This document shows positions 1-64,000 of a stretch of 64,000 bases of DNA, in pieces. The position numbers and the translations under genes are program-made. Each line of letters begins with the position of its first letter. Within the stretch, counting starts at the first letter, position 1. This DNA comes from Achromobacter aloeverae. Lineage in GTDB: Bacteria > Pseudomonadota > Gammaproteobacteria > Burkholderiales > Burkholderiaceae_B. Location: assembly GCF_004121055.1 (NCBI RefSeq), contig NZ_PYAL01000005.1, positions 186,001-250,000 of the forward strand, given 5' to 3'. The notes beneath the pieces are model-generated. The model saw only the letters and a program-made list of their open reading frames with translations, had not been told where the DNA came from and did not search any database.

Positions 1-439
1 CGAAGGCGCCGCTCTCGACCTCCACCTTCTCCGACCAGTTGCGATAGCGGCGCTCGCCTTCGCTTTGCACGGCCGCCAATCTTTTCTCCGCCATGTCGAA
101 CATGGGCGAGAGCGATTCCGCCACGAGGGAAGGGATCTGGCGGGAAGAAAAACGCCGCAAGACCTGCAATGCCAGCGCCTCATCGTGGCTCATCATGCCG
201 GAGCGCTTGGATCCCAGGCCACCGGCCCCGGCACGTTTGCGCCAGACCAGCGCATTGCCGCGCCTTTCAGACTCCACCAGCTCGTCGTCGAAGAGCTTTT
301 CCAGTCTTCGCTGCACGGTTTTGACGACGGGCGGGTTCATCATGTACCCGCGCAATCGTCGATGAATTTCGGGCGTGCTCGCGTAGTCGTCTCCCTTCGC
401 GGCATCCGGCAACGCACGCATTATCTCGTGGTCCAGCAT
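1..439 (-). CDS. WYL-domain transcriptional regulator, N-terminal part (truncated by window edge)
   Basis: This reads leftward from ATG 439 with 146 codons visible and no stop before the window edge. The first ~65 residues look like a winged helix-turn-helix: a TPEIHRRL stretch followed by VKTVQRRLEKLFDDELVE, the layout of DeoR-type HTHs in WYL proteins. Residues ~85-140 (an EALALQVL helix, a FDMAEKRL helix, then RYRNWSEKVEVES) match the linker that precedes the WYL domain in this family. WYL regulators bind DNA and sense a nucleotide or nucleic-acid ligand. Some control defence islands, but the neighbours that would decide this lie outside the window. The gene is divergent from the diguanylate cyclase. 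The ribosome-binding site is weak, so the start is tentative. Confidence 0.7.
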   Translation of the reverse strand, partial: MLDHEIMRALPDAAKGDDYASTPEIHRRLRGYMMNPPVVKTVQRRLEKLFDDELVESERRGNALVWRKRAGAGGLGSKRSGMMSHDEALALQVLRRFSSRQIPSLVAESLSPMFDMAEKRLAAVQSEGERRYRNWSEKVEVESGAF

Positions 440-649
440 GTGTTTACGTCCAGGCTCGCTGCTTCGATTTACCTTCTCTTACGGCAGAGCATCCGGATTC
501 TTAAACAGATTTTTAAATTCAGAGGCGAATGCGCGCAGTATTCGCAAGGGATACAGCGGGCGCGGGCCTCGACGCGCGATGAGACATGAATTGTCCCGAT
601 GCCCGCCTAATCTGCCCTTACCGTTTGGTAGTTCAAAAAGGGAGAGGCC

Positions 650-1630
650 TTGGCTAGAGAAGCAAACCCCTCGGCAAATCCGGGAGCAAGCACGGCAGGC
701 ACGGATGCATCGCGCCGCTTGGCCTTGCGTGCGGCGGCGTTCGACCTTGCGCCACAGGCGATCGTGTTGACAGACGCCAGGGGCGTGGTCATGGACGTCA
801 ACGCGGCGTTCGAGCGGGCTACCGATTGCAAGGGCGAGGACTTGCGAGGTCAGCGCTTGTGGCGCTTGCAGCCGGGAATCCACCGCCGCACGCCTTACCG
901 CGCCGTGCTGGAGGCCGTGGCCGATGCCGGGACTTGGCAGGGGGAGTTCTGGGTGCGCTGGCGCGATGGCGGTTTTCGGCCTGAATGGGTCGCCGTGAAT
1001 GCCCGGCGGGATGGGTACGGGACCACGGTCGGGTATATCGCTACGTTCATGGATTCAGGCGATATGGCGCCTGCCCAGCGCGAGATGGCGCATATGGCGC
1101 TACATGATCCTTTGACGGGACTGCCTAATCGACGGTTGCTGATGTCTAGACTGCAGGCGGCGCTCGGTGGCTATCGGGAGCCACCCCGCTGCGGCGCGGC
1201 GCTTTTCATCGACCTCGACGGTTTCAAGCAGGTCAATGACGCTTATGGGCATCGGGCGGGGGATGAGTTGCTCAAGGCGGTGGCGGCGCGGATGTCTGGC
1301 AGGCTGCGCCGTGTCGACACGTTGGCCCGGCTGGGCGGCGACGAGTTCGTCATCGTCCTGGATGGCCCGGATGGCGAACTGGCGGCGGAGACGGTAGCGC
1401 GCGAGATACTGGAACTGTTGCAGGCACCGTTCGATTTGGAGACCTGGCAGGGCATCCGCGTGGGCGCGAGTATCGGTATCACATTATTTCCCCAGGACGG
1501 GGCGACCCCCGAGCAGATCCTGGACTGTGCGGACAAGGCCTTGTACGCGGCCAAGGCGGCCGGGAAGGGCCATTTCCGATTTTCCGGGCATTCCGGGAGG
1601 GGCGCCATGGCGCCTACGGCTGAGTGCTGA
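650..1630 (+). CDS. PAS-GGDEF diguanylate cyclase
   Basis: 326 residues starting at TTG 650, chosen because GGGAGAGG lies just upstream. Residues ~25-145 form a PAS sensor domain (AIVLTDARGVVMDVNAAFERAT through a GYIATFMD end). From ~155 a GGDEF domain begins at HDPLTGLPNRR. The active-site loop is an intact GGDEF at 229-233, and an RxxD inhibitory site (RRVD, 220-223) sits exactly five residues before it. The protein should therefore make c-di-GMP from two GTP and be inhibited by its product. No membrane segment or EAL domain is present, so it is a cytoplasmic cyclase-only enzyme. The PAS ligand is unknown. Confidence 0.92.
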   Translation: MAREANPSANPGASTAGTDASRRLALRAAAFDLAPQAIVLTDARGVVMDVNAAFERATDCKGEDLRGQRLWRLQPGIHRRTPYRAVLEAVADAGTWQGEFWVRWRDGGFRPEWVAVNARRDGYGTTVGYIATFMDSGDMAPAQREMAHMALHDPLTGLPNRRLLMSRLQAALGGYREPPRCGAALFIDLDGFKQVNDAYGHRAGDELLKAVAARMSGRLRRVDTLARLGGDEFVIVLDGPDGELAAETVAREILELLQAPFDLETWQGIRVGASIGITLFPQDGATPEQILDCADKALYAAKAAGKGHFRFSGHSGRGAMAPTAEC

Positions 1631-1867
1631 CCGTGACTGGCTTGTCGCGCCCCTGTGCTGTAGGTTGGAGGAGAAACCAGTAGAATACCGGCCTATCGAG
1701 TGGCGTTCCCAGCGGCGTCACCAACCAGCAGGCCGCCTTGGGCGGGCTGGTCTGGTTACAACGGGACGATCAGAACGCCTAGAGCGGGTGGCGCCCGTCC
1801 CGGCGGTTTTTCACAATTTCGGTCCTGTTTATGAATTTCTTATAAACGGGGCAGCGAGGACATCAGC

Positions 1868-2392
1868 ATGGCATCTGTCAACAAAGTAATCATCGTCGGC
1901 AATCTCGGGCGCGATCCCGAGGTGCGTTACAGCCCTGACGGCGCGGCCATCTGTAACGTTTCCATTGCGACCACTTCGCAATGGAAGGACAAGAACAGTG
2001 GCGAACGACGCGAGGAAACCGAATGGCATCGGGTGGTCATGTACAACCGCCTGGCTGAAATCGCCGGCGAGTACCTGAAGAAGGGCCGTTCCGTCTATAT
2101 CGAAGGCCGCCTCAAGACCCGCAAGTGGCAGGACAAGGACACGGGCGCCGACCGCTACAGCACCGAGATCGTGGCGGACCAGATGCAGATGCTGGGCGGC
2201 CGTGAAGGCGGTGGTGGTGGCGACTACGGCGGTGGTGGCGGTGGCTACGACGACGCCCCGGCGTCCCGTCCGCAACGCCCGGCCCAGCGCCCGGCGCCCC
2301 AGCAGCGCCCGGCTGCCCCGGCGCAGTCCGGCGGCGGTGGTGGCGGCGGCGGCGCCAACCTGGCGGACATGGACGACGACATTCCGTTCTAA
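1868..2392 (+). CDS. ssb: Single-stranded DNA-binding protein SSB
   Basis: 174 residues. The N-terminal OB fold opens with the usual [17 protein letters not shown] and continues to about residue 110. A glycine-rich then Pro/Gln/Arg-rich flexible linker follows, and the protein ends in the acidic tip MDDDIPF that recruits DNA repair and replication partners. It coats single-stranded DNA as a tetramer. The start is supported by AGCGAGGA upstream. A short inverted repeat (GTTTAT/ATAAAC, 1827-1832 and 1842-1847) lies just before the ribosome-binding site and may affect initiation. The gene is monocistronic, ending at a strong terminator. Confidence 0.97.
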
Positions 2393-2420
2393 GCAGGAAA
2401 AAACGAATTAGTCGCGCGCA

Positions 2421-2465
2421 AAGGCCCGCGTTCCCCGAGGGGGCGCGGGCCTTATCCTTTTTCTT
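2421..2465 (+). terminator. Rho-independent terminator of ssb
   Basis: A perfect 10-bp stem (AAGGCCCGCG at 2421-2430 with CGCGGGCCTT at 2444-2453) has a second CCCC/GGGG pairing inside the loop. It is followed by a T-rich tract to 2465. It lies 28 bases after the ssb stop codon. Confidence 0.9.
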
Positions 2466-2601
2466 TGCCCGCGGCTTATGCCCGCATCGCTACGGGGGTT
2501 CGGTGGGCCGGAGGCAATGCTTCAAGCGGAATCCACGCTGCAATTCGATTGGAATTCGATCCCGGAACGCGATTCGTCACGGTAGCAGCTGCTCGTAGCG
2601 C

Positions 2602-3957
2602 TCATCCCGCCAGCTTGGCGGCCGCCGTTTGCAGCCCATCCAGTATGGGCGTGGCGACCCGCTCAGGGAAGCTGGCCGGCAGTAATGCCTGGACCGTGCG
2701 CACGACATCCGGTGTGCGAGCGACCAGGTCGTCGACCACGAATTCCGCGCCGCGGCCGTCAGCCGTGACGACGCCATGCTGGGTTCCCAGGGCTATCCAG
2801 TGCCTGCGTTGGATCTCGTTCATCTTCCAGTGGGCGTTCCTGGAACGCACGGCCATGGCCATCCTCGCCTTCAGCGGCGACAGCATGTTCGCCCCTTTTC
2901 CGATGATCGGATAAGCCGAGAGGACATCATAGAGAGGCGCGAGCTGATAGGACCCGCCGGCGTGCAGGAAGATGCTGAAGTTCTTCGCGTGGCCATCGGT
3001 CGCACGCAACATCCAGAAGAGAACCTGGGCCTGGAAGAACGTGCGCCGGTCACGGTCCGGCTCTTGCGAGGTGGCCAGGAGCTTCATGATGGCATTTATC
3101 CCTGGACCGCCGTCGCTCTCATACTTCAGATGCGGTGGCGTGCCCGTCGCCTGGCACATGTCTTCCTGGGGCAGCCGCAGGATCCAGGGTTGGGCGCTTG
3201 GACGTTGCCACCATCTTCGGTCGAAGCGTTCGACGGCAAGCACCTTCATATCTTCGAACATCAGGGACTGTGTGCGAGCGACCGGCAGATCGAATGCATG
3301 CAGGATCTCCGAGCACAGCCATTCGTTTTCGACCGAGTCGCGCATGTCGAACCGCATGTTGCCGATCACGCCAAGCGGCATTTTTAGGATATGGGTGGTG
3401 GGCGTCGCGCCGTGTGGCAGGCACCATCGATCTTCGAACCGCAGCAAGGCGGTCTTCTCCTGGGCGCCGGCGATGGATATGCGAAAGTCCCCATCGTCAG
3501 CATCGTTCCGTCCGCCGAAAGGTGCGGGCGCCAAGGCATCGCGCAGCACCTGGGCAACCTCGGCATCGCTTAGCGGTGTGGCGTTCACTGCTCCAAAGTC
3601 GTCGGGTGGTCGTGGCTCGGGCAGCAGTTGCAGCGCACCCACGCAGTCCCGGCCTACTTCCGCCAGCAGTGAAAAGGCATCGGTCGAGCGTGTTTGAAAA
3701 CGTCGCGCGAGGCGCTCGCGGATGTCGTCGGTGTCGGGCAGCAGGTTCTCGAAATAGGCGCGAACCGCCTGAGTACGGTGAGGCTGATTGCCTGGCGTAA
3801 AGGGGAGAGACAACGATAGCGGCCGCCCCTCCCTGGAGGCCACCCACTTATCGTCGTATTGCAGTATGTCCCTGCCGTGCGGTCCTATCGTCCACGTGCC
3901 GACAAAGGCGCCATTCATCCAGAGATAGAGGGTGTTCGAGTGTGAACGTCGCCCCAT
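2602..3957 (-). CDS. hipA: HipA-family serine/threonine kinase toxin
   Basis: 451 residues, close to the 440 of E. coli HipA, which causes persistence by phosphorylating glutamyl-tRNA synthetase. The family landmarks are present: SIAGAQEK at 161-168 (S161 matches the autophosphorylated loop serine), RFDR at 244-247, LPQEDMCQA at 262-270, the catalytic DGHAKN at 321-326, and the metal-binding YDV at 343-345. The kinase core therefore looks intact. It lies 3 bp downstream of the HipB gene with which it is cotranscribed. Its target here is not shown by the sequence and may differ from GltX. Confidence 0.92.
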   Translation of the reverse strand: MGRRSHSNTLYLWMNGAFVGTWTIGPHGRDILQYDDKWVASREGRPLSLSLPFTPGNQPHRTQAVRAYFENLLPDTDDIRERLARRFQTRSTDAFSLLAEVGRDCVGALQLLPEPRPPDDFGAVNATPLSDAEVAQVLRDALAPAPFGGRNDADDGDFRISIAGAQEKTALLRFEDRWCLPHGATPTTHILKMPLGVIGNMRFDMRDSVENEWLCSEILHAFDLPVARTQSLMFEDMKVLAVERFDRRWWQRPSAQPWILRLPQEDMCQATGTPPHLKYESDGGPGINAIMKLLATSQEPDRDRRTFFQAQVLFWMLRATDGHAKNFSIFLHAGGSYQLAPLYDVLSAYPIIGKGANMLSPLKARMAMAVRSRNAHWKMNEIQRRHWIALGTQHGVVTADGRGAEFVVDDLVARTPDVVRTVQALLPASFPERVATPILDGLQTAAAKLAG

Positions 3958-3960
3958 GGC

Positions 3961-4221
3961 TTACCACTCCGGGTCCGCCGGGTTCCCGTCCGCCGGCGCA
4001 CGCTTTCCCTGACGCAGCACCAGTTCCACTCCCAGGATACCCAGCAAGGCCAGCAGTCGATCGGCGCTGACCTTCGCGGCGTTGCGCTCCAGCGCGGAAA
4101 GGGTCTGCTGGGTAATGCCAAGGCGCAGGGCCGTGGCGGCCTGTGTCAAGCCGGCCTGCTTGCGGAATCCCTGGAGCAAGGGCGAGAGCTGCTCCGCGGT
4201 GCGGACGGTGTAATCGGACAT
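3961..4221 (-). CDS. hipB: HipB-family antitoxin, XRE-type DNA-binding repressor
   Basis: 86 residues, the size of E. coli HipB (88). An XRE helix-turn-helix spans about residues 14-65 (RKQAGLTQAATALRLGITQ, then TLSALERNAAKVSADRLLALLGILGVEL). The short hydrophilic tail, ending in W86, resembles the flexible HipB C terminus that is degraded to release the toxin. It is first in the operon, 3 bp ahead of hipA. It should bind and inhibit HipA and repress its own promoter through the inverted and direct repeats at 4272-4338. Confidence 0.9.
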   Translation of the reverse strand: MSDYTVRTAEQLSPLLQGFRKQAGLTQAATALRLGITQQTLSALERNAAKVSADRLLALLGILGVELVLRQGKRAPADGNPADPEW

Positions 4222-4271
4222 ACAAACCTCCAGCTGTATTGGGGCATATACAAACGATAGGCTGTAAACCT

Positions 4272-4338
4272 AAAATACGCAATACGGTTTGTATTTTCTG
4301 AATACGCATTAGGATTTGTTTTTCTGATTTACAAATCC
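4272..4338. promoter_or_regulatory. Candidate hipBA operator/promoter region with repeated palindromes
   Basis: This AT-rich stretch stands out from its GC-rich surroundings. It contains a perfect 7-bp inverted repeat (AAAATAC 4272-4278, GTATTTT 4291-4297) and an 8-bp inverted repeat (GGATTTGT 4312-4319, ACAAATCC 4331-4338). A 19-bp direct repeat matches at 16 of 19 positions (4274-4292 and 4301-4319). A TACAAACC copy overlaps the hipB start region. E. coli HipB also binds several spaced palindromes in its promoter. Assignment of these repeats as HipB sites is inference. Confidence 0.55.
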
Positions 4339-4451
4339 AGATATGTATTTTAGGAATTCAGCGCGCCTCGACGCTGGGATGATGGATCGCCTTCGTGGAA
4401 GACCACGCCCTCGTCCGGCCTGTCCAGGTCAAGCGTGCGAACCAAGACCGG

Positions 4452-5426
4452 TCAATATTCCTTCTGGGTGTTCAGGCTGGCCCACAGATGCGCGGCGGCC
4501 ATGGTTCGGTGGGGGCTGTAGCGCTTCAGGAATGCCTCCGCCGCGGCGATGCCGGGCCTGGCGTCGAGCCCGCACAGCCGGCCGATGGCGGACCGCACCG
4601 CCACGTCGCCGTGCAGCGAGCAGTCCGGCTGGGCGTAGCCGCGCAGCAGCGCGTAGTTCACGGTCCATGGGCCGATGCCCTTGACGGCAAGCAGCGCGGC
4701 GCAAATCGATTCCACGGTGTTGGATGCGCTTTCGACGATATCCAGGTCGCCGTTGGCGATGAGCGTCGAAAGCCGCAACACCGTCTCGGCCTTCGAGCGC
4801 GAATACTGCCGGGTAGTCAACGCCTCGATGGGCAGGCGGGCGGCGTCCGCCGGCGAGGGATAGCACCACAGGCCGCTGCTGTGCCTGCGGCCAGCCAACT
4901 GGATGAACGTCCGCCGCAGCGTCACCGCGAAGGACACGTTGATCTGCTGTCCCATGACGGCCCAGGTCAAGGCCTCGTAAACGGATGAGGACTGGACGAT
5001 GCGCAGGGTCTTCTGCTTGCGGGCAAGCGGGCCGAACACCGGATCGGCGGCCACGAACGCGGCGAAGCCCTTCGGGTCCAGCCGCAAGCCGAGCAGGCCC
5101 GGCACGATGTCCCGGGCCTGCGCCTGCATGGCCTCGGTCAGTTGGCCATCCGCCGATACGGTGCAGACGGCGCGCTTGTTCGAGGGTTCGAGCACGATGT
5201 CGAATGCCGTCGGCACATCATCGAGCAGAATGCCCTTGCGTAGCCCGAGGTCGGTCACCACTTCGGATATCCCCTCCTTGTCCCTGCCGTGGAAATGCAT
5301 GGCATCCGCGGAGGTGTAGCCCCGCGGAAGGGCCATCTGGAAGGAGAAGCTGGAAGAGACCGGTTTGCGGGGGGATTTCATTTCAGCCGGGCACAGGACT
5401 GGGATGGAAAGTCGGGTCCGCGCCAT
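4452..5426 (-). CDS. alkA: DNA-3-methyladenine glycosylase II (AlkA family)
   Basis: 324 residues. This base-excision repair enzyme removes alkylated purines. The N-terminal ~145 residues match the AlkA beta domain. The helix-hairpin-helix GPD fold follows, with the hairpin LLAVKGIGPWTVNYALLR at 245-262 and the catalytic aspartate D274 in LHGDVAV. No Ada-type methyl-acceptor domain is attached. The start is uncertain: ATG 5426 has no clear ribosome-binding site, and an internal ATG (residue 16, base 5381) gives a more typical N terminus. It stands alone, divergent from the radical SAM gene. Confidence 0.88.
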   Translation of the reverse strand: MARTRLSIPVLCPAEMKSPRKPVSSSFSFQMALPRGYTSADAMHFHGRDKEGISEVVTDLGLRKGILLDDVPTAFDIVLEPSNKRAVCTVSADGQLTEAMQAQARDIVPGLLGLRLDPKGFAAFVAADPVFGPLARKQKTLRIVQSSSVYEALTWAVMGQQINVSFAVTLRRTFIQLAGRRHSSGLWCYPSPADAARLPIEALTTRQYSRSKAETVLRLSTLIANGDLDIVESASNTVESICAALLAVKGIGPWTVNYALLRGYAQPDCSLHGDVAVRSAIGRLCGLDARPGIAAAEAFLKRYSPHRTMAAAHLWASLNTQKEY

Positions 5427-5516
5427 CGTACCGCCAAACCATGGCGGCGGAACGCCGCTTCTTGTTGCCTATAATTGCCCTTGATTCACGCCTCAGCGCC
5501 TATCCTGCCGCGCCTT

Positions 5517-7430
5517 ATGTCCCCCTTGCCCTTACGCGTGCTGTCCATCATCCCTCCGATGACACAGCTGAATACGCCTTACCCCTCCACCGCCTACCTG
5601 ACGGGTTTTCTTCGCTCGCGCGAGGTGACGGCGTTCCAGGAAGACCTGGCGCTTGCGCTGGTATTGCGCCTGCTCTCGGCGGAGGGGTTGCGCGCGGTAG
5701 CGGCGCGGATCGAAGCGCTGCCGGCGGCGAAGCACAGCCCCTCCGTCCAGGCCTTCGTGGCGCAGCAGGCGAAATATCTGTCCACGATAGGACCGGTGAT
5801 CGCGTTTCTCCAGGGCCGTGACTCCACGCTGGCCCATCGCATCGTGGCTCGCAATTTCCTGCCCGAGGGACCGCGTTTCAACACGCTGGATGTCTATGTG
5901 GACGACGAGGGCGGCGATCCCCTGGGCTGGGCATTCGGCGCATTGGGTCTGCACGATCGGGCCAAGCACCTGGCGACCCTGTATTTGAACGACCTGGCCG
6001 ATGTGCTGCGCGACGCGGTCGACTCGCGCTTCGAGTTCGTGCGCTATGCCGAGTCGCTGGCCGGCAGCCAGCCGACCTTCGATCCCTTGGCCGAGGCGCT
6101 GGCCGCTCCCATGAATCTCGTGGACGAGACCTTGCGCGACCTGACGTCGGAAGCGCTGGCTCGCCACGCGCCGACCATGGTGTTGTTGTCGGCGCCTTTT
6201 CCCGGCAATGTGTATGCGGCATTCCGTATCGCGCAGGCCATCAAGGCGCAAGATCCGAATATCGTCACCGTGCTGGGTGGCGGTTTCGTCAATACCGAGC
6301 TGCGCGAGCTCAAGGACGGCCGCGTGTTCGATTATTTCGACTATGTCACGCTGGACGCCGGCGAACGTCCCTTGCTGGCGTTGATGGAACATATCGAAGG
6401 GAAGCGCTCGCGTCAGCGCCTGGTGCGCACCTTCCTGCGCGACGCGGAAACGGGCGCGGTTCGGTACGTGAACATGGTCGAGCCCGATGTCGCTTTCGCG
6501 GAAGTGGGCACGCCGACCTGGGATGGCCTGCCGCTGGATCGCTACCTGTCCCTGCTCGACATGCTGAACCCGATGAACCGGTTCTGGAGCGATGGCCGCT
6601 GGAACAAGCTGACCGTCGCGCACGGCTGCTACTGGAAAAAATGCAGCTTTTGCGATGTCAGCCTGGACTATATCGGCCGCTACGAGGGAGCGTCGGCGAA
6701 GGTGCTGGCGGACCGTATCGAGGCCATCGTGCGCGAAACGGGGCAGACTGGTTTTCACTTCGTCGACGAAGCCGCGCCGCCCAAGTCGCTGAAGGCGCTG
6801 GCGACCGAACTGATCGAGCGCGGCACCGGCATTTCATGGTGGGGCAACATCCGCTTCGAGAAAACCTTCACTCCCGAACTTTGCGAACTGCTGGCCGACA
6901 GCGGCTGCGTCGCGGTATCCGGCGGCCTGGAGGTGGCGTCGGATCGCCTGCTGAACCTGATGAAGAAAGGCGTGTCGGTGGACCAGGTCGCACGGGTGAC
7001 CCGGGCGTTCACCGATGCCGGCATCATGGTGCACGCTTACCTGATGTACGGCTTTCCCACGCAAACCGTGCAGGACACCGTCGATGCGCTGGAGTATGTG
7101 CGCCAACTGTTCGAGAACGGCTGCATCCAGAGCGGCTTCTTCCATCGCTTCGCCTGTACCGTCCATTCGCCCGTGGGGCAGAACCCCGAGGACTATGGCG
7201 TGACCTTGCAAGCGCTGCCGCCGGTGACCTTCGCCAAGAACGACATCGGCTTCCATGACCGCACGGGCGTGGACCACGACGCGCTGGGATCGGGGCTGAA
7301 AAAGGCCATCTACAACTACATGCACGGGATCGGCCTGGAAGAGGACGTGCGCAGCTGGTTTCCCTTCAAGGTACCGCGCACCACGGTCGCGCGCCATCGC
7401 ATCAGCCGGGCGTTGAGCCAACGCGGTTAG
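5517..7430 (+). CDS. B12-binding-domain radical SAM protein with CX4CX2C motif
   Basis: 637 residues from ATG 5517. A TTG 14 codons upstream (5475) is possible but less likely. Residues ~200-310 have a cobalamin-binding-like Rossmann segment (TMVLLSAPFPGNVYAAFRIA, then VTVLGGGFVNTEL), although the usual DxHxxG histidine is not evident. The radical SAM barrel starts at VAHGCYWKKCSFCDVS. The cluster cysteines are C371, C376 and C379, so the spacing is CX4CX2C rather than CX3CX2C. A glycine-rich SGGLEVASDRLL and a MYGFPTQT strand follow, as in radical SAM proteins. The substrate is unknown and the gene has no operon partner to hint at it. Confidence 0.75.
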   Translation: MSPLPLRVLSIIPPMTQLNTPYPSTAYLTGFLRSREVTAFQEDLALALVLRLLSAEGLRAVAARIEALPAAKHSPSVQAFVAQQAKYLSTIGPVIAFLQGRDSTLAHRIVARNFLPEGPRFNTLDVYVDDEGGDPLGWAFGALGLHDRAKHLATLYLNDLADVLRDAVDSRFEFVRYAESLAGSQPTFDPLAEALAAPMNLVDETLRDLTSEALARHAPTMVLLSAPFPGNVYAAFRIAQAIKAQDPNIVTVLGGGFVNTELRELKDGRVFDYFDYVTLDAGERPLLALMEHIEGKRSRQRLVRTFLRDAETGAVRYVNMVEPDVAFAEVGTPTWDGLPLDRYLSLLDMLNPMNRFWSDGRWNKLTVAHGCYWKKCSFCDVSLDYIGRYEGASAKVLADRIEAIVRETGQTGFHFVDEAAPPKSLKALATELIERGTGISWWGNIRFEKTFTPELCELLADSGCVAVSGGLEVASDRLLNLMKKGVSVDQVARVTRAFTDAGIMVHAYLMYGFPTQTVQDTVDALEYVRQLFENGCIQSGFFHRFACTVHSPVGQNPEDYGVTLQALPPVTFAKNDIGFHDRTGVDHDALGSGLKKAIYNYMHGIGLEEDVRSWFPFKVPRTTVARHRISRALSQRG

Positions 7431-7470
7431 TCGACGCACGGCGTTGCGGCGGGAGATACAGGCCGTCGGA

Positions 7471-8427
7471 TCAGGCGGGGTCTTCCGCGATTACCCACGC
7501 GGAGATGCGGCGTGCGATGTCCGTGCTGTTCGCGTCCATCATCGGAAAGTGCGAATTACCCGGGATGCCCATTTCGGCCATGCGCCAGAACGTCACACGC
7601 GCATGGTCCTCGACCAGGCGGGCGGCGTAGCCTTCGCCTGCCCGCACCAGGTTGCGCCATAGCGGCGTGGCATCCAGGAAGTCGCCGTAGACGAATAGCA
7701 CCGGCTTGTCCGTCATGCTGCCCGCCGCGACCTCCGGCGAGAAACCCGACGGTTCGATGGCGATGATGCCGCGAACCAGTGCCGGTCGTTCCTGCACGGC
7801 CCGGAAGGCGACTTCGCCGCCATGGCTGTGCATCAGAACCACGCAAGGTCCGACGCGATCCAGGACGGCCTGGAAGCCGCGCAAGGCTGCGTCATTGTTG
7901 CCTAGCCATCGGGGCACCGCATGTCGCATCAGCGTATCGAATGCCGATACAGGAAAGCGTTGTCCCGGGAACGCCTGCCGGCCGGGCCATCCTTGCGCCG
8001 ATCCGATGCGGAACAGCGTCCAGCTTTCCTCCGCGTTGCGGATGATCGGCGCCTCGGCCCAAATCTCCTCGAAGGGCGTCCAGCCCGCGCGGCCGCGTTC
8101 GACGTTGTCGACCACGTAGACGGCGTGTCCCAGTCGCAGGAAGTCCTGCACCCAGCCGCGGCGCCCGTCGGGCGTCTGCTCCCACATCGTGCCCGTCATG
8201 CCGCCGCCATGCAGCATCACGATCGGCAAGGGATGGCGTTGCCGCGCCGGAATGAAATACTGCACATAGGCCTGCTCGACGTGATACGTACCGTTGGGGT
8301 CGTACTGGAATGACGCGGTCTGCGTGAATCGGATCGCGCGCGTCTCCTTGCCTTCGATGCGTACCGTGCGGCCGCCGGCGAAGAAGCTGCCGAAATCGGC
8401 CAACGCGATGGGATCGTTCGTGCTCAT
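7471..8427 (-). CDS. Alpha/beta-fold hydrolase, probable esterase
   Basis: 318 residues with no signal peptide. An oxyanion-hole motif (MLHGGGMTG, 71-79) precedes a nucleophile elbow HSHGG at 200-204. The elbow has histidine where the common G-x-S-x-G has its first glycine, with S201 the nucleophile. The acid is probably in GDFLD near 248-252, and the catalytic histidine is H293 in GNSHF. The substrate cannot be told from sequence; relatives act on esters of small organic acids. It is convergent with the radical SAM gene and divergent from the DUF427 gene. Confidence 0.75.
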   Translation of the reverse strand: MSTNDPIALADFGSFFAGGRTVRIEGKETRAIRFTQTASFQYDPNGTYHVEQAYVQYFIPARQRHPLPIVMLHGGGMTGTMWEQTPDGRRGWVQDFLRLGHAVYVVDNVERGRAGWTPFEEIWAEAPIIRNAEESWTLFRIGSAQGWPGRQAFPGQRFPVSAFDTLMRHAVPRWLGNNDAALRGFQAVLDRVGPCVVLMHSHGGEVAFRAVQERPALVRGIIAIEPSGFSPEVAAGSMTDKPVLFVYGDFLDATPLWRNLVRAGEGYAARLVEDHARVTFWRMAEMGIPGNSHFPMMDANSTDIARRISAWVIAEDPA

Positions 8428-8638
8428 GGTCGGATTCTGCTCTTCCGTAACGGGGCATTCGTCCCGCTCGCTTCATGGACTCGCGGCGCCGAGGGTAGCG
8501 ATGGAACAGGGCAAAGCATAGCCGTCCTGATGGGCAGCCGGGCTTTTTTGGGAATAAGCTATGAACAGTCGCCCGTGCGGCGCCATGGTCTTGCCGCGCC
8601 AAGGCGGCTCTGCAAGCCCCTGCATACAGGAGAGCGCA

Positions 8639-9019
8639 ATGACACTAGCCATGAAGGTCCCAGGTCCCGACCACCCCATTTCCGTCAGTCCCGCGAAAGC
8701 GCAGGTCATCGTCACGGCAGGCGGCCGTGTCGTGGCGGACACCCGCGCGGCGTTGATGCTGCGCGAGGCTTCCTATCCGCCCGTGTACTACATCCCGCGG
8801 GAAGACGCCGACATGACGCGGCTGGTGCATTCGACGCACGTGACGCATTGTCCCTATAAAGGCGAATGCTCCTACTACAGCATCGCCGGCGAGGAAGACC
8901 GCGGCCGCGATGCCGTGTGGAGCTACGAGAACCCGTATCCGGCCGTCGCCGCCATCGCTGGCCATCTCGCTTTCTATCCCGAGCGCGTCGACGCGATCGA
9001 TATCGTGCCCATCGACTGA
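8639..9019 (+). CDS. DUF427 domain protein
   Basis: 126 residues from ATG 8639, chosen because AGGAGAG sits seven bases upstream; an ATG 26 codons earlier has no ribosome-binding site. The sequence has the DUF427 signature: VVADTRAALMLREASYPPVYYIPREDA, an HCPYKGECSYYSI stretch, a WSYENPYP motif and a closing LAFYPERVD. The fold is a small beta-rich (beta-tent) protein with no established function. The end of the gene lies inside a 16-bp tandem duplication. Confidence 0.85.
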   Translation: MTLAMKVPGPDHPISVSPAKAQVIVTAGGRVVADTRAALMLREASYPPVYYIPREDADMTRLVHSTHVTHCPYKGECSYYSIAGEEDRGRDAVWSYENPYPAVAAIAGHLAFYPERVDAIDIVPID

Positions 9020-9036
9020 CGTGCCCATCGACTGAC
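9005..9036. repeat. Two perfect tandem copies of a 16-bp unit
   Basis: The unit GTGCCCATCGACTGAC occurs at 9005-9020 and again at 9021-9036 without mismatch. The first copy supplies the last codons and stop of the DUF427 gene. The second lies in the convergent intergenic gap. Confidence 0.9.
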
Positions 9037-9107
9037 GCGGCACGTGGTCGCCGTTGCGGACGCGGTGGCGGCAGCCGCACCGGCCTTCCCATGACCGGAT
9101 GGTTTGC

Positions 9108-10295
9108 TCAGAAACGGGGAACCTCCCACCCATACAGCCATTCCAGCGCATCGTAGAACCGCGACTGCGCGCGCCCTTCCCACAGCGTGTTGCGCACCAG
9201 CCGCTCGACGCCCTGGGCGTGATAGATACGGCCCATTTCGCGCGTGGACCACACCACGCGCGCGGTGCGCGGAATGCGCAAGGACTCGTAGCGCCGAAAT
9301 CCAGCCTCGAAGTCCATGTCGCAGGCTTTCAGCGCCAGGCCCAGCGTCACCGCGTCTTCCAGCGCCATGCACGCGCCCTGCGCCATGTACTGCACCATGG
9401 GATGCGCCGCATCCCCCAGCACGGTGGCGCGCCCCACGCTCCAGCGGTCGACGGGGTCCCGGTCGGCGGTGGCCCAGCGCTTCCATGACGTGGGCCGGTC
9501 CAGCATCTGCGCGGGACGCGCATGGATGCCCTGGAAATAGGACATCACTTCATCCTTGCTGCCTTCGCGCACGCCCCAGACTTCCTGTTCACGGCTATGG
9601 AAAGTCACGACCAGGTTGAACTGCTGGCCACCGCGCAAGGGGTAGTGCACGAGATGGCAGCGCGGCCCGGCCCAGAGCACCGGCGCGTTGATGCGCAACT
9701 CGTCCGGCATGTTCTCGCGCTCGACCACGGCGCGATAGACCACATGCCCCGTCACGCGGGCCTCGTCGCCGACCAGTCTTTCCCGGATGACGGACTTCAC
9801 GCCATCGCAGCCCACCACGGCATCCGCGCGGTAGCGCTCCCCGCGCGTGTCGACGACCTCGATGCCATCCGCATCCTGCTCCAGCCCGGCGATCTGCGTC
9901 GACGTCTTGAACGTGATGCGGGGATCCTCGCGCACGGCTTCGAGTATGGATAGATGGATGTCCGTCCGGTGGATGACCGCATAAGGACCGCCGAAGCGCT
10001 CGCGGAAAGCCTCCCCGGTGTCGATGCGCACGACTTCCCGCGCATCGACGGCGTCCATCATGATGATGTGGTCCGTGAAGACGGCGCGCTTGCGGGCATG
10101 GGCGCCCACGCCCAGCGCGTCCAGCGCGGCGAAGGCATTGGGGCCCAGCTGGATGCCCGCGCCGATTTCACCGATTTGCGCGGCCTGTTCCAGCACCTGC
10201 ACGCGCACCCCCTGCCGCGCCAACGCGAGGGCGGCCGCAAGCCCGCCTATGCCGCCGCCGACGACGATGACGGACGGTTCCGAGCTCTTGTTCAT
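9108..10295 (-). CDS. FAD-dependent aromatic monooxygenase, 3-hydroxybenzoate 6-hydroxylase-like
   Basis: 395 residues. Group A flavoprotein monooxygenase: dinucleotide motif VVGGGIGGLAAAL (11-23), the NAD(P)H/FAD motif VGCDGVKS (161-168), and the ribityl-binding GDAAHPM (294-300). Length and motif spacing match 3-hydroxybenzoate 6-hydroxylases and salicylate hydroxylases, which para- or ortho-hydroxylate aromatic acids with NAD(P)H and O2. It is the last gene of the gentisate operon and its start overlaps the preceding FAD gene by 4 bp. Making gentisate is the natural role in that context; the exact aromatic substrate is inferred. Confidence 0.82.
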   Translation of the reverse strand: MNKSSEPSVIVVGGGIGGLAAALALARQGVRVQVLEQAAQIGEIGAGIQLGPNAFAALDALGVGAHARKRAVFTDHIIMMDAVDAREVVRIDTGEAFRERFGGPYAVIHRTDIHLSILEAVREDPRITFKTSTQIAGLEQDADGIEVVDTRGERYRADAVVGCDGVKSVIRERLVGDEARVTGHVVYRAVVERENMPDELRINAPVLWAGPRCHLVHYPLRGGQQFNLVVTFHSREQEVWGVREGSKDEVMSYFQGIHARPAQMLDRPTSWKRWATADRDPVDRWSVGRATVLGDAAHPMVQYMAQGACMALEDAVTLGLALKACDMDFEAGFRRYESLRIPRTARVVWSTREMGRIYHAQGVERLVRNTLWEGRAQSRFYDALEWLYGWEVPRF

Positions 10296-11659
10296 GCGAT
10301 CTCCGCGCGTTGCTGTTCCGCCAGGAAGACGCCTTGCGCGCGCAACTGCCGTTGCAGGTCGCGGACAGGCAATTCCGCCGGCATCGTTCCTCGGGCCAGC
10401 GCCATCGCGGCCGCGGTGCCCGCGGCTTCTCCCATGACAAAGCAGCTGCCACTGACGCGCGCGGCGGACTGGCCTTCATGCGTCATGCCCGCGCAGCGGC
10501 CGGCCACCAGGATATTGCCCGGGCGGCCCGCGCCGCGTCGCGGCACGATCATGCGGAAGGGCAGCTGGTTGTAGCCGCGCGATTCCGGGATGGGCGGCCA
10601 AACCCATTTCACGTCGCCGGCCATGTGGATTTCCAGCGGCCAGCCATTCACGCCTATGCTGTCCTCGAAATCCGCGCAGCCCAGCACGTCCTCCTGCGTC
10701 AGCATGTATTCGGCCACCACGCGGCGCGTTTCCCGTATTCCCAGCTGCGGCGCGATGTCCAGCACATAGGCGTGTTCGAAACCCGGGACCTTGGCGCGCA
10801 GGAAGCGCAGGTACTCGACGATCTGGCGGCGTCCTTCCATTTCGCCGGCCGACAGCGAACCCGCGTCCGTGCCGTCCGCCGCCGATCCATCGGCATCGGA
10901 CAGCTGCGTGACGTTGACCCGCCATTCATAGTCGTGCTTCTGCGGCCGCACGATGGCGCCCCGGCGAGGGAAGCGGAACTCGCCGCTGGCCTCGGCCTGG
11001 TCCATCAGCAGGGGGATGCTCTTCCAGGCATCCTGCGCGCGGGCGCCATCCACATTGCCGACCTTGAACATCAACGTCGGATAAAGCATGCGGCCCTGCG
11101 CGTCGCCTTTCTCGAAATCCAGGCCGGCCCAACGCGCCAGGTCGGCATCGCCCGAGCAGTCGATGAAGACACGGCCGCGCACGGCGCGCGGTCCCGACTT
11201 CGTTTCCACGATCACGGCATCCACCTGGCCGTCGTCGTTGACGGTCATGCTCGACGCCAGCGCATGGAACAGCACCTGGGCGCCGCTATCGTGCAGCAGT
11301 CCATCGGCGGCCAGCTTGAACGCGGAGATGTCATAGGCTTGCGCGTGGATCTTGCCCAGGATCAGGTGCGGCTCGTTCAGGCCGTCCAGGGCGCGCATCC
11401 GGTCCAGCAGGTCGTCCGCCGTGCCATGGACGACCTGCTTTATCTCGCCATGGATGTTGGCGTGCAGTCCGCAGAAGTTGGAAACCCCCGCCGCGGTCCC
11501 CATGCCTCCAAGAAAGCCGTAACGCTCTATCAGCAGGACGCTGGCGCCGTTGCGCGCCGCGCAGGTTGCCGCCAACAGGCCAGCGGGCCCGCCGCCCAGC
11601 ACCACGACGTCATACTCGCCTTGCACCGCGATGCGTCGCGCGGGTTCGGTCACATACAT
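10292..11659 (-). CDS. FAD-dependent oxidoreductase of unknown substrate
   Basis: 455 residues. It has an N-terminal dinucleotide fold (YDVVVLGGGPAGLLAATCAARNG and an acidic ERYGFLGGMGT loop), and a central FIDCSGDADLARWAGLDFEKGDAQG segment. That segment is typical of the FAD_oxidored family (Pfam PF12831) of fumarate-reductase/thiol-oxidase-like flavoproteins. A C-terminal FAD-contact segment (NILVAGRCAGMTHEGQSAARVSG) is also present. No signal peptide and no iron-sulfur cysteine motif are seen. It sits between a Bug protein and the 3HB6H-like monooxygenase, overlapping the latter by 4 bp, so it probably acts on an intermediate or substrate of this catabolic operon. The reaction is not known. 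Confidence 0.78.
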   Translation of the reverse strand: MYVTEPARRIAVQGEYDVVVLGGGPAGLLAATCAARNGASVLLIERYGFLGGMGTAAGVSNFCGLHANIHGEIKQVVHGTADDLLDRMRALDGLNEPHLILGKIHAQAYDISAFKLAADGLLHDSGAQVLFHALASSMTVNDDGQVDAVIVETKSGPRAVRGRVFIDCSGDADLARWAGLDFEKGDAQGRMLYPTLMFKVGNVDGARAQDAWKSIPLLMDQAEASGEFRFPRRGAIVRPQKHDYEWRVNVTQLSDADGSAADGTDAGSLSAGEMEGRRQIVEYLRFLRAKVPGFEHAYVLDIAPQLGIRETRRVVAEYMLTQEDVLGCADFEDSIGVNGWPLEIHMAGDVKWVWPPIPESRGYNQLPFRMIVPRRGAGRPGNILVAGRCAGMTHEGQSAARVSGSCFVMGEAAGTAAAMALARGTMPAELPVRDLQRQLRAQGVFLAEQQRAEIA

Positions 11660-11687
11660 GGTTTGCTCCTCGATGCCGGAAGATGTG

Positions 11688-12677
11688 TCATTGGACCTTG
11701 ATGTCCAGCTTCTTGATCAACGGACCCCAGCGCTTGAGCTCGTCGTCCATGTAGGCGCGGAAGTCCTCGGGCGTGCTGCCCACGGGGTCCATGTACTGCG
11801 CGCGCAGGCGCCTGGCCACCTCGGGATCGGCGATGGCCTGGATCAACGCGTCCGATAGTTTCTTGCGGATCTCCGGCGGCACTTGCGAGGAAACCACGAA
11901 CCCTATCCAGGCCGATCCCTCGACGCCCTGCACGCCGACTTCGGACAGCGTGGGGATGTCCGGCAACAACGACGAGCGCTTGGACGACGTGACGGCCAGC
12001 GCCTTCAGGCGGCCATCCTTGACCATGGACATGACGGCGACCGGCGGCAGGGCGCCGAATTGGGTGTCGCCGGACAGCAGCGACGTCAACGCCGCGGGCG
12101 AGGAAGGATAAGGCACGTGCACCGCCTGGGCATGGATCTGCTGCAGCATCAGCTCGACGCCCAAATGGGACACGGTGCCGGCCCCCGGCGACGGGAAATT
12201 GAACTTGTCCGGATTCTTCCTGATGGCCTCCAGCAACTGCTGGACCGTCCCGATGCCCGATGTCGTCGGCACGACCAGCACGTTGGGCTGGTGCACGGCC
12301 AGCGTGAGCGGCGCCAGGTCACGCTTGGGATCGTAGGGGAGTTTGTCGAAGAGCAGGGTGTTGTTGACCAGCGGACCGGTGATGGAGACGCCGAAGGTGT
12401 AGCCGTCCGGCTTGGCGCTGGCGATGGCGTAGGTGCCGATATTGCCGCTGGCGCCCGGCTTGTTCTCGACGACGATGCTTTGGCCCAGGATGGCGCCGGC
12501 CTTTTCGCCGACGATGCGGGCCACCTGGTCGGGGCTGGAGCCGGCGCCGAAGGGCACGATGACCTTGAAAGGCTGGCTGGGCCAGGTATCGGCGTGCGCG
12601 GCCGCCAACGGCGCAAGCGCCGCGATGCCCAGGATGGCGAGCAGACGGCGCAGGCGAGCGGGTGCGTGCTTATTCAC
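11688..12677 (-). CDS. Bug/TctC-family periplasmic solute-binding protein
   Basis: 329 residues from GTG 12677, overlapping the PchB-like gene by 8 bp. A signal peptide (residues ~1-30: a basic start, RRLLAILGIAALAPLAAAHA) is followed by WPSQPFKVIVPFGAGSSPDQVARI, the standard Bug opening. VVENKPGASGNIGTYAIASAKPDGYTF carries the conserved loop that holds a carboxylate ligand. Bug proteins are abundant in Bordetella and bind small carboxylates. Placed in the gentisate operon, it may capture the aromatic acid. No tripartite transporter membrane genes accompany it. Confidence 0.9.
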   Translation of the reverse strand: MNKHAPARLRRLLAILGIAALAPLAAAHADTWPSQPFKVIVPFGAGSSPDQVARIVGEKAGAILGQSIVVENKPGASGNIGTYAIASAKPDGYTFGVSITGPLVNNTLLFDKLPYDPKRDLAPLTLAVHQPNVLVVPTTSGIGTVQQLLEAIRKNPDKFNFPSPGAGTVSHLGVELMLQQIHAQAVHVPYPSSPAALTSLLSGDTQFGALPPVAVMSMVKDGRLKALAVTSSKRSSLLPDIPTLSEVGVQGVEGSAWIGFVVSSQVPPEIRKKLSDALIQAIADPEVARRLRAQYMDPVGSTPEDFRAYMDDELKRWGPLIKKLDIKVQ

Positions 12678-13047
12678 TCTGGTCTCCGATGCGATGCATG
12701 TGGTTGAAGTAGTGCTGCTCGTTGGCGATGAAGGCGGCGACCATGGCGCGATAGGTTGCGTCCACCACCTGGTCCAGGTTCTCGAAGCCGCGGTCGTGCC
12801 GGTGGGCGAGCTGGCGCGCCTTCTCGAAGACCTCGGCCTGGCGCGCGGGGGCGCTGACCTGGTAGGCGTCGCGCTTGAAGCGGGCGGCGTCCTTGACGTA
12901 CATCGCCCGCTCGGCGATCAGGCGGACGATCTGGTCGTCCAGCCGGTCGATATTGGCGCGGATCTCGGCCAGGGTTGCGCACAGTGGCACGTAGCCAGGG
13001 TCGGTATAGGCCCGCAGCGGGCCGCCGTTGGGATCGGGTTCCTGCAT
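12670..13047 (-). CDS. Chorismate-mutase-fold (AroQ/PchB-like) protein
   Basis: 125 residues from ATG 13047, chosen because GGAGAC precedes it; the frame continues far upstream without homology. The helical AroQ fold is plain: AEIRANIDRLDDQIVRLIAER, then MYVKDAARFKRD, then APARQAEVFEKARQLA, ending VAAFIANEQHYFNH. It resembles PchB (isochorismate pyruvate-lyase) as much as chorismate mutase. The expected active-site arginines (IRANID, AER) and lysine (VKD) are present. PchB makes salicylate, which can be hydroxylated to gentisate. Its presence in a degradation operon is odd, and it may instead act on a related enolpyruvyl or ring compound. Confidence 0.75.
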   Translation of the reverse strand: MQEPDPNGGPLRAYTDPGYVPLCATLAEIRANIDRLDDQIVRLIAERAMYVKDAARFKRDAYQVSAPARQAEVFEKARQLAHRHDRGFENLDQVVDATYRAMVAAFIANEQHYFNHMHRIGDQSE

Positions 13048-13097
13048 GATGTCTCCGTTGTTGTCGTTGTTTTGGTTGTGGGCGCCAGCCGCCGACG

Positions 13098-13736
13098 CTA
13101 TGCCGTGTAGTCCGGCTGCCGGGACGGCTGCGCCCGCTGGAACGCGGGCTGGGCATTGCAATGCGCGTAGACGGCCATCGCCTTGGGATAGGCCGATATA
13201 TCGCACTCCATGCGCAAGGCATTGGCGATCTGGGGTACCAGGCAGCAATCCGCGAGCGTCGGCGCGTCGCCGAAGCAATAGGGACCGTGCCCGTGCCGCG
13301 CCAGCAGGTTCTCGACGGCGGTCAGCCCTTCCGCGATCCAGTGCCGATACCATGCATCCTTCTGTTCGGGCGTCACTTGCAGGACTTTTTGCAGATAACG
13401 CAGGATGCGCAGGTTGTTCACCGGATGGATATCGCACGCGATGACGCTGCTCAGTTCAAGCACGCGGGCGCGCAGCAGCGTGTCCTGGGGCAACAGGCGA
13501 GGTTGCGGATGAGTGCTGTCCAGGTAGTCGATGATGGCTAGCGATTGACCCAGGTTCATGTCCCCGTCGACCAGCGTCGGCACGCCACCCGAAGGATTGC
13601 GGGCCAGGTAGTCCGTCGCGCGATGCTCGAATTTACGTATGTTGACGGGCACGTAGACATGGTCCAGTCCTTTCAGTGCGAGGGCGATGCGTACGCGGTA
13701 GGAAGTCGAGCTGTTGAAGAAGCTGTAGAGTTGCAT
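13098..13736 (-). CDS. nagL: Maleylpyruvate isomerase, zeta-class GST family
   Basis: 212 residues, the size of zeta-class maleylacetoacetate/maleylpyruvate isomerases. The N terminus carries the zeta motif in the form SSTSYRVR (9-16), with threonine where most zeta enzymes have the active cysteine. DYLARNPSGGVPTLVDGD and LGQSLAIIDYLD are the glutathione-binding segments, and ALTLAD-like FGDAPTLADCCLVPQ is the GST C-terminal capping motif. Glutathione-dependent cis-trans isomerisation of maleylpyruvate to fumarylpyruvate is the expected second step of gentisate breakdown, between the dioxygenase and FAH hydrolase encoded in the same operon. Maleylacetoacetate isomerase (maiA) is the alternative name, but no homogentisate genes are near. 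Confidence 0.85.
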   Translation of the reverse strand: MQLYSFFNSSTSYRVRIALALKGLDHVYVPVNIRKFEHRATDYLARNPSGGVPTLVDGDMNLGQSLAIIDYLDSTHPQPRLLPQDTLLRARVLELSSVIACDIHPVNNLRILRYLQKVLQVTPEQKDAWYRHWIAEGLTAVENLLARHGHGPYCFGDAPTLADCCLVPQIANALRMECDISAYPKAMAVYAHCNAQPAFQRAQPSRQPDYTA

Positions 13737-13836
13737 GGTGGCGGTTCCGCTGGAAATGGGAGACTGCGGGATTCGGTTGGTATCGGCCTGGCCGGCCGCC
13801 GTGAGCGGCTGGCGGCGGCGGCGCGGCGCGCGCTGG

Positions 13837-14802
13837 TCAATCCGCCTTGATGCCGGCCCGCGTCACCACGTCGCTCCAGCGCTTGGCGTCCTTGCGTATC
13901 AGCTCGGCGAACTCCGCCGGCGTGGAGGTCGCGGGCACCATGCCCTGGGCTTCGAACGCGCTGGCGGTAGACGGCGCCTTCAAGGCTACGGCGATCTGCC
14001 TGTTCATGCTGTCGATGATGGCTTGCGGCGTTCCCTTGGGCGCCAGCACGCCGTACCACATGTCGACGTCCGCTCCATGCAGGCCGGACTCGCTCAGCGT
14101 CGGCACGTCGGGCAATTGGGGCAGGCGCTTGGGACTGCCGGTGGCCAGCGCCTTGAGCTTGCCCGCCTTGATCTGCGGCAGCGCCACATGCACGGGCAGG
14201 AACATGTAGTCCAGGCGCCCGGCCAGCATATCGGTCACCGCGCCCGCCGTGCCCTTGTAGGGCACGTGCAGCATGGTCGCCTTGGCCTGGTCCAGCAGCA
14301 AGGCCATCGCCAGGTGATGCGGCGTGCCGACGCCTGGCGTCCCGTAGGACAGTTTCCCCGGCTGCTTGCGCGCGGCGTCCTCCATCTGCTGGATGGTGCC
14401 GACCGGATTGGACGGGTGCGTGACCAGCAGCAGGGTGCCCCAGGACGTCAGGCTGACGGGCGCGAAGTCCTGGATGGGGTCGTAATGCAGCTTCTCGCGG
14501 TAGAGCGGCTGGTTCATGACGAAGGTGTTCACGGTCACCAGGAAGGTATAGCCGTCGGGTGCGGCGCGGGCAACCTTCTCCGTGCCGATGTTGCCGCTGG
14601 CGCCGGCCAGGTTCTCGACGACGACCGCCTGGCCCAGGGTCTTGGGCAGCGTGGCGGCCAACTGGCGCGCCACCTGGTCGATGCCCGTGGCCGGCGTGAA
14701 GGGCACGATGAGGGTGACGGGCCGGTCAGGCCATGCAGCCTGGCTGGCGTTTGCCGCCAGCATCAGCATCAGCGCGGCCAGGATGCGGAAGAGGTTCTTC
14801 AT
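13837..14802 (-). CDS. Bug/TctC-family periplasmic solute-binding protein
   Basis: 321 residues. A cleavable signal peptide (KNLFRILAALMLMLAANASQA) precedes AWPDRPVTLIVPFTPATGIDQVARQ. The ligand-loop sequence VVVENLAGASGNIGTEKVARAAPDGYTF is typical of the Bug family. It is the second Bug in this operon and is diverged from the other, so the two may recognise different acids. Its leader shares a 15-nt identical stretch, ACAACAACGGAGACA on the coding strand (14805-14819), with the leader of the PchB-like gene. Confidence 0.9.
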   Translation of the reverse strand: MKNLFRILAALMLMLAANASQAAWPDRPVTLIVPFTPATGIDQVARQLAATLPKTLGQAVVVENLAGASGNIGTEKVARAAPDGYTFLVTVNTFVMNQPLYREKLHYDPIQDFAPVSLTSWGTLLLVTHPSNPVGTIQQMEDAARKQPGKLSYGTPGVGTPHHLAMALLLDQAKATMLHVPYKGTAGAVTDMLAGRLDYMFLPVHVALPQIKAGKLKALATGSPKRLPQLPDVPTLSESGLHGADVDMWYGVLAPKGTPQAIIDSMNRQIAVALKAPSTASAFEAQGMVPATSTPAEFAELIRKDAKRWSDVVTRAGIKAD

Positions 14803-14940
14803 ATTGTCTCCGTTGTTGTTGTCGTCCCGGCCATCGAACGCGGGATATCCGTGACCGGGCGGGCGCTTCGGAACTTCGGAAAATCTGCTGCGGAAAATCT
14901 GCTACGGCACATCCGTCCGGGGACCGTCGCCCCGCAAAGA

Positions 14941-16257
14941 TCAAAGGAAAGAAGGGCGCGCCGCCAGCATCGCCGGATCGAAACCGGCCACCTGCTTGTA
15001 GCGGTCGGAAATGCCCTGCAGTTCGTCGCGGCTGATGATGTCCTCGATGCGGTCGAACGGACGATCATGCGAACGCTCGTAGGCCTCGCGCAGAATGGCA
15101 TCGGGCGGATTGCTGCGATTGGTGAGCACGACCTTGGTGGTTGCCGCCACGCGCGCGCGGTCGTATTCCTGGAGGGCAGCGGGACCCAGGCCCAGGCGCT
15201 TGAGCTGTCCCGCCAGGTAACGGGCGTCGATGATGGCCTGTCCCGCGCCGTTGGAGCCGCGCGGCACCATGGGGTGGGCGGCATCGCCCAGCAGCGTCAT
15301 GCGGCCCCGCGTCCAGGTCGGCAGCGGGTCCTGGTCCACCATGGGGTATTCCAGCACGGCGTCGGCGTTCCTGATCAGCGCGGCGACGTCCAGCCAGTCG
15401 AAATGCCAATCGGCGAAGGCCGGGAAGAAATCTTCCAGGCGTCCTTGGCGCGTCCAGTCCCGCACGGCCGGCTCGGGAGACTCGATCTCCGCGACCCAGT
15501 TCACCAATTGGTTGCCGTCGGCGTCGATGTTGTCGCGGATAGGGTAGATCACCATCTTGCCGATCGAGAGCCAACCCGCGCGCACCATGCTGCCGCCGCT
15601 CAGGAACGGTTTGCAGCGCGTCACGCCGCGCCACATGTTCACGCCGGAATAGCGCGGCGCGCCTTCATCGGGATAGAGCTGCTTGCGCAGCGCCGAGTGG
15701 ATGCCGTCGCAACCGACGACGATGGCGCCACGCACGGGCGGGCGTTCGACGCCGGCACTGTCCGTCATGTGCACGGTGACGCCGGCGTTCCCGCTTGCGT
15801 CCTCGCTTTCGTCCTGTTCTACGCGCACGGCCCGGTGGTCCACGCACACGCTATCCTCGCCCAGCCGTTCCCGCACCGCGGCCAGCAGCGTCATTTGCAG
15901 GTCGCCGCGATGGATGGAGTATTGCGGCCAGGCATAGCCGGCCGCCTGGCCGGCGGGCTCGCTGTAGATGAACTGGCCGTGCCGCGTGAAGAATATCGAT
16001 TCCTTGGTGCGCACGCCTACACGGTCCAGGGCAGGCAGCAGGCCCAGCTCGTCCAGTTCGCGCGCCGCATGCGGCAGCAGGTTGATGCCCACGCCCAGCG
16101 GCTTGATCTCGCGCACGGACTCGTATACGCGGCAGGCGATCCCCGCCTGGTGCAGGCTGAGCGCCAGCACCAGGCCGCCCACGCCCGCGCCTACGATGAT
16201 GACGTCGGTGTCCTTGTCGGTTCGCTTGTCAGTTCGCTTGTCAGTGTGCTTGTCCAT
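14941..16257 (-). CDS. FAD-dependent aromatic hydroxylase with repeated TDKR N terminus
   Basis: 438 residues. After a hydrophilic run of TDK-type repeats (residues 2-17) comes the FAD motif DVIIVGAGVGGLVLAL, then VVGCDGIHSALRKQL and GRMTLLGDAAHPMVPRGSNGAGQAI. This makes it a group A flavoprotein monooxygenase like salicylate/3-hydroxybenzoate hydroxylases. It lies between the fumarylpyruvate hydrolase and a Bug gene, and is the second such hydroxylase in the operon. The two may act in sequence or on different substrates feeding gentisate. The N-terminal repeats are coded by a 12-bp tandem repeat, so their number could vary between strains without a frameshift. Confidence 0.82.
   Translation of the reverse strand: MDKHTDKRTDKRTDKDTDVIIVGAGVGGLVLALSLHQAGIACRVYESVREIKPLGVGINLLPHAARELDELGLLPALDRVGVRTKESIFFTRHGQFIYSEPAGQAAGYAWPQYSIHRGDLQMTLLAAVRERLGEDSVCVDHRAVRVEQDESEDASGNAGVTVHMTDSAGVERPPVRGAIVVGCDGIHSALRKQLYPDEGAPRYSGVNMWRGVTRCKPFLSGGSMVRAGWLSIGKMVIYPIRDNIDADGNQLVNWVAEIESPEPAVRDWTRQGRLEDFFPAFADWHFDWLDVAALIRNADAVLEYPMVDQDPLPTWTRGRMTLLGDAAHPMVPRGSNGAGQAIIDARYLAGQLKRLGLGPAALQEYDRARVAATTKVVLTNRSNPPDAILREAYERSHDRPFDRIEDIISRDELQGISDRYKQVAGFDPAMLAARPSFL
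16214..16257 (-). repeat. 12-bp tandem repeat inside a coding start
   Basis: Units TTGTCGGTTCGC (16214-16225), TTGTCAGTTCGC (16226-16237) and TTGTCAGTGTGC (16238-16249) are followed by a partial unit running into the start codon. They encode a repeated TDKR/TDKH tetrapeptide at the N terminus of the FAD hydroxylase. Confidence 0.85.
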
Positions 16258-16377
16258 GGCCGATCTCCTTTTTGTCTTCTCATGGCCGCTGTTATCGTCC
16301 GGCTGCTTCGTCTACCCGCTTGCTCGGCCCGGTGACGCGGTGCGATAGGGCTACCGCGTCCTGCGCGCCTGCGCCGG

Positions 16378-17076
16378 CTAGACCACGCGCGCGCGCAGGA
16401 CGCCCAGGCCATCCACGCCGCCTTCCATCACATCGCCCTTGACCACAGGCCCCACGCCATCAGGCGTGCCCGTGTAGATCAGGTCGCCCGGCTCCAGGCG
16501 GAAGTAGCGCGACAGGTAGGCGATCGTTTCGGCGACCGACCAGATCAGTTTGGACGTGTCGCTGCGCTGCTTGTCCTGGCCGTTGACTTTCAACCAGATG
16601 GCGGCCTGGTTGTAGCGTCCCTTGGCGGCGACGGGAACGATAGGCCCGATGGGCGCGCTGCGATCGAAGGCCTTGCCCAGTTCCCATGGCCGTCCGGCTT
16701 CGCGCATTTGCATCTGCAGGTCGCGGCGCGTCATGTCCAGGCCGACCGCATAGCCGTATACATGGCTCGGCGCATCTTCAACCGCAATGTTCTCGCCGCC
16801 CTTGCCGATGGCCGCCACGAGCTCGATTTCGTAGTGGTAGTTGCGGGTCTCGGCGGGGTAGGGCACGTCCAGGGTCGCGTCTTCCGCAACCGGCGTCACG
16901 GCGTCGGCCGGCTTGCAGAAGAAAAAGGGCGGTTCGCGATCCGGATCGAAGCCCATTTCGCGGGCATGCGCAGCGTAGTTGCGGCCGACGCAATAGACGC
17001 GGCGGACGGGAAAACGGTCGCCGGTGCCGGCGACGGGAACCGTGACGGGCGCCGGCGGCGCGATGACATAAGACAT
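16378..17076 (-). CDS. nagK: Fumarylpyruvate hydrolase, FAH family
   Basis: 232 residues from ATG 17076, which has AAGGG upstream; an in-frame start 33 codons earlier adds non-homologous sequence. The fumarylacetoacetate-hydrolase fold is shown by VYCVGRNYAAHAREMGF and by metal ligands E83 and E85 in YHYEIELVAAIG and D114 in VGLDMTRRDLQ. GKAFD and the closing TGTPDGVGPV loop also fit. FAH enzymes of this length hydrolyse fumarylpyruvate to fumarate and pyruvate, the last step of the gentisate route. Close position behind gentisate dioxygenase supports this over a general acylpyruvase. Confidence 0.87.
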   Translation of the reverse strand: MSYVIAPPAPVTVPVAGTGDRFPVRRVYCVGRNYAAHAREMGFDPDREPPFFFCKPADAVTPVAEDATLDVPYPAETRNYHYEIELVAAIGKGGENIAVEDAPSHVYGYAVGLDMTRRDLQMQMREAGRPWELGKAFDRSAPIGPIVPVAAKGRYNQAAIWLKVNGQDKQRSDTSKLIWSVAETIAYLSRYFRLEPGDLIYTGTPDGVGPVVKGDVMEGGVDGLGVLRARVV

Positions 17077-17181
17077 GGTCGAATTACCCTTGTTGGGAAG
17101 TGAGTCAACACCGCTTGCCAGGGCGCACGCCAGCCCGGGTTCATGATGGACACGAGGTGCGCCACCGCGCGCCACGGCCTC

Positions 17182-18234
17182 TCATTCCATGCGAGCTTCG
17201 CGCAGCAGGCCCAGGGCCAGCTGTACGGGACGATCGGAGAAGCTGAACAGGATGGTGTCTTCCATGGCGGCCAGCTGCACCGGCTGCCAGGATGGCGCCA
17301 CGAAGACATCGCGCGGCCCGAAGTGGAATTCCTGGTCGCCGATGAGAGCGGTTCCCCGGCCCTCGACCACGGAATAGACGGTGGAGTCGGTGCCGCGATA
17401 GGTCTTGCCCTGGAAGCCGGCCGGCAGGAATTGCATGAAGGCGGCCATCGTGGGCATGGGCGACCCGCCGGTAGCCGGGTTCACGTAGCGCAGCTTTACC
17501 CCGTCCCATGCATCCAGTTCGCCATAGCGGTAGAGCTGGTCCAAGGCTTCGCGGCTGCGCGCATAGGGATAGTTGAAGATGGGCGAATTGCCATTGGCCG
17601 GCGCATAGCGGACGGGCGCCATGTTGTAGGCGAAGCGCGCATGGCTGTCGCCTTCGTGGCGGGTCACGGGCTGCGTGGCGGCGGGATAGTTCTCCGCGAA
17701 GCCGGCATCCAGCATGCGCAACAGGGGAATATCCAGGCCATCCAGCCATACGACGGGTTCGCCGCCGTCGGCCGCTTCCAGATTGCCATGATCATGGTAG
17801 GTCCATGACGGCGTGATGATGAAGTCGCCCGGGTGCATGGTGGTGCGTTCGCCATTGACCGCGGTGTAGGCGCCTTCGCCTTCGACGATGAAGCGCAGGG
17901 CCGATTGCGTATGGCGATGGCTGGGCGCGATTTCGCCCGGAAGGATCAGTTGCAGGCCGGCATATAGCGTCTGGGTGATGCTGGCCTGGCCCGGCAGGCC
18001 CGGGTTTTCGAGGATCAGGACGCGGCGGACGGCTTCTTCGGCGCTGATCAGCGTACCGGCCTCCATCACATCCGCGCGCACATCGTTGTAGCGCCAGATG
18101 GCCGGGATACAGCGCGGCTGCGGCGTGGGCGGGACCAGGTTGTGCAAGGACTCCCAGAGGGGAGCCATGTTCTTGCGCCCGATGCGTTCGTAATACGCGG
18201 CACGGTCGGCGCGCGCGGAAGTACCTTCTGGCAT
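17182..18234 (-). CDS. gtdA: Gentisate 1,2-dioxygenase
   Basis: 350 residues, a bicupin. The first cupin carries the iron ligands in [14 protein letters not shown] (H106, H108), with [17 protein letters not shown] giving the third histidine (H147). A second, degenerate cupin lies near 255-330 ([21 protein letters not shown]). It opens the ring of gentisate with O2 to give maleylpyruvate. It is the first gene of a nine-gene minus-strand operon and is divergent from the LysR gene, whose product probably controls it. A GGAGACACC ribosome-binding site precedes ATG 18234. Confidence 0.93.
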
Positions 18235-18302
18235 CGCGGTGTCTCCTCTTGGTTTTTTCCCTATTATGAGAGCGCCGATATGCCTTCAGAAATGAATTTA
18301 TC

Positions 18303-18326
18303 TTATTATCCATACCAAAAATAATA
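18303..18326. promoter_or_regulatory. Candidate LysR-type binding palindrome between gtdA and its regulator
   Basis: The interrupted palindrome TATTAT (18304-18309) and ATAATA (18321-18326) has an 11-nt spacer, fitting the T-N11-A rule for LysR-family sites. It lies in the 129-bp divergent gap and is markedly AT-rich. It sits 38 bp before the LysR start and 69 bp before the gtdA start. Confidence 0.5.
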
Positions 18327-18363
18327 TGGCTGGCGCCCCCGGTGCGAGGAGACTACGCAGCTC

Positions 18364-19284
18364 ATGGACTGGACCTACCGACTGCGGCTGCGCAATCTGA
18401 AGATGCTGCTCAGCCTGGCGCAGACCCGCAACATCAGTCATTCCGCGGCCATGCTGAATACCACGCAGCCCGGTTTGTCGAAATGGCTGAAGGACCTGGA
18501 GGACGATATCGGCCTGCCCTTGTTCGAGCGTCATGCGCGCGGCTTGCGGCCCACGCCCTATGGCGAGGCCTTGATCGCCCATGCCCAGCGCATCGACGCG
18601 CAACTGGAGCGCGCCAGCGGCGATATGGCGGCGTTGCGCCAGGGTGGCGGTGGCCGCGTGGTGATCGGCGCCTCCGGCGCCTCCGCGTCGGACACCGTCC
18701 CGCTGGCGGTCATGCGCTTGCTGGAGCGCATGCCCCAAGCCCGCGTCAAGCTGGTCGAGTCGACCATGGACCAGTTGCTCAACCAGCTGGCGCAGGGCGA
18801 GCTGGATATCGTGGTGGGACGCTCGGCGCCGGAGCATCACGATCCCGCCATCCTTTCCGAATCGCTCTACATGGAGCCCGTGCACCTGGTGGCGCGACCG
18901 CGCCATCCCATCTTCGATCTGACGCGCGTGGATTGGCGGGACGTGATGACCTATCGCTGGATCGTATGGCCGAAAGGCACGCCGATACGCAATGCGCTGG
19001 ATACCGCGCTGGCCGCCGCGGGTGAACGCTTGCCCGCGGATCATGTGGAATCGAATTCCGTGACGATCAACCTGACGTTGATCAGCAGCAGCGACGTGAT
19101 CGGCGTGGCGTCGCATCGCGCGGCGCTGCGGTTCTCCCATATGAAGGCCATGCGCATCGTGCCGATCCGGCTGTCGGGTTTCGGTTCGGTGGCCATGTAC
19201 TGGCGGCAGGAGGCATTCCAGCAGGCGGCCGTGGAAGCGGCCCTGGCCAGCCTGCGTGGCGTCGTGGCCGAGCACCAGGGGTAG
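18364..19284 (+). CDS. LysR-family regulator, probable activator of the gentisate operon
   Basis: 306 residues. The N-terminal winged HTH (RLRNLKMLLSLAQTRNISHSAAMLNTTQPGLSKWLKDLEDDIG) is followed by a substrate-binding domain from about residue 95. The N terminus resembles the CbbR/GbpR-like group of aromatic-catabolism LysR proteins that start with a longer leading segment. It is divergent from gtdA with a T-N11-A palindrome between them, the classical arrangement for inducer-responsive activation by the pathway substrate. GAGGAG lies upstream of ATG 18364. The inducer is not known. Confidence 0.88.
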   Translation: MDWTYRLRLRNLKMLLSLAQTRNISHSAAMLNTTQPGLSKWLKDLEDDIGLPLFERHARGLRPTPYGEALIAHAQRIDAQLERASGDMAALRQGGGGRVVIGASGASASDTVPLAVMRLLERMPQARVKLVESTMDQLLNQLAQGELDIVVGRSAPEHHDPAILSESLYMEPVHLVARPRHPIFDLTRVDWRDVMTYRWIVWPKGTPIRNALDTALAAAGERLPADHVESNSVTINLTLISSSDVIGVASHRAALRFSHMKAMRIVPIRLSGFGSVAMYWRQEAFQQAAVEAALASLRGVVAEHQG

Positions 19285-19307
19285 GGTGGCCGCGGGAGGC
19301 ACGTTAT

Positions 19308-19343
19308 GCTGGATGAAGTGCAATTGCCGGATGAAGTGCAATT
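19308..19343. repeat. Two tandem copies of an 18-bp unit
   Basis: GCTGGATGAAGTGCAATT (19308-19325) and GCCGGATGAAGTGCAATT (19326-19343) differ at one base. They lie in the gap between the LysR gene and the GST gene, next to a second, unrelated tandem repeat. Confidence 0.88.
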
Positions 19344-19359
19344 TGATTGGTGTACTCAC

Positions 19360-19404
19360 ACTCGGTGAATACACACTCGGTGAATACACACTTGGTGAAC
19401 ACAC
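19360..19404. repeat. Three tandem copies of a 15-bp unit before the GST gene
   Basis: ACTCGGTGAATACAC occurs at 19360-19374 and 19375-19389, with a third copy at 19390-19404 that has two changes. The array ends 15 bp before the TTG start of the GST gene, just ahead of its AGGAGA ribosome-binding site. It remains open in the GST frame, coding for a HSVNT-type repeat if translated. Confidence 0.9.
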
Positions 19405-19418
19405 AACAGGAGACGAAC

Positions 19419-20036
19419 TTGGCGACTGAACCTACCTTGTATTACGCACCGGGAACCTGCGCGCAGGCCGTGCTGATCGCGCTTTATGAAGCGGACGCGG
19501 CGTTCACGCTGAAGACGTTGAGCTTTGCCAACAACGAGCAACGCAGCCCGGAATACCTGGCCATCAATCCCAAGGGACGCGTGCCGGCGCTGGTGACGTC
19601 GCGGGGCGTGCTGACGGAGGCGCCAGCACTATTGTTGTACGTGGCCCAGACCTATCCCCAGGCCAAGCTCGCGCCCCTGGACGATCCGTTCGCGCTGGCC
19701 CACATGCAGGATTTCAACAACTACCTGTCTTCCACGGCCCACGTGGCTCATGCGCACCGTCCGCGCGCGTCCCGCTGGGTCGACGACGAATCGGCCCAGG
19801 CCGCCGTCCGGGCGAAGGTGCCGCAGAATATGCGCGAGTGCTTCGGTCTTATCGAGAACCACTATTTGAGCGACAAGCCCTGGGTGATGGGTGATCAGTT
19901 CACCGTTGCCGACGGCTACCTGTACACCGTCGCGGCGTGGCTGCAAGGCGACGGCGTGGATATCGCCGAGTTTCCCCGCGTGGCTGCGCACGCCGAACGG
20001 ATGCGCGCCCGGCCGTCGGTGCGCAAGCTGGGTTGA
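19419..20036 (+). CDS. gst: Glutathione S-transferase, beta-like class
   Basis: 205 residues from TTG 19419, chosen because AGGAGA lies seven bases upstream. Reading from an earlier TTG (19347) would add only the peptide coded by a tandem repeat. The thioredoxin-fold half starts LYYAPGTCAQAVLIALYEAD, with the cysteine typical of beta-class bacterial GSTs. NPKGRVPALVTSRGVLTEAPALLLYVA is the glutathione-binding part, and MGDQFTVADGYLYTVAAWL carries the C-terminal capping motif. It may help the gentisate cluster next door or act in detoxification; it is distinct from the zeta-class isomerase in that operon. Confidence 0.85.
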   Translation: MATEPTLYYAPGTCAQAVLIALYEADAAFTLKTLSFANNEQRSPEYLAINPKGRVPALVTSRGVLTEAPALLLYVAQTYPQAKLAPLDDPFALAHMQDFNNYLSSTAHVAHAHRPRASRWVDDESAQAAVRAKVPQNMRECFGLIENHYLSDKPWVMGDQFTVADGYLYTVAAWLQGDGVDIAEFPRVAAHAERMRARPSVRKLG

Positions 20037-20108
20037 GCGCAAGCGGTCGATGGCTGGCTGGCCTGGGCGCAAGCCGGGTCAAGCCACAGCAAGCCGGATC
20101 AAGCCGGA

Positions 20109-20954
20109 TCAAGCCACCTTCTGGAATTGCACGATGCGGCCATGGAAACGGCCCGCCACCTGGGAGACGTGTTGCGGGTCGCCCGTCGTCAGGTAGGTGG
20201 TCGCCGCGGGTGCGGTCGACGAAAAGCGCGGATGCCGCGCGAGGTAGCGCCGCAGGCTCGTTGCGGTGACGTCACCTTGCGTGAGCAGCCTGACCTCGGA
20301 CGGCAGGGCGGCCCTGAACAGGTGCTCGATCAGCGGATAGTGGGTGCAGCCCAGGATGCAGACGTCGGGGACGCCGTGGGCCGCCAGCAGTTCTTCGACG
20401 TAGCCCTGTACGAAGGGCCGGATGTCATCGTCGCTGGCGCCTTCGTCTATCATCCTGGCCAGTTCCGGACAGGCCTGTTGTGACACGCGCAGGGCGGGCG
20501 CGCGCTTGGCGATTTCCGTGACGTAGGCGCCCGTGTTCACCGTGTGCCGCGTGGCGAAGACGGCCACATGCAAGGCCGGACCGGCATCGGCGTCGGCCGG
20601 CGAGAGCCCCGCGACGTTCGTTTCCCACGGCATGCCCGTGATGGCCTCGATCATCGGCACGATGACGCCGATAACCCGGTTTTGCGGATAGGCGTGGGGC
20701 AGCCAGGTCTGTTGCAGTTGGCGCAGCCCGGTCGCCGCGGCGGTATTGCAGGCGATGATGACCAATGGGCAGCCGAGGCCGAACAGGCGCTCGATGCCTC
20801 GCAAGGTCAGGTCGTAGATGTCGGCGGGGGAGCGATTCCCATAGGGAGCATTGCCGTGATCTCCCAGATAGGTGAACGATTCCATGGGAAGTGCCTGCTC
20901 CAATGCGCGCATGACGGTCAGGCCGCCGCTGCCGGAATCAAAAACGCCGATCAC
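20109..20954 (-). CDS. murI: Glutamate racemase
   Basis: 281 residues from GTG 20954, preceded by TGTGGAG. An upstream in-frame ATG would translate part of a 14-bp tandem repeat and is unlikely. The enzyme converts L- to D-glutamate for peptidoglycan. The catalytic motifs are present: IGVFDSGSGGLTV at the N terminus, C69 in ACNTAAA and C203 in GCTHYPL, the cysteine pair that abstracts the alpha proton from either side. It is a single gene with an unusual repeat-containing 5' region. Confidence 0.95.
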   Translation of the reverse strand: MIGVFDSGSGGLTVMRALEQALPMESFTYLGDHGNAPYGNRSPADIYDLTLRGIERLFGLGCPLVIIACNTAAATGLRQLQQTWLPHAYPQNRVIGVIVPMIEAITGMPWETNVAGLSPADADAGPALHVAVFATRHTVNTGAYVTEIAKRAPALRVSQQACPELARMIDEGASDDDIRPFVQGYVEELLAAHGVPDVCILGCTHYPLIEHLFRAALPSEVRLLTQGDVTATSLRRYLARHPRFSSTAPAATTYLTTGDPQHVSQVAGRFHGRIVQFQKVA

Positions 20955-20972
20955 CGCAAATTCTCCACAACA

Positions 20973-20993
20973 TTGAGCCGATATTATCGTCAA
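20973..20993. promoter_or_regulatory. Palindrome in the murI leader
   Basis: TTGAGCCGATATTATCGTCAA reads as an inverted repeat (TTGA/TCAA flanking CGATA/TATCG) with a two-base bulge. It lies 19 bp before the murI start and directly beside a 14-bp tandem repeat. On the coding strand the core contains an AT-rich, -10-like stretch. Function as an operator is a guess. Confidence 0.35.
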
Positions 20994-20994
20994 T

Positions 20995-21036
20995 TTTTGA
21001 GCAAGCACTTTTGAGCAAGCACTTTTGAGCAAGCAC
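20995..21036. repeat. Three perfect tandem copies of a 14-bp unit upstream of murI
   Basis: TTTTGAGCAAGCAC repeats exactly at 20995-21008, 21009-21022 and 21023-21036. The array lies between the LysR gene and murI, 41 bp upstream of the murI start. Because 14 is not a multiple of three, copy-number change would shift any frame reading through it and would change promoter spacing. Confidence 0.92.
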
Positions 21037-21099
21037 TATTGTGCGCACTACCGGCTCCCCGCCTGGCCTTCCGGCGCGAAGGATAGCGGGCGGCGATCT

Positions 21100-21990
21100 T
21101 CACGCCGCACGAAACAGCCGACGCGCCGCGAAGTCGACGAACACCCGCAACTTGGGCGAGACATGACGGCTCGATGGCCACAGGATCGAGAACTGCCCCT
21201 GCGCGCCGGCGCAATCATCGAGAACGGTTTGCAGCGTCCCCGCGGCGAGCGCGTCGCATACAAGGAAATCCGGCATGTAGCCTATGCCCAGGCCCGCGGC
21301 CACGGCCTGGTACAGGGCTTCCATGTTGTTGCACACGATGGCGGGCGCCGGATTGGGCGGGGCCATGTCGTCGCAGGCCAGGTCCCAGGGCTGCAGCTTG
21401 CCGGTGGTGGGGAAGCGATAGCGCACGCACGCATGGGTGGCCAGCTCGTCCAGGTGCGCCGGGGCACCCGCTTGCGCCAGGTATGCGGGCGCAGCACATA
21501 GCACCAGCCGAAAGGGGCCCAGGCGGCGGGCCGCCAGCCGCGAATCCACCAAGGGACCGCTGCGGATCACCGCGTCGAAGCCGCCTTCGACGACGTCCAC
21601 CAGGCGGTCGTTGAAATCGAGGTCCAGTTCGATATCCGGATACTGGCGCCGGAAGTCCGGCAGCACGGGCAATAGAAAGCGATAGCCGATCGCGGGCAAG
21701 CTGATGCGCAGGCGTCCGCGCGGCATGCTGGCGGCTTCCGACAATACCGCCCGGGCCTCGCGCAGGTCTTCCAGGGCTCGGCGGCAGCTGGCGTAGTAGC
21801 GCCGGCCTTCGTCGGTCAGGGTGATCTTGCGCGTGCTGCGATGGAATAGACGTACGTCCAGGCCTTGTTCCAGCTTGGCGATGGCCTTGCCGACCGCCGA
21901 GGCGGAAATGCCCAACTGCTCGCCCGCTGCGACGAAGCTGAGGGTTTCCGCGACGCGTACGAAGGCGACGATACCATTGAGATTGTCCAT
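21100..21990 (-). CDS. LysR-family transcriptional regulator
   Basis: 296 residues. The N-terminal HTH (FVRVAETLSFVAAGEQLGISASAVGKAIAKLEQGLDVRLFHRSTR) and the substrate-binding domain beginning near residue 92 are complete. It belongs to the large group whose HTH is followed by LTDEGRRYY, often found next to the transporter or oxidoreductase it controls. It is divergent from the MFS gene across a 129-bp gap, so control of that efflux pump is the simplest guess. The ligand is unknown. Confidence 0.88.
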   Translation of the reverse strand: MDNLNGIVAFVRVAETLSFVAAGEQLGISASAVGKAIAKLEQGLDVRLFHRSTRKITLTDEGRRYYASCRRALEDLREARAVLSEAASMPRGRLRISLPAIGYRFLLPVLPDFRRQYPDIELDLDFNDRLVDVVEGGFDAVIRSGPLVDSRLAARRLGPFRLVLCAAPAYLAQAGAPAHLDELATHACVRYRFPTTGKLQPWDLACDDMAPPNPAPAIVCNNMEALYQAVAAGLGIGYMPDFLVCDALAAGTLQTVLDDCAGAQGQFSILWPSSRHVSPKLRVFVDFAARRLFRAA

Positions 21991-22119
21991 GCCCGATTCT
22001 ACGGGGCATGGCGGTCCGCGCGGCCGGAAATCGATTCCGGAATGAACGGAGCGCCAAGTGGTTTCCGCGACGGCGCCGTGGATTTATCTTTCATCGCCTT
22101 GCCGTTTGCGGGAATGACG

Positions 22120-23712
22120 ATGAAAGAGACACGAACCATGCCGCGTGGCGCGGATAATGATGCGCATGGCGGCGCCGCAGGCCGGGGCGCCATACTGGCC
22201 GCCGTCTGCCTTGCCGCGCTGGCGCTGCCCTTGAGCTTCTCCGGCGGCGCCGTGGCAACCCCGGCCATGGGCCGGTCGCTGGGCGGCAGCCCCGAAGCCA
22301 TGAGTTGGGTCACCAACGCGTTCATGCTGACATTCGGCAGCATGTTGATGCTGGCGGGCGCGTTGGCCGACCGCCTGGGCCGCAAGCGGGTATTCGCCTG
22401 GGGGGTGGGCGGCTTTGCCTCTTGTGCGCTGGCCCTGGGCTTGGCCCCCACGCTGGCCGCCGTCGACGTGCTGCGTGCCTTGCAGGGTATTTTCGCGGCT
22501 GCCGCGCTGGCCGGCGGCACGGCGGCGCTGGCGCAGGAGTTCGAGGGCGCGGCGGCGACCCGCGCCTTCGGCGCCCTGGGTGCGACGTTCGGCGTGGGCT
22601 TGGCCTTCGGTCCGGTGCTGGCAGGCTGGCTGATCGAACACTTCGGCTGGCGCGCGGTCTTCCTGACCGGTGCGGTGGCGGGCATCCTGGCGCTGGGCTT
22701 CGGCGTGCCGCGCATGCGGGAGACGCGCGATCCGCACGCGGGCCGTTTCGATTGCCTGGGCGCGCTGCTGTTCACCGCGGCGTTGACCGCCTTCACTTGC
22801 GGCATCATCGAGGGACCGGGGCTGGGCTGGCGCCATCCTCGGGTGATGGCCCTGTTGACGGGCGCCGTCGCCCTGTCGCTGGCTTTCCTGCGTGCGGAAG
22901 CGCGCGCGCAGCGTCCCATGCTGGATCTCAGCCTGTTCCGCTATCCCCGCTTCGTGGGCGTGCAGCTGCTGCCGGTGGCGACATGCTACGGCTACATCGT
23001 CCTGCTGGTGCTGTTGCCCCTGCGCTTCATCGGCGTGGATGGCTATGACGAGATGCAGGCCGGCATCCTGATGCTGGCCTTGTCGGTGCCGATGCTGTGG
23101 GTGCCTTTCGTGGCCGTGCGGCTGACCCGCGGCTTCGATGCGGGCGCCATCTGCGGCGCGGGACTGGTCCTGGCGGCCGCGGGTTTGTGGGCGTTGCGCT
23201 GGGCCTTGCGCGACGGACCCGGCGCCCTCGCCGTCGTGCCCATGCTGATGATAGGCGTGGGGGCGGGCCTGCCGTGGGGACTGATGGATGGTTTGTCCGT
23301 GAGCGTGGTGCCCAAGGAGCGGGCCGGCATGGCGACGGGTATTTTCAGCACCATGCGGGTGGCTGGAGAAGGCGTGGCCTTGGCCAGCGTGACGGCGGTG
23401 CTGGCCGCGTTGGTGGCGGCACGGCTGCGCGAGGTCCTGCCCGGCGTGGATGCCGGTTCGCTCACGGGTGCCGCCGTGCGCCTGGCCACCGGCGATCTGT
23501 CCGAGGCCTTGTTGCTGCTGCCGGGCATGGCGCCGGCGTCCGTGCGCGCATCGTACGCCGAGGCGTTCGGATTGCTGCTGGACGGCCTGGCTGTCATTAC
23601 CCTGCTATGCGCGGCGGGCGTGCTGGCTTTCCTGGGGCGCAAGCCATCGCCGCGCATGGAGCCTCAAACGTTGAAATCCACCCCCTGCGCCAGCGGCAGC
23701 TCGCGCGAATAG
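22120..23712 (+). CDS. MFS drug-efflux transporter, DHA2-like
   Basis: 530 residues from ATG 22120, with GCGGGA upstream; nearby ATGs at 22114 and 22138 are alternatives. Long hydrophobic segments run through the protein, about 14 in number, as in the DHA2 (EmrB/QacA) family. MLAGALADRLGRKRVFAWGVGGFA is the cytoplasmic MFS motif A between helices 2 and 3. The GATFGVGLAFGPVLAGWLIEHFGWRAVFL stretch is the antiporter motif C region. It should export a toxic compound using the proton gradient. Its last 49 bases overlap, tail to tail, the end of the convergent amaB gene. Confidence 0.88.
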   Translation: MKETRTMPRGADNDAHGGAAGRGAILAAVCLAALALPLSFSGGAVATPAMGRSLGGSPEAMSWVTNAFMLTFGSMLMLAGALADRLGRKRVFAWGVGGFASCALALGLAPTLAAVDVLRALQGIFAAAALAGGTAALAQEFEGAAATRAFGALGATFGVGLAFGPVLAGWLIEHFGWRAVFLTGAVAGILALGFGVPRMRETRDPHAGRFDCLGALLFTAALTAFTCGIIEGPGLGWRHPRVMALLTGAVALSLAFLRAEARAQRPMLDLSLFRYPRFVGVQLLPVATCYGYIVLLVLLPLRFIGVDGYDEMQAGILMLALSVPMLWVPFVAVRLTRGFDAGAICGAGLVLAAAGLWALRWALRDGPGALAVVPMLMIGVGAGLPWGLMDGLSVSVVPKERAGMATGIFSTMRVAGEGVALASVTAVLAALVAARLREVLPGVDAGSLTGAAVRLATGDLSEALLLLPGMAPASVRASYAEAFGLLLDGLAVITLLCAAGVLAFLGRKPSPRMEPQTLKSTPCASGSSRE

Positions 23713-25178
23713 TTGATGGTGTTGGTGGCGCGCCGCATGTAGGCCTTCCAGGCATCCGAGCCGGATTCGCGTCCGCCGCCGGTGTCCTTGTCGCCGCCGA
23801 ACGCGCCGCCGATCTCCGCGCCGGACGTGCCGATGTTGACGTTGGCGATGCCGCAGTCCGAACCGCTGGCGGAAAGAAAGCGTTCCGCTTCGCGCAGGTC
23901 GTTGCCGAAGATGGCCGAGGACAGGCCTTGCGGCACGCCGTTCTGCATGTCGAGGGCCTCGTCAAAGGAGTCGTAGCTCATGACGTAGAGTATCGGCGCG
24001 AACGTTTCGTGGCATACCGTGGCGGTTTGCGCGGGCATTTCGACGATCGCGGGACGCACGTAGTAAGCCTGCGGATAGCGGTCGGCCAGCACGCGCTCGC
24101 CGCCGAATACCTGGCCGCCCTCCTGGCGGGCGCTTTGCAGCGCGGCCTGCATGCCGTCATGGGCGGCCTTGTCGATCAGCGGCCCGATCAGGGTCTTGGC
24201 GTCCGTGGGTATGCCGATGGTCAGCTTTTCATAGGCCTGCTTCAGGCGCGCCACCAATGTCTCGCGCACGCTGGCATGCACGATCAGGCGGCGCGTGGTG
24301 GTGCAGCGTTGGCCGGCGGTGCCGACGGCGGCGAAGAGTATGCCGCGCACCGCCAGGTCCAGGTCCGCCGTGGGCGTGACGATGACGGCGTTGTTGCCGC
24401 CCAGCTCCAGCAGGGAACGACCGAAGCGCCGCGCCACGCGGGGCCCGACCTCGCGGCCCATGCGCGTGCTGCCGGTGGCCGAGAGCAAGGCCACCTTGGG
24501 ATGATCGACCAAGGCCTCGCCCACCTCGCGCGTGCCCTGGACCACTTGCGACAGGTGCGCCGGCGCCTTGCCGAAGCGCTGCGCCACGCGTTCGAACAGG
24601 GCCTGGCAGGCCAGCGCCGTGAGCGGTGTTTTTTCCGATGGCTTCCACACCACCGCGTCGCCGCACACCACCGCCAGCGCGAAATTCCAGGACCACACCG
24701 CAACCGGGAAGTTGAAGGCGCTGATCACGCCCACCACGCCCAGCGGATGCCAGGTTTCCATCATGCGATGGCCGGGCCGCTCGGACGCGATGGTCAAGCC
24801 ATAGAGCTGGCGTGACAGGCCCACCGCGAAATCGCAGATGTCTATCATCTCCTGCACTTCGCCCAGGCCCTCCGTCAGGATCTTGCCGGCCTCCAGCGAC
24901 ACCAGCGTGCCCAAAGCCTGCTTGTTCTGGCGCAGTTCCTCGGCGAACAGGCGTATGAGCTCGCCGCGCACCGGCGCCGGCACGACGCGCCAGGCCAGGA
25001 AGGCTTGCTGGGCGCGGTCGACGGCGGTGGCGACTTCTTCCACGGTGTGGGTGCGCACCGCACCGATCTGGCTGCCATCGATGGGCGAGTGCGCGGCCAG
25101 CGCCCCTTGCTGGAATGCGGCGGCGGCCACGCCCAGTTTCTGCAAGGCGTCCTGGGCTTGAGCGGCGGTAGTGGTCAT
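23664..25178 (-). CDS. amaB: Alpha-aminoadipate-semialdehyde dehydrogenase (ALDH7-type)
   Basis: 504 residues. The aldehyde dehydrogenase active site is complete: N156 in SAFNFPV, E258 in LELGGNN and the nucleophile C292 in GTAGQRCTTTRR. The C-terminal signature GGAFGGDKDTGGGRESGSDAWKAYMRR is specific for the ALDH7 (antiquitin) subfamily, which oxidises 2-aminoadipate semialdehyde, in equilibrium with piperideine-6-carboxylate, to 2-aminoadipate with NAD+. The gene order with the FAD oxidase next door and a LysR regulator is that of the Pseudomonas amaB-amaA lysine/pipecolate pathway. Its 3' end overlaps the MFS gene by 49 bp. Confidence 0.9.
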   Translation of the reverse strand: MTTTAAQAQDALQKLGVAAAAFQQGALAAHSPIDGSQIGAVRTHTVEEVATAVDRAQQAFLAWRVVPAPVRGELIRLFAEELRQNKQALGTLVSLEAGKILTEGLGEVQEMIDICDFAVGLSRQLYGLTIASERPGHRMMETWHPLGVVGVISAFNFPVAVWSWNFALAVVCGDAVVWKPSEKTPLTALACQALFERVAQRFGKAPAHLSQVVQGTREVGEALVDHPKVALLSATGSTRMGREVGPRVARRFGRSLLELGGNNAVIVTPTADLDLAVRGILFAAVGTAGQRCTTTRRLIVHASVRETLVARLKQAYEKLTIGIPTDAKTLIGPLIDKAAHDGMQAALQSARQEGGQVFGGERVLADRYPQAYYVRPAIVEMPAQTATVCHETFAPILYVMSYDSFDEALDMQNGVPQGLSSAIFGNDLREAERFLSASGSDCGIANVNIGTSGAEIGGAFGGDKDTGGGRESGSDAWKAYMRRATNTINYSRELPLAQGVDFNV

Positions 25179-25266
25179 GGCTTATCTTCCATTGAGGTTG
25201 CGGATCGCGGCGCGGCCTGCGGGCGGCGCGTCGCGGTTTATCGATTCGATGGTTCGTTGCAGCGTA

Positions 25267-26607
25267 TCATCGCGCGTCCATCCCGTGCACCAGGCGCGCG
25301 CCGACTTCGTAGCAGCATTCGCGCGTGCGCCGCCACGGCGCGCGTTGGATGGGCGTGACGGGCAGCGGCAGATCGTCCTCCGTCTTCGCGCCCAGCACCA
25401 GGCGCGCCAGTTCGCGGCCCAACACAGTGCCGGGGGCGATGCCGCGCCCGTTGTAGCCGCTGAAGGAAACGGTGTTGCGCGCCGCGCGATGCAGGCGCGG
25501 CAGGGCATCGGTGGTCATGCCTATGGTGCCGTACCACTCGTGCTCGAAAGGGATGTCCTTGAGGGCCGGATAGAGCTGCGCCAGGGCGCGGCGTCCCCAT
25601 TGCGTATGGATGCGCAAGCCGGCGCCGGACAGCGCCCCTACGCTGCCGAACACCAGGCGGCCGGCATCGTCGTAGCGGAAGGAGGACAGCACCTGCCGCG
25701 TATCCCATGCGCCTTGCCGTTCCGGCAGGATACGTTCGCGCAGGGCGGGGGTAAGCGGCGCGGTCGCCATGTTGAAGTAGGGCAGGCGCACCAGCTCCGT
25801 GCGCAGGCTGGCCCACGGACCATCCTGGTGACTGTAGGCATTGGATGCCACGATGACCCAGCGCGCGCGCACTACCGCGCCCGTCTGCGTGCCTAGCTCC
25901 CAATGCGACTGCCGGTCGTGCGCGGCCGTCACCGGGCTTGCTGTATGGATGGCGGCGCCGGCTTTCATAGCCGCGCGCGCCAGGCCGCGCGCATAGGCCA
26001 GCGGCTGTATGGTGCCGGCGCGCAGGTCCAGCAGCGCGCCCGTATAGGCGTCGGTGCCGGTCTTGGCGCGTGTCGCTTCGGCATCGAGCAGATGCACGGG
26101 CGCCTTCAGCGCCGACCACTGTCGCGCGCGTTCCGTGATTTCCTTCAGCCCGGCCCGGCCCACCGCGCAATGCAGGGTGCCGGTGCGCGTTGCCTGGCAA
26201 TCGATGGCGTGGCGCCGTATCAGCTCGAACACCAGGTCGGGCGCATTGCCCAGGATGTCCAGCAGCCGTGCGCCGTAGGTCTCGCCGAGCACGGCGGACA
26301 GTTCGGCGGGCATGACCCACATGCCTGCATTGACCAGGCCGACGTTGCGGCCGGAACCGCCATAGCCGATTTCCTCCGCTTCCAGCACCGCAACACGCGC
26401 GCCGCCTTCGGCCAGGTGCAGGGCGGCGGACAACCCGGTATAGCCGGCGCCGACGATGGCGACATCCACGGCCTGGTCCGCCTGCAAGGGCGGAGTGACG
26501 GGCGCGGGCGGCGCCGTCGCCTCCCAGAGGCCATGCGAGCGGCGGTCATTCTTCATCAGGGTTATCCCGGGTCCGGCGAATAGGGGCTCATGCGTAAACG
26601 TCATCAA
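25267..26607 (-). CDS. amaA: L-pipecolate oxidase, FAD-dependent (DAO family)
   Basis: 446 residues. The FAD fold DVAIVGAGYTGLSAALHLAEGGARVAVLEA begins at about residue 48 and GSGRNVGLVNAG follows, as in glycine/sarcosine/pipecolate oxidases. SFSGYNGRGIAPGTVLGRELA near the end is the C-terminal FAD contact. L-pipecolate is oxidised to piperideine-6-carboxylate, which hydrolyses to the substrate of AmaB encoded downstream. The start may be ATG 26607 or ATG 26556; neither has a strong ribosome-binding site. The context of amaB and a LysR regulator makes this role more likely than other members of the family. Confidence 0.83.
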   Translation of the reverse strand: MMTFTHEPLFAGPGITLMKNDRRSHGLWEATAPPAPVTPPLQADQAVDVAIVGAGYTGLSAALHLAEGGARVAVLEAEEIGYGGSGRNVGLVNAGMWVMPAELSAVLGETYGARLLDILGNAPDLVFELIRRHAIDCQATRTGTLHCAVGRAGLKEITERARQWSALKAPVHLLDAEATRAKTGTDAYTGALLDLRAGTIQPLAYARGLARAAMKAGAAIHTASPVTAAHDRQSHWELGTQTGAVVRARWVIVASNAYSHQDGPWASLRTELVRLPYFNMATAPLTPALRERILPERQGAWDTRQVLSSFRYDDAGRLVFGSVGALSGAGLRIHTQWGRRALAQLYPALKDIPFEHEWYGTIGMTTDALPRLHRAARNTVSFSGYNGRGIAPGTVLGRELARLVLGAKTEDDLPLPVTPIQRAPWRRTRECCYEVGARLVHGMDAR

Positions 26608-26698
26608 CTGACGGGAAACCAGTGCATTCTGTCCACGCCCGTCCCAGGCGTCAAACGATGTTCTTGCCTGATGTCATGCGGATATAGAATGACCTACC

Positions 26699-27607
26699 AT
26701 GACACTCGTACGCCGTTTCCTGCCGCCCACCGCCGAACTGTGCGCCTTCGAAGCCGCGGCCCGGCGACGAAGCTTCACCGCTGCCGCCGAAGAACTGAAC
26801 CTGACCCAGAGCGCCGTCAGTCGCCAGATTCGCTCGCTGGAAACGCTGCTGGGCGCGGACCTGTTCATCCGCGAACGGCAGACGGTGCGGCTGACGGCGG
26901 CCGGCGAAGCCTTCGCGCAAGAGGTGCGCGGCGCCTTGCAGCGCATCGCTACCGCCACGCTGGGATTTCGCGCCAATCCGCTGGGCGGCACGGTCAACCT
27001 GGCCGTGCTGCCGACGTTGGGCGCGCGCTGGCTGATGCCACGCCTGCCGGACTTCATCGCCACCCACCCCGATGTCACCGTCAATCTCATCACGCGCTTC
27101 GAGTCCTTCGATTTCCAGGTCGGATCGTTGGATGCCGCGATTCATTTCGGCGCCGACCATTGGCCCGGCGCGCGCCTGGATTTCCTGATGGAGGAAACCG
27201 TGGTGCCCGTGTGCAGTCCGCGCCTGAAGGCGCGTCATGGCTTTGCCGCCGCGGCGGACCTGGCCACCGCGCCGCTGCTGCACATCGTGTCGCGCCCGGA
27301 CGCCTGGGAGCGCTGGTTCGACGCCATGGGCGTGCCGGTCGCCGAAGTGCACGGCATGCTGGTGGACCAGATCGTTTTCGCCGCGCAGGCGGCCATCGCC
27401 GGCATGGGCGTGGCGGTATTGCCCCGGTTCCTGATCGAAGATGAACTACGGCGCGGCGACCTGGTGCTGGCGGTCGACCGGCCACTGCGCAGCCAGGGCA
27501 ATTACTACCTGGCCTGGCCGCCGGGCAAGCAGGACCTGGCGCCCTTGCAGGCCTTCCGGCGCTGGCTGCTGGCCCAGGCCGCCGAATTGCGCGCTACGTC
27601 GGCATGA
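26699..27607 (+). CDS. LysR-family regulator (GcvA-like) of the pipecolate genes
   Basis: 302 residues. The HTH reads [45 protein letters not shown], typical of the GcvA subgroup. The effector domain has [20 protein letters not shown] and a [16 protein letters not shown] end, also GcvA-like. It is divergent from amaA with a 91-bp gap, and a homologous LysR gene accompanies amaAB in Pseudomonas. It is therefore the likely regulator of lysine/pipecolate use. TTCTTG-N16-TATAGA upstream (26661-26688) is a weak candidate promoter. Confidence 0.88.
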
Positions 27608-27639
27608 GGCCAGGCCCGCGCAGCCGCAAGGCGCATGGA

Positions 27640-28488
27640 TCAATAGGCGTGTTCGGGCGCCGGGAAGCTGCCGTCCTTGACCGCGCGCACATAGGCGGCG
27701 ACCGCTGCCTGGATGCTGTCGGCGCCTTCCATGAAGTTGCGCACGAAGCGCGCCTTGCGGCCCGGGAAGACATTCAGCATGTCGTGCAGCACCAGCACCT
27801 GGCCCGAGCAGTCGGCGCCCGCGCCGATGCCGATGGTGGGGATGCCCACTTCCGCGGTGATTTCAGCGGCCAGTGCGGCGGGCACCATTTCATAGAGCAG
27901 CATGGCGGCGCCGGCATCGCGCGCGGCACGCGCCTGCTGCTTCAGGTGGGCCGCGCTGGCTTCATCCTTGCCCTGCACGCGGTAGCCGCCGAGGGCATGC
28001 ACGAATTGCGGCGTCAGTCCCATATGGGCGCACACCGGCACGCCGCGCTCGGCCAGGAAGGCGATGGTGTCGGTGAACCACGATGAGCGCTGGTCCAGGC
28101 CCTCGATCTTGATCATGTGGGCGCCGGCCGCCATCAGGGCCGCCGAGCTGGCATAGGCTTGCGCCGGCGATTCCTGGTAGCTGTTCCAGGGCAGGTCCGC
28201 CAGCACCCACGCGCTGCGGTTGCCGCGCACCACGCATTGGGTGTGATAGACGATGTGCTCCAGCGTGACGGGCAGCGTCGACGCCTGGCCCTGGATCACA
28301 TTGCCCAGCGAGTCGCCGATCAGCAGGATGTCCACGCCGCATTGGTCCAGCAGCGCCGCGAAGCTGGCGTCATAGCAGGTCAGCATGGCGATTTTCTCGC
28401 CTTGCTTGTACATCGCCTGCAATTGGGCAAGGGTGATGGGCTTGCGGGCGGCGGGGGTCGGAGCGCCACTGGCTGCGGTGGGATACAT
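27640..28488 (-). CDS. panB: 3-methyl-2-oxobutanoate hydroxymethyltransferase
   Basis: 282 residues from ATG 28488 with AGGAAAAAGG upstream; the longer open frame adds unrelated sequence. The first step of pantothenate synthesis is the transfer of a hydroxymethyl group from methylene-tetrahydrofolate to 2-oxoisovalerate. Conserved parts include [31 protein letters not shown] (magnesium-binding aspartates), [16 protein letters not shown] and [25 protein letters not shown]. No panC lies beside it, so the pathway genes are scattered. Confidence 0.96.
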
Positions 28489-28752
28489 GGGCAAACCTTT
28501 TTCCTGATGGCTCGAAGCGCTCCATTCTAGTGCGGTATGCGCGGTCTTGGTGCATTGCGTCATGCAGCCCGGCGGACCGAGCGCGGGGCGTCCGCGTTCC
28601 ACTGATGGCGCGCGGCCGCGTGCGCCGGCGTCGTCGACCCATCCGTCGTTTCCCATCCCTTTCTACCTCCTTTAGCCAAGTACGGCGGTAGGAACGCCTC
28701 GTTAAAATTTTTTTCGGACCGCGCGCGAGGCGTGGCTAAAGGTGGATACCGC

Positions 28753-30174
28753 ATGAACTGGCGCCGCGCTTCGCTAGGGCTGGTACTGGCGTGCCTGACG
28801 GGATGGCTTGCCGGCGGCGCGCATGCCCAGCAGGCCGCCATCCTGGACCCCGGCGAGGCGCGGGCCATCGCGGCCGATGGCTATCTCTACGCCTACCCCA
28901 TGCTGGTGATGGAGACCGCGCGTCGCATCCAGACCAACATCGTCGAGCCCGATACGCGGCTGGGCGAGGGCGCGCCGGTCAACCGCTACACGCATATGTC
29001 CCGCTTGCCCGAGGCGCTGCTGCACGGCATCGGCTCCACGCCGGATGCCGACGTGCTGTGGTCATCCCTGTGGTTCGACGTGGCGCGTGAGCCGCTGATC
29101 ATCGAGGTGCCCGACGCGCAAGGACGCTACTTCATGATGATGGCGGCGGATATGTGGTCCGATGTCTTCGCGGCGCCGGGCACGCGCACCACGCCCGGAG
29201 GGCCGCAGGCCTATGCCATCGCCGCGCGGGACTGGCGCGGCACGCTGCCGCGCGGCGTCGAGGTGCTGCGCGCACCCACTCCCAGCGGTTGGCTGCACGT
29301 GCGCATCGCGTTGGCAGGGAGCGCGGACCTGGCCGCCGCGCAGGCCTTCCAGGCGGGCTTCCTGGCCACGCCCCTGTCCGCCTGGCGCAAGAAGGGCGCA
29401 TCGCCGTCCCCCGGCACGTATAACGTGGCCCTCCCGCGCACGCCACCGGTGGAGCAGGTGGCGAGCATGAGCGCAGCGGATTATTTCGCGGCTTTCGCCG
29501 AGCTGGCGGGTCGCTATCCGCCGCATGACAACGACACGCCGATATTGCAGCGCCTGCGCCGGCTGGGCATCGTGCCCGGCAGCCGCTTCGAGTTCGCGCG
29601 CCTGCCCGCGGTGCTACAGGCCGCCGTCAACGAGGGCGTGCAGGCCGGGCAGGCGCGCGTGCGATCGGGGCCGGAACCGCGCGTCGGCAATGCCGGCCTG
29701 GTCATGCCCATGAAGCGGCGTGGCACCTACGGTACCGATTATGCGTTGCGCGCGCGGTCGATGCGCCAGGCCTGGGTCGTCCCCTTGAGCGAGGACTTGA
29801 TACAGGCGCGCGCCGATACCGATAGCGAAGGCCGGCAGCTGGACGGCTCCTTTCGCTACGAGCTGCGCTTCGAACGGTTGCAGCAGCCACCGGTGCGGGG
29901 ATTCTGGACCGTCACGCTGTATAACGACCGGGAGGCCTTGCTCGACAACATGGGTAACCGCTACGCGGTGCGCGCCCGCGACAGGATCAATATGGCCGCC
30001 GATGGAACGGCGACGATCTATCTGCAATATGAAACGCCCCTGGAAGACCGCGTGCGCAATTGGCTGCCGTCGCCGCAAAGCGGCCACTTCTCGCTGGTCC
30101 TGCGTCTCTACTGGCCGGATAACGCGGCGGTGGAGGGCGCCTGGGCGCCGCCATCGATCCGGCGGATTCGATGA
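28753..30174 (+). CDS. Exported DUF1254/DUF1214 protein
   Basis: 473 residues from ATG 28753, with GGTGGAT upstream; a GTG seven codons earlier is possible. A signal peptide (NWRRASLGLVLACLTGWLAGGAHA) precedes the mature chain. The first half matches DUF1254 (AIAADGYLYAYPMLVMETARRIQT, and LWFDVAREPLIIEVPDAQGRYFMMMAADMWSDVF). The second half matches DUF1214 (FRYELRFERLQQPPVRGFWTVTLYNDREAL and LRLYWPD). These proteins are secreted or periplasmic and their biochemical role is unknown. The gene converges on ubiA with only 18 bp between stop codons. Confidence 0.85.
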   Translation: MNWRRASLGLVLACLTGWLAGGAHAQQAAILDPGEARAIAADGYLYAYPMLVMETARRIQTNIVEPDTRLGEGAPVNRYTHMSRLPEALLHGIGSTPDADVLWSSLWFDVAREPLIIEVPDAQGRYFMMMAADMWSDVFAAPGTRTTPGGPQAYAIAARDWRGTLPRGVEVLRAPTPSGWLHVRIALAGSADLAAAQAFQAGFLATPLSAWRKKGASPSPGTYNVALPRTPPVEQVASMSAADYFAAFAELAGRYPPHDNDTPILQRLRRLGIVPGSRFEFARLPAVLQAAVNEGVQAGQARVRSGPEPRVGNAGLVMPMKRRGTYGTDYALRARSMRQAWVVPLSEDLIQARADTDSEGRQLDGSFRYELRFERLQQPPVRGFWTVTLYNDREALLDNMGNRYAVRARDRINMAADGTATIYLQYETPLEDRVRNWLPSPQSGHFSLVLRLYWPDNAAVEGAWAPPSIRRIR

Positions 30175-30192
30175 AGCCGGCGCCGCCGGCAA

Positions 30193-31131
30193 TCAGGCCG
30201 TCACTGACGCCGCCAGGCCGCCCGCCACCGACGCCGCGACCAGCATCACGCCCACCCAGAGATTGGCGCGGAACAAGCCGAGTCCCAGTTCGGGACGCCG
30301 CACGTCGAAGCGCAGCAGCTGCCAGGCCAGGTGGATCGCGATCAAGGCCATGCCGGCGTAATACGGCCAGCCCATGCCGACGGCCCAGCCGCCGACCGTC
30401 CACAGCGCCATCGTGGCCACGTAGAACGCGCCCACCCAGGTCTTGCCGGCTTCGCCGAAGCGCAGCGCGGTGGAATGCAGGCCCAGGCGGCGATCGTCGC
30501 GTACGTCGATGTACGCGTAGATCGTGTCATAGCCGATCTGCCAGGCGATGGTGCCGATATACACCGCGATCGCGCCCCAGGGCACCACCCCGCGCGTGTC
30601 CGACCAGGCCATCAGCATGCCCCAGTTGAAGCACACGCCCAGCACGGCCTGCGGCCAATACGTGAAGCGCTTGCAGAGCGGGTAGATCACCACGATGGGC
30701 AGCAGCGCCACGGCCAGCCAGCGGCTCATGGGGTTGATGAAGAACAGCAGCGAAGCGCACACCGCCAATTGGGCCAGCAGAAACCACAGCGCCTGGCGCA
30801 GGGTCAGCTGCCCGCTGGTCAACGGCCGATAGCGCGTGCGTTCGACGTGCTTGTCGATGTCGCGATCGAAGATATCGTTCAGCGTGCAGCCGATGCCCCG
30901 CATCAGCAGGGCGCCGAGCGAGAACACCACCAGGCGCGCCAGGTCCGGCCAACCGGCGGCCGCCTGCCCCAGCGCGGCCAGCGCCGGCAGCAGGGTCAGC
31001 CAGGTGCCGATGGGCCGGTCCAGCCGGCATAGCCGCGCATAGGGGCCCCATGAAAGGGGCAACCAGCGCGCCACCCAGTCATCGAAAACGATGTCATTCA
31101 GATCGATATGGCTGGATGATTGCCGCGCCAT
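30193..31131 (-). CDS. ubiA: 4-hydroxybenzoate octaprenyltransferase
   Basis: 312 residues from ATG 31131, two bases after the stop of the aminotransferase gene. It is an integral membrane enzyme with eight or nine hydrophobic helices. The first aspartate-rich motif, NDIFDRDIDKHVERTRYRPL, starts at 85. The second, DTIYAYIDVRDDRRLGLHS, lies at about 206-224. Both bind the magnesium-diphosphate of the polyprenyl donor. It attaches the isoprenoid tail to 4-hydroxybenzoate in ubiquinone synthesis. GLCRLDRPIGTW-like opening residues (35-44) are standard for UbiA. Confidence 0.95.
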   Translation of the reverse strand: MARQSSSHIDLNDIVFDDWVARWLPLSWGPYARLCRLDRPIGTWLTLLPALAALGQAAAGWPDLARLVVFSLGALLMRGIGCTLNDIFDRDIDKHVERTRYRPLTSGQLTLRQALWFLLAQLAVCASLLFFINPMSRWLAVALLPIVVIYPLCKRFTYWPQAVLGVCFNWGMLMAWSDTRGVVPWGAIAVYIGTIAWQIGYDTIYAYIDVRDDRRLGLHSTALRFGEAGKTWVGAFYVATMALWTVGGWAVGMGWPYYAGMALIAIHLAWQLLRFDVRRPELGLGLFRANLWVGVMLVAASVAGGLAASVTA

Positions 31132-31133
31132 CG

Positions 31134-32339
31134 TCACGCCAGCTGCGCCTTGATCAGACGGCCCAGGATCGCCACGCCGCTGCGGATCTTGTCTTCCGGC
31201 ACCGTGACGAAGGACAGGCGCAGCGTGTTGCGCGGCGCCGGCGCGTTGGCGTAGAACGGTTCGCCGGGCACGAAGGCGACCTTCTCCTCGATGGCCTTTT
31301 GCAGCAGTTGGTTGGTGTCGATGCCTTCGGGCAGCGTGACCCAGATGAACATGCCGCCTTCCGGGCGCGTCCAGGTGGCCGACGACGGGAATTCCTTCTG
31401 CAGCGCGTCCAGCATGTAGTCGCATTGCTGGCGATAGAGTTCGCGCACGGTGGGCAGATGGGTGTCCAGGAAGCCGTCCTTGACGATTTCATACACGGCC
31501 ATCTGCGTCAGCGTGGCGGTGTGCAGGTCGGTGGCCTGCTTGGCCTGCACCAGCTTGTCGATCAGCTTGCGCGAGGCGGCGATGTAGCCCAGGCGCAGGC
31601 CGGGCGCCAGCACCTTGGAGAACGAACCCATGCGTATCACATGCGCGCCGGCGTCGGCGGCCAGCGACAGCAGGCTGGGCTCGGGCTCGCCGGCATAGCG
31701 CAGTTCGCCATAGGGGTCGTCCTCGACCACCGGCAGGCCCAGGCTGGCGGCGCGCGTGACCAGGGTCTCGCGGCGCTGGCGGCTGAGGGTGCGGCCGGTC
31801 GGGTTCTGGAAGTTGGGCAGCGCATAGAGGAAGCGCGCGCCGCTGGCATTCGATTCGGTCAGGGCTTCCGGCACCAGGCCGCCCTCGTCCGAGGCCACGG
31901 AAACGAAGCGCGGCTGGTACAGGCTGAACGACTGCAGGGCGCCCAGGTAGCTGGGGGTCTCCACCAGCACCTTGCTGTCCTTGTCCACCAGCACCTTGCC
32001 CAGCAGGTCCAGGGCTTGTTGCGAGCCGGACACGATGAGGATGTTTTCCGGCGCGACCTTGGCGCCCTTGCTGTTCAGGTCGTTGGCGACCCAGGCGCGC
32101 AGCGGCGCGTAGCCTTCGGTCGGGCCGTATTGCAGGGCCGACCGGCCGTTCGAAACCAGTACCTTGTCGAAGGCTGCCCGTACGACATCCACCGGAAATC
32201 CGCTCGGGGCCGGCAAGCCGCCCGCGAAGGAAATGACGTCCGGACGCTCGGTTACCTTGAGAATCTCGCGGATGGCCGAGCTGGTCAGTTGGGTGGCGCG
32301 TTCAGAAAAGGAACATTCGGGTTCGAAAGGCTTGTCCAT
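31134..32339 (-). CDS. PLP-dependent class I aminotransferase, 2-aminoadipate type
   Basis: 401 residues. Fold-type I aminotransferase: the PLP lysine is K242 in GSFSKVLAPGLRLGY. PNFQNPTG (175-182) and VVEDDPYGELRY (204-215) hold the cofactor. The FAGGLPAPSGFPVD opening and overall pattern match LysN/KAT-II-like 2-aminoadipate or multi-substrate aminotransferases related to the MocR effector domain, without its HTH. If it uses 2-aminoadipate, it would carry the product of the nearby amaB gene on to 2-oxoadipate. It could equally act on aromatic or branched-chain amino acids. It is cotranscribed with ubiA. Confidence 0.8.
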   Translation of the reverse strand: MDKPFEPECSFSERATQLTSSAIREILKVTERPDVISFAGGLPAPSGFPVDVVRAAFDKVLVSNGRSALQYGPTEGYAPLRAWVANDLNSKGAKVAPENILIVSGSQQALDLLGKVLVDKDSKVLVETPSYLGALQSFSLYQPRFVSVASDEGGLVPEALTESNASGARFLYALPNFQNPTGRTLSRQRRETLVTRAASLGLPVVEDDPYGELRYAGEPEPSLLSLAADAGAHVIRMGSFSKVLAPGLRLGYIAASRKLIDKLVQAKQATDLHTATLTQMAVYEIVKDGFLDTHLPTVRELYRQQCDYMLDALQKEFPSSATWTRPEGGMFIWVTLPEGIDTNQLLQKAIEEKVAFVPGEPFYANAPAPRNTLRLSFVTVPEDKIRSGVAILGRLIKAQLA

Positions 32340-32632
32340 GGATAGGTCTTAGGCTCAAAAGAACAAAAGCAATACGGTGCAATCAACCGGCCGCCCCACG
32401 GGCGGCGAACGAGCATTGTCCCACTTTTAGAAAAAAACGCCTGCAACAGGGGCGCCTGGTCCGTCCCCGCCGTCCCTTGCTCTTTCCCCTCTCTTTATCC
32501 CCGGTAGCGCGGCCGATGCCCGACTTGGCGTAAAGTGGCATTTTCCTTCGTTCGGCGTGTTTCTTCCGGCGTCTTTCGTCCGGCGGGCCGCCCGCCGCCT
32601 GTGCCGCACCTGTCGCGCAATCGCCATCCCCC
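32340..32632. other. Divergent intergenic region, no gene seen
   Basis: The 293 bp between the aminotransferase and the methionine-sulfoxide reductase gene hold the two divergent promoters. A plus-strand open frame runs through it but is the out-of-frame shadow of the following gene and has no homology. I see no clear operator or RNA structure. Confidence 0.5.
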
Positions 32633-33127
32633 ATGTTCACCATCGCCACCCCCACCACCCAGGACAAAGCCGGCCTGTACGCCGAAGTGACCGCGCAGGC
32701 GCGCGCGCTGCTGGACGGCGAGCACGACCGCATCGCCAACGCCGCCAACCTTGCCGCGCTGGTCTATCGCACCTTGCCGGACCTGAACTGGGCTGGCTTC
32801 TATTTCTTCGACGGCCGCGAACTGGTGCTCGGGCCCTTCCACGGCAATCCGGCCTGCGTGCGCATCGCGCTTGAGCGCGGCGTCTGCGGCGCCGCCGCCA
32901 GCCAGCGCCGCACCCAGGTGGTGCCGGACGTCCACGCCTTCCCGGGCCACATCGCCTGCGATGCGGCTTCCCGCTCGGAAATCGTGGTGCCGCTGGTGCT
33001 GGGCGATCGGCTCATCGGCGTCTGGGACGTGGACAGTCCGGTGCCCGGCCGTTTCGACGAAGCGGATCGCGTGGGCATGGAAGCCTTGTGCCGCGTCTAC
33101 CTGGACAGCCTGGGAAACGCTGGGTAA
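32633..33127 (+). CDS. msrC: Free methionine-(R)-sulfoxide reductase, GAF-domain type
   Basis: 164 residues, a single GAF domain of the YebR/fRMsr family. The three redox cysteines are in place: C75 in GNPACVRI, C85 in RGVCGAAA and C109 in HIACDAAS. E116 (SEIVVPL) and D132/D134 in GVWDVDSP line the substrate pocket. The enzyme reduces free methionine-R-sulfoxide using thioredoxin, giving protection from oxidants. It stands alone. ATG 32633 starts just where family homology starts. Confidence 0.93.
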   Translation: MFTIATPTTQDKAGLYAEVTAQARALLDGEHDRIANAANLAALVYRTLPDLNWAGFYFFDGRELVLGPFHGNPACVRIALERGVCGAAASQRRTQVVPDVHAFPGHIACDAASRSEIVVPLVLGDRLIGVWDVDSPVPGRFDEADRVGMEALCRVYLDSLGNAG

Positions 33128-33284
33128 TATCCGCAGACACCAATCCGCGCCGGTAACGGCGCAACCACGCCCCCCATGTCTCTTCACGCTGACCTCGCTC
33201 TCGTCCGCCCTGCCCATGGCAGCGCTGACGCACGCCTGGCCAGCCTGAAAAAAGCCAAAAAACAGCCGCTCGTCTGACCGGAGC

Positions 33285-33314
33285 GCTGTTCCGTCAGAAG
33301 AGCGACGGAACAGC
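33285..33314. repeat. Perfect 11-bp hairpin in the msrC/dapA-like gap
   Basis: GCTGTTCCGTC (33285-33295) pairs with GACGGAACAGC (33304-33314) around an 8-nt loop. There is no T-run directly after it on the plus strand. On the minus strand, runs of T follow at a distance. It may be a weak terminator after msrC or a protein-binding palindrome. The rest of the 289-bp gap shows nothing recognisable. Confidence 0.5.
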
Positions 33315-33416
33315 CAGCGGCCAGCAGCAGGGCGGCGGCGACAGGGCAGCAAGCTTTACTCCCCCCGTGGCGCTTCTTGCGGACTTTTCCCGGTCTTCAT
33401 GCAAGAAGGAATCGCC

Positions 33417-34304
33417 ATGTTCTACGTCCAGCCGCAAGACCCTTTCCACGGCATCTGGGTGCCGTTGGTTACGCCTTTCGTCGACCACGAGGTTGACCAC
33501 CCCGCGCTGCGCCGCCTGGTGCGCCACTATCGCCGCGCCGGCGTGCATGGGCTGATCGCCTGCGGCACCACCGCCGAAGCCGCCGCCATGGACCCGGCCG
33601 AGCAGGGGGCGGTGCTGGACACCATCCTGGCCGAGTCGGGCGCCGTGCCCGTCGTCATGGGCGTGGCCGGCAACAACCTGCGCCAAGTGCAGGCGCGCGC
33701 CCGCGAATGGGGTTCGCGGCCCATCGCCGGCCTGCTGGCCACCGCGCCGTACTACATCCGCCCGAGCCAGGCGGGGCTGCTGGACTGGTTCGGGGCGCTG
33801 GCGGACGCGGCGCCGGTGCCGTTGGTCCTTTACGACATTCCCTATCGAACCGGCGTGGCGCTGGAACTGGCGACGCTGCTGCGGCTGGCGGAGCATCCCA
33901 ATATCGCGGCCATCAAGGATTGCGGCGGATCGCTGGACAAGACCATCGCATTGATCGCCGACGGTCGGCTGGCGGTGCTGGCGGGCGAGGACCTGCAGGC
34001 CCTGACCACCTTGTGCCTGGGCGGCCGCGGGGTCATCGCCGCGTCGGCCCATGTGCGGCCCGATCTGTACGTGGCGCTCTACGACGCGGTGGCGGCGGGA
34101 CGCCTGGATCGTGCGCGCGATGTCTTCCACGCGCTGGCTCCGGTGATCCGGCTGCTGTACGCCGAACCCAATCCGGGTCCGGTGAAGGCCTTGCTGGGCC
34201 GGCTGCATGGTTTCGACGGCGCGGTGCGCGCGCCGCTGGCGGCGCCGGACCCGGCCCTGTTGCGGACGTTGGAGGAGACCGTAGCCGCGCTGCCCGGGGA
34301 ATGA
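33417..34304 (+). CDS. DapA-family aldolase/lyase (not canonical dihydrodipicolinate synthase)
   Basis: 295 residues from ATG 33417 (AAGGA upstream); another ATG six codons earlier is possible. The (beta/alpha)8 Schiff-base lyase fold is shown by GIWVPLVTPF, the catalytic tyrosine Y139 in LVLYDIPYRTG and the Schiff-base lysine K167 in AAIKDCGGS. The usual substrate-binding GTTGE is GTTAE here (50-54), and the PYYNKP segment reads PYYIRP. Pyruvate chemistry is probably kept, but the partner aldehyde may differ from that of DapA. It precedes a GMC oxidoreductase by 221 bp, so a joint catabolic role is possible. Confidence 0.82.
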   Translation: MFYVQPQDPFHGIWVPLVTPFVDHEVDHPALRRLVRHYRRAGVHGLIACGTTAEAAAMDPAEQGAVLDTILAESGAVPVVMGVAGNNLRQVQARAREWGSRPIAGLLATAPYYIRPSQAGLLDWFGALADAAPVPLVLYDIPYRTGVALELATLLRLAEHPNIAAIKDCGGSLDKTIALIADGRLAVLAGEDLQALTTLCLGGRGVIAASAHVRPDLYVALYDAVAAGRLDRARDVFHALAPVIRLLYAEPNPGPVKALLGRLHGFDGAVRAPLAAPDPALLRTLEETVAALPGE

Positions 34305-34525
34305 CGCAGGGGGACGCGCCTGGCATGGTGGAGGCATCGCGATGCCGGACTCCCCTGTCTCCGCGCCATTGCGGGGCGCGACGGGCGGCCCGTGGCGGTG
34401 CGGATTGCCTTCCTTTGCACGGTATTGCGCAGTGTTCTGTCTTCCACGGCATGGACTTGCCCTCGGCGTGCAAGTCGTCTAAAAACGGCTGGACCCGCCG
34501 CCACGAGCGGGACCGAGGAGACCAG

Positions 34526-36175
34526 ATGAGTAGTAACGCCTATGAAGATGAACCGGTCGCCAGCACGGGCTGGACATTCGACTACATCATCGTCGGCGCC
34601 GGTTCGGCCGGCTGCCTGCTGGCCAATCGCCTGACGGCCAACCCGAATATCCGCGTGCTCTTGCTGGAAGCCGGCGGTCCCGATGACTGGCGCTGGATCC
34701 ATATCCCGGTCGGTTATCTCTATTGCATAGGCAATCCCCGCACGGACTGGTGTTATCGCACCCAGCCCGATCCGGGCTTGAACGGCCGCGCCCTGGGCTA
34801 TCCGCGCGGCCGCGTGCTGGGCGGCAGTTCTTCCATCAACGGCATGATCTACATGCGTGGCCAGGCGGCGGACTACGATGGCTGGGCCGCCGCGGGCAAT
34901 ACCGGCTGGGGCTGGCGTGACGTGCTGCCTTACTTCACCCGTTGCGAGGACTACCATGGCGCCGCCAATGCCTACCATGGCAAGGGCGGCGAGTTGCGAG
35001 TCGAACGCCAACGCCTGTCGTGGCGCCTGCTGGACGCCTTCCGCGCCGCCGCCGAGCAGGCCGGCATCCCGCCCATACGCGACTTCAACCGGGGCGACAA
35101 CGAGGGCTGCGACTATTTCGACGTCAACCAGCGCCGCGGCGTGCGCTGGAGCGCCGCGCGCGCCTTCCTGCGCCCCGTCTTCCATCGTTCCAACCTGAAA
35201 GTGGTGACGGGCGCGCGCGTCACCCGGCTGGCCTTCTCCGGCCGCCGTGTCGAGGGCGTGCACTTCCATGGCGAGGACGGGCGCGACCGGGTGGCGCTGG
35301 CGCGCGCCGAGGTCGTGCTGTCGGCCGGCGCGATCGGGTCGGCGCAACTGCTGCAGGTATCGGGCATCGGTCCCGCCGCCACGTTGCAGAACCTGGGTAT
35401 TCCGGTGGTGCAGGACCTGCCGGGCGTGGGCGAGAACCTGCAGGATCACCTGCAACTGCGCCTGGTCTACAAGGTGACGGGCGCCAAGACGCTGAACGCC
35501 ATCGCCGGCACCCTGTGGGGCAAGGCCCTGATGGGCTTGCAATACGTCGCCGCCAAGCGCGGACCGTTGACCATGGCGCCGTCGCAGCTGGGCGCCTTCG
35601 CGCGCTCCGGGCCGGAGCAAACCCGCGCCAACGTCGAATACCACGTGCAGCCGCTCTCGCTGGAGAAATTCGGCGATCCCTTGCACGCCTTTCCCGCCTT
35701 CACGGCGTCGGTATGCAATCTGCGGCCGACCAGCCGCGGCCATGTGCGCATCGTCTCGCCGTCGGCGCAGGATCATCCGCATATCCAATGCAACTACCTG
35801 TCGACGCCGGAGGACCGCCGCGTGGCCGCCGACAGCGTGCGGCTGACCCGCCGCATCGTCGCGCAGCCGGCGCTGGCGCGCTACAAGCCGGAGGAATACC
35901 GGCCCGGCGTGGAATTTCATAGCGATGCGGACCTGATGCGCGTGGCGGGCGACATCGGCACGACCATTTTCCATCCCGTGGGAACGTGCAAGATGGGCGT
36001 GGACGACCGCGCGGTCGTCGATCCGCGCCTGCGGGTGCGGGGCGTGCAGGGGCTGCGCGTCATCGATGCGTCCATCATGCCGACCATCACGTCGGGCAAC
36101 ACCAATTCGCCCACCATCATGATCGCCGAAAAGGGCGCCGCGATGATGCTGGAGGATGCCGGCGTCGGGGCATGA
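34526..36175 (+). CDS. GMC-family FAD-dependent alcohol/choline dehydrogenase
   Basis: 549 residues from ATG 34526 with GAGGAG upstream. The open frame extends far to the left through the dapA-like gene, but that part is out of frame with it and without homology. Motifs: [19 protein letters not shown] for [23 protein letters not shown] (GMC signature 1), and [19 protein letters not shown] (signature 2). The catalytic pair is H483 in [10 protein letters not shown] and N527 in SGNTNSPT, like choline oxidase. It oxidises a primary alcohol to an aldehyde; the substrate is unknown. There is no signal peptide. Confidence 0.9.
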
Positions 36176-36390
36176 CCTAGGGGCCGTCCAACCGACCCGG
36201 CCGGCGTATCCAGCGTCCCCGGCCGGCGCTGCCTCCCGCAGCGCCCGCCACCCCGCAATACGGGGGGCCTTCAATACGTTAAAATTCAAGACTTTCCCGC
36301 TTTTTTTTGCCGGCCTCGCCGCGGTTCCGGGAGTTGTGTCCTGGAATAGCGCGAGCGATTTTTTTGTGCCGGTGCCCTGGGGTTCGAAAC

Positions 36391-36729
36391 ATGCCCATCT
36401 ACGCTTACAAGTGCGGCGCCTGCGGTTTTGCCAAGGACGTCCTGCAGAAAATCTCCGACGCACCGCTCACGGTCTGCCCTGAATGTGGGGCCAGCGCCTA
36501 TGCCAAGCAGGTCACCGCCGCCGGCTTCCAGCTCAAGGGCTCGGGCTGGTATGTGACGGATTTCCGCAATAACGGCAGCGGCAACGCGCCCAGCGGCGGT
36601 GCCGCCCCGGCCGGCAAGAAGGACGATGCGGCCCCGGCGGCCGACAGCGCCGCTCCGGCAGCGACCCCGGCCGCAGCGCCGGCGGCCGCCCCGGCCTCGG
36701 CGCCCGCCGCCACGCCCTCCGCCTCCTGA
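36391..36729 (+). CDS. FmdB-family zinc-ribbon protein
   Basis: 112 residues from ATG 36391, where homology begins. MPIYAYKCGACGFAKDVLQKISDAPLTVCPECG gives two CxxC pairs (C9/C12, C31/C34) for a zinc ribbon of the FmdB/CxxC_CXXC_SSSS type. After about residue 65 the chain is a low-complexity Ala/Pro/Ser tail with charged KKDD, likely disordered. It is first in the fmdB–DUF502–aspS group that is conserved in many proteobacteria. Its role is unknown, though translation-linked neighbours suggest a housekeeping one. Confidence 0.85.
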   Translation: MPIYAYKCGACGFAKDVLQKISDAPLTVCPECGASAYAKQVTAAGFQLKGSGWYVTDFRNNGSGNAPSGGAAPAGKKDDAAPAADSAAPAATPAAAPAAAPASAPAATPSAS

Positions 36730-36737
36730 CGACCGCG

Positions 36738-37439
36738 ATGTCGATGCGCGTCTTCAAGAAATACTTCATCACCGGCCTGCTGATCTGGGTGCCCCTGGTC
36801 ATCACGGTCTGGGTGCTGGGCGTGCTCGTGGCCACGCTGGAGGGGTTCGTCCCCAATTTCCTGTCGGCGGAATCCCTGTTCGGACTGGATATCCCGGGCT
36901 TTCGCTTCGTGCTGGTGATCGTCGTGGTCCTGCTGACGGGCGTGTTCGCCGCCAACCTGCTGGGCCGCACCCTGGTCGAGCAGTGGGAAAAAATCGTCGG
37001 CCGCATTCCGTTGGTGCGCTCCATCTACAACTCGGTCAAGCAGGTCAGCGATACCGTGCTGGCGCCCAACGGGCAAGCCTTTCGCAAGGCCGTGCTGATC
37101 CAGTACCCGCGCCACGGTTCGTGGACCATCGCCTTCCTGACAGGGACGCCCAGCGGTGAGGTGGCGGAGCACTTGCAAGGCGAGCACGTCAGTGTCTACA
37201 TTCCCACTACGCCCAACCCGACATCCGGTTTTTTCCTGATGATGCCGCGCAGCGACGTCATCGACTTGCACATCAGCGTGGATGCCGCGCTGAAGTACGT
37301 GGTTTCCATGGGTGTCGTGGCGCCGCCGCCGCCCGCCGCCGCGAATACGCCGCCCCCCGTGCCGCCTGGCGTCATTCCCACCGCGCCTGGCGTGCGCCGG
37401 CCCGGCAATGACGACAGGCCCGCGGATCCCGCGCAATAA
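36738..37439 (+). CDS. DUF502 inner-membrane protein
   Basis: 233 residues starting 8 bp after the fmdB-like gene. Two transmembrane helices lie near the N terminus (FITGLLIWVPLVITVWVLGV and FRFVLVIVVVLLTGVFAANLLG). They are followed by the DUF502 hallmark IPLVRSIYNSVKQVSDTVL and then YPRHGSWTIAFLTGTP. YIPTTPNPTSGFFLMMPRSDVIDLHISVDAALKYVVSMG is the conserved C-terminal block, and a Pro/Ala-rich tail ends the protein. Function is unknown. The order fmdB–DUF502–aspS is a recurrent gene neighbourhood. Confidence 0.9.
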   Translation: MSMRVFKKYFITGLLIWVPLVITVWVLGVLVATLEGFVPNFLSAESLFGLDIPGFRFVLVIVVVLLTGVFAANLLGRTLVEQWEKIVGRIPLVRSIYNSVKQVSDTVLAPNGQAFRKAVLIQYPRHGSWTIAFLTGTPSGEVAEHLQGEHVSVYIPTTPNPTSGFFLMMPRSDVIDLHISVDAALKYVVSMGVVAPPPPAAANTPPPVPPGVIPTAPGVRRPGNDDRPADPAQ

Positions 37440-37520
37440 ACAGGCGCCCCGGAACGGCCCCCTACATCGTGACGTTTCCTTCGTGACGCCCCAACAAAGT
37501 TAATAACGGAGTTTTCCCGC

Positions 37521-39308
37521 ATGCGTACCTGCTACACCGGCCAGGTTTGCCGTGACCACCTCGGTCAGACCGTTACCCTGTTCGGCTGGGTAAACCGCCG
37601 CCGCGACCACGGCGGGGTGATTTTCATCGACCTGCGCGACCGTGCGGGCCTGGCACAGATCGTGTTCGATCCGGATAACGCCGCCTTCGCCACGGCCGAG
37701 CGCCTGCGCAACGAGTTCTGCATCAAGGTCACGGGGCTGGTGCGCCTGCGTCCGGAAGGCACCGCCAACGCCGAACTGGCGTCGGGCGAAGTCGAAGTGC
37801 TGTGCAAGGAAGTGGAAATCCTCAACGCTTCGGTGACCCCGCCGTTCCAGCTGGACGACGACAACCTGTCGGAAACCACGCGCCTGACGCATCGCGTGCT
37901 GGACCTGCGCCGCCCGCAAATGCAGCGCAACCTGATGCTGCGCTACCGCGTGTCCATCGAAGTGCGCAAGTTCCTGGACGGCCTGGGCTTCATCGATATC
38001 GAAACCCCCATGCTGACCAAGAGCACGCCTGAAGGCGCCCGCGACTACCTGGTGCCGTCGCGCGTCAACCCCGGCATGTTCTTCGCGCTGCCGCAGTCGC
38101 CCCAGCTGTTCAAGCAGATGCTGATGGTGTCGGGCTTCGACCGCTATTACCAGATCACCAAGTGCTTCCGCGACGAAGACCTGCGCGCCGATCGCCAGCC
38201 GGAATTCACCCAGATCGATTGCGAAACCTCGTTCCTGAACGAGTTCGAAATCCGTGAAATCTTCGAAGGCATGATCCGCCACGTGTTCAAGGTGGTGCAG
38301 AACGTCGACCTGCAGGATCCTTTCCCCACGATGACGTGGACCGAAGCCATGCGCCGCTATGGCTCGGACAAGCCCGACCTGCGCGTATCGCTGGAATTCA
38401 CCGATATCGGCGACATCATGCGCGACGTCGATTTCAAGGTCTTCGCCTCGGCCGCCACCGCACCGGGCAGCCGCGTGGTCGCCCTGCGCGTGCCGGGCGG
38501 CGCGGCCCTGTCGCGCAGCGAAATCGATAGCTACACCCAGTTCGTCGGCATCTACGGCGCCAAGGGCCTGGCCTGGATCAAGGTCAACGAAGTGGCCAAG
38601 GGCCGCGACGGCCTGCAATCGCCCATCGTCAAGAACATCCATGACGCGGCGCTGGCTGAACTGATCAAGCGCACCGGCGCCCAGGACGGCGACATCATCT
38701 TCTTCGGCGCGGACCGCGAGAAGGTGGTCAACGACGCCATCGGCGCGCTGCGCATCAAGATCGGCCACAGCGAATTCGGCAAGTCCACGGGCCTCTTCAC
38801 GGCCGGCTGGCGCCCGCTGTGGGTGGTCGACTTCCCGATGTTCGAGTACGACGAGGAAGACGCCCGCTACACCGCCGCGCACCACCCCTTCACCAGCCCG
38901 AAGGACGGCCACGAGGACTTCCTGGAGAGCGATCCCAGCAAGGCCTACGCGAAAGCCTATGACATGGTGCTCAACGGCTGGGAAATCGGCGGCGGCTCGG
39001 TCCGTATCCACCGCGAGGAAGTCCAGAGCAAGGTGTTCCGCGCGCTGAAGATCGGCGCCGAGGAAGCGCGCGAGAAATTCGGCTTCCTGCTCGACGCCCT
39101 GCAATATGGCGCGCCCCCGCATGGCGGCATCGCGTTCGGCCTGGACCGCATCTGCACCATGATGACCGGCGCCGACTCGATCCGCGACGTCATCGCCTTC
39201 CCCAAGACCCAGCGCGCCCAGGACCTGTTGACGCAGGCCCCGTCCGCGGTCGACGAGAAGCAGTTGCGCGAACTGCATATCCGCCTGCGCAACGCCGAAG
39301 TCAAATAA
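37521..39308 (+). CDS. aspS: Aspartyl-tRNA synthetase, probably non-discriminating
   Basis: 595 residues, full bacterial length. The N-terminal OB fold ([24 protein letters not shown]) reads the anticodon. The class II core includes [21 protein letters not shown] and [18 protein letters not shown] (motif 2). [10 protein letters not shown] belongs to the bacterial insertion, and [15 protein letters not shown] is motif 3. H30 and G80 align with the two residues (H31, G81) that let Pseudomonas AspRS also charge tRNA-Asn. That would imply an Asp-tRNA amidotransferase (GatCAB) elsewhere. AACGGAG precedes ATG 37521. Confidence 0.97.
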
Positions 39309-39340
39309 TTGCGGTAATCTCGGTAGCATGAATACCGGGA

Positions 39341-39383
39341 CGCGGCGCCTGCTGGAGCTTCCACGGGCGCCGCGCTTGTTTTA
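39341..39383 (+). terminator. Rho-independent terminator of aspS
   Basis: The 9-bp stem CGCGGCGCC (39341-39349) pairs with GGCGCCGCG (39366-39374). A small TGGA/TCCA pairing lies in the loop and a T-rich CTTGTTTTA tail follows. It sits 32 bp after the aspS stop. Confidence 0.8.
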
Positions 39384-39463
39384 TACCTGTGTTTCGCACA
39401 GCCGTCGGAGGCACGGGGCTCGTTCCCCCAAGGCGGCCGCTCCTGGAGTACTGTCCACGCATC

Positions 39464-40324
39464 ATGTCGATACTGCGCGTCGTCAGCTACAACATCCATA
39501 AGGGCAAGTCGGCGCTGGGCGCGCGCGATTCGCTCAAGGAATTGCGCCTGGGCCTTTACGGCCTGCGCCCGGACCTGGTCTTCCTGCAGGAAGTGCAGGG
39601 CCGCAATGACAGCCGCAGCGTCATCGATGCGCAGCACATGTCCCTGGGCGCGGCCCTGCGCATGGAAGTGTGCTACGGCCGCAATGCGATACGCAGCGCC
39701 ACGGATCATGGCAACGCGCTGCTGTCGCGCTACCCCATCCTCGACCACGAGAACCAGGATATCTCCGATCACCGCATGGAGCAGCGCGGCCTGCTGCATG
39801 CGCGGGTGAGCATCAAGGGCTATGACGTGCACTGCTTCGTGGTTCACCTGGGCTTGTTCGCGGGTAGCCGCGAACGGCAGATCCTGGCGTTGACCGATCG
39901 CATCGACCGCCTGGTGCCCGCGGGCGCGCCCATGCTCATCGCCGGCGATTTCAACGACTGGGGCGACCGCCTGTCGCCGCTGTTCGTCCAGCGCCTGGGC
40001 GTCTATGAAGTGTTCTCGCACGCGCCGCGTTCGCACGGCGGCGACATCCCGCGCCTGCGCGATTCCATGCGGCGCCTGACCAATGTGCTGCGCGGGGTTC
40101 CCAACAGCCTGGCCATGCTGGAACGCCACAACCTGGTGTCGATGGACGGCAACTACCGCATCGCGCCGCCCCCGCGCACATTTCCCGCCGTGTTCCCCTG
40201 GTTCCGGCTGGACCGGATCTACCAGCGCGGCTTTGCCGTGCGCAGCGCGCGTGTCCTGCGCGGCCGCGCCTGGTCTCGCCTGTCCGACCATGCTCCCTTG
40301 CTGACCGAACTGGAACTTCCGTGA
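39464..40324 (+). CDS. ybhP: Endonuclease/exonuclease/phosphatase-family protein, YbhP-like
   Basis: 286 residues from ATG 39464. The EEP fold shows LRVVSYNIHKGKSA, DLVFLQEVQGR (metal-binding glutamate), CFVVHLGLFAGSR, PMLIAGDFNDWGDRL (D/N catalytic pair) and SDHAPLLTELEL (final histidine). The hydrolase could cut a phosphodiester in nucleic acid or in lipid. Its stop overlaps the start of the ClsB gene (GTGA), and the same pair (ybhP-ybhO/clsB) exists in E. coli. A role in phospholipid handling is therefore more likely than DNA repair. Confidence 0.87.
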   Translation: MSILRVVSYNIHKGKSALGARDSLKELRLGLYGLRPDLVFLQEVQGRNDSRSVIDAQHMSLGAALRMEVCYGRNAIRSATDHGNALLSRYPILDHENQDISDHRMEQRGLLHARVSIKGYDVHCFVVHLGLFAGSRERQILALTDRIDRLVPAGAPMLIAGDFNDWGDRLSPLFVQRLGVYEVFSHAPRSHGGDIPRLRDSMRRLTNVLRGVPNSLAMLERHNLVSMDGNYRIAPPPRTFPAVFPWFRLDRIYQRGFAVRSARVLRGRAWSRLSDHAPLLTELELP

Positions 40325-41550
40325 CCGCCCGCGCCCTGCGATTGGACTGGACGGAGGGCAACGCCATCCGCCTGCTGATGAACGGCGCGGATTTCTTTCC
40401 GGCGTTGTGCGAGGCCATCGACGACGCGCGCCATAGCGTACACCTGGAGACCTATATCTTCACGCTGGACCGCACCGGCCGCCAGGTCCTGGAAGCGCTG
40501 GAACGCGCGGCGGCCCGCGGGGTGCAGGTGCGCGTGGTGGTCGATGGATTCGGCAGCCTGGAAACCGGCGAGGCGGTGGCCGCGCGCATCAAGGCGGCGG
40601 GCGGCGACTGCCGCATCTTCCGGCCGGAGCCGCATTGGATCAAGCGCCTGCTGTTTTCGCGCAGCCGCCTGCGTCGCCTGCACCGCAAGGTGGCCGTCGT
40701 CGATGCCGAGGTCGCGTTCATCGGCGGCATCAACATCGAGGACGACTACGACGACGTGGCGTTGACGGAGGAAATCGCCGCGAATCCGCGCTTCGATTTT
40801 GCCGTGGAGGTGCGAGGCCCGCTGGTTTCCTACGCCGTGCACGCGCAGGACCTGCTATGGGTGCGGTTGAACTGGGCGTCGGTGCGGCGCGATCCTCGCA
40901 AGTGGCGGCGGCCGACGCAGTGGCGTCGCCTCAAGCGGCCGGCCAACGCGCCGGCGCAGCCGCCCGCCGGGCCCTTGCGCGCCGCGCTGGTGCTGCGCGA
41001 CAACCTGCGTTTCCGCAATACCTTCGAACGTGCGTATCTGTACGGCATCGCCCGCGCGCGCCACGAGATCCTCATCGCCAGCGCATACTTCTTTCCCGGC
41101 GTCCGCTTTCGCAAGGCATTGGCGCGAGCCGCCGCGCGCGGCGTGCGGGTGCGCCTGGTGTTGCAGGGCAAGATCGAATACCGCATGCAGTACTACGCCA
41201 CGCATGCGCTGTATGAAGAACTGCTGCGCGCCGGCATCGAAATCTACGAATACATGCCCAGCTTTCTCCATGCGAAGGTGGCGGTCATCGATCACATGGC
41301 GACGGTGGGGTCGTCCAACCTGGATCCCTTCAGCCTGCTGCTGGCGCGCGAGGCCAACGTCGTAGTCGACGATGCGGGTTTCTCGGACGAACTGCATAAG
41401 CGCCTGGAGGCCGAGATCGCGCGTGGCGGCCGGCTGGTGCGCAGCGTCGAGTATGCGCGGCGCGGGTGGCTGCGCCGTTGCGTGGATACGGTGTCCTATA
41501 CGCTGCTGCGGTTGGGCGTGGCCCTGACGGGGCAAACGGGACGTTATTGA
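40321..41550 (+). CDS. clsB: Cardiolipin synthase B, phospholipase D superfamily
   Basis: 409 residues from GTG 40321, overlapping the YbhP-like gene by 4 bp. Two HKD motifs are complete: H121-K123-D128 in HRKVAVVDAEVAFIGG and H317-K319-D324 in HAKVAVIDHMATVGSSNLDPFS. There are no N-terminal transmembrane helices, as in ClsB rather than ClsA. ClsB transfers phosphatidyl groups to make cardiolipin at the inner membrane. QGKIEYRMQYYATHALYEELLRAGIEIYEYMPSF is the family-typical segment before the second motif. Confidence 0.92.
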   Translation: MTARALRLDWTEGNAIRLLMNGADFFPALCEAIDDARHSVHLETYIFTLDRTGRQVLEALERAAARGVQVRVVVDGFGSLETGEAVAARIKAAGGDCRIFRPEPHWIKRLLFSRSRLRRLHRKVAVVDAEVAFIGGINIEDDYDDVALTEEIAANPRFDFAVEVRGPLVSYAVHAQDLLWVRLNWASVRRDPRKWRRPTQWRRLKRPANAPAQPPAGPLRAALVLRDNLRFRNTFERAYLYGIARARHEILIASAYFFPGVRFRKALARAAARGVRVRLVLQGKIEYRMQYYATHALYEELLRAGIEIYEYMPSFLHAKVAVIDHMATVGSSNLDPFSLLLAREANVVVDDAGFSDELHKRLEAEIARGGRLVRSVEYARRGWLRRCVDTVSYTLLRLGVALTGQTGRY

Positions 41551-41729
41551 GGCTTGGGGTTGGCCCATGGGCTTGCCCGGGCCACTCGGACTCACTCTGG
41601 CACACTCGGGCTCGCCCGGCGGACAAGGACGCACGCGTCGCGTTATGCTGGTTCTTGACCGAGCTATGCACCGACGATGAATGCATGATGCGCCCCGCGG
41701 ATCGCAGGGACGCCGCAGGAGAGAAAGGC

Positions 41730-44183
41730 ATGGAGACAGCGAAGAACCCCCCCGTCGAACCCGCCGTCGCGCCCTCGTTGGGGCGCATACGCAAGATTGC
41801 CGTGCTGGGCGCCGGCGTGATGGGCGCGCAGATCGCCGCGCACTGCGTCAATGCCGGTTTCCCGGTGCTGTTGTATGACTTGCCGGCTCAGGGCGCCGAC
41901 CGCAGCGCCGTCGCGCGCAAGGCCGTGACCGGGCTGGCCAGGCTGAATCCCGCACCGCTGGCGCTGCCCGCGCTGGCGCGGCATATCGAACCGCTCAACT
42001 ACGACGAGCACCTGGACCGCCTGCATGAGTGCGACCTGGTGATCGAAGCAATTGCCGAACGCCTGGATTGGAAGGAACAGCTCTACCGGCTGATCCTGCC
42101 GGCCTTGGGGCCGCGGGCCACGCTGGCCAGCAATACGTCGGGCCTGTCGCTGGGCGCGCTGTCCGCAAGCCTGCCCGAAGACATCCAGCCCCGTTTCTGC
42201 GGCGTGCACTTTTTCAATCCGCCGCGCTACATGCCGCTGGTCGAGTTGATACCGGGGCCGCGCACGGCGCCCGAACTGCTGGATCGCCTGGAGACCTTCC
42301 TGGTGGCCGGCCTCGGCAAGCGCGTCGTGCGCGCGAAGGACACGCCCAATTTCATCGGCAATCGCATCGGCGTGTTCGGCATCATGGCGGCCATGGTGGA
42401 AGCCGATCGTCATGGCCTGACCTACGACATGGTCGACGAGCTGACCGGCAAGCGGCTGGGGCGCGCCAAGTCCGGCACCTTCCGCACGGCGGACGTGGTG
42501 GGCCTGGATACCTTGGCGCACGTCATGCGCACCATGCAGGACGGCCTGCCCGACGATCCCTTCCACCCGGCGTTCGCCACGCCGCCCGTGCTGGCCGAAT
42601 TGCTGCGCAACGGCGCGCTGGGACAGAAGGCGGGGGCGGGCTTCTATCGCAAGGCGGGCAAGGCCATCCTGCGCCTGGATCCGCAAACCCGCGACTACGT
42701 GCCGGCCGATGCGCGGCTGGACGACGCGGTCGCCGCCGCGCTGGCGCAGCGCGATCCCGTGGGGCGCTTGCAGGCCCTGCGCGCTTGCGACCATCCGCAG
42801 GCGCGCTTCGTGTGGGCCTTGCTGCGCGACACCTTCCATTACGCCGCCGTGCACCTGGCCGATATCGCGGATAACGCGCGCGACCTGGACCAGGCCATGC
42901 GCTGGGGCTTCGGCCATGCGCAGGGGCCTTTCGAGGTCTGGCAGGCGGCAGGCTGGTTGCAGGTGGCGCGCTGGATACAGGAGGATATCGACCAGGGACA
43001 TGCCCTGGCGGCCGTGCCCTTGCCGGCTTGGGTATTCGAAGGGCCCGTGGCGCAGGCGGGCGGCGTGCACACGCCCGCCGGCTCGTGGAATCCATCGCGT
43101 GGCGAATTCCAGGCGCGGCGCAAGCTGCCGGTCTACGCCGCGCACTTGGCGCCCCCCTTGATGTTCGGCGAAGCGACGGAGGCCGGGGCGCTGCTGGGAG
43201 ACACGGTGTACGAGGATGCCGACATCCGCTTGTGGACCGCGCCCGCGCCGGGTCGGGGCGACGTGCTCATCGCGTCCTTCAAGACCAAGATGCATACCAT
43301 CAGTCCCGCCGTGACGGCGGGGCTGTTGCGGGCGATCGACCTGGCCGAGCATAGCTACCGTGGCCTCGTCGTCTGGCAGGACGGGGAGCCGTTCTCCGCC
43401 GGTGCCGACCTGCAGGCCATGCTGCCGGCCTTCATGCAGGGCGGGGCTGCCGCCATCGAACCCATGGAGCGCGACTTGCAGCGCGTGGCTCAACGCATGC
43501 GCAACGCGCAGGTGCCGACCGTCGTTGCATTGGCGGGATTGGCCTTGGGCGGCGGTTGCGAGATCGCCGTGCATGCGTCGGCGCGAGTCGCGCACATGGA
43601 AACCTACATCGGCCTGGTCGAAGTCGGCGTCGGGCTGGTGCCGGGCGCGGGTGGCCTGGCCTACTGCGCGCGCCGCGCTGCCGAATTACGTGCGGCGAGC
43701 GCGCCCGACGCGCCGCTGTTGTGGTTCGTACAGAAATTCGCCCAGGCGGTCGCCACCGCGCAAGTCTCGCGTTCCGCCCTGGAGGCGCGCGATATCGGTT
43801 ATCTGCGCGAAAGCGATCCCATCGTGCCGCATCCCGATGCCTTGCTCCACGCCGCCTTGCAGCAGGCGGGCGCCTTGGCCGATGCCGGTTGGCGTCCGCC
43901 CTTGCCGCAGCCCTTTCCGGTGGCGGGACGTGACGGCATCGCGACGCTGACGGCGCAGCTGGTGAACATGCGCGATGGCGGCTTCGTCTCGGCCTACGAC
44001 TACGAGCTTGGGCTCGCGGTCGCGGAAGTCATCTGCGGCGGCGACGTGGATCCTGGATCATTGGTGGACGAGGAATGGATGTTGGCGCAGGAGCGCCGCG
44101 CCTTCCTGCGCTTGCTGGGCCAGCCCAAGACGCAGGAGCGCATTGCCGGCATGCTCAAGACGGGCAAGCCGGTGCGCAACTGA
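41730..44183 (+). CDS. fadN: 3-hydroxyacyl-CoA dehydrogenase / enoyl-CoA hydratase, FadN-type
   Basis: 817 residues from ATG 41730 (GGAGAGAAAGGC upstream). The dehydrogenase half comes first: KIAVLGAGVMGAQIAAHCV (27-32 glycines), EAIAERLDWKEQLY and GVHFFNPPRYMPLVELI with its catalytic histidine. The crotonase half lies at the C terminus, with FSAGADLQAM near 554-563 and ALGGGCEIAVHA near 605-616. This order is the reverse of E. coli FadB and matches Bacillus FadN. The pair of activities performs steps two and three of beta-oxidation. The thiolase gene follows 86 bp downstream. Confidence 0.9.
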   Translation: METAKNPPVEPAVAPSLGRIRKIAVLGAGVMGAQIAAHCVNAGFPVLLYDLPAQGADRSAVARKAVTGLARLNPAPLALPALARHIEPLNYDEHLDRLHECDLVIEAIAERLDWKEQLYRLILPALGPRATLASNTSGLSLGALSASLPEDIQPRFCGVHFFNPPRYMPLVELIPGPRTAPELLDRLETFLVAGLGKRVVRAKDTPNFIGNRIGVFGIMAAMVEADRHGLTYDMVDELTGKRLGRAKSGTFRTADVVGLDTLAHVMRTMQDGLPDDPFHPAFATPPVLAELLRNGALGQKAGAGFYRKAGKAILRLDPQTRDYVPADARLDDAVAAALAQRDPVGRLQALRACDHPQARFVWALLRDTFHYAAVHLADIADNARDLDQAMRWGFGHAQGPFEVWQAAGWLQVARWIQEDIDQGHALAAVPLPAWVFEGPVAQAGGVHTPAGSWNPSRGEFQARRKLPVYAAHLAPPLMFGEATEAGALLGDTVYEDADIRLWTAPAPGRGDVLIASFKTKMHTISPAVTAGLLRAIDLAEHSYRGLVVWQDGEPFSAGADLQAMLPAFMQGGAAAIEPMERDLQRVAQRMRNAQVPTVVALAGLALGGGCEIAVHASARVAHMETYIGLVEVGVGLVPGAGGLAYCARRAAELRAASAPDAPLLWFVQKFAQAVATAQVSRSALEARDIGYLRESDPIVPHPDALLHAALQQAGALADAGWRPPLPQPFPVAGRDGIATLTAQLVNMRDGGFVSAYDYELGLAVAEVICGGDVDPGSLVDEEWMLAQERRAFLRLLGQPKTQERIAGMLKTGKPVRN

Positions 44184-44269
44184 GGGCGGTTATTGCGGCC
44201 TGGTCCAGGCGATGGGGAGCGCCGACACGTGCGATAGCACTATCGTTGATAGAAAAATCGAGGAATACC

Positions 44270-45475
44270 ATGTCTCGCACTTTGCAGGATGTCTATATCG
44301 TTGCGGCGACCCGCTCGCCGGTCGGCAAGGCGCCGCGTGGCGCGCTGCGCACGGTGCGTCCCGATGATTTGCTGGCGCACGTCATACGCGCGGCGCTGGC
44401 ACAGGCGCCGACGCTGGACCCAGCCGCCATCCAGGACGCCGTGATCGGATGCGCGCGGCCCGAAGGCTCGCAAGGCTTGAACGTCGCGCGCCTGGCCGTG
44501 TTGCTGGCTGGCTTGCCCGATACCGTCGCGGGCATGACCGTGAATCGCTTCTGCGCGTCGGGGCTGAGCGCCATCGCGCTGGCGGCGGACCGCATCCGCG
44601 TCGGCGAGGCCGACGTCATGCTGGCCGGCGGCACGGAATCCATGAGCCAGGTGCCGATGATGGGGTACGCGCCGTCCTTCTCGCCGTCCGTGTTCGCGGA
44701 GGACGAGAACATCGGCATCGCCTACGGCATGGGCCTGACCGCCGAGCGGGTGGCGCGCCAGTGGAAGGTGTCGCGCGAAGACCAGGACGCGTTCGCGTTA
44801 CGTTCGCATCAGCGTGCGTTGGATGCGCAGAAGAACGGCGAATTCGATGACGAGATTACGAGCGTGCCCGTTACGCTGCGCGCCCCCGACCTGTCCATGG
44901 GCACGGGCTTGCCCGTACAGGCGGGCATTGCGTTCTCGCGCGATGAAGGGCCGCGCGAGGATACCTCCTCCGAGGCCTTGGGCCGCCTCAAGCCCGTCTT
45001 CGCCGCGGGCGGCAGCGTCACCGCGGGGAACAGTTCACAGACCTCGGACGGCGCGGCCGTGCTTTTGCTGGCATCCGAACGCGCCGTGCGCGACCACAGC
45101 CTGACGCCGCTGGCCCGTTATGTGGGCTGCGCGGTGCGCGGCGTCGCGCCGGACATCATGGGCATAGGCCCGCGCGTCGCCATTCCCGCCGCATTGGCGC
45201 AGGCCGGCCTGTCCTTGAACCAGATCGACTGGATAGAACTGAACGAGGCGTTCGCCGCGCAGTCGCTGGCCGTCATGCGCGACCTGGGCCTGGATCCGGA
45301 CAAGGTCAACCCGCTGGGCGGCGCCATCGCCCTGGGCCATCCCCTGGGCGCCACCGGCGCCATCCGCGCGGCCACGCTGGTGCATGGCTTGCGGCGCCGG
45401 CAGTTGAAGTACGGGATGGTGACGATGTGCGTCGGGACGGGGATGGGGGCGGCGGGGGTGTTCGAACGAGTGTGA
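44270..45475 (+). CDS. fadA: Acetyl-CoA acyltransferase (thiolase)
   Basis: 401 residues from ATG 44270 with GAGGAA upstream. The catalytic cysteine is C95 in VNRFCASGLSAI. The general base H357 lies in ALGHPLGATGA and the second cysteine C387 in TMCVGTGMGAAGVFE. It carries out the last, thiolytic step of fatty-acid beta-oxidation and forms a functional pair with the FadN-type gene before it. GGTESMSQVPMMG and NEAFAAQSL are further thiolase hallmarks. Confidence 0.95.
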   Translation: MSRTLQDVYIVAATRSPVGKAPRGALRTVRPDDLLAHVIRAALAQAPTLDPAAIQDAVIGCARPEGSQGLNVARLAVLLAGLPDTVAGMTVNRFCASGLSAIALAADRIRVGEADVMLAGGTESMSQVPMMGYAPSFSPSVFAEDENIGIAYGMGLTAERVARQWKVSREDQDAFALRSHQRALDAQKNGEFDDEITSVPVTLRAPDLSMGTGLPVQAGIAFSRDEGPREDTSSEALGRLKPVFAAGGSVTAGNSSQTSDGAAVLLLASERAVRDHSLTPLARYVGCAVRGVAPDIMGIGPRVAIPAALAQAGLSLNQIDWIELNEAFAAQSLAVMRDLGLDPDKVNPLGGAIALGHPLGATGAIRAATLVHGLRRRQLKYGMVTMCVGTGMGAAGVFERV

Positions 45476-45509
45476 GTCGGCCCCCGCGCAGGCGCCATCA
45501 AAGGCAGGT

Positions 45510-46385
45510 CTACTGTGTCGGGGGCATCTGCAATGCGGGATAAGTGAAAAAGAAGAAATGCACGGCGTTCAGCCCGAAGTGCGTCAACACCGCCGCTCGC
45601 AAGCCGCCGCGGCGATACGCCAGTCCATAGGCCAGGCCCGCCACGCCGGCCAGCAGCATCCAGCGCCATCCCCCCGCATAATGCGCGAACCCGAACAGCA
45701 CGGCGGACAATATCCACGCGCCGTTGCGAGCCAGTTCGCCGTTGCCCAGCAAGCGCGACAACCCACCTTGCACATAACCTCGAAAGAACGCTTCCTCGGC
45801 CACGCAAACCAGCAGCAGATTATTCAAGATCCAGATCAATGAATACGGCGGAATCTTGGGCGCCCAATGCACCATCCCTAGCGCCACTGCCAGGATCATG
45901 CAGATAGGGACCGCCAGGGCCAGCGCCAGGCCCGTCGCGGGAAACGCTTGCCGCCAAAACCGACGGCACGCCATCCAGGGGAGGGCTAGTACGATCCAGA
46001 ACCCGGCCAGCGGTTTATCCAGATTCAAATACATCGTAAAAGGCGCGGCATCCGGCGTAGTGCGCATGGCGTTGATCACCATCGGGTTATCGAACCCCGG
46101 AAGCACGTGGATGCTCAGCGCGACTGCTGTCGCCACATAGATGGCATGGCCGCAGAAGCGTAGCGAAGGATGCCTGCGAGGCTGGACCGCACAGCCCGCG
46201 ATGAACAGCACAGCCAGTATGGCCAGGGCCTCCCAGGACAGCAGCAGGTCCAGGGTCGCCGCCGTATAGCCGCAGGCAAGCAACAGCGTTGCGTGCATAC
46301 TCCAGCGAGGCGGCTGCAACCAGACACATGCCGCACCCAGGAAAATGCAGGCCCAGGTGAACCAGGCTAGGGGGTCGTACAACAT
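45510..46385 (-). CDS. CPBP-family intramembrane metalloprotease
   Basis: 291 residues, rich in hydrophobic helices. The CPBP (Abi/CAAX-protease-like) motifs are intact: EE197-198 with R202 in AEEAFFRGYVQG, H235 in FGFAHYAGG, and H269 with N273 in THFGLNAVHF. These residues place a metal and catalytic glutamate within the membrane. Bacterial members have roles ranging from bacteriocin self-immunity to membrane-protein processing. Nothing nearby points to a substrate. It is convergent with fadA and followed by an unrelated transporter. Confidence 0.87.
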   Translation of the reverse strand: MLYDPLAWFTWACIFLGAACVWLQPPRWSMHATLLLACGYTAATLDLLLSWEALAILAVLFIAGCAVQPRRHPSLRFCGHAIYVATAVALSIHVLPGFDNPMVINAMRTTPDAAPFTMYLNLDKPLAGFWIVLALPWMACRRFWRQAFPATGLALALAVPICMILAVALGMVHWAPKIPPYSLIWILNNLLLVCVAEEAFFRGYVQGGLSRLLGNGELARNGAWILSAVLFGFAHYAGGWRWMLLAGVAGLAYGLAYRRGGLRAAVLTHFGLNAVHFFFFTYPALQMPPTQ

Positions 46386-46459
46386 ATAACGTCTTCCATC
46401 GTGAGATTACGCGGTATATCGGCGTGCCGCACGTCGGCACACCGCAACCGTGCACGACG

Positions 46460-47335
46460 TCAGCGCAGGGCGGGCAGCTTCACCAGGCCCAATGCCAGCG
46501 CGGTGCCGGCCAATACGACCGCGGCGCCTGCCAGCATGTTGGGCGTGACGATTTCGTCCAAAAGGAACGCGCCCCAGAACACGCCGAAGATAGGTACCAA
46601 AAACGTCACACTAATCGCACCGGTCGGTCCGACGCTGGCGATAAGCCGGAAAAACAGGACGTAGGCGAAGGCAGTGCAGGCCAGCGCCAGCAAGAGGGTG
46701 GCGCTCCAGGCCTGGAAGGAGACCGGCTCATGCGGCCAGGTCCAGATCGCGAAGGGCAGTAGCGTCAACGCGGAAGCGAGCATGCTGCCGGTGGCGTTGG
46801 TCAAGGCGTCGACACCCGCCAGGTAGCGCTTGGTGCAATTGGCCGCGATGCCATAGCAGACGGGAGCGAGCAGGGCGGCGAGGACGGCAAGGCCGCTGCC
46901 GCCGGCGTCGAAGTGGAACTTGTCCCAGACCAGGACGACGATGCCCGCCAGGCCCAGCAGCATTCCCGCTACTCGCGAGGCTGGCAGGCGGTCGCCCAGC
47001 CAGATCCAGCCTATGGCCGCGCCCCACATCGGCGTGACGGCGTTGGCAATGGACAGGAAGCCGGCCCCTAGTTGCTGGGCGGCATAGGCGTAAAGAATGA
47101 AGGGCAGGGTGGCGTTGAACGTGCCGACGACCAAAATCGCCTTCCAATGGCGCAGCAGCACGCGCAACTTGTGCTGCCAGAGCAACAGGGGCAGAAGCGC
47201 CAGGGCGGCCAGGCCGACGCGCAATGCGATCAGGGCTGCCGGGCCGAACTCCGGCACGCCCATGCGCATGAACAGGAACGATCCGCCCCAGACGGCGGCC
47301 AGGACGAGCAGGTCGGTAATATCGCGGCTACGCAT
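46460..47335 (-). CDS. EamA-family (DMT) transporter
   Basis: 291 residues from ATG 47335; an in-frame start 20 codons earlier is possible but adds a polar stretch unlike the family. Ten hydrophobic helices are arranged as two EamA repeats: LAAVWGGSFLFMRMG near the N terminus, and APVCYGIAANCTKRYLAGVD opening the second half. FLVPIFGVFWGAFLLDEIVTPNMLAGAAVVLAG closes it. Such proteins export or exchange metabolites, often amino acids or nucleosides. The substrate is not evident. Confidence 0.88.
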   Translation of the reverse strand: MRSRDITDLLVLAAVWGGSFLFMRMGVPEFGPAALIALRVGLAALALLPLLLWQHKLRVLLRHWKAILVVGTFNATLPFILYAYAAQQLGAGFLSIANAVTPMWGAAIGWIWLGDRLPASRVAGMLLGLAGIVVLVWDKFHFDAGGSGLAVLAALLAPVCYGIAANCTKRYLAGVDALTNATGSMLASALTLLPFAIWTWPHEPVSFQAWSATLLLALACTAFAYVLFFRLIASVGPTGAISVTFLVPIFGVFWGAFLLDEIVTPNMLAGAAVVLAGTALALGLVKLPALR

Positions 47336-47508
47336 GGCGGGCCAGAACTTACGGTCTTGGGGCCGCAAGCATATCACCCGGACGTCGGCGGCCATGGCCG
47401 TTGCGTGGCGCTACGCGAGTAATCCGGTCAGGTCATCGGGCCGTTGGCCGCCCGGCCGCCTCCTCGCAGGGAAGTGGCATCAACCAACCGTGAAACAGCC
47501 TGCGATGT

Positions 47509-48078
47509 TCAGGTGAAGAAGGCGTGGTATCCGACGAACACCAGCACCACCGCCATGACCGCAGCCCACGACCACGGCGAATTCCGCAGGCCGCGCGACT
47601 CGGGTTCCGGCGGTGGCGGCGGTGGAGCCACGCGCGGTTGCCGCGACATATAGTCGATGAAGGACGCGAAGAACTTCTCTACGATCTTCTCCGCCGCTTT
47701 CATCAACGTCGCTTCACCGATCTCGCCCAGCTTGCCGCCGGCCATCGCCGCCACCGTATAGGACAGGCGGGTGCCTTCGTCCTTGGGCGTCAGGTTGACC
47801 TGGGCGGTGCCTATCGCCAGGCCGGCCGCCGCGCCCTTGCCTTCGAAGACCAGCGTACAGCCGTGGGGGGCGTTGACATCCGAAAGCAAAACCTCGCCTT
47901 CGTAGTCTGCTCCCAGGCCGGCTACCTTGGCCCTGACGGTAAAGGCATATTCCGTCGGCGATCTGCACTCCACCTGCACGCAGCCGGGAATGCACTCCCG
48001 GAGAACCGAACAGGTGGTCAACGCTTCCCAGGTCTGATGCTGGGTCGACGGAATCCATTGAGCATCTGAAATGCGCAT
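47509..48078 (-). CDS. CoxG-like SRPBCC protein with C-terminal membrane anchor
   Basis: 189 residues; AAGGAGA precedes ATG 48078. Residues 1-150 match carbon-monoxide-dehydrogenase subunit G (CoxG, SRPBCC fold): QHQTWEALTTCSVLRECIPGC, YTVAAMAGGKLGEIGEATLMKAAEKIVEKFFASF. A proline run follows, and residues 167-188 form one transmembrane helix (WSWAAVMAVVLVFVGYHAFF) right at the end, so the domain should face the cytoplasm as a tail-anchored protein. In Oligotropha, CoxG helps anchor CO dehydrogenase to the membrane. No cox molybdenum hydroxylase genes lie in this window, so its partner is elsewhere or different. Confidence 0.83.
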   Translation of the reverse strand: MRISDAQWIPSTQHQTWEALTTCSVLRECIPGCVQVECRSPTEYAFTVRAKVAGLGADYEGEVLLSDVNAPHGCTLVFEGKGAAAGLAIGTAQVNLTPKDEGTRLSYTVAAMAGGKLGEIGEATLMKAAEKIVEKFFASFIDYMSRQPRVAPPPPPPEPESRGLRNSPWSWAAVMAVVLVFVGYHAFFT

Positions 48079-48120
48079 GGCTGTCTCCTTTTTATGGAGT
48101 TTCAGCCATTCTGTACCTGT

Positions 48121-49404
48121 TCAGGTGCTCCGTCCATGGGGTTGTCCATAGTGGACGGTTGCAGAATGTGACGCGGCAAGCAGCCAAGCCACGCTGACCG
48201 CATAGAAGGAGACGGTGCGCATGCCGCGGAACATCAGTTCGGTCAGGCCGAAGATGGCGAAACCCAGGCAGAAGGCGAGTCCCATGGCCGCCGCCACCCG
48301 GTACTCCTGGGGAATTCCATTGCGAATCAATCGCTTAAGAAAAATCCAGGCCGGGGCGAAGTAGGCCAGCAGCAGGCCGATGCCACCCAGGATACCCGTC
48401 GTGGCGAGGGTATACAGCGGGTCGCTGTGCGCTTCGCCGAAGTTCTGGGCGACGTAGGTGGATACGCCCCGGCCTTCTTCCGCCTGGAGGCGGGCGACAA
48501 AGGGTTTGCCGCCACCGATGCCGAATAGCGGCTGTTCCGTGAACATCCGCCAGGCGGCGCCCCACAGTTGCAGGCGTATGCACATGGAGCTGTCGGTCAA
48601 GGGCGCTATTTCGCACTTGTGCAATTCCGTCACGCCCAATTCGACGCGCTGGCGCAGCGCGGAACTGCTGGCGCCCACGGCGGCGGCCAAGGCGAGGGCG
48701 ATAAAACAGGCGGCGATTGCCTTGCGACGCCCCGCCTTGTGGGCGAACAGGGCCACGCCGATCAGGATGAACACGGGTACGGCCATCCACCCCGTGCGCG
48801 TCTGGGTCAGGACAAATCCATAGAACGCGGCGACGGCGGTGACGATCTTGACGGCCGCTTCGGTTCGCGAGTGGCGGGTCAGCCGCCAGCCAAGCGAAAA
48901 CACGACGAGAACGCCGAACAAGAGCAGCAGGTTGCCGTAGCCGACTGCGTTGTACTCCTCCGTTTCCGGGCGGCCGCCGGTGGCCCAGGCCAGTTTTGCG
49001 ACGGTAACGGAGGCTACCCAGCCGGCCAGGGCAAAACCGAGGAGGGGATAGCGGAGGTCGCGAGGGTCCAGCCGGCGCAGGGCGGCCAGGCAGACCAGCA
49101 TGCCCAGGACAAGGCGGCCGGCGCGCTCGAACTCGGAACCGGAGCCGGAAGCGAAATGGTGCGCGGCCTGGCTGGCCAGCACGGCCACCAGCGTGACGGC
49201 CAGGCATGCCGCCAGCGTCTTGTAGCCCCCCAGACTGCCGTCCGGCGGGGCGGGCAGACAGGCCAGGGCGGCCAGGCTGGCCACCAGCGAGACATAAAAC
49301 AGGGCGCTGCCGCCCTGGGACGTCGCCATCAGCAAGACCGGTAACAGGCCGATAGATCCGTTAAGCAATATGGAAAAAATGCAATAGCGGGGGTTTTTGG
49401 TCAT
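48121..49404 (-). CDS. waaL: O-antigen ligase / polymerase family membrane protein (WaaL/Wzy_C)
   Basis: 427 residues from ATG 49404; a TTG 18 codons earlier would add a polar, non-membrane stretch. About ten to twelve hydrophobic helices flank a large periplasmic loop. RLQLWGAAWRMFTEQPLFGIGGGKPF and GEAHSDPLYTLATTGILGGIGLLLAYF are the Wzy_C signature, including the conserved histidine of ligases. TQTRTGWMAVPVFILIG gives the conserved RxG/RTG site. It joins finished O-antigen to lipid A core, or polymerises it. Its place next to the initiating transferase supports LPS work. Confidence 0.83.
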   Translation of the reverse strand: MTKNPRYCIFSILLNGSIGLLPVLLMATSQGGSALFYVSLVASLAALACLPAPPDGSLGGYKTLAACLAVTLVAVLASQAAHHFASGSGSEFERAGRLVLGMLVCLAALRRLDPRDLRYPLLGFALAGWVASVTVAKLAWATGGRPETEEYNAVGYGNLLLLFGVLVVFSLGWRLTRHSRTEAAVKIVTAVAAFYGFVLTQTRTGWMAVPVFILIGVALFAHKAGRRKAIAACFIALALAAAVGASSSALRQRVELGVTELHKCEIAPLTDSSMCIRLQLWGAAWRMFTEQPLFGIGGGKPFVARLQAEEGRGVSTYVAQNFGEAHSDPLYTLATTGILGGIGLLLAYFAPAWIFLKRLIRNGIPQEYRVAAAMGLAFCLGFAIFGLTELMFRGMRTVSFYAVSVAWLLAASHSATVHYGQPHGRST

Positions 49405-49458
49405 GAAGCCGTGACATTGCGCAAGTAAAGGTGGCAGGCAACGTATCTCGAAAAACAA

Positions 49459-49588
49459 GTAAAATCGCCCTGCTATCTGATGGGGTAATGATAGCTGATG
49501 ACGTCCGGCGGGCTCCGAGGAGCGCCGGTCTCTTAATGTTTCGCACCAGCCCTACAATATTCGAATAGTACTGGGTGGGTGTTCATTC
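49459..49588. promoter_or_regulatory. Divergent promoter region of the polysaccharide locus
   Basis: AT-rich relative to the flanking catabolic genome. It contains an inverted repeat GCTATC/GATAGC (49472-49495) and an imperfect GC-rich hairpin (49505-49528) followed by TCTCTTAATGTTT, which could attenuate transcription. TACAAT at 49553-49558 is the best -10 candidate for the rightward genes. No JUMPstart or ops element is seen. Confidence 0.4.
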
Positions 49589-50704
49589 ATGCTTTATGTG
49601 TCAATCGCATTTATCGCTTCGGCCGTATTTACGCTGCTGACGCTGCGCTTTGGACATTGGCATGCGCGGTATACGGCTGATCATGACATGACTGGTGTCC
49701 AGAAGTATCACGTGCGACCCGTACCGCGTGTCGGCGGCGTATCTCTTCTGGTGGCGATGCTGTTCGTATGTGCGGTGGCGGCATGGCGCGAGCCGTTTCT
49801 GTTGAAGCAGCTTCTGTTGTTGATGCTCGCCAGCCTGCCGGCGTTCGTAGGCGGTCTCACCGAGGACATCACGAAAAACGTTCGTGCGAGTGTACGCCTG
49901 GTTCTTGCCATGGCGGCCGGCGCCTTGGGATATTTTTTTCTCGGTGCCGCGGTGGTGCGGCTCGACATTATCGGTGTCGATTGGCTGCTGCAGTTCACGG
50001 TTATCTCGTTCCTATGCACGATGATTGCCGTGGGCGGAGCAGCTAATGCCATCAATATTATTGACGGGTACAACGGACTGGCAGCCGTGGTTTCTGTCAT
50101 GATCCTCGCTGGTCTGGCGTACGTTTCCTATTACCTCGGAGACCGCCTGCTGGTTGTAGCCGCGGTCGGAATGATAGGGGCGATAGGTGGATTTCTGATT
50201 TGGAATTACCCGCGTGGTTTGATATTCCTGGGTGATGGCGGCGCTTATTTCATCGGTTTTTTCATCGGTGAGCTTTCGGTATTAATGCTATATCGTCATC
50301 CGGACGTGTCGGCGTGGTTTCCTTTGCTCCTGTGTATCTACCCGGTATTTGAAACACTGTTCTCTGTTTATCGGAAACGATGGCTGCGAGGCCGGTCCCC
50401 CGGTATGCCGGACGGCGTGCATCTGCATATGCTGGTTTATAAGCGACTGGTGCGGTGGGCGATCGGATCGACCGAGGCCAAGGATAAGGTGCAACGCAAC
50501 GCCATGACGTCGCCGTACCTGTGGGCACTTTCCTCTCTCGCGGTTATTCCCGCGGTATGCTTCTGGCAGTATGAATATGTGCTGATGGCTTTTGCGGCAC
50601 TTTTTTCGATTGTTTATCTGGGCCTTTATCGAACCCTGGTCCGTTTCGCGTCACCACGTTGGCTGATGGTGAAGAAAGAGGTGGACGAATCTGAATGCAA
50701 GTAA
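49589..50704 (+). CDS. Undecaprenyl-phosphate HexNAc-1-phosphate transferase, WecA/WbpL-like
   Basis: 371 residues with about eleven hydrophobic helices. Family motifs: KYHVRPVPRVGGVSLL (39-54), the acidic GGLTEDITKN (88-97), NAINIIDGYNGLA (153-165) and FLGDGGAYFIGFF near 215. A DGVHLHMLVYKR loop lies at ~276, corresponding to the carbohydrate-recognition histidine loop. It moves a sugar-1-phosphate (GlcNAc, FucNAc or QuiNAc) to undecaprenyl phosphate, starting polysaccharide assembly. It begins the rightward operon. Which sugar is used cannot be settled from sequence. Confidence 0.87.
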   Translation: MLYVSIAFIASAVFTLLTLRFGHWHARYTADHDMTGVQKYHVRPVPRVGGVSLLVAMLFVCAVAAWREPFLLKQLLLLMLASLPAFVGGLTEDITKNVRASVRLVLAMAAGALGYFFLGAAVVRLDIIGVDWLLQFTVISFLCTMIAVGGAANAINIIDGYNGLAAVVSVMILAGLAYVSYYLGDRLLVVAAVGMIGAIGGFLIWNYPRGLIFLGDGGAYFIGFFIGELSVLMLYRHPDVSAWFPLLLCIYPVFETLFSVYRKRWLRGRSPGMPDGVHLHMLVYKRLVRWAIGSTEAKDKVQRNAMTSPYLWALSSLAVIPAVCFWQYEYVLMAFAALFSIVYLGLYRTLVRFASPRWLMVKKEVDESECK

Positions 50705-51666
50705 TGTCTTCAGCGGGAACCGAAACCGTGCTGCGCGATAGCGGCACTCCCCATGTCATCGTGTTGCTTTGCGCGTACAACGGCGAACGCTATTTGGCGG
50801 AGCAATTGGACTCGATCGCTGCCCAGACGCATCAGGAATGGACGGTATGGGTCTCCGACGATGGGTCCACCGACGGAACTCACGGCATACTCGAACACTA
50901 TCGGCAGCGCTGGGGGGCCGACCGCCTGCGTGTCGTTTCAGGGCCGGGACGAGGTTTTGCGACGAACTTTCTTTCGTTAGTCTGCCGTACCGAAATCGTG
51001 GGCGACTATTTTTCCTATTCCGATCAGGACGATATCTGGCATCCTGAAAAGTTACAGCGCGCGTTGGAACGTCTGGAAACTCACGGTCGCGTAGTGCCCA
51101 CGCTATACTGCTCGCGCACTCAGTTGATCGACGAGCAAGGCCGTAAATTGGGTTTTTCACCGTTGTTTACCCGGGCGCCTGGCTTCCGCAATGCCCTGGT
51201 CCAGAATGTCGGTGGGGGAAACACCATGGTTTTCAACCAGGCAGCGCGGCAACTGCTGGTGTCGGCCGGGCCGGACCTGAGAGTCGTTGCCCACGATTGG
51301 TGGACCTATGTGGCGGTCAGCGCGGCGGACGGTGTGGTGGTGTACGACCCGCAACCCACACTCCTTTACCGGCAGCATGGCGGTAATCTGATAGGCTCAA
51401 ACCTCGGTTGGGGCGCGCGCTTGCAGCGGATACGCCTGCTCATGCATGGCCAATTGCGGGGATGGATAGACGAGAACATGGCGGGAATTCGCAGAATTTC
51501 TCCGCGCCTGTCCCCGGCCAACCGGCTAACATTCGATGCTTTTCTGGCGGCTCGCGACGGCGGGCCACTACGCCGCATGTGCGGCTTGAAGCGGTCTGGC
51601 GTATTCCGTCAGACGTTTATGGGTAATGTCGGGCTCTTTGCCGCGGCGTTTTTCAAGAAGCTATAG
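50704..51666 (+). CDS. Family 2 glycosyltransferase, probable rhamnosyltransferase
   Basis: 320 residues from ATG 50704, which overlaps the preceding stop (TAATG); an ATG at 50695 is an alternative. GT-A fold: [32 protein letters not shown] (nucleotide-binding aspartates) and [15 protein letters not shown] (DxD-type metal site), then [13 protein letters not shown] and HDWWTY. This pattern is that of GT2 rhamnosyltransferases, which fits the dTDP-rhamnose genes directly downstream. No membrane helix is present, so it acts at the inner face of the membrane. Confidence 0.85.
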
Positions 51667-51668
51667 CC

Positions 51669-52739
51669 ATGGCGATACTCGTTACCGGCGGTGCCGGTTT
51701 TATTGGTGGCAATTTCGTTCTGGACTGGTTGGCACAGTCCGGCGAACCGGTCATCAACGTCGACAAACTGACGTATGCCGGAAATCTGGAGACGCTCAAG
51801 TCCATCGACGGAAATCCAGCGCATCTTTTTGTCAAGGCGGATATTGGCGACCGCGCGGTCATCGGCGAGTTGCTGCGCACGCACCAGCCGCGGGCGGTGA
51901 TCAACTTCGCGGCGGAGTCGCACGTGGACCGGTCGATCGATGGGCCAGGGGAATTCATTCAGACCAACGTAGTCGGCACATTCAATCTGCTGGAAAGCGT
52001 GCGCGGCTATTGGAACGAGCTGGATGAAGCTGCGCGCGCAGCGTTCCGCTTCCTGCACGTGTCCACCGATGAAGTGTACGGCACGCTGGAAGCGGACGAT
52101 CCGCCGTTCAGTGAAAGCAACGCCTACGAGCCGAATAGTCCGTATTCCGCCAGCAAGGCCGCGTCCGACCATCTGGTGCGCGCCTGGCACCATACCTATG
52201 GCTTGCCGGTGCTGACGACCAATTGCAGCAATAACTACGGCCCTTACCATTTCCCTGAAAAACTGATTCCCCTCGTGATCCTCAACGCCATCGCAGGCAA
52301 GCCCCTGCCCATCTATGGCGACGGGCAACAGGTGCGGGATTGGCTCTTCGTAAAGGACCACTGCGCGGCGATCCGTGCGGTGCTGGCGGGCGGCAAGGTG
52401 GGCGAGACATACAACGTAGGCGGCTGGAACGAGAAGCCCAACTTGGACGTCGTGAAAACTATCTGCGGGATCCTCGACGAGTTGAAGCCGCGCACCGATG
52501 GTCTGTCCTACGCCGAACAGATTGCGTTCGTAAAGGACCGTCCTGGTCATGATCGTCGTTATGCCATCGATGCTCGCAAGCTGGAAAGGGAGCTTGGCTG
52601 GAAACCGGCCGAGACCTTTGAAACGGGCATACGGAAGACGGTGGCATGGTACCTGGAGAATACCCAGTGGACCGCCAATGTGCAGAGCGGCGCGTATCTG
52701 CAATGGGTCGAGAAAAACTACGCGGATCGGAACTCGTGA
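51669..52739 (+). CDS. rfbB: dTDP-glucose 4,6-dehydratase
   Basis: 356 residues, two bases after the glycosyltransferase. Short-chain dehydrogenase fold: NAD motif GGAGFIGG (7-14), the catalytic T133-D134-E135 in STDEVYG, and Y159/K163 in YSASK. This is the second step of dTDP-L-rhamnose synthesis, dTDP-glucose to the 4-keto-6-deoxy sugar. Its stop overlaps the rfbD start by 4 bp (GTGA), giving translational coupling along rfbB-D-A-C. Confidence 0.96.
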
Positions 52740-53635
52740 AAATATTGTTGCTTGGGTGCAATGGCCAGGTTGGATGGGAGCTTCAACGGTCGCTCGCCCC
52801 GCTCGGGCAGGTGACGGCGCTTGGCCGCGCCACCAGCGGTGATCTGTGCGGCGATCTCTCGGATGCCGACGGCCTGGCGCGGACGGTCCAGGTCGTGGCT
52901 CCAGACGTCATCGTCAATGCTGCGGCGTACACCGGGGTGGACAAGGCGGAAAGCGAAGAGGACTTGGCGCGGATGATTAATGGTGACGCGCCGGGCGTAT
53001 TGGCGCGCGCTGCCGCGAAAACGGGTGCGCTGCTCGTCCATTATTCGACCGATTATGTTTTCGACGGATCGGGAGAAACGCCATGGCGGGAGGACGACCA
53101 CACTGGTCCCTTGAGCGTGTACGGCAGCAGTAAACTGGCAGGCGAGTCGGCGATCCTTGCGTCCGGTTGCCACCACTTGATATTTCGTACCAGCTGGGTT
53201 TATGCCGCGCGGGGTGGAAATTTCGCCAAGACCATGTTGCGCTTGGCAGGCGAGCGGGACCGTCTCAGTGTCATCAATGACCAGTTCGGGGCTCCAACAG
53301 GCGCTGACCTTATCGCCGACGTGACTGCGCAGGCCGTCGCATCGCATCGCCGTGATGCTTCCTTGTCGGGCGTCTACCATCTGGCTGCGGCGGGCGTGAC
53401 GACCTGGCATGCCTACGCTCGCTTCGTCCTGCATACTGCCGGCGAACTTGGCCTGGTTTTGCGCGCGACCGCTGATGCCGTCGATGCTGTTCCTACCTCG
53501 GCCTACAAGACGGCAGCCCAGCGGCCGAAAAATTCGCGATTGGACACTACCAAGCTTACGCGAGCCTTTGGGCTGGTCTTGCCCCCGTGGGAAAGCGGCG
53601 TCGCCCGCATGCTTGCCGAAGTTCTAGAGAAATAA
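52736..53635 (+). CDS. rfbD: dTDP-4-dehydrorhamnose reductase
   Basis: 299 residues from GTG 52736, overlapping rfbB by 4 bp. The N-terminal [17 protein letters not shown] is the NAD(P)H site. [31 protein letters not shown] and YGSSKLAGE (catalytic tyrosine/lysine) are family hallmarks. It is the last step of dTDP-L-rhamnose synthesis. An open frame upstream is only the read-through of rfbB in another frame. Confidence 0.95.
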
Positions 53636-53638
53636 GCC

Positions 53639-54535
53639 ATGACCCAACAAAAAAAGCGTAAAGGCATCATCTTGGCCGGCGGATCGGGTACCCGCCTGTA
53701 TCCGGTGACGAAGGCAGTGTCGAAGCAGTTATTGCCGATCTACGACAAACCGATGATTTATTACCCGCTTGCCACGCTGATGCTGGCGGGCCTACGTGAC
53801 ATCCTGATCATCTCGACACCGCAGGATACGCCGCGCTTCCAGCAACTGCTGGGGGACGGCAGCGACTGGGGCATGAACCTTGAATATGCCGTCCAGCCGA
53901 GTCCGGATGGCCTGGCGCAGGCTTTCATCATCGGCAAGGACTTCCTGGATGGCGCGCCGTCGGCGCTCGTGCTGGGCGATAACATCTTCTATGGCCACGA
54001 TCTGCATGTGCAGCTCGATACCGCGTCCAATCGTAGTGAAGGGGCGACAGTCTTCGCCTATCACGTGCATGATCCGGAGCGCTACGGTGTGGTGGATTTC
54101 GATAGTTCGGGGCGTGCGACCTCCCTGGAAGAGAAACCGACGCAACCCAGGTCGAGCTATGCGGTAACTGGCCTGTATTTCTATGATTCGCAAATCATCG
54201 ACATCGCAGCGTCGCTGAAGCCGTCGGCGCGAGGCGAGCTGGAAATCACCGATGCGAACCGCGTTTATCTCGAACGCAACCAGTTGAATGTAGAAATCCT
54301 CGGCCGCGGCTATGCCTGGCTCGATACGGGAACGCACGAAAGCTTGATCGAAGCCAGCAACTTCATCGAGACCATCGAGCATCGCCAAGGCCTGAAAGTG
54401 GCATGCCCGGAAGAAATCGCATATCGGCACGGATTTATCGACGCCGGCCAGTTGCAAAAGCTGGCGGAGCCACTCGCCAAGAGCACCTATGGGCAATACC
54501 TGATGCGTCTTTTGAAGAATGAGGTGCGTACGTGA
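53639..54535 (+). CDS. rfbA: Glucose-1-phosphate thymidylyltransferase
   Basis: 298 residues. The nucleotidyltransferase signature [36 protein letters not shown] is at the N terminus, with VLGDNIFYG for the catalytic aspartate and [19 protein letters not shown] near the end. It makes dTDP-glucose from dTTP and glucose-1-phosphate, the first and feedback-regulated step of the rhamnose route. The start is three bases after the rfbD stop. Confidence 0.96.
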
Positions 54536-55089
54536 ACGTCATAGCCACCGACATCCCGGATGTGCTGATCATCGAACCGCGTGTATTCGGTGACGAGCGC
54601 GGGTTCTTCTTTGAAAGTTTCAATAGCCGGCTGTTCGACGAGGCCGTCGGTCGCAAGGTTAGCTTTGTACAGGACAACCATTCCCGTTCCGTGCGAGGTG
54701 TGCTGCGCGGCCTGCACTACCAGATGGAGCAGACGCAGGGGAAGCTGGTGAGAGCGGTCCACGGGACGGTCTACGATGTCGCCGTCGATATTCGCAAGTC
54801 CTCGCCCACGTTCGGAAAGTCCGTGGGCGTGCTCCTCAGCGCGGAGAACAAGCGGATGTTCTGGGTGCCCGAAGGTTTCGCGCACGGATTTCTGGTCTTG
54901 TCGGAGTCCGCGGATTTTCTCTATAAGACGACGGATTACTATCTGCCCCAGGCCGAGCGCTCCATTGCCTGGGACGATCCCGACCTGGCTATCGAATGGC
55001 CGCTGGACCAATTGCAGGGGGAGCAGGTTCAGCTGTCGGCCAAGGACAGACAAGGCGTCAAATTTCGCGAGGCGGAAGTCTTTGCCTGA
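54532..55089 (+). CDS. rfbC: dTDP-4-dehydrorhamnose 3,5-epimerase
   Basis: 185 residues from GTG 54532, overlapping the rfbA stop by 4 bp. Cupin-type epimerase with [11 protein letters not shown], the catalytic H62 in VLRGLHYQ, a [18 protein letters not shown] strand and the active tyrosine in FLYKTTDYY. It completes the rhamnose set. It ends the rightward block before the convergent cysQ gene. Confidence 0.95.
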
Positions 55090-55101
55090 TAGCGGGGCGT
55101 G

Positions 55102-55131
55102 GCGGAGGACTGCATCCCCTCACTCCTCCGC
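55102..55131. terminator. Possible bidirectional terminator between rfbC and cysQ
   Basis: GCGGAGGA (55102-55109) pairs with TCCTCCGC (55124-55131) around a 14-nt loop in the 58-bp convergent gap. No clear T-run follows on either side, so it may be weak or Rho-assisted. Confidence 0.35.
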
Positions 55132-55147
55132 GCTGGCCCGGCTCGGA

Positions 55148-55930
55148 CTATTTAGCCCGTTCGCGCATTGCACGGGCGTAGAAATGGGGATTTTCGTAGC
55201 CGGCCTTGCCATAGCCCAGCGGCTGTTGGTCCAGGGTCAGGACCTCGCCGCCGGCGGCAAGCAGGACAGCATGGCCCGCAGCCGTGTCCCATTCCATCGT
55301 CCGGCCAAGGCGCGGATAAAGATCCGCACTGCCTTCCGCCACCAAGCAGAATTTCAGTGAGGAACCTGTCGATACGAATTGCTTGACGCAATAATCGACA
55401 AGAAAGCGCTTCATCGCCACTGCGTCGTTATGCGACCGGCTGCCCACCACGGTCAGACCATCGTGGGGGTGGACACGGCATTGCAGTGCCCGGTATTCGT
55501 TCGGACGACGGACAAACGCCCCGTGTCCGAGAGCGCCTGTATAGAGGGTTTTCAGGGCAGGGGCGTAAACGGCGCCCAGTATGGGCTGGCCTTTGTAGAT
55601 GAGTCCGGCGTTGACCGTGAACTGTCCGTTGCGGCTAATGAATTCCCGCGTTCCATCCAGGGGGTCGACCAGCCAAAACCAGTCCTGGACGGCGTTGGCG
55701 CCGGCCTCATAGGCCTCCTCCGCAATGATTGGGATATCGGGCGTCAGGCGTCCCAATCCCTCAATCAGTATTTTCTCGGCCCGGCGATCCGCGAGGGTCT
55801 GTGGGCTGCCGTCCACCTTGGTCACCGTTTCGCAGTCCGCGGACGCATATACATCGAGCACCTCGCGTCCTGCGGTCAGCATCAGTTCGGTGAGCGCATC
55901 TAGGAGCGACGGGGCGTTGTAATTGTTCAT
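55148..55930 (-). CDS. cysQ: 3'(2'),5'-bisphosphate nucleotidase
   Basis: 260 residues from ATG 55930; a TTG 19 codons upstream (55987) is possible but would overlap the promoter of cysD. Inositol-monophosphatase fold with the metal sites E71/E72 in IIAEEAYEAG, DPLDGTREF (89-97) and the C-terminal MEWDTAAGHAVLLAAGGEV near 212-228. CysQ hydrolyses PAP, the by-product of sulfotransferases and of PAPS reduction, to AMP. It is divergent from the cysD fusion gene and within the polysaccharide locus, which fits a role in recycling PAP from polysaccharide sulfation. Confidence 0.92.
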   Translation of the reverse strand: MNNYNAPSLLDALTELMLTAGREVLDVYASADCETVTKVDGSPQTLADRRAEKILIEGLGRLTPDIPIIAEEAYEAGANAVQDWFWLVDPLDGTREFISRNGQFTVNAGLIYKGQPILGAVYAPALKTLYTGALGHGAFVRRPNEYRALQCRVHPHDGLTVVGSRSHNDAVAMKRFLVDYCVKQFVSTGSSLKFCLVAEGSADLYPRLGRTMEWDTAAGHAVLLAAGGEVLTLDQQPLGYGKAGYENPHFYARAMRERAK

Positions 55931-55975
55931 GACTTTAAAAGTTTTAAGAAGAATCTCGTTTTTCCGGTCGGGAAT

Positions 55976-56004
55976 TTGACTGTGCAAGTCAGTTAATGTT
56001 TAAA
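55976..56004 (+). promoter_or_regulatory. Probable sigma-70 promoter of the cysD operon
   Basis: TTGACT (55976-55981) and TTTAAA (55999-56004) are 17 bp apart, 29 bp before ATG 56033. An inverted repeat TGACT-N5-AGTCA (55977-55991) overlaps the -35 element and could be an operator. The gap is shared with the divergent cysQ gene. Confidence 0.55.
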
Positions 56005-56032
56005 TCGTTCATGTCTCCAGGGAGCGCAGCCC

Positions 56033-57766
56033 ATGACCGGAAAACACCTAAACATGCAGGAACTCAATCAACGCCGCCGTGCGGCCGTACGGCTGCGCCT
56101 GCAAGGCCGCATGTTGCATGAGATTCGCGCCAGCACCGGGCTGTCCGCCCCTACTATTATCGCGGCTCACAAGGCTTATGAGCGCGGCGGTTGGGAAGGC
56201 GTGGACGTTTTGCGGCGAGGCAGGGCCGTGGGTGCCGGACGGGCGCTAACCGAGGAAGATGTGGATGACCTGCTGGCCGCCATGCTGCATTCTTCACCGG
56301 AGGAACATGGCCTGGCCGGCCAGGTATGGCAGACCGCCAGCTTGCACGGCCTGCTGGAACAGCGTCTCGATCGGACGCTGAGCGACCGCACGGTTGACCG
56401 TTATCTGGCCCGCTGGTCGTGGCCGGATCCCTTGGCGGCATTCAAGCAGGACGACGACGCCGCCATTCAACGCTGGTTGGCGACAGACTATGCGCGTCTT
56501 AATCAGCGCCGGCGTGCGGAGGGCGGCGACATCTACTGGTTGGCGCGGTGGAAGTCGGAGGCGGGTGTGTTGCTCATCGCGCGCAACCGGCGCGGCGCCC
56601 TGTATTGGGCGGGCGCTGCCGACGATGCCGAAGCCGGGGCTACGCAGGCGCAGGAGTGGGACGGCTTCGCACAGCGTTTGCAGCGCACCGTGGCTCACAA
56701 GACGTGGCTGATCCTCCCACAGGGAGCGCCCATCGAGGGCCTCTCGAACAGTCACCGTATCGAATGGGTCGCGCCGCGATTGGAGCCAGATGTTCCCGCG
56801 GGCAAAGATGAAGGCAAGGGCACCAGCATTATTTCGACCGAACGCATCCTGCGCCCCGGTATCGAAGGCGCGTTGACTCACCTGGATCGACTGGAAGCGG
56901 AGAGCATCCATATCATGCGGGAGGTGGTAGCCGAAGCCGAGAACCCGGTCATGCTGTATTCGATAGGAAAAGATTCGTCGGTGATGCTGCATCTGGCGCT
57001 GAAGGCCTTCTATCCCGCGCCGTTGCCGTTTCCATTGCTGCATGTCGACACGCGCTGGAAGTTCCGGGAGATGTACAAGTTTCGCGACCAACGGACGAAG
57101 GACATCGGTGCGAGGCTGATCACGCACATCAATCCGGAAGGAGTGGCCCAGGACGTAAATCCGTTCACGCACGGATCGGCTGTTCACACCGACATCATGA
57201 AAACTCAAGGCCTGAAGCAGGCTTTGGACAAGTACGGTTTCGACGCAGCTTTCGGTGGGGCGCGCCGCGACGAGGAAAAGGCGCGTGCGAAGGAACGGAT
57301 TTTTTCCTTCCGCTCCGCCGGCCACCGTTGGGATCCGAAGAACCAGCGTCCCGAACTCTGGCGCCTCTATAACGGACGCAAGCGCGCGGGCGAAACGCTG
57401 CGGGTCTTTCCTTTGTCTAACTGGACGGAGTTGGACATATGGCTCTACATCCATCGCGAAAACATTCCCATCGTGCCCCTGTATTTCGCCGCCCAGCGTC
57501 CGGTAGTCGAACGGGACGGCATGCTTTTCATGGTCGACGACGATCGCATGCCGCTGCGCGAAGGTGAGCGGCCCGAAATGCGCCAAGTGCGGTTTCGCAC
57601 CCTGGGCTGCTATCCGCTCACCGCGGCCGTAGAGTCCGACGCAACTACGTTGACCGACATCATCAAGGAAATGCTGGTCGCAACTACCTCCGAGCGGCAA
57701 GGGCGGGTCATTGACTTCGATGGCGCCGGCTCCATGGAGAAGAAAAAGCAGGAGGGATATTTCTGA
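56033..57766 (+). CDS. cysD: Sulfate adenylyltransferase subunit 2 (CysD) fused to an IS630-transposase-like N-terminal region
   Basis: 577 residues in one uninterrupted frame from ATG 56033 (AGGGAG nine bases upstream). Residues 281-577 are a complete CysD, close to the 302 of E. coli: [20 protein letters not shown]-loop SIGKDSS (310-316), [20 protein letters not shown], and the ending [14 protein letters not shown]. Residues ~9-120 look like the IS630-family helix-turn-helix and linker ([27 protein letters not shown], then [15 protein letters not shown]). Residues ~130-255 follow the DDE region but without its acidic residues (LARW at 170-173 where DE is usual; LILPQGAP at 226-233 where LILDN is usual). 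CysD and CysN make adenosine-5'-phosphosulfate. The extension may bind DNA or be inert. An internal TTG at 56873 could also start a plain CysD. Confidence 0.88.
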
Positions 57767-59655
57767 TGCGCTACGATCCTGGTTCCGACATCGCGCAGTA
57801 TCTGGAAGCGCACGCCCGCAAGACCTTGCTGCGGTTCATCACCTGTGGCAGCGTGGATGATGGCAAGAGCACGCTGATCGGGCGCCTGCTTTACGAAGCC
57901 AAGCAGCTATTCGACGATCAACTGACGGCATTAGCGAGTGAGTCGCGTAAATACGGCACGCAGAACGGGCAACTGGACTTCGCATTGCTGGTCGACGGCC
58001 TGGCCGCGGAGCGCGAACAAGGCATCACCATCGACGTGGCCTATCGGTTTTTTTCCACCGAGAAACGCGAGTTCATTGTCGCCGACACGCCCGGCCACGA
58101 GCAATACACCCGCAATATGGTGACGGGCGCGTCCACAGCGGACGTGGCAGTGATTCTCGTCGATGCGCGGGCGGGCCTGCTCACGCAAACCCGCCGGCAT
58201 AGTTTTCTCGTCTCGCTGTTGGGCATCCGCAATGTGGCGCTGGCGGTGAACAAGATGGACCTGGTCGATTATGACGAGGCGGTGTTCCGCAAGATAGAGG
58301 CCGAGTACAGGAGTTTCGCAAAGGAAGTGGGCCTGGAGTCCGTGACCGCGATCCCGGTATCCGCGCTGCGTGGTGACAACATCATGCAGGCGAGCGACGC
58401 GATGCCTTGGCACCAAGGCCCGACGCTCATCGATTATCTGGAGAATGTGCCCGTTCAGCAGCAAGCCGACGACGGCGCCTTCCGCTTGCCGGTGCAATGG
58501 GTCAACCGGCCCAATCAGGATTTCCGGGGCTATGCGGGCACTGTGGTGTCCGGTCGCATTGCCGTGGGAGATGCTGTGCGCGTGCTGCCGTCGGGGCGGG
58601 AAGCTGCCATTGCCCATATCGTGGGTTACGAATGTGATCTCGAACATGCGGTCGCCAACCAGGCTGTTACCCTGGTTCTGGACCGGGAGGTCGATGTGTC
58701 GCGCGGCGATGTACTCGTGAAAGCCGACGCGCCGGCAGAGGTCGCCGACCAGTTCGAAGCCCACATTGTCTGGATGGCAGATGCGCCCTTGTTGCGCGGT
58801 CGGCAGTACTTGATGAAGCTCGGCGCGCAGTCCGTAAACGCTAGTGTCACCGACATCAAGTACCAGGTAAACGTCAATTCGCTGGAACGCCTTGCGGCCA
58901 AAACCTTGCCCTTAAACGGCATCGGTATTTGCAATCTGCAGACGGACAGGCCCGTCGTGTTCGATCCCTACACCGTCAACCGGGATATGGGCGGGTTTAT
59001 CCTTATCGACCGGATAACTTATGCCACGGTAGCGGCCGGCATGCTGCACTTCGCGCTGCGGCGTTCCAGCAATATCCATGTCCAGCATATCGACATCGAC
59101 AAGCGAGAACGCGCCCGTATTAAAGGGCAGGCGCCGGGCGTGGTGTGGCTGACGGGCTTGTCCGGCTCGGGGAAATCAACGATTGCGAACCGCCTCGAGC
59201 AGCACTTGCACGCGCAGGGTTATCACACCTACATCCTTGATGGCGACAATGTGCGGCACGGCCTCAACAAGGACCTCGGTTTCACGGACGCTGATCGGGT
59301 CGAGAATATCCGACGAGTGGCGGAGGTCGCCAAACTCATGGTCGATGCTGGCCTGGTGGTGATCACCGCCTTCATATCTCCTTTCCGTGAAGAACGTCGT
59401 ATGGCACGCGACCTGTTCGCGGCGGGCGAATTCATGGAGGTCTACGTCGATACGCCTCTGGCAGTGGCGGAGCAGCGCGATCCCAAGGGCCTTTACAAGA
59501 AGGCGCGCGCCGGCCAGCTCAAGAATTTTACCGGCATCGATTCGCCGTACGAGGCTCCGGAGACGCCGACGCTGCGTCTGCGCGCAGCCGAACAACCGCT
59601 CGACGAGATGGTCGCCGAGATCGTGCGCCTGCTGGCGGCACGCCCGCTGGGATGA
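57766..59655 (+). CDS. cysNC: Bifunctional sulfate adenylyltransferase subunit 1 / APS kinase (CysNC, NodQ-like)
   Basis: 629 residues; ATG 57766 shares one base with the cysD stop (TGATG). The GTPase half has G1 GSVDDGKS (28-35), G3 DTPGH (107-111) and G4 NKMD (162-165), then the EF-Tu-like beta domains. The APS-kinase half begins near residue 450, with P-loop GLSGSGKS (464-471), [15 protein letters not shown] and [15 protein letters not shown]. Together with CysD it converts sulfate to APS and then PAPS. No cysH or cysI reductase genes follow, so PAPS here is likely for sulfotransfer rather than cysteine synthesis, as in the rhizobial nodPQ pair. Confidence 0.94.
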
Positions 59656-59666
59656 GGAAAGTGATC

Positions 59667-61028
59667 ATGCCCGACATTCGTAACTGCGCTCCGGCGCGCC
59701 GTATTGGTATCGTCGGCGGCGGGTTCAGCGGATCATTGATGGTCGTCCAGTTGTTGCGCCAAGCCACGAGCCCCTTGCAGATCGTCCTCTTCGAGCAGAA
59801 AGGCGTGCGCCTTGGCAAGGGGCTGGCCTATGGCACGACGGACGATTGCCACCTTCTCAATGTGCCCGCCGGGAAAATGAGTGCGCTGCCAGACCAATCG
59901 GACCATTTCCTCGACTGGGTCAGACGCCATGGCGGATTGCCGATGGCCGAACCTGGAGATTTTCTGCAGCGGCGGCTGTATGGCAGCTATATACATAGCT
60001 TGCTGATGGATGCTGTGGCTACACACCAAGGTCGCCACCAAGTCACCTTTGTGGAGGACGAGGTGATCGACGTTCGCGAGGATGAACAGGTCTTGACCTT
60101 GCTTTGCCGCTCCGGCGCGCGGTATCACGCGGAGCGTGTGGCGCTGGCTTTGGGCAACTTCCCGCCTGGCGATCCGCCGGAGACCGCGGGGCATCGGGGG
60201 TACTTCGCCAATCCCTGGCATGAACAGGCGCTCCCCGCCTTATTGCAGAGCCAATCGTGCCTGATGATCGGGTCCGGGCTGACGATGCTGGACCTTGTCA
60301 CGAGCATGCATGCGCGTAACTACCGAGGGCAGATTCAAGTGGTTTCCCGCCGGGGCCTGATGCCGCAGGCGCACCGACCCGCCGTCCAGCCGATCGATAC
60401 GGGCAGTCTGCACCCGGGCGTCAGCCTGCGGGCGTTGACGCGAGGGGTCAGGAGACTGGTCGAAGAGAACGAGGGCAATTGGCGTGCGGTGGTCGACGCT
60501 ATGCGTCCCCTTAATTCCGTGGTCTGGCAGGGGTGGTCGCTGGCTGACCGATTGCGGTTTATCCGCCATGTACGGCCATATTGGGAAAATCGCCGCCATC
60601 GCAGCGCGCCGGCGTTGATCGGGCAATTCCACGCATTGATCGGCGCCGGTCGGGTACACGCTCACCAGGGGAGGGTGCAGGGTATCGTGGAAGAGGACGG
60701 CCGTCTCGTTGTGACGCTGCGGACGCGCGTGGGAGGTCGGACGATCGCTGTTCAGTCGGTGGTCAACTGCACCGGGGCCGAGTGCAATTTCCGCAAACTA
60801 GGCAGTGAACTGGTCCAGAACCTCCTGGAGCGGGGGGTGACGGCTTGTGACCCGACAGGCTTCGGCATAACCGTAGATGCCAGCGGCGCCTTGCGCGACC
60901 GCGACGGACGTTTGTCATCCCGCCTGTATACCCTGGGACCGCCGATGAAAGGGATCTTGTGGGAGACGACTGCCGTGCCGGAGCTGCGGGGCCAGGCGGC
61001 AGCGACGGCGGCTCGCCTGCTGGCGTGA
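59667..61028 (+). CDS. FAD/NAD(P)-binding protein of unknown function in the sulfation operon
   Basis: 453 residues from ATG 59667, which has GAGGAAAG seven bases upstream; ATG 59652, overlapping the cysNC stop, is an alternative. The N-terminal RRIGIVGGGFSGSLMVVQLLRQ and KGLAYGTTDDCHLLNVPAGKMSALP are the hallmark of the FAD_NAD_binding_9 type family. CLMIGSGLTMLDLVTSM is a second dinucleotide motif, and NCTGAECNFRKLGSELVQNLL follows. It is tightly joined to cysNC, so a role linked to sulfate activation or polysaccharide modification is likely, but the reaction is not known. Relatives occur scattered through soil proteobacteria, often annotated only as oxidoreductases. Confidence 0.78.
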   Translation: MPDIRNCAPARRIGIVGGGFSGSLMVVQLLRQATSPLQIVLFEQKGVRLGKGLAYGTTDDCHLLNVPAGKMSALPDQSDHFLDWVRRHGGLPMAEPGDFLQRRLYGSYIHSLLMDAVATHQGRHQVTFVEDEVIDVREDEQVLTLLCRSGARYHAERVALALGNFPPGDPPETAGHRGYFANPWHEQALPALLQSQSCLMIGSGLTMLDLVTSMHARNYRGQIQVVSRRGLMPQAHRPAVQPIDTGSLHPGVSLRALTRGVRRLVEENEGNWRAVVDAMRPLNSVVWQGWSLADRLRFIRHVRPYWENRRHRSAPALIGQFHALIGAGRVHAHQGRVQGIVEEDGRLVVTLRTRVGGRTIAVQSVVNCTGAECNFRKLGSELVQNLLERGVTACDPTGFGITVDASGALRDRDGRLSSRLYTLGPPMKGILWETTAVPELRGQAAATAARLLA

Positions 61029-61193
61029 ACGCAGGTGCGGGCCGGCCGGCTCCCCAGCGGTTTCTTACATGAAGGGACGCTTTGCAATAGGCCCGAATGC
61101 TAAACTACGCAGTTAGCCTGAGTTTGGCGCAGGCCGGGTTGGCTTATCGCCCGTATACAGCGCGAACGGGCAGATCCAGAGAAAATTTTTCGA

Positions 61194-62012
61194 ATGCAGG
61201 AATTCAAACCTACGCCGCGGGAAATGGCCGCAAGCTTAAGGCGAAACCGGTCACTGATCTCGACCTTGGTAAAGCGGGAAGTTATCGGCCGTTATCGCGG
61301 GTCGATCATGGGGATCCTCTGGTCATTCTTCAATCCTCTCTTCATGTTGGTGATCTACACCTTCGTGTTCAGCGTGGTGTTCAAGGCCCGTTGGCATGAT
61401 GGTGCAGAATCGAAGACCGATTTCGCGCTTTTGCTGTTCGCCGGTCTTATCGTATTCAATCTGTTCGCGGAATGCCTGAATCGGGCGCCGACCTTGATCG
61501 TATCGAACGCGAACTATGTGAAGAAGGTCATTTTCCCACTCGAGATCCTGCCATGGGCCGCCCTCGGATCCGCCTTGTTCCACGCTTGCATCAGTATTGC
61601 GGTTTGGTTACTTGTCTATTCGATCGTTTATGGCGCCCCACATCTGACAGTATTGCTTTTACCCATCGTACTTGCGCCCATGTTGCTCATGACAATGGGG
61701 GTTTGCTGGGCGCTCGCTTCACTGGGTGTTTTTCTGCGCGATGTCTCGCATTTCATCGGCATCGTGACGTCGGTGCTGATGTTCATGTCGCCGATTTTCT
61801 ACCCTATTACTGCCTTGCCCGAGAAGTATCGCACCATTCTCCTGGCCAATCCACTGGCGGGTACGATCGAGCAGGCCCGGGAAGTAATGTTCTGGGGCCG
61901 CATGCCCGACCTGCGGTTCCTCGGTATCTATCTGGGCTGCTCCTTATTGGTTGCATGGCTGGGTTTCGCATGGTTCCAGAAAACGCGTAAGGGATTTGCG
62001 GATGTCATCTGA
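61194..62012 (+). CDS. wzm: Polysaccharide ABC exporter permease (Wzm/KpsM-type)
   Basis: 272 residues with about six transmembrane helices. An amphipathic N terminus (SLISTLVKREVIGRYRGSIMGILWSFFNPLFMLVIYTFVF) is the ABC-2 permease signature. MSPIFYPITALPEKYRTILLANPLAGTIEQAREVMFWG is the conserved C-terminal block. Paired with Wzt, it carries the undecaprenyl-linked glycan across the inner membrane. Its end overlaps the wzt start by 11 bp. The preceding 165-bp gap probably holds its own promoter. Confidence 0.93.
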   Translation: MQEFKPTPREMAASLRRNRSLISTLVKREVIGRYRGSIMGILWSFFNPLFMLVIYTFVFSVVFKARWHDGAESKTDFALLLFAGLIVFNLFAECLNRAPTLIVSNANYVKKVIFPLEILPWAALGSALFHACISIAVWLLVYSIVYGAPHLTVLLLPIVLAPMLLMTMGVCWALASLGVFLRDVSHFIGIVTSVLMFMSPIFYPITALPEKYRTILLANPLAGTIEQAREVMFWGRMPDLRFLGIYLGCSLLVAWLGFAWFQKTRKGFADVI

Positions 62013-63384
62013 AATAGCGATTCGCGCGAATAACATCAGCAAGTGCTATCACGTCTACCACAAACCGAACGAAAGGCTGAAACAACTGATCATGCCGCGC
62101 TTGCACCGCATGGTCGGGCGGCCCGCAAAGCACTATTTCAGCGAATTCTGGGCGCTCAGCGATGTCTCTTTCGAGATTCGGAAGGGAGAGACTGTGGGCA
62201 TTGTTGGGCGCAACGGCAGCGGCAAATCCACATTGCTACAGATCATTTGCGGCACGTTGAATCCCACTAGCGGTAGCCTGTCGACCCGCGGCCGTATTGC
62301 CGCGCTCCTGGAACTGGGCTCCGGTTTCAATCCGGAGTTCACTGGGCGCGAAAATGTCTATATGAATGGAGCCTTGCTGGGAATGAGCGCCAAGGAAGTG
62401 GACGCGCGCTACGAAGACATCATTGCCTTCGCTGATATTGGCGATTTTGTCGAACAACCCGTCAAGACATATTCGAGCGGCATGGTAGTGCGCTTGGCCT
62501 TTGCAGTGGCCATCAATGCGGATCCGGAAATACTTGTCGTCGACGAAGCGTTGTCGGTCGGTGACGAACTCTTCCAGCGGAAGTGCTTTGCGCGTATCGA
62601 AGCGATAAAGAAGACCGGTGCCACCATATTGTTTGTCTCCCATTCGGGAGGCACCGTTGTGGAATTATGTGATCGCGCCATCCTGATGGATAAGGGCGAG
62701 AAGTTGGCCGTCGGAACGCCCAAGCATATCGTCGCCCTATACCAGAAGCTGCTATACGCGTCGGAAGATGCTCGTGCCGAGGTGCGAGCCGCCATTAAAG
62801 CGGGAACGCTGCAAACAAAAACCGGGCGTGATGGAGTGAAAAGCGATCTCCCCGCGCCCGAGAAGACGGTGTCCAGCGAGTCGCAGGCATTCCTCGACCC
62901 GTCCCTGGTGCCTACCAGCACCGTGATTTATGAGCCGCAAGGCGTGGAAATATCCGATCCGCACGTGAGAACAGCGGCAGGCAATCGCGTAAACAACTTG
63001 GTCAGGGGCGAGGTCTACCAATACTGCTACCAAGCGGCGTTTTCCGTTGCGACGGAGCGCGTCCGCTTCGGCATGCTGATCAAGACAATTACTGGCGTGG
63101 AACTGGGGGGCGCGTCGGGCACGGCCGCTGGGCAGGCTGGCCTCGATTTTGCACCGGAAGATCTCGTAGAGGTCCGCATCGAGTTCCGTTGCGTTCTCAA
63201 TCCCGGTACCTACTTCTTCAATGCCGGCATCATGGGTATTGTAAATGGGACGGATACCTATCTCCACCGTATTGTCGACGCCGCCATGTTCCGTGTGCAG
63301 CCGGTACAGAATTCAGTGGCAAATGGCATCGTCGATTTCGAACCCACATTTCACCTGATCAACGAGCAGGCTTCAAATGAGTAG
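62002..63384 (+). CDS. wzt: Polysaccharide ABC exporter ATPase with C-terminal glycan-binding domain (Wzt)
   Basis: 460 residues from ATG 62002. Walker A GRNGSGKST (69-77), the signature YSSGMVVRLAFAVAI, Walker B EILVVDEALSVGD and the switch histidine in FVSHSGG are all present. The usual ATPase ends near 265. The rest, after a linker, is a Wzt_C-type beta-sandwich (FSVATERVRFGMLIKTITGVELGGAS, FRCVLNPGTYFFNAGIMG). In E. coli O8/O9a this domain recognises the terminal modification of the chain before export, so here it may read a chain-end mark such as sulfate or methyl. Confidence 0.92.
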   Translation: MSSEIAIRANNISKCYHVYHKPNERLKQLIMPRLHRMVGRPAKHYFSEFWALSDVSFEIRKGETVGIVGRNGSGKSTLLQIICGTLNPTSGSLSTRGRIAALLELGSGFNPEFTGRENVYMNGALLGMSAKEVDARYEDIIAFADIGDFVEQPVKTYSSGMVVRLAFAVAINADPEILVVDEALSVGDELFQRKCFARIEAIKKTGATILFVSHSGGTVVELCDRAILMDKGEKLAVGTPKHIVALYQKLLYASEDARAEVRAAIKAGTLQTKTGRDGVKSDLPAPEKTVSSESQAFLDPSLVPTSTVIYEPQGVEISDPHVRTAAGNRVNNLVRGEVYQYCYQAAFSVATERVRFGMLIKTITGVELGGASGTAAGQAGLDFAPEDLVEVRIEFRCVLNPGTYFFNAGIMGIVNGTDTYLHRIVDAAMFRVQPVQNSVANGIVDFEPTFHLINEQASNE

Positions 63385-64000
63385 AAACCTGATCGCGGTG
63401 CTGGGTATGCACCGCAGCGGTACCAGCGCATTGACACGCGGCCTGCAGGTGTTCGGCGTGGACCTAGGCGACAGCCTGATGCCTCGCGTCGCAGGAATCA
63501 ATGACAAGGGCTTCTGGGAAGACAGCGATATTGTCTCGTTCAACGAGGAGATTCTTTACTCATTGGGCAGCAGTTGGCATTCCTTGGCGCCCTTGCCGGA
63601 CGATGCGCTCCAGCGCCTGGTAGAGGGAGGCTTTGTCGACCGTGGCGTCGTCATGCTTAACGCCAAGCTGGGTCGTGCCGAGTATTTCGGCATGAAGGAT
63701 CCTCGCCTTGGAAAGCTGCAATTTTTCTGGAATATCGTTTTCCAACGTTGCGGCGTGGAGCCGCGATACGTTTATTCGTTGCGTCATCCGCAAAGCGTTC
63801 GCGATTCCTTGATGAAGCGCGATGGCTTTGCGCCAGTGAAATGCTATTACTTGTGGGCGGAACATCTGGTATCAGTATTGGCGGACGAGCAGGTGATCCG
63901 CCGGCCGCGCGTGCTGGTTGACTACGATCTGCTGTTGGCCCGGCCCGAAGCGGAGCTCGCGTATGTCGCCGGAGTGCTGGGACTGTCCATGGACAAGCCG
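63377..64000 (+). CDS. Sulfotransferase family protein, N-terminal part (truncated by window edge)
   Basis: 208 residues visible from ATG 63377, overlapping wzt by 8 bp, and no stop before the edge. NLIAVLGMHRSGTSALTRGLQ (3-23) is the 5'-phosphosulfate-binding loop. YFGMKDPRLGKL and VYSLRHPQSVRDSL (132-145) form the 3'-phosphate-binding region of PAPS-dependent sulfotransferases. Its place after CysD/CysNC and beside CysQ suggests it moves sulfate from PAPS to a sugar of the exported glycan. The acceptor is unknown. Some relatives lie in larger multidomain proteins with glycosyltransferases, so the missing C terminus matters. Confidence 0.85.
   Translation, partial: MSRNLIAVLGMHRSGTSALTRGLQVFGVDLGDSLMPRVAGINDKGFWEDSDIVSFNEEILYSLGSSWHSLAPLPDDALQRLVEGGFVDRGVVMLNAKLGRAEYFGMKDPRLGKLQFFWNIVFQRCGVEPRYVYSLRHPQSVRDSLMKRDGFAPVKCYYLWAEHLVSVLADEQVIRRPRVLVDYDLLLARPEAELAYVAGVLGLSMDKP

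Follow-up and report, generated by a model that had tools for sequence, protein, structure and literature searches.

The window, i.e., the whole 64,000-nucleotide stretch of DNA analysed here, carries on its forward strand a gene of 577 codons (56033..57766) in which a degenerate IS630-type transposase is joined to CysD. The original prediction had described this gene as a single frame without frameshift, and the stretch from 56033 to 57766 is indeed open throughout. It had also placed a full-length CysD at residues 281-577 (56873..57763), and two independent matches bear this out. The TIGR02039 profile covers residues 284-577 with an E-value of 3.4e-154 and 512.7 bits, relative to a cut-off of 396.6, which places the protein in the CysD family; and the solved CysD structure 1zun_A is matched along its full length by residues 281-577 (E 2.1e-152). 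The cysNC gene (57766..59655, forward strand), recognized from its reading frame, follows directly, its ATG sharing one base with the stop codon of the fused CysD in the sequence TTCTGATGCG. Upstream and divergent, on the reverse strand, is a cysQ-like phosphatase gene (55148..55930; PF00459, Inositol_P, E 4.8e-53). Both the fusion and this divergent arrangement are shared with Achromobacter sp. HZ34. The ribosome-binding site proposed for the fused gene is found as GGGAG before the ATG, with GGAG at the same place in HZ34, and the proposed promoter is a sigma-70-like element (55976..56004, forward strand) with TTGACT at 55976-55981, a spacer of 17 bp and TTTAAA at 55999-56004, both hexamers being kept in HZ34.

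The fused gene is located in a polysaccharide cluster, among neighbours that we take, from their open reading frames, to be dTDP-rhamnose-type, glycosyltransferase-like and ABC-export genes. Another contig of the same genome carries a second cysD, 49% identical to the first, with the match restricted to the CysD part. In the neighbourhood lists made for other loci, some open-reading-frame calls in GC-rich DNA are unreliable, and the surroundings of the second cysD (L149) are left out of the interpretation for this reason.

The first 280 residues had been predicted to resemble an IS630-type transposase, and several lines of evidence agree with this. The IS630 profile NF033545 matches residues 14-160, with an E-value of 4.5e-16 for residues 1-280. 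Its score of 59.2 bits is under the curated cut-off of 100 bits, and thus the extension is a derivative rather than a working member of the IS630 family. As in that family (NF033545; IS630-Tc1-mariner group), two helix-turn-helix (HTH) domains are followed by an RNase H-like region. The first HTH (residues 14-64; 56072..56224, forward strand), where the NF033545 and HTH_29 matches begin, is the best-conserved part of the extension, as judged from its invariant columns. The second is a winged HTH (residues 96-150; 56318..56482, forward strand), for which the Pfam profile HTH_33 (PF13592) scores above its cut-off, 27.5 vs 25 bits; that is, a DNA-binding domain is present inside the enzyme chain. 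A remnant of the DDE (RNase H-like) domain, defined by alignment with IS630 transposases, extends over residues 161-250 (56513..56782, forward strand). Of the Pfam profiles named in the original prediction, HTH_29 and HTH_32 match the window protein under their cut-offs and DDE_3 gives no match to it at E 1; DDE_3 matches two of five long-form extensions, i.e., those built like that of the window.

One IS630 transposase (L188) aligns with window residues 6-259 at 28% identity (E 9e-25), and a profile-profile alignment of ten long-form extensions with six IS630 transposases spans 258 columns, with an E-value of 7.4e-39 and a probability of 99.96. The transposase in L188 (3607-4671) is the nearest one found; its first two catalytic acids are present, and its C-terminal end is disrupted in this copy. 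The homology stops near residue 250, before the third catalytic acid, so the predicted transposase-like stretch holds for most of its length, and residues from about 250 to 280 form a variable linker instead. The predicted absence of the acidic catalytic residues is also seen: where the transposase has IHWGDE the window protein has IYWLAR, with Ala171 (56543-56545, forward strand) in place of the first acid, and where the transposase has LILD it has LILP, with Pro229 (56717-56719, forward strand) in place of the second. Because the homology is nearly full-length and the first two acids are replaced, we conclude that the extension derives from a near-whole transposase, truncated where CysD starts. 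Compared with IS630 transposases, it thus differs in the first two acids, in the absence of the region of the third, and in having CysD as its C-terminus; judged from these residues, it cannot be active by the usual chemistry. Compared with CysD proteins (TIGR02039; 1zun), the fused protein shares the whole domain, with cysNC directly downstream, and differs in its approximately 280 extra N-terminal residues.

Structure predictions from the window and HZ34 proteins alone had mean pLDDT values of 33.7 and 47.1 and were unusable; the strand-helix order of the second resembles RNase H and was given no weight. At E 0.01 the extension profile had no match among PDB sequences, and a search of viral contigs returned no relatives.

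The extension also occurs in other forms. In other Burkholderiales, a short form of the fused cysD has a shorter, diverged extension without the first HTH. This short extension has no meaningful match in PHROGs or Pfam and only a weak direct match to IS630 (E 5.7e-4, probability 29). It does align with the long extension (hhalign, E 2.2e-11, probability 97), and an IS630 origin of the short form is supported because of this link to the long form. In genome G909 (L072), the fusion is HTH-only, just the DNA-binding part being retained. Lastly, extension and cysD are two adjacent genes in three genomes of one family (G1015, G1088 and G1558), the former lying 26-73 bp upstream of the latter; these unfused genes may represent an earlier state or a later split. 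On one contig of the short-form genome G241 (C27, L017), two fused short-form cysD genes are separated by about 6.7 kb, and upstream of each there is an inverted pair of elements of the kind described below.

The distribution of these forms was followed outward from the genus. The extension is found in 2 of 6 genomes of the genus, including HZ34, in which the neighbours are the same as in the window. In the family (268 genomes), 6 have the long form and 12 the short form. A sample of 399 genomes of the order contained 85 with a CysD of the window kind at E 1e-100, most without an extension; 14 long-frame matches in this sample were taken as short forms, seven after reading the locus and seven by frame length, in some cases together with the motif. 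Sampling the class (369 genomes) yielded 21 matches, and the loci read comprise three CysD fusions (L063, L069, L073), the HTH-only fusion (L072), one unfused gene (L065) and otherwise transposases. In the order of L063, another gammaproteobacterial order, 42 of 48 genomes carry the extension, and all 30 loci read there are in-frame CysD fusions. Matches are sparser in the orders of L069 (4 of 27 genomes) and L065 (4 of 145, of which two are unfused and adjacent to cysD). In the phylum sample 12 of 398 genomes match, the third unfused case, G1558, among them. Four of these matches come from other classes; their frames, of 303-355, are of transposase size, by which they were judged, and all fusions seen in this sample are thus gammaproteobacterial. 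The search for the same fusion elsewhere, suggested with the original prediction, therefore located it in HZ34, in six of the 268 family genomes and throughout much of another order.

A tree of 94 CysD parts groups the short forms in one clade (SH-aLRT 99) and the 30 rows of the other order in another (SH-aLRT 98), with the placement of the window and HZ34 not settled. A topology in which all 60 extension-bearing rows are kept together cannot be rejected and is even better, by 18.66 log units (p-AU 0.81). A single capture followed by losses would fit this result, which falls short of proof. In the tree of the extensions themselves, only 7 of the 11 rows meant as IS630 count; L067, L068, L071 and L083 were taken in the wrong frame and sit on very long branches. 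The extension is ancient, and long, short, HTH-only and unfused forms of it occur.

That a transposase fragment was not merely captured but kept, as originally proposed, is in line with the spread of the fusion across many genera and with purifying selection between the window and HZ34. Of the 64 codons for residues 1-64, 33 differ synonymously and 6 nonsynonymously; for residues 1-250 the figures are 103 and 70 of 246, and for the CysD part 140 and 10 of 296. The corresponding ratios are only rough, because dS is saturated. In ten long or unfused extensions, 17 of 20 invariant columns fall within residues 12-64. By these sequence comparisons, the DNA-binding part is the region of the extension best kept by selection.

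We then turn to the DNA upstream of these genes. AT-rich elements were first noticed on reading 43 upstream regions of long forms, and the pattern TTWAA-N-TTTAA, with small variants, was built afterwards; the motifs are thus defined post hoc, and the related genomes in which they are counted are not independent. The pattern is present in 32 of the 43 long-form upstreams (shuffled sequences: mean 2.8, maximum 6), twice or more in 23 (shuffled: 0.6, maximum 3), and in 5 of 6 long forms from Burkholderiales. Short forms have it in 1 of 16 upstreams, with 1.1 expected, and extension-less cysD genes in 0 of 34 upstreams, including 0 of 21 in a close clade; this last zero is weak, because the control upstreams are richer in GC (0.53 vs 0.40) and only 1.3 matches were expected. 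Eleven of the 43 long-form upstreams lack the pattern, including those of L069, L073, L129 and L130, which are all four of one lineage, and that of the HTH-only L072.

The short forms have a different element, TTGTCGCAWTTTGCATTT, arranged as inverted pairs. An inverted TTGTCGCAWTTTGCAT pair, 85-89 bp from core to core, is found in 13 of 18 short-form loci; no such pair occurs anywhere in the loci of 41 long-form entries, among which HZ34 appears twice, or in those of the 34 controls. The two sites flank the promoter region, the second lying at or just past the start codon. When 26 whole short-form genomes were scanned, the pair pattern matched in 15; by coordinates, 14 of these have it upstream of the fused cysD, at 15 places in all and with a span of 93-97 where 87-109 was allowed. 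Two places are away from a fused cysD (G596, G458), and a reversed control gave one match. Likewise, among 11 genomes of the other order, the AT-rich long-form pair occurs in five, exclusively at the fused-cysD promoter and in all five with a span of 75 bp (58-88 allowed); the control gave none.

In the window, two candidate operators can be recognized. Site A, TCATGACTTTAAAAGTTTTAAGAA (55927..55950), abuts the start of cysQ, and its 24 bp are identical in HZ34. Site B, GTTAATGTTTAAAT (55992..56005), overlaps the -10 box of the fused gene, fits the long-form motif and has 13 of its 14 bases in common with HZ34. The 18-bp core of site A (55932-55949) occurs once each in the genomes of the window and of HZ34 (G000 and G004) with up to 3 mismatches, and its reversed control at 3 mismatches also gives one match per genome. 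Sites A and B are only loosely alike in the inverted sense, and in a general scan for inverted repeats the window, like many other loci, did no better than shuffled sequence (29 of 30 shuffles were as good). Thus, given this failed blind scan and the missing sites in one lineage, the two-site reading is weaker for the window itself; its best support comes from the short forms and from some members of the other order. The idea that the candidate operators are fossil transposon ends was also considered and is unsupported: the terminal repeats of two IS630 elements, with ACCTATTGATCCGGCA-type ends in L188 and one TATTGATCCGGC-type end in L064, are unlike them.

Taken together, these data lead us to propose that a domesticated IS630 transposase, with its HTH kept, makes CysD self-regulating through paired operators, most likely as an autorepressor. 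We put the probability of this reading at roughly 0.7; self-regulation at the divergent promoter, raised as a possibility in the original prediction, gains support because motifs specific to the extension type sit upstream of cysD. Motif binding by the protein, its repressive effect and the nature of the signal are elements that we infer. The N-terminal part would be an IS630 transposase past cutting DNA, whose helix-turn-helix could still bind it. Fused CysD would bind paired operator sites around its own promoter, as the ancestral transposase bound DNA, and binding would most likely repress cysD-cysNC and, in the window, perhaps the divergent cysQ too; there, occupancy of site B would block the promoter, and protein on site A would sit at the cysQ start. 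The signal could plausibly lie in the state of CysD, which may be free or occupied with CysN(C) and its substrates. In this manner, a surplus ATP sulfurylase subunit would turn off its own synthesis. It is also conceivable, although we are doubtful, that subunits on two inverted sites pair and loop the promoter, and that CysN or the substrates of sulfate activation open the loop. If so, a fossil transposition complex would act as a sulfur-flux switch within an enzyme.

The upstream motifs might instead be owned by another regulator, e.g., a CysB-type sulfur regulator, and the extension have no regulatory role. AT-rich sites near -10 boxes are common, operator binding by the fused protein is only predicted, and the 11 long-form loci without the motif would be accounted for. 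We nevertheless regard this explanation as unlikely. Which motif is present depends on the type of extension, and neither was seen upstream of extension-less cysD genes; in addition, site A and the paired motifs are essentially confined to the fused-cysD promoter in the scanned genomes, whereas many genomic sites would be expected of a general sulfur regulator.

It is quite improbable, in our view, that the extension is a module for protein interaction or oligomerization, e.g., in a complex with CysNC or for glycan sulfation, and that DNA binding has been lost. This would explain why the DDE part is retained in most forms despite the lost acids, and why the short form can do without the first HTH; the position of the window gene in a polysaccharide cluster, and the sulfotransferase matches of 3 of the 7 candidate neighbour genes tested at other loci, also fit. 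It does not account for the HTH being the best-conserved part of the long forms, for the existence of the HTH-only form, or for upstream motifs that are specific to the extension type.

Last, we consider it very improbable that the fusion reflects a random insertion that happened to stay in frame, a passenger in the course of decay, or a mistake of assembly or annotation, with TTG 56873 as the true start: GAAGG does precede this TTG, and an ATG lies near the old CysD start in 17 of 37 long forms, yet the whole frame, the start region and the amino acids are conserved across genera, HZ34 has CTC at the codon in question, and an assembly error is ruled out because the fusion recurs in many genomes. 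Exclusive translation from TTG 56873, or confinement of the fusion to one assembly, had been named as outcomes that would overturn the original prediction, as had a failure of residues 1-280 to match any transposase profile; all three are contradicted by the data. In HZ34, the sole in-frame start codon found nearby is a GTG without a Shine-Dalgarno-like match, and HZ34 probably makes no free CysD from the fused gene. For the internal ATG of the 17 long forms (among L007-L010 and L113-L130), a loose Shine-Dalgarno-like match is present in 15, which makes an additional short product possible in some lineages; i.e., free CysD may also be made there.

Enzymes that double as regulators, known as trigger enzymes, include PutA, BirA and NadR. 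Fused CysD resembles them as a metabolic enzyme joined to a DNA-binding domain through which it probably regulates the gene encoding it; what sets it apart is the source of that domain, a DDE transposase, and the nature of the enzyme, an ATP sulfurylase. Transposon-derived regulators are likewise known. TldR is derived from TnpB (PMC13418256), eukaryotic transposase-derived factors have been described (PMC10027918), and recruitment in prokaryotes is documented for Xre-type proteins and antitoxins (PMC8987985), as far as the accessible parts of these sources go. Common to such cases and to fused CysD would be the reuse of a catalytically inactive transposon enzyme for gene control; the difference here is that a bacterial DDE transposase is fused to a metabolic enzyme, of which the accessible part of PMC8987985 gives no case. 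Nor was a CysD-transposase fusion found among the titles and abstract openings of the literature, in a coverage that is poor for subscription journals. Thus, enzymes with a DNA-binding domain of their own and regulators derived from transposons are already known; upstream motifs specific to the extension type are new here.

If the proposed autoregulation is correct, a central metabolic enzyme acquired a DNA-cutting transposase, disarmed it and made it the switch of its own gene. It would provide a clear example of how a DDE transposase became a regulator in bacteria; its long, short, HTH-only and separate-gene forms occur across Gammaproteobacteria, and the unfused genomes would be close to the starting state. 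To our knowledge, the control of PAPS supply in polysaccharide clusters is poorly understood; the motifs make a candidate operator for sulfate activation testable, including the copy in the polysaccharide cluster of the window.

Three further observations concern the neighbourhoods of extension-type cysD genes. Of seven candidate genes tested with Pfam near such cysD genes, three match sulfotransferase families (L153, L158, L163), which suggests a supply of PAPS for sulfated glycans at these loci. A divergent transporter gene lies upstream of the unfused extension gene in L157 and L186; the one in L157 matches CitMHS and Na_sulph_symp, and sulfate uptake is perhaps its role. In all three regions fetched from the other order (L154, L155, L167), one and the same gene, presumably MiaB-like, is found next to the fused cysD.
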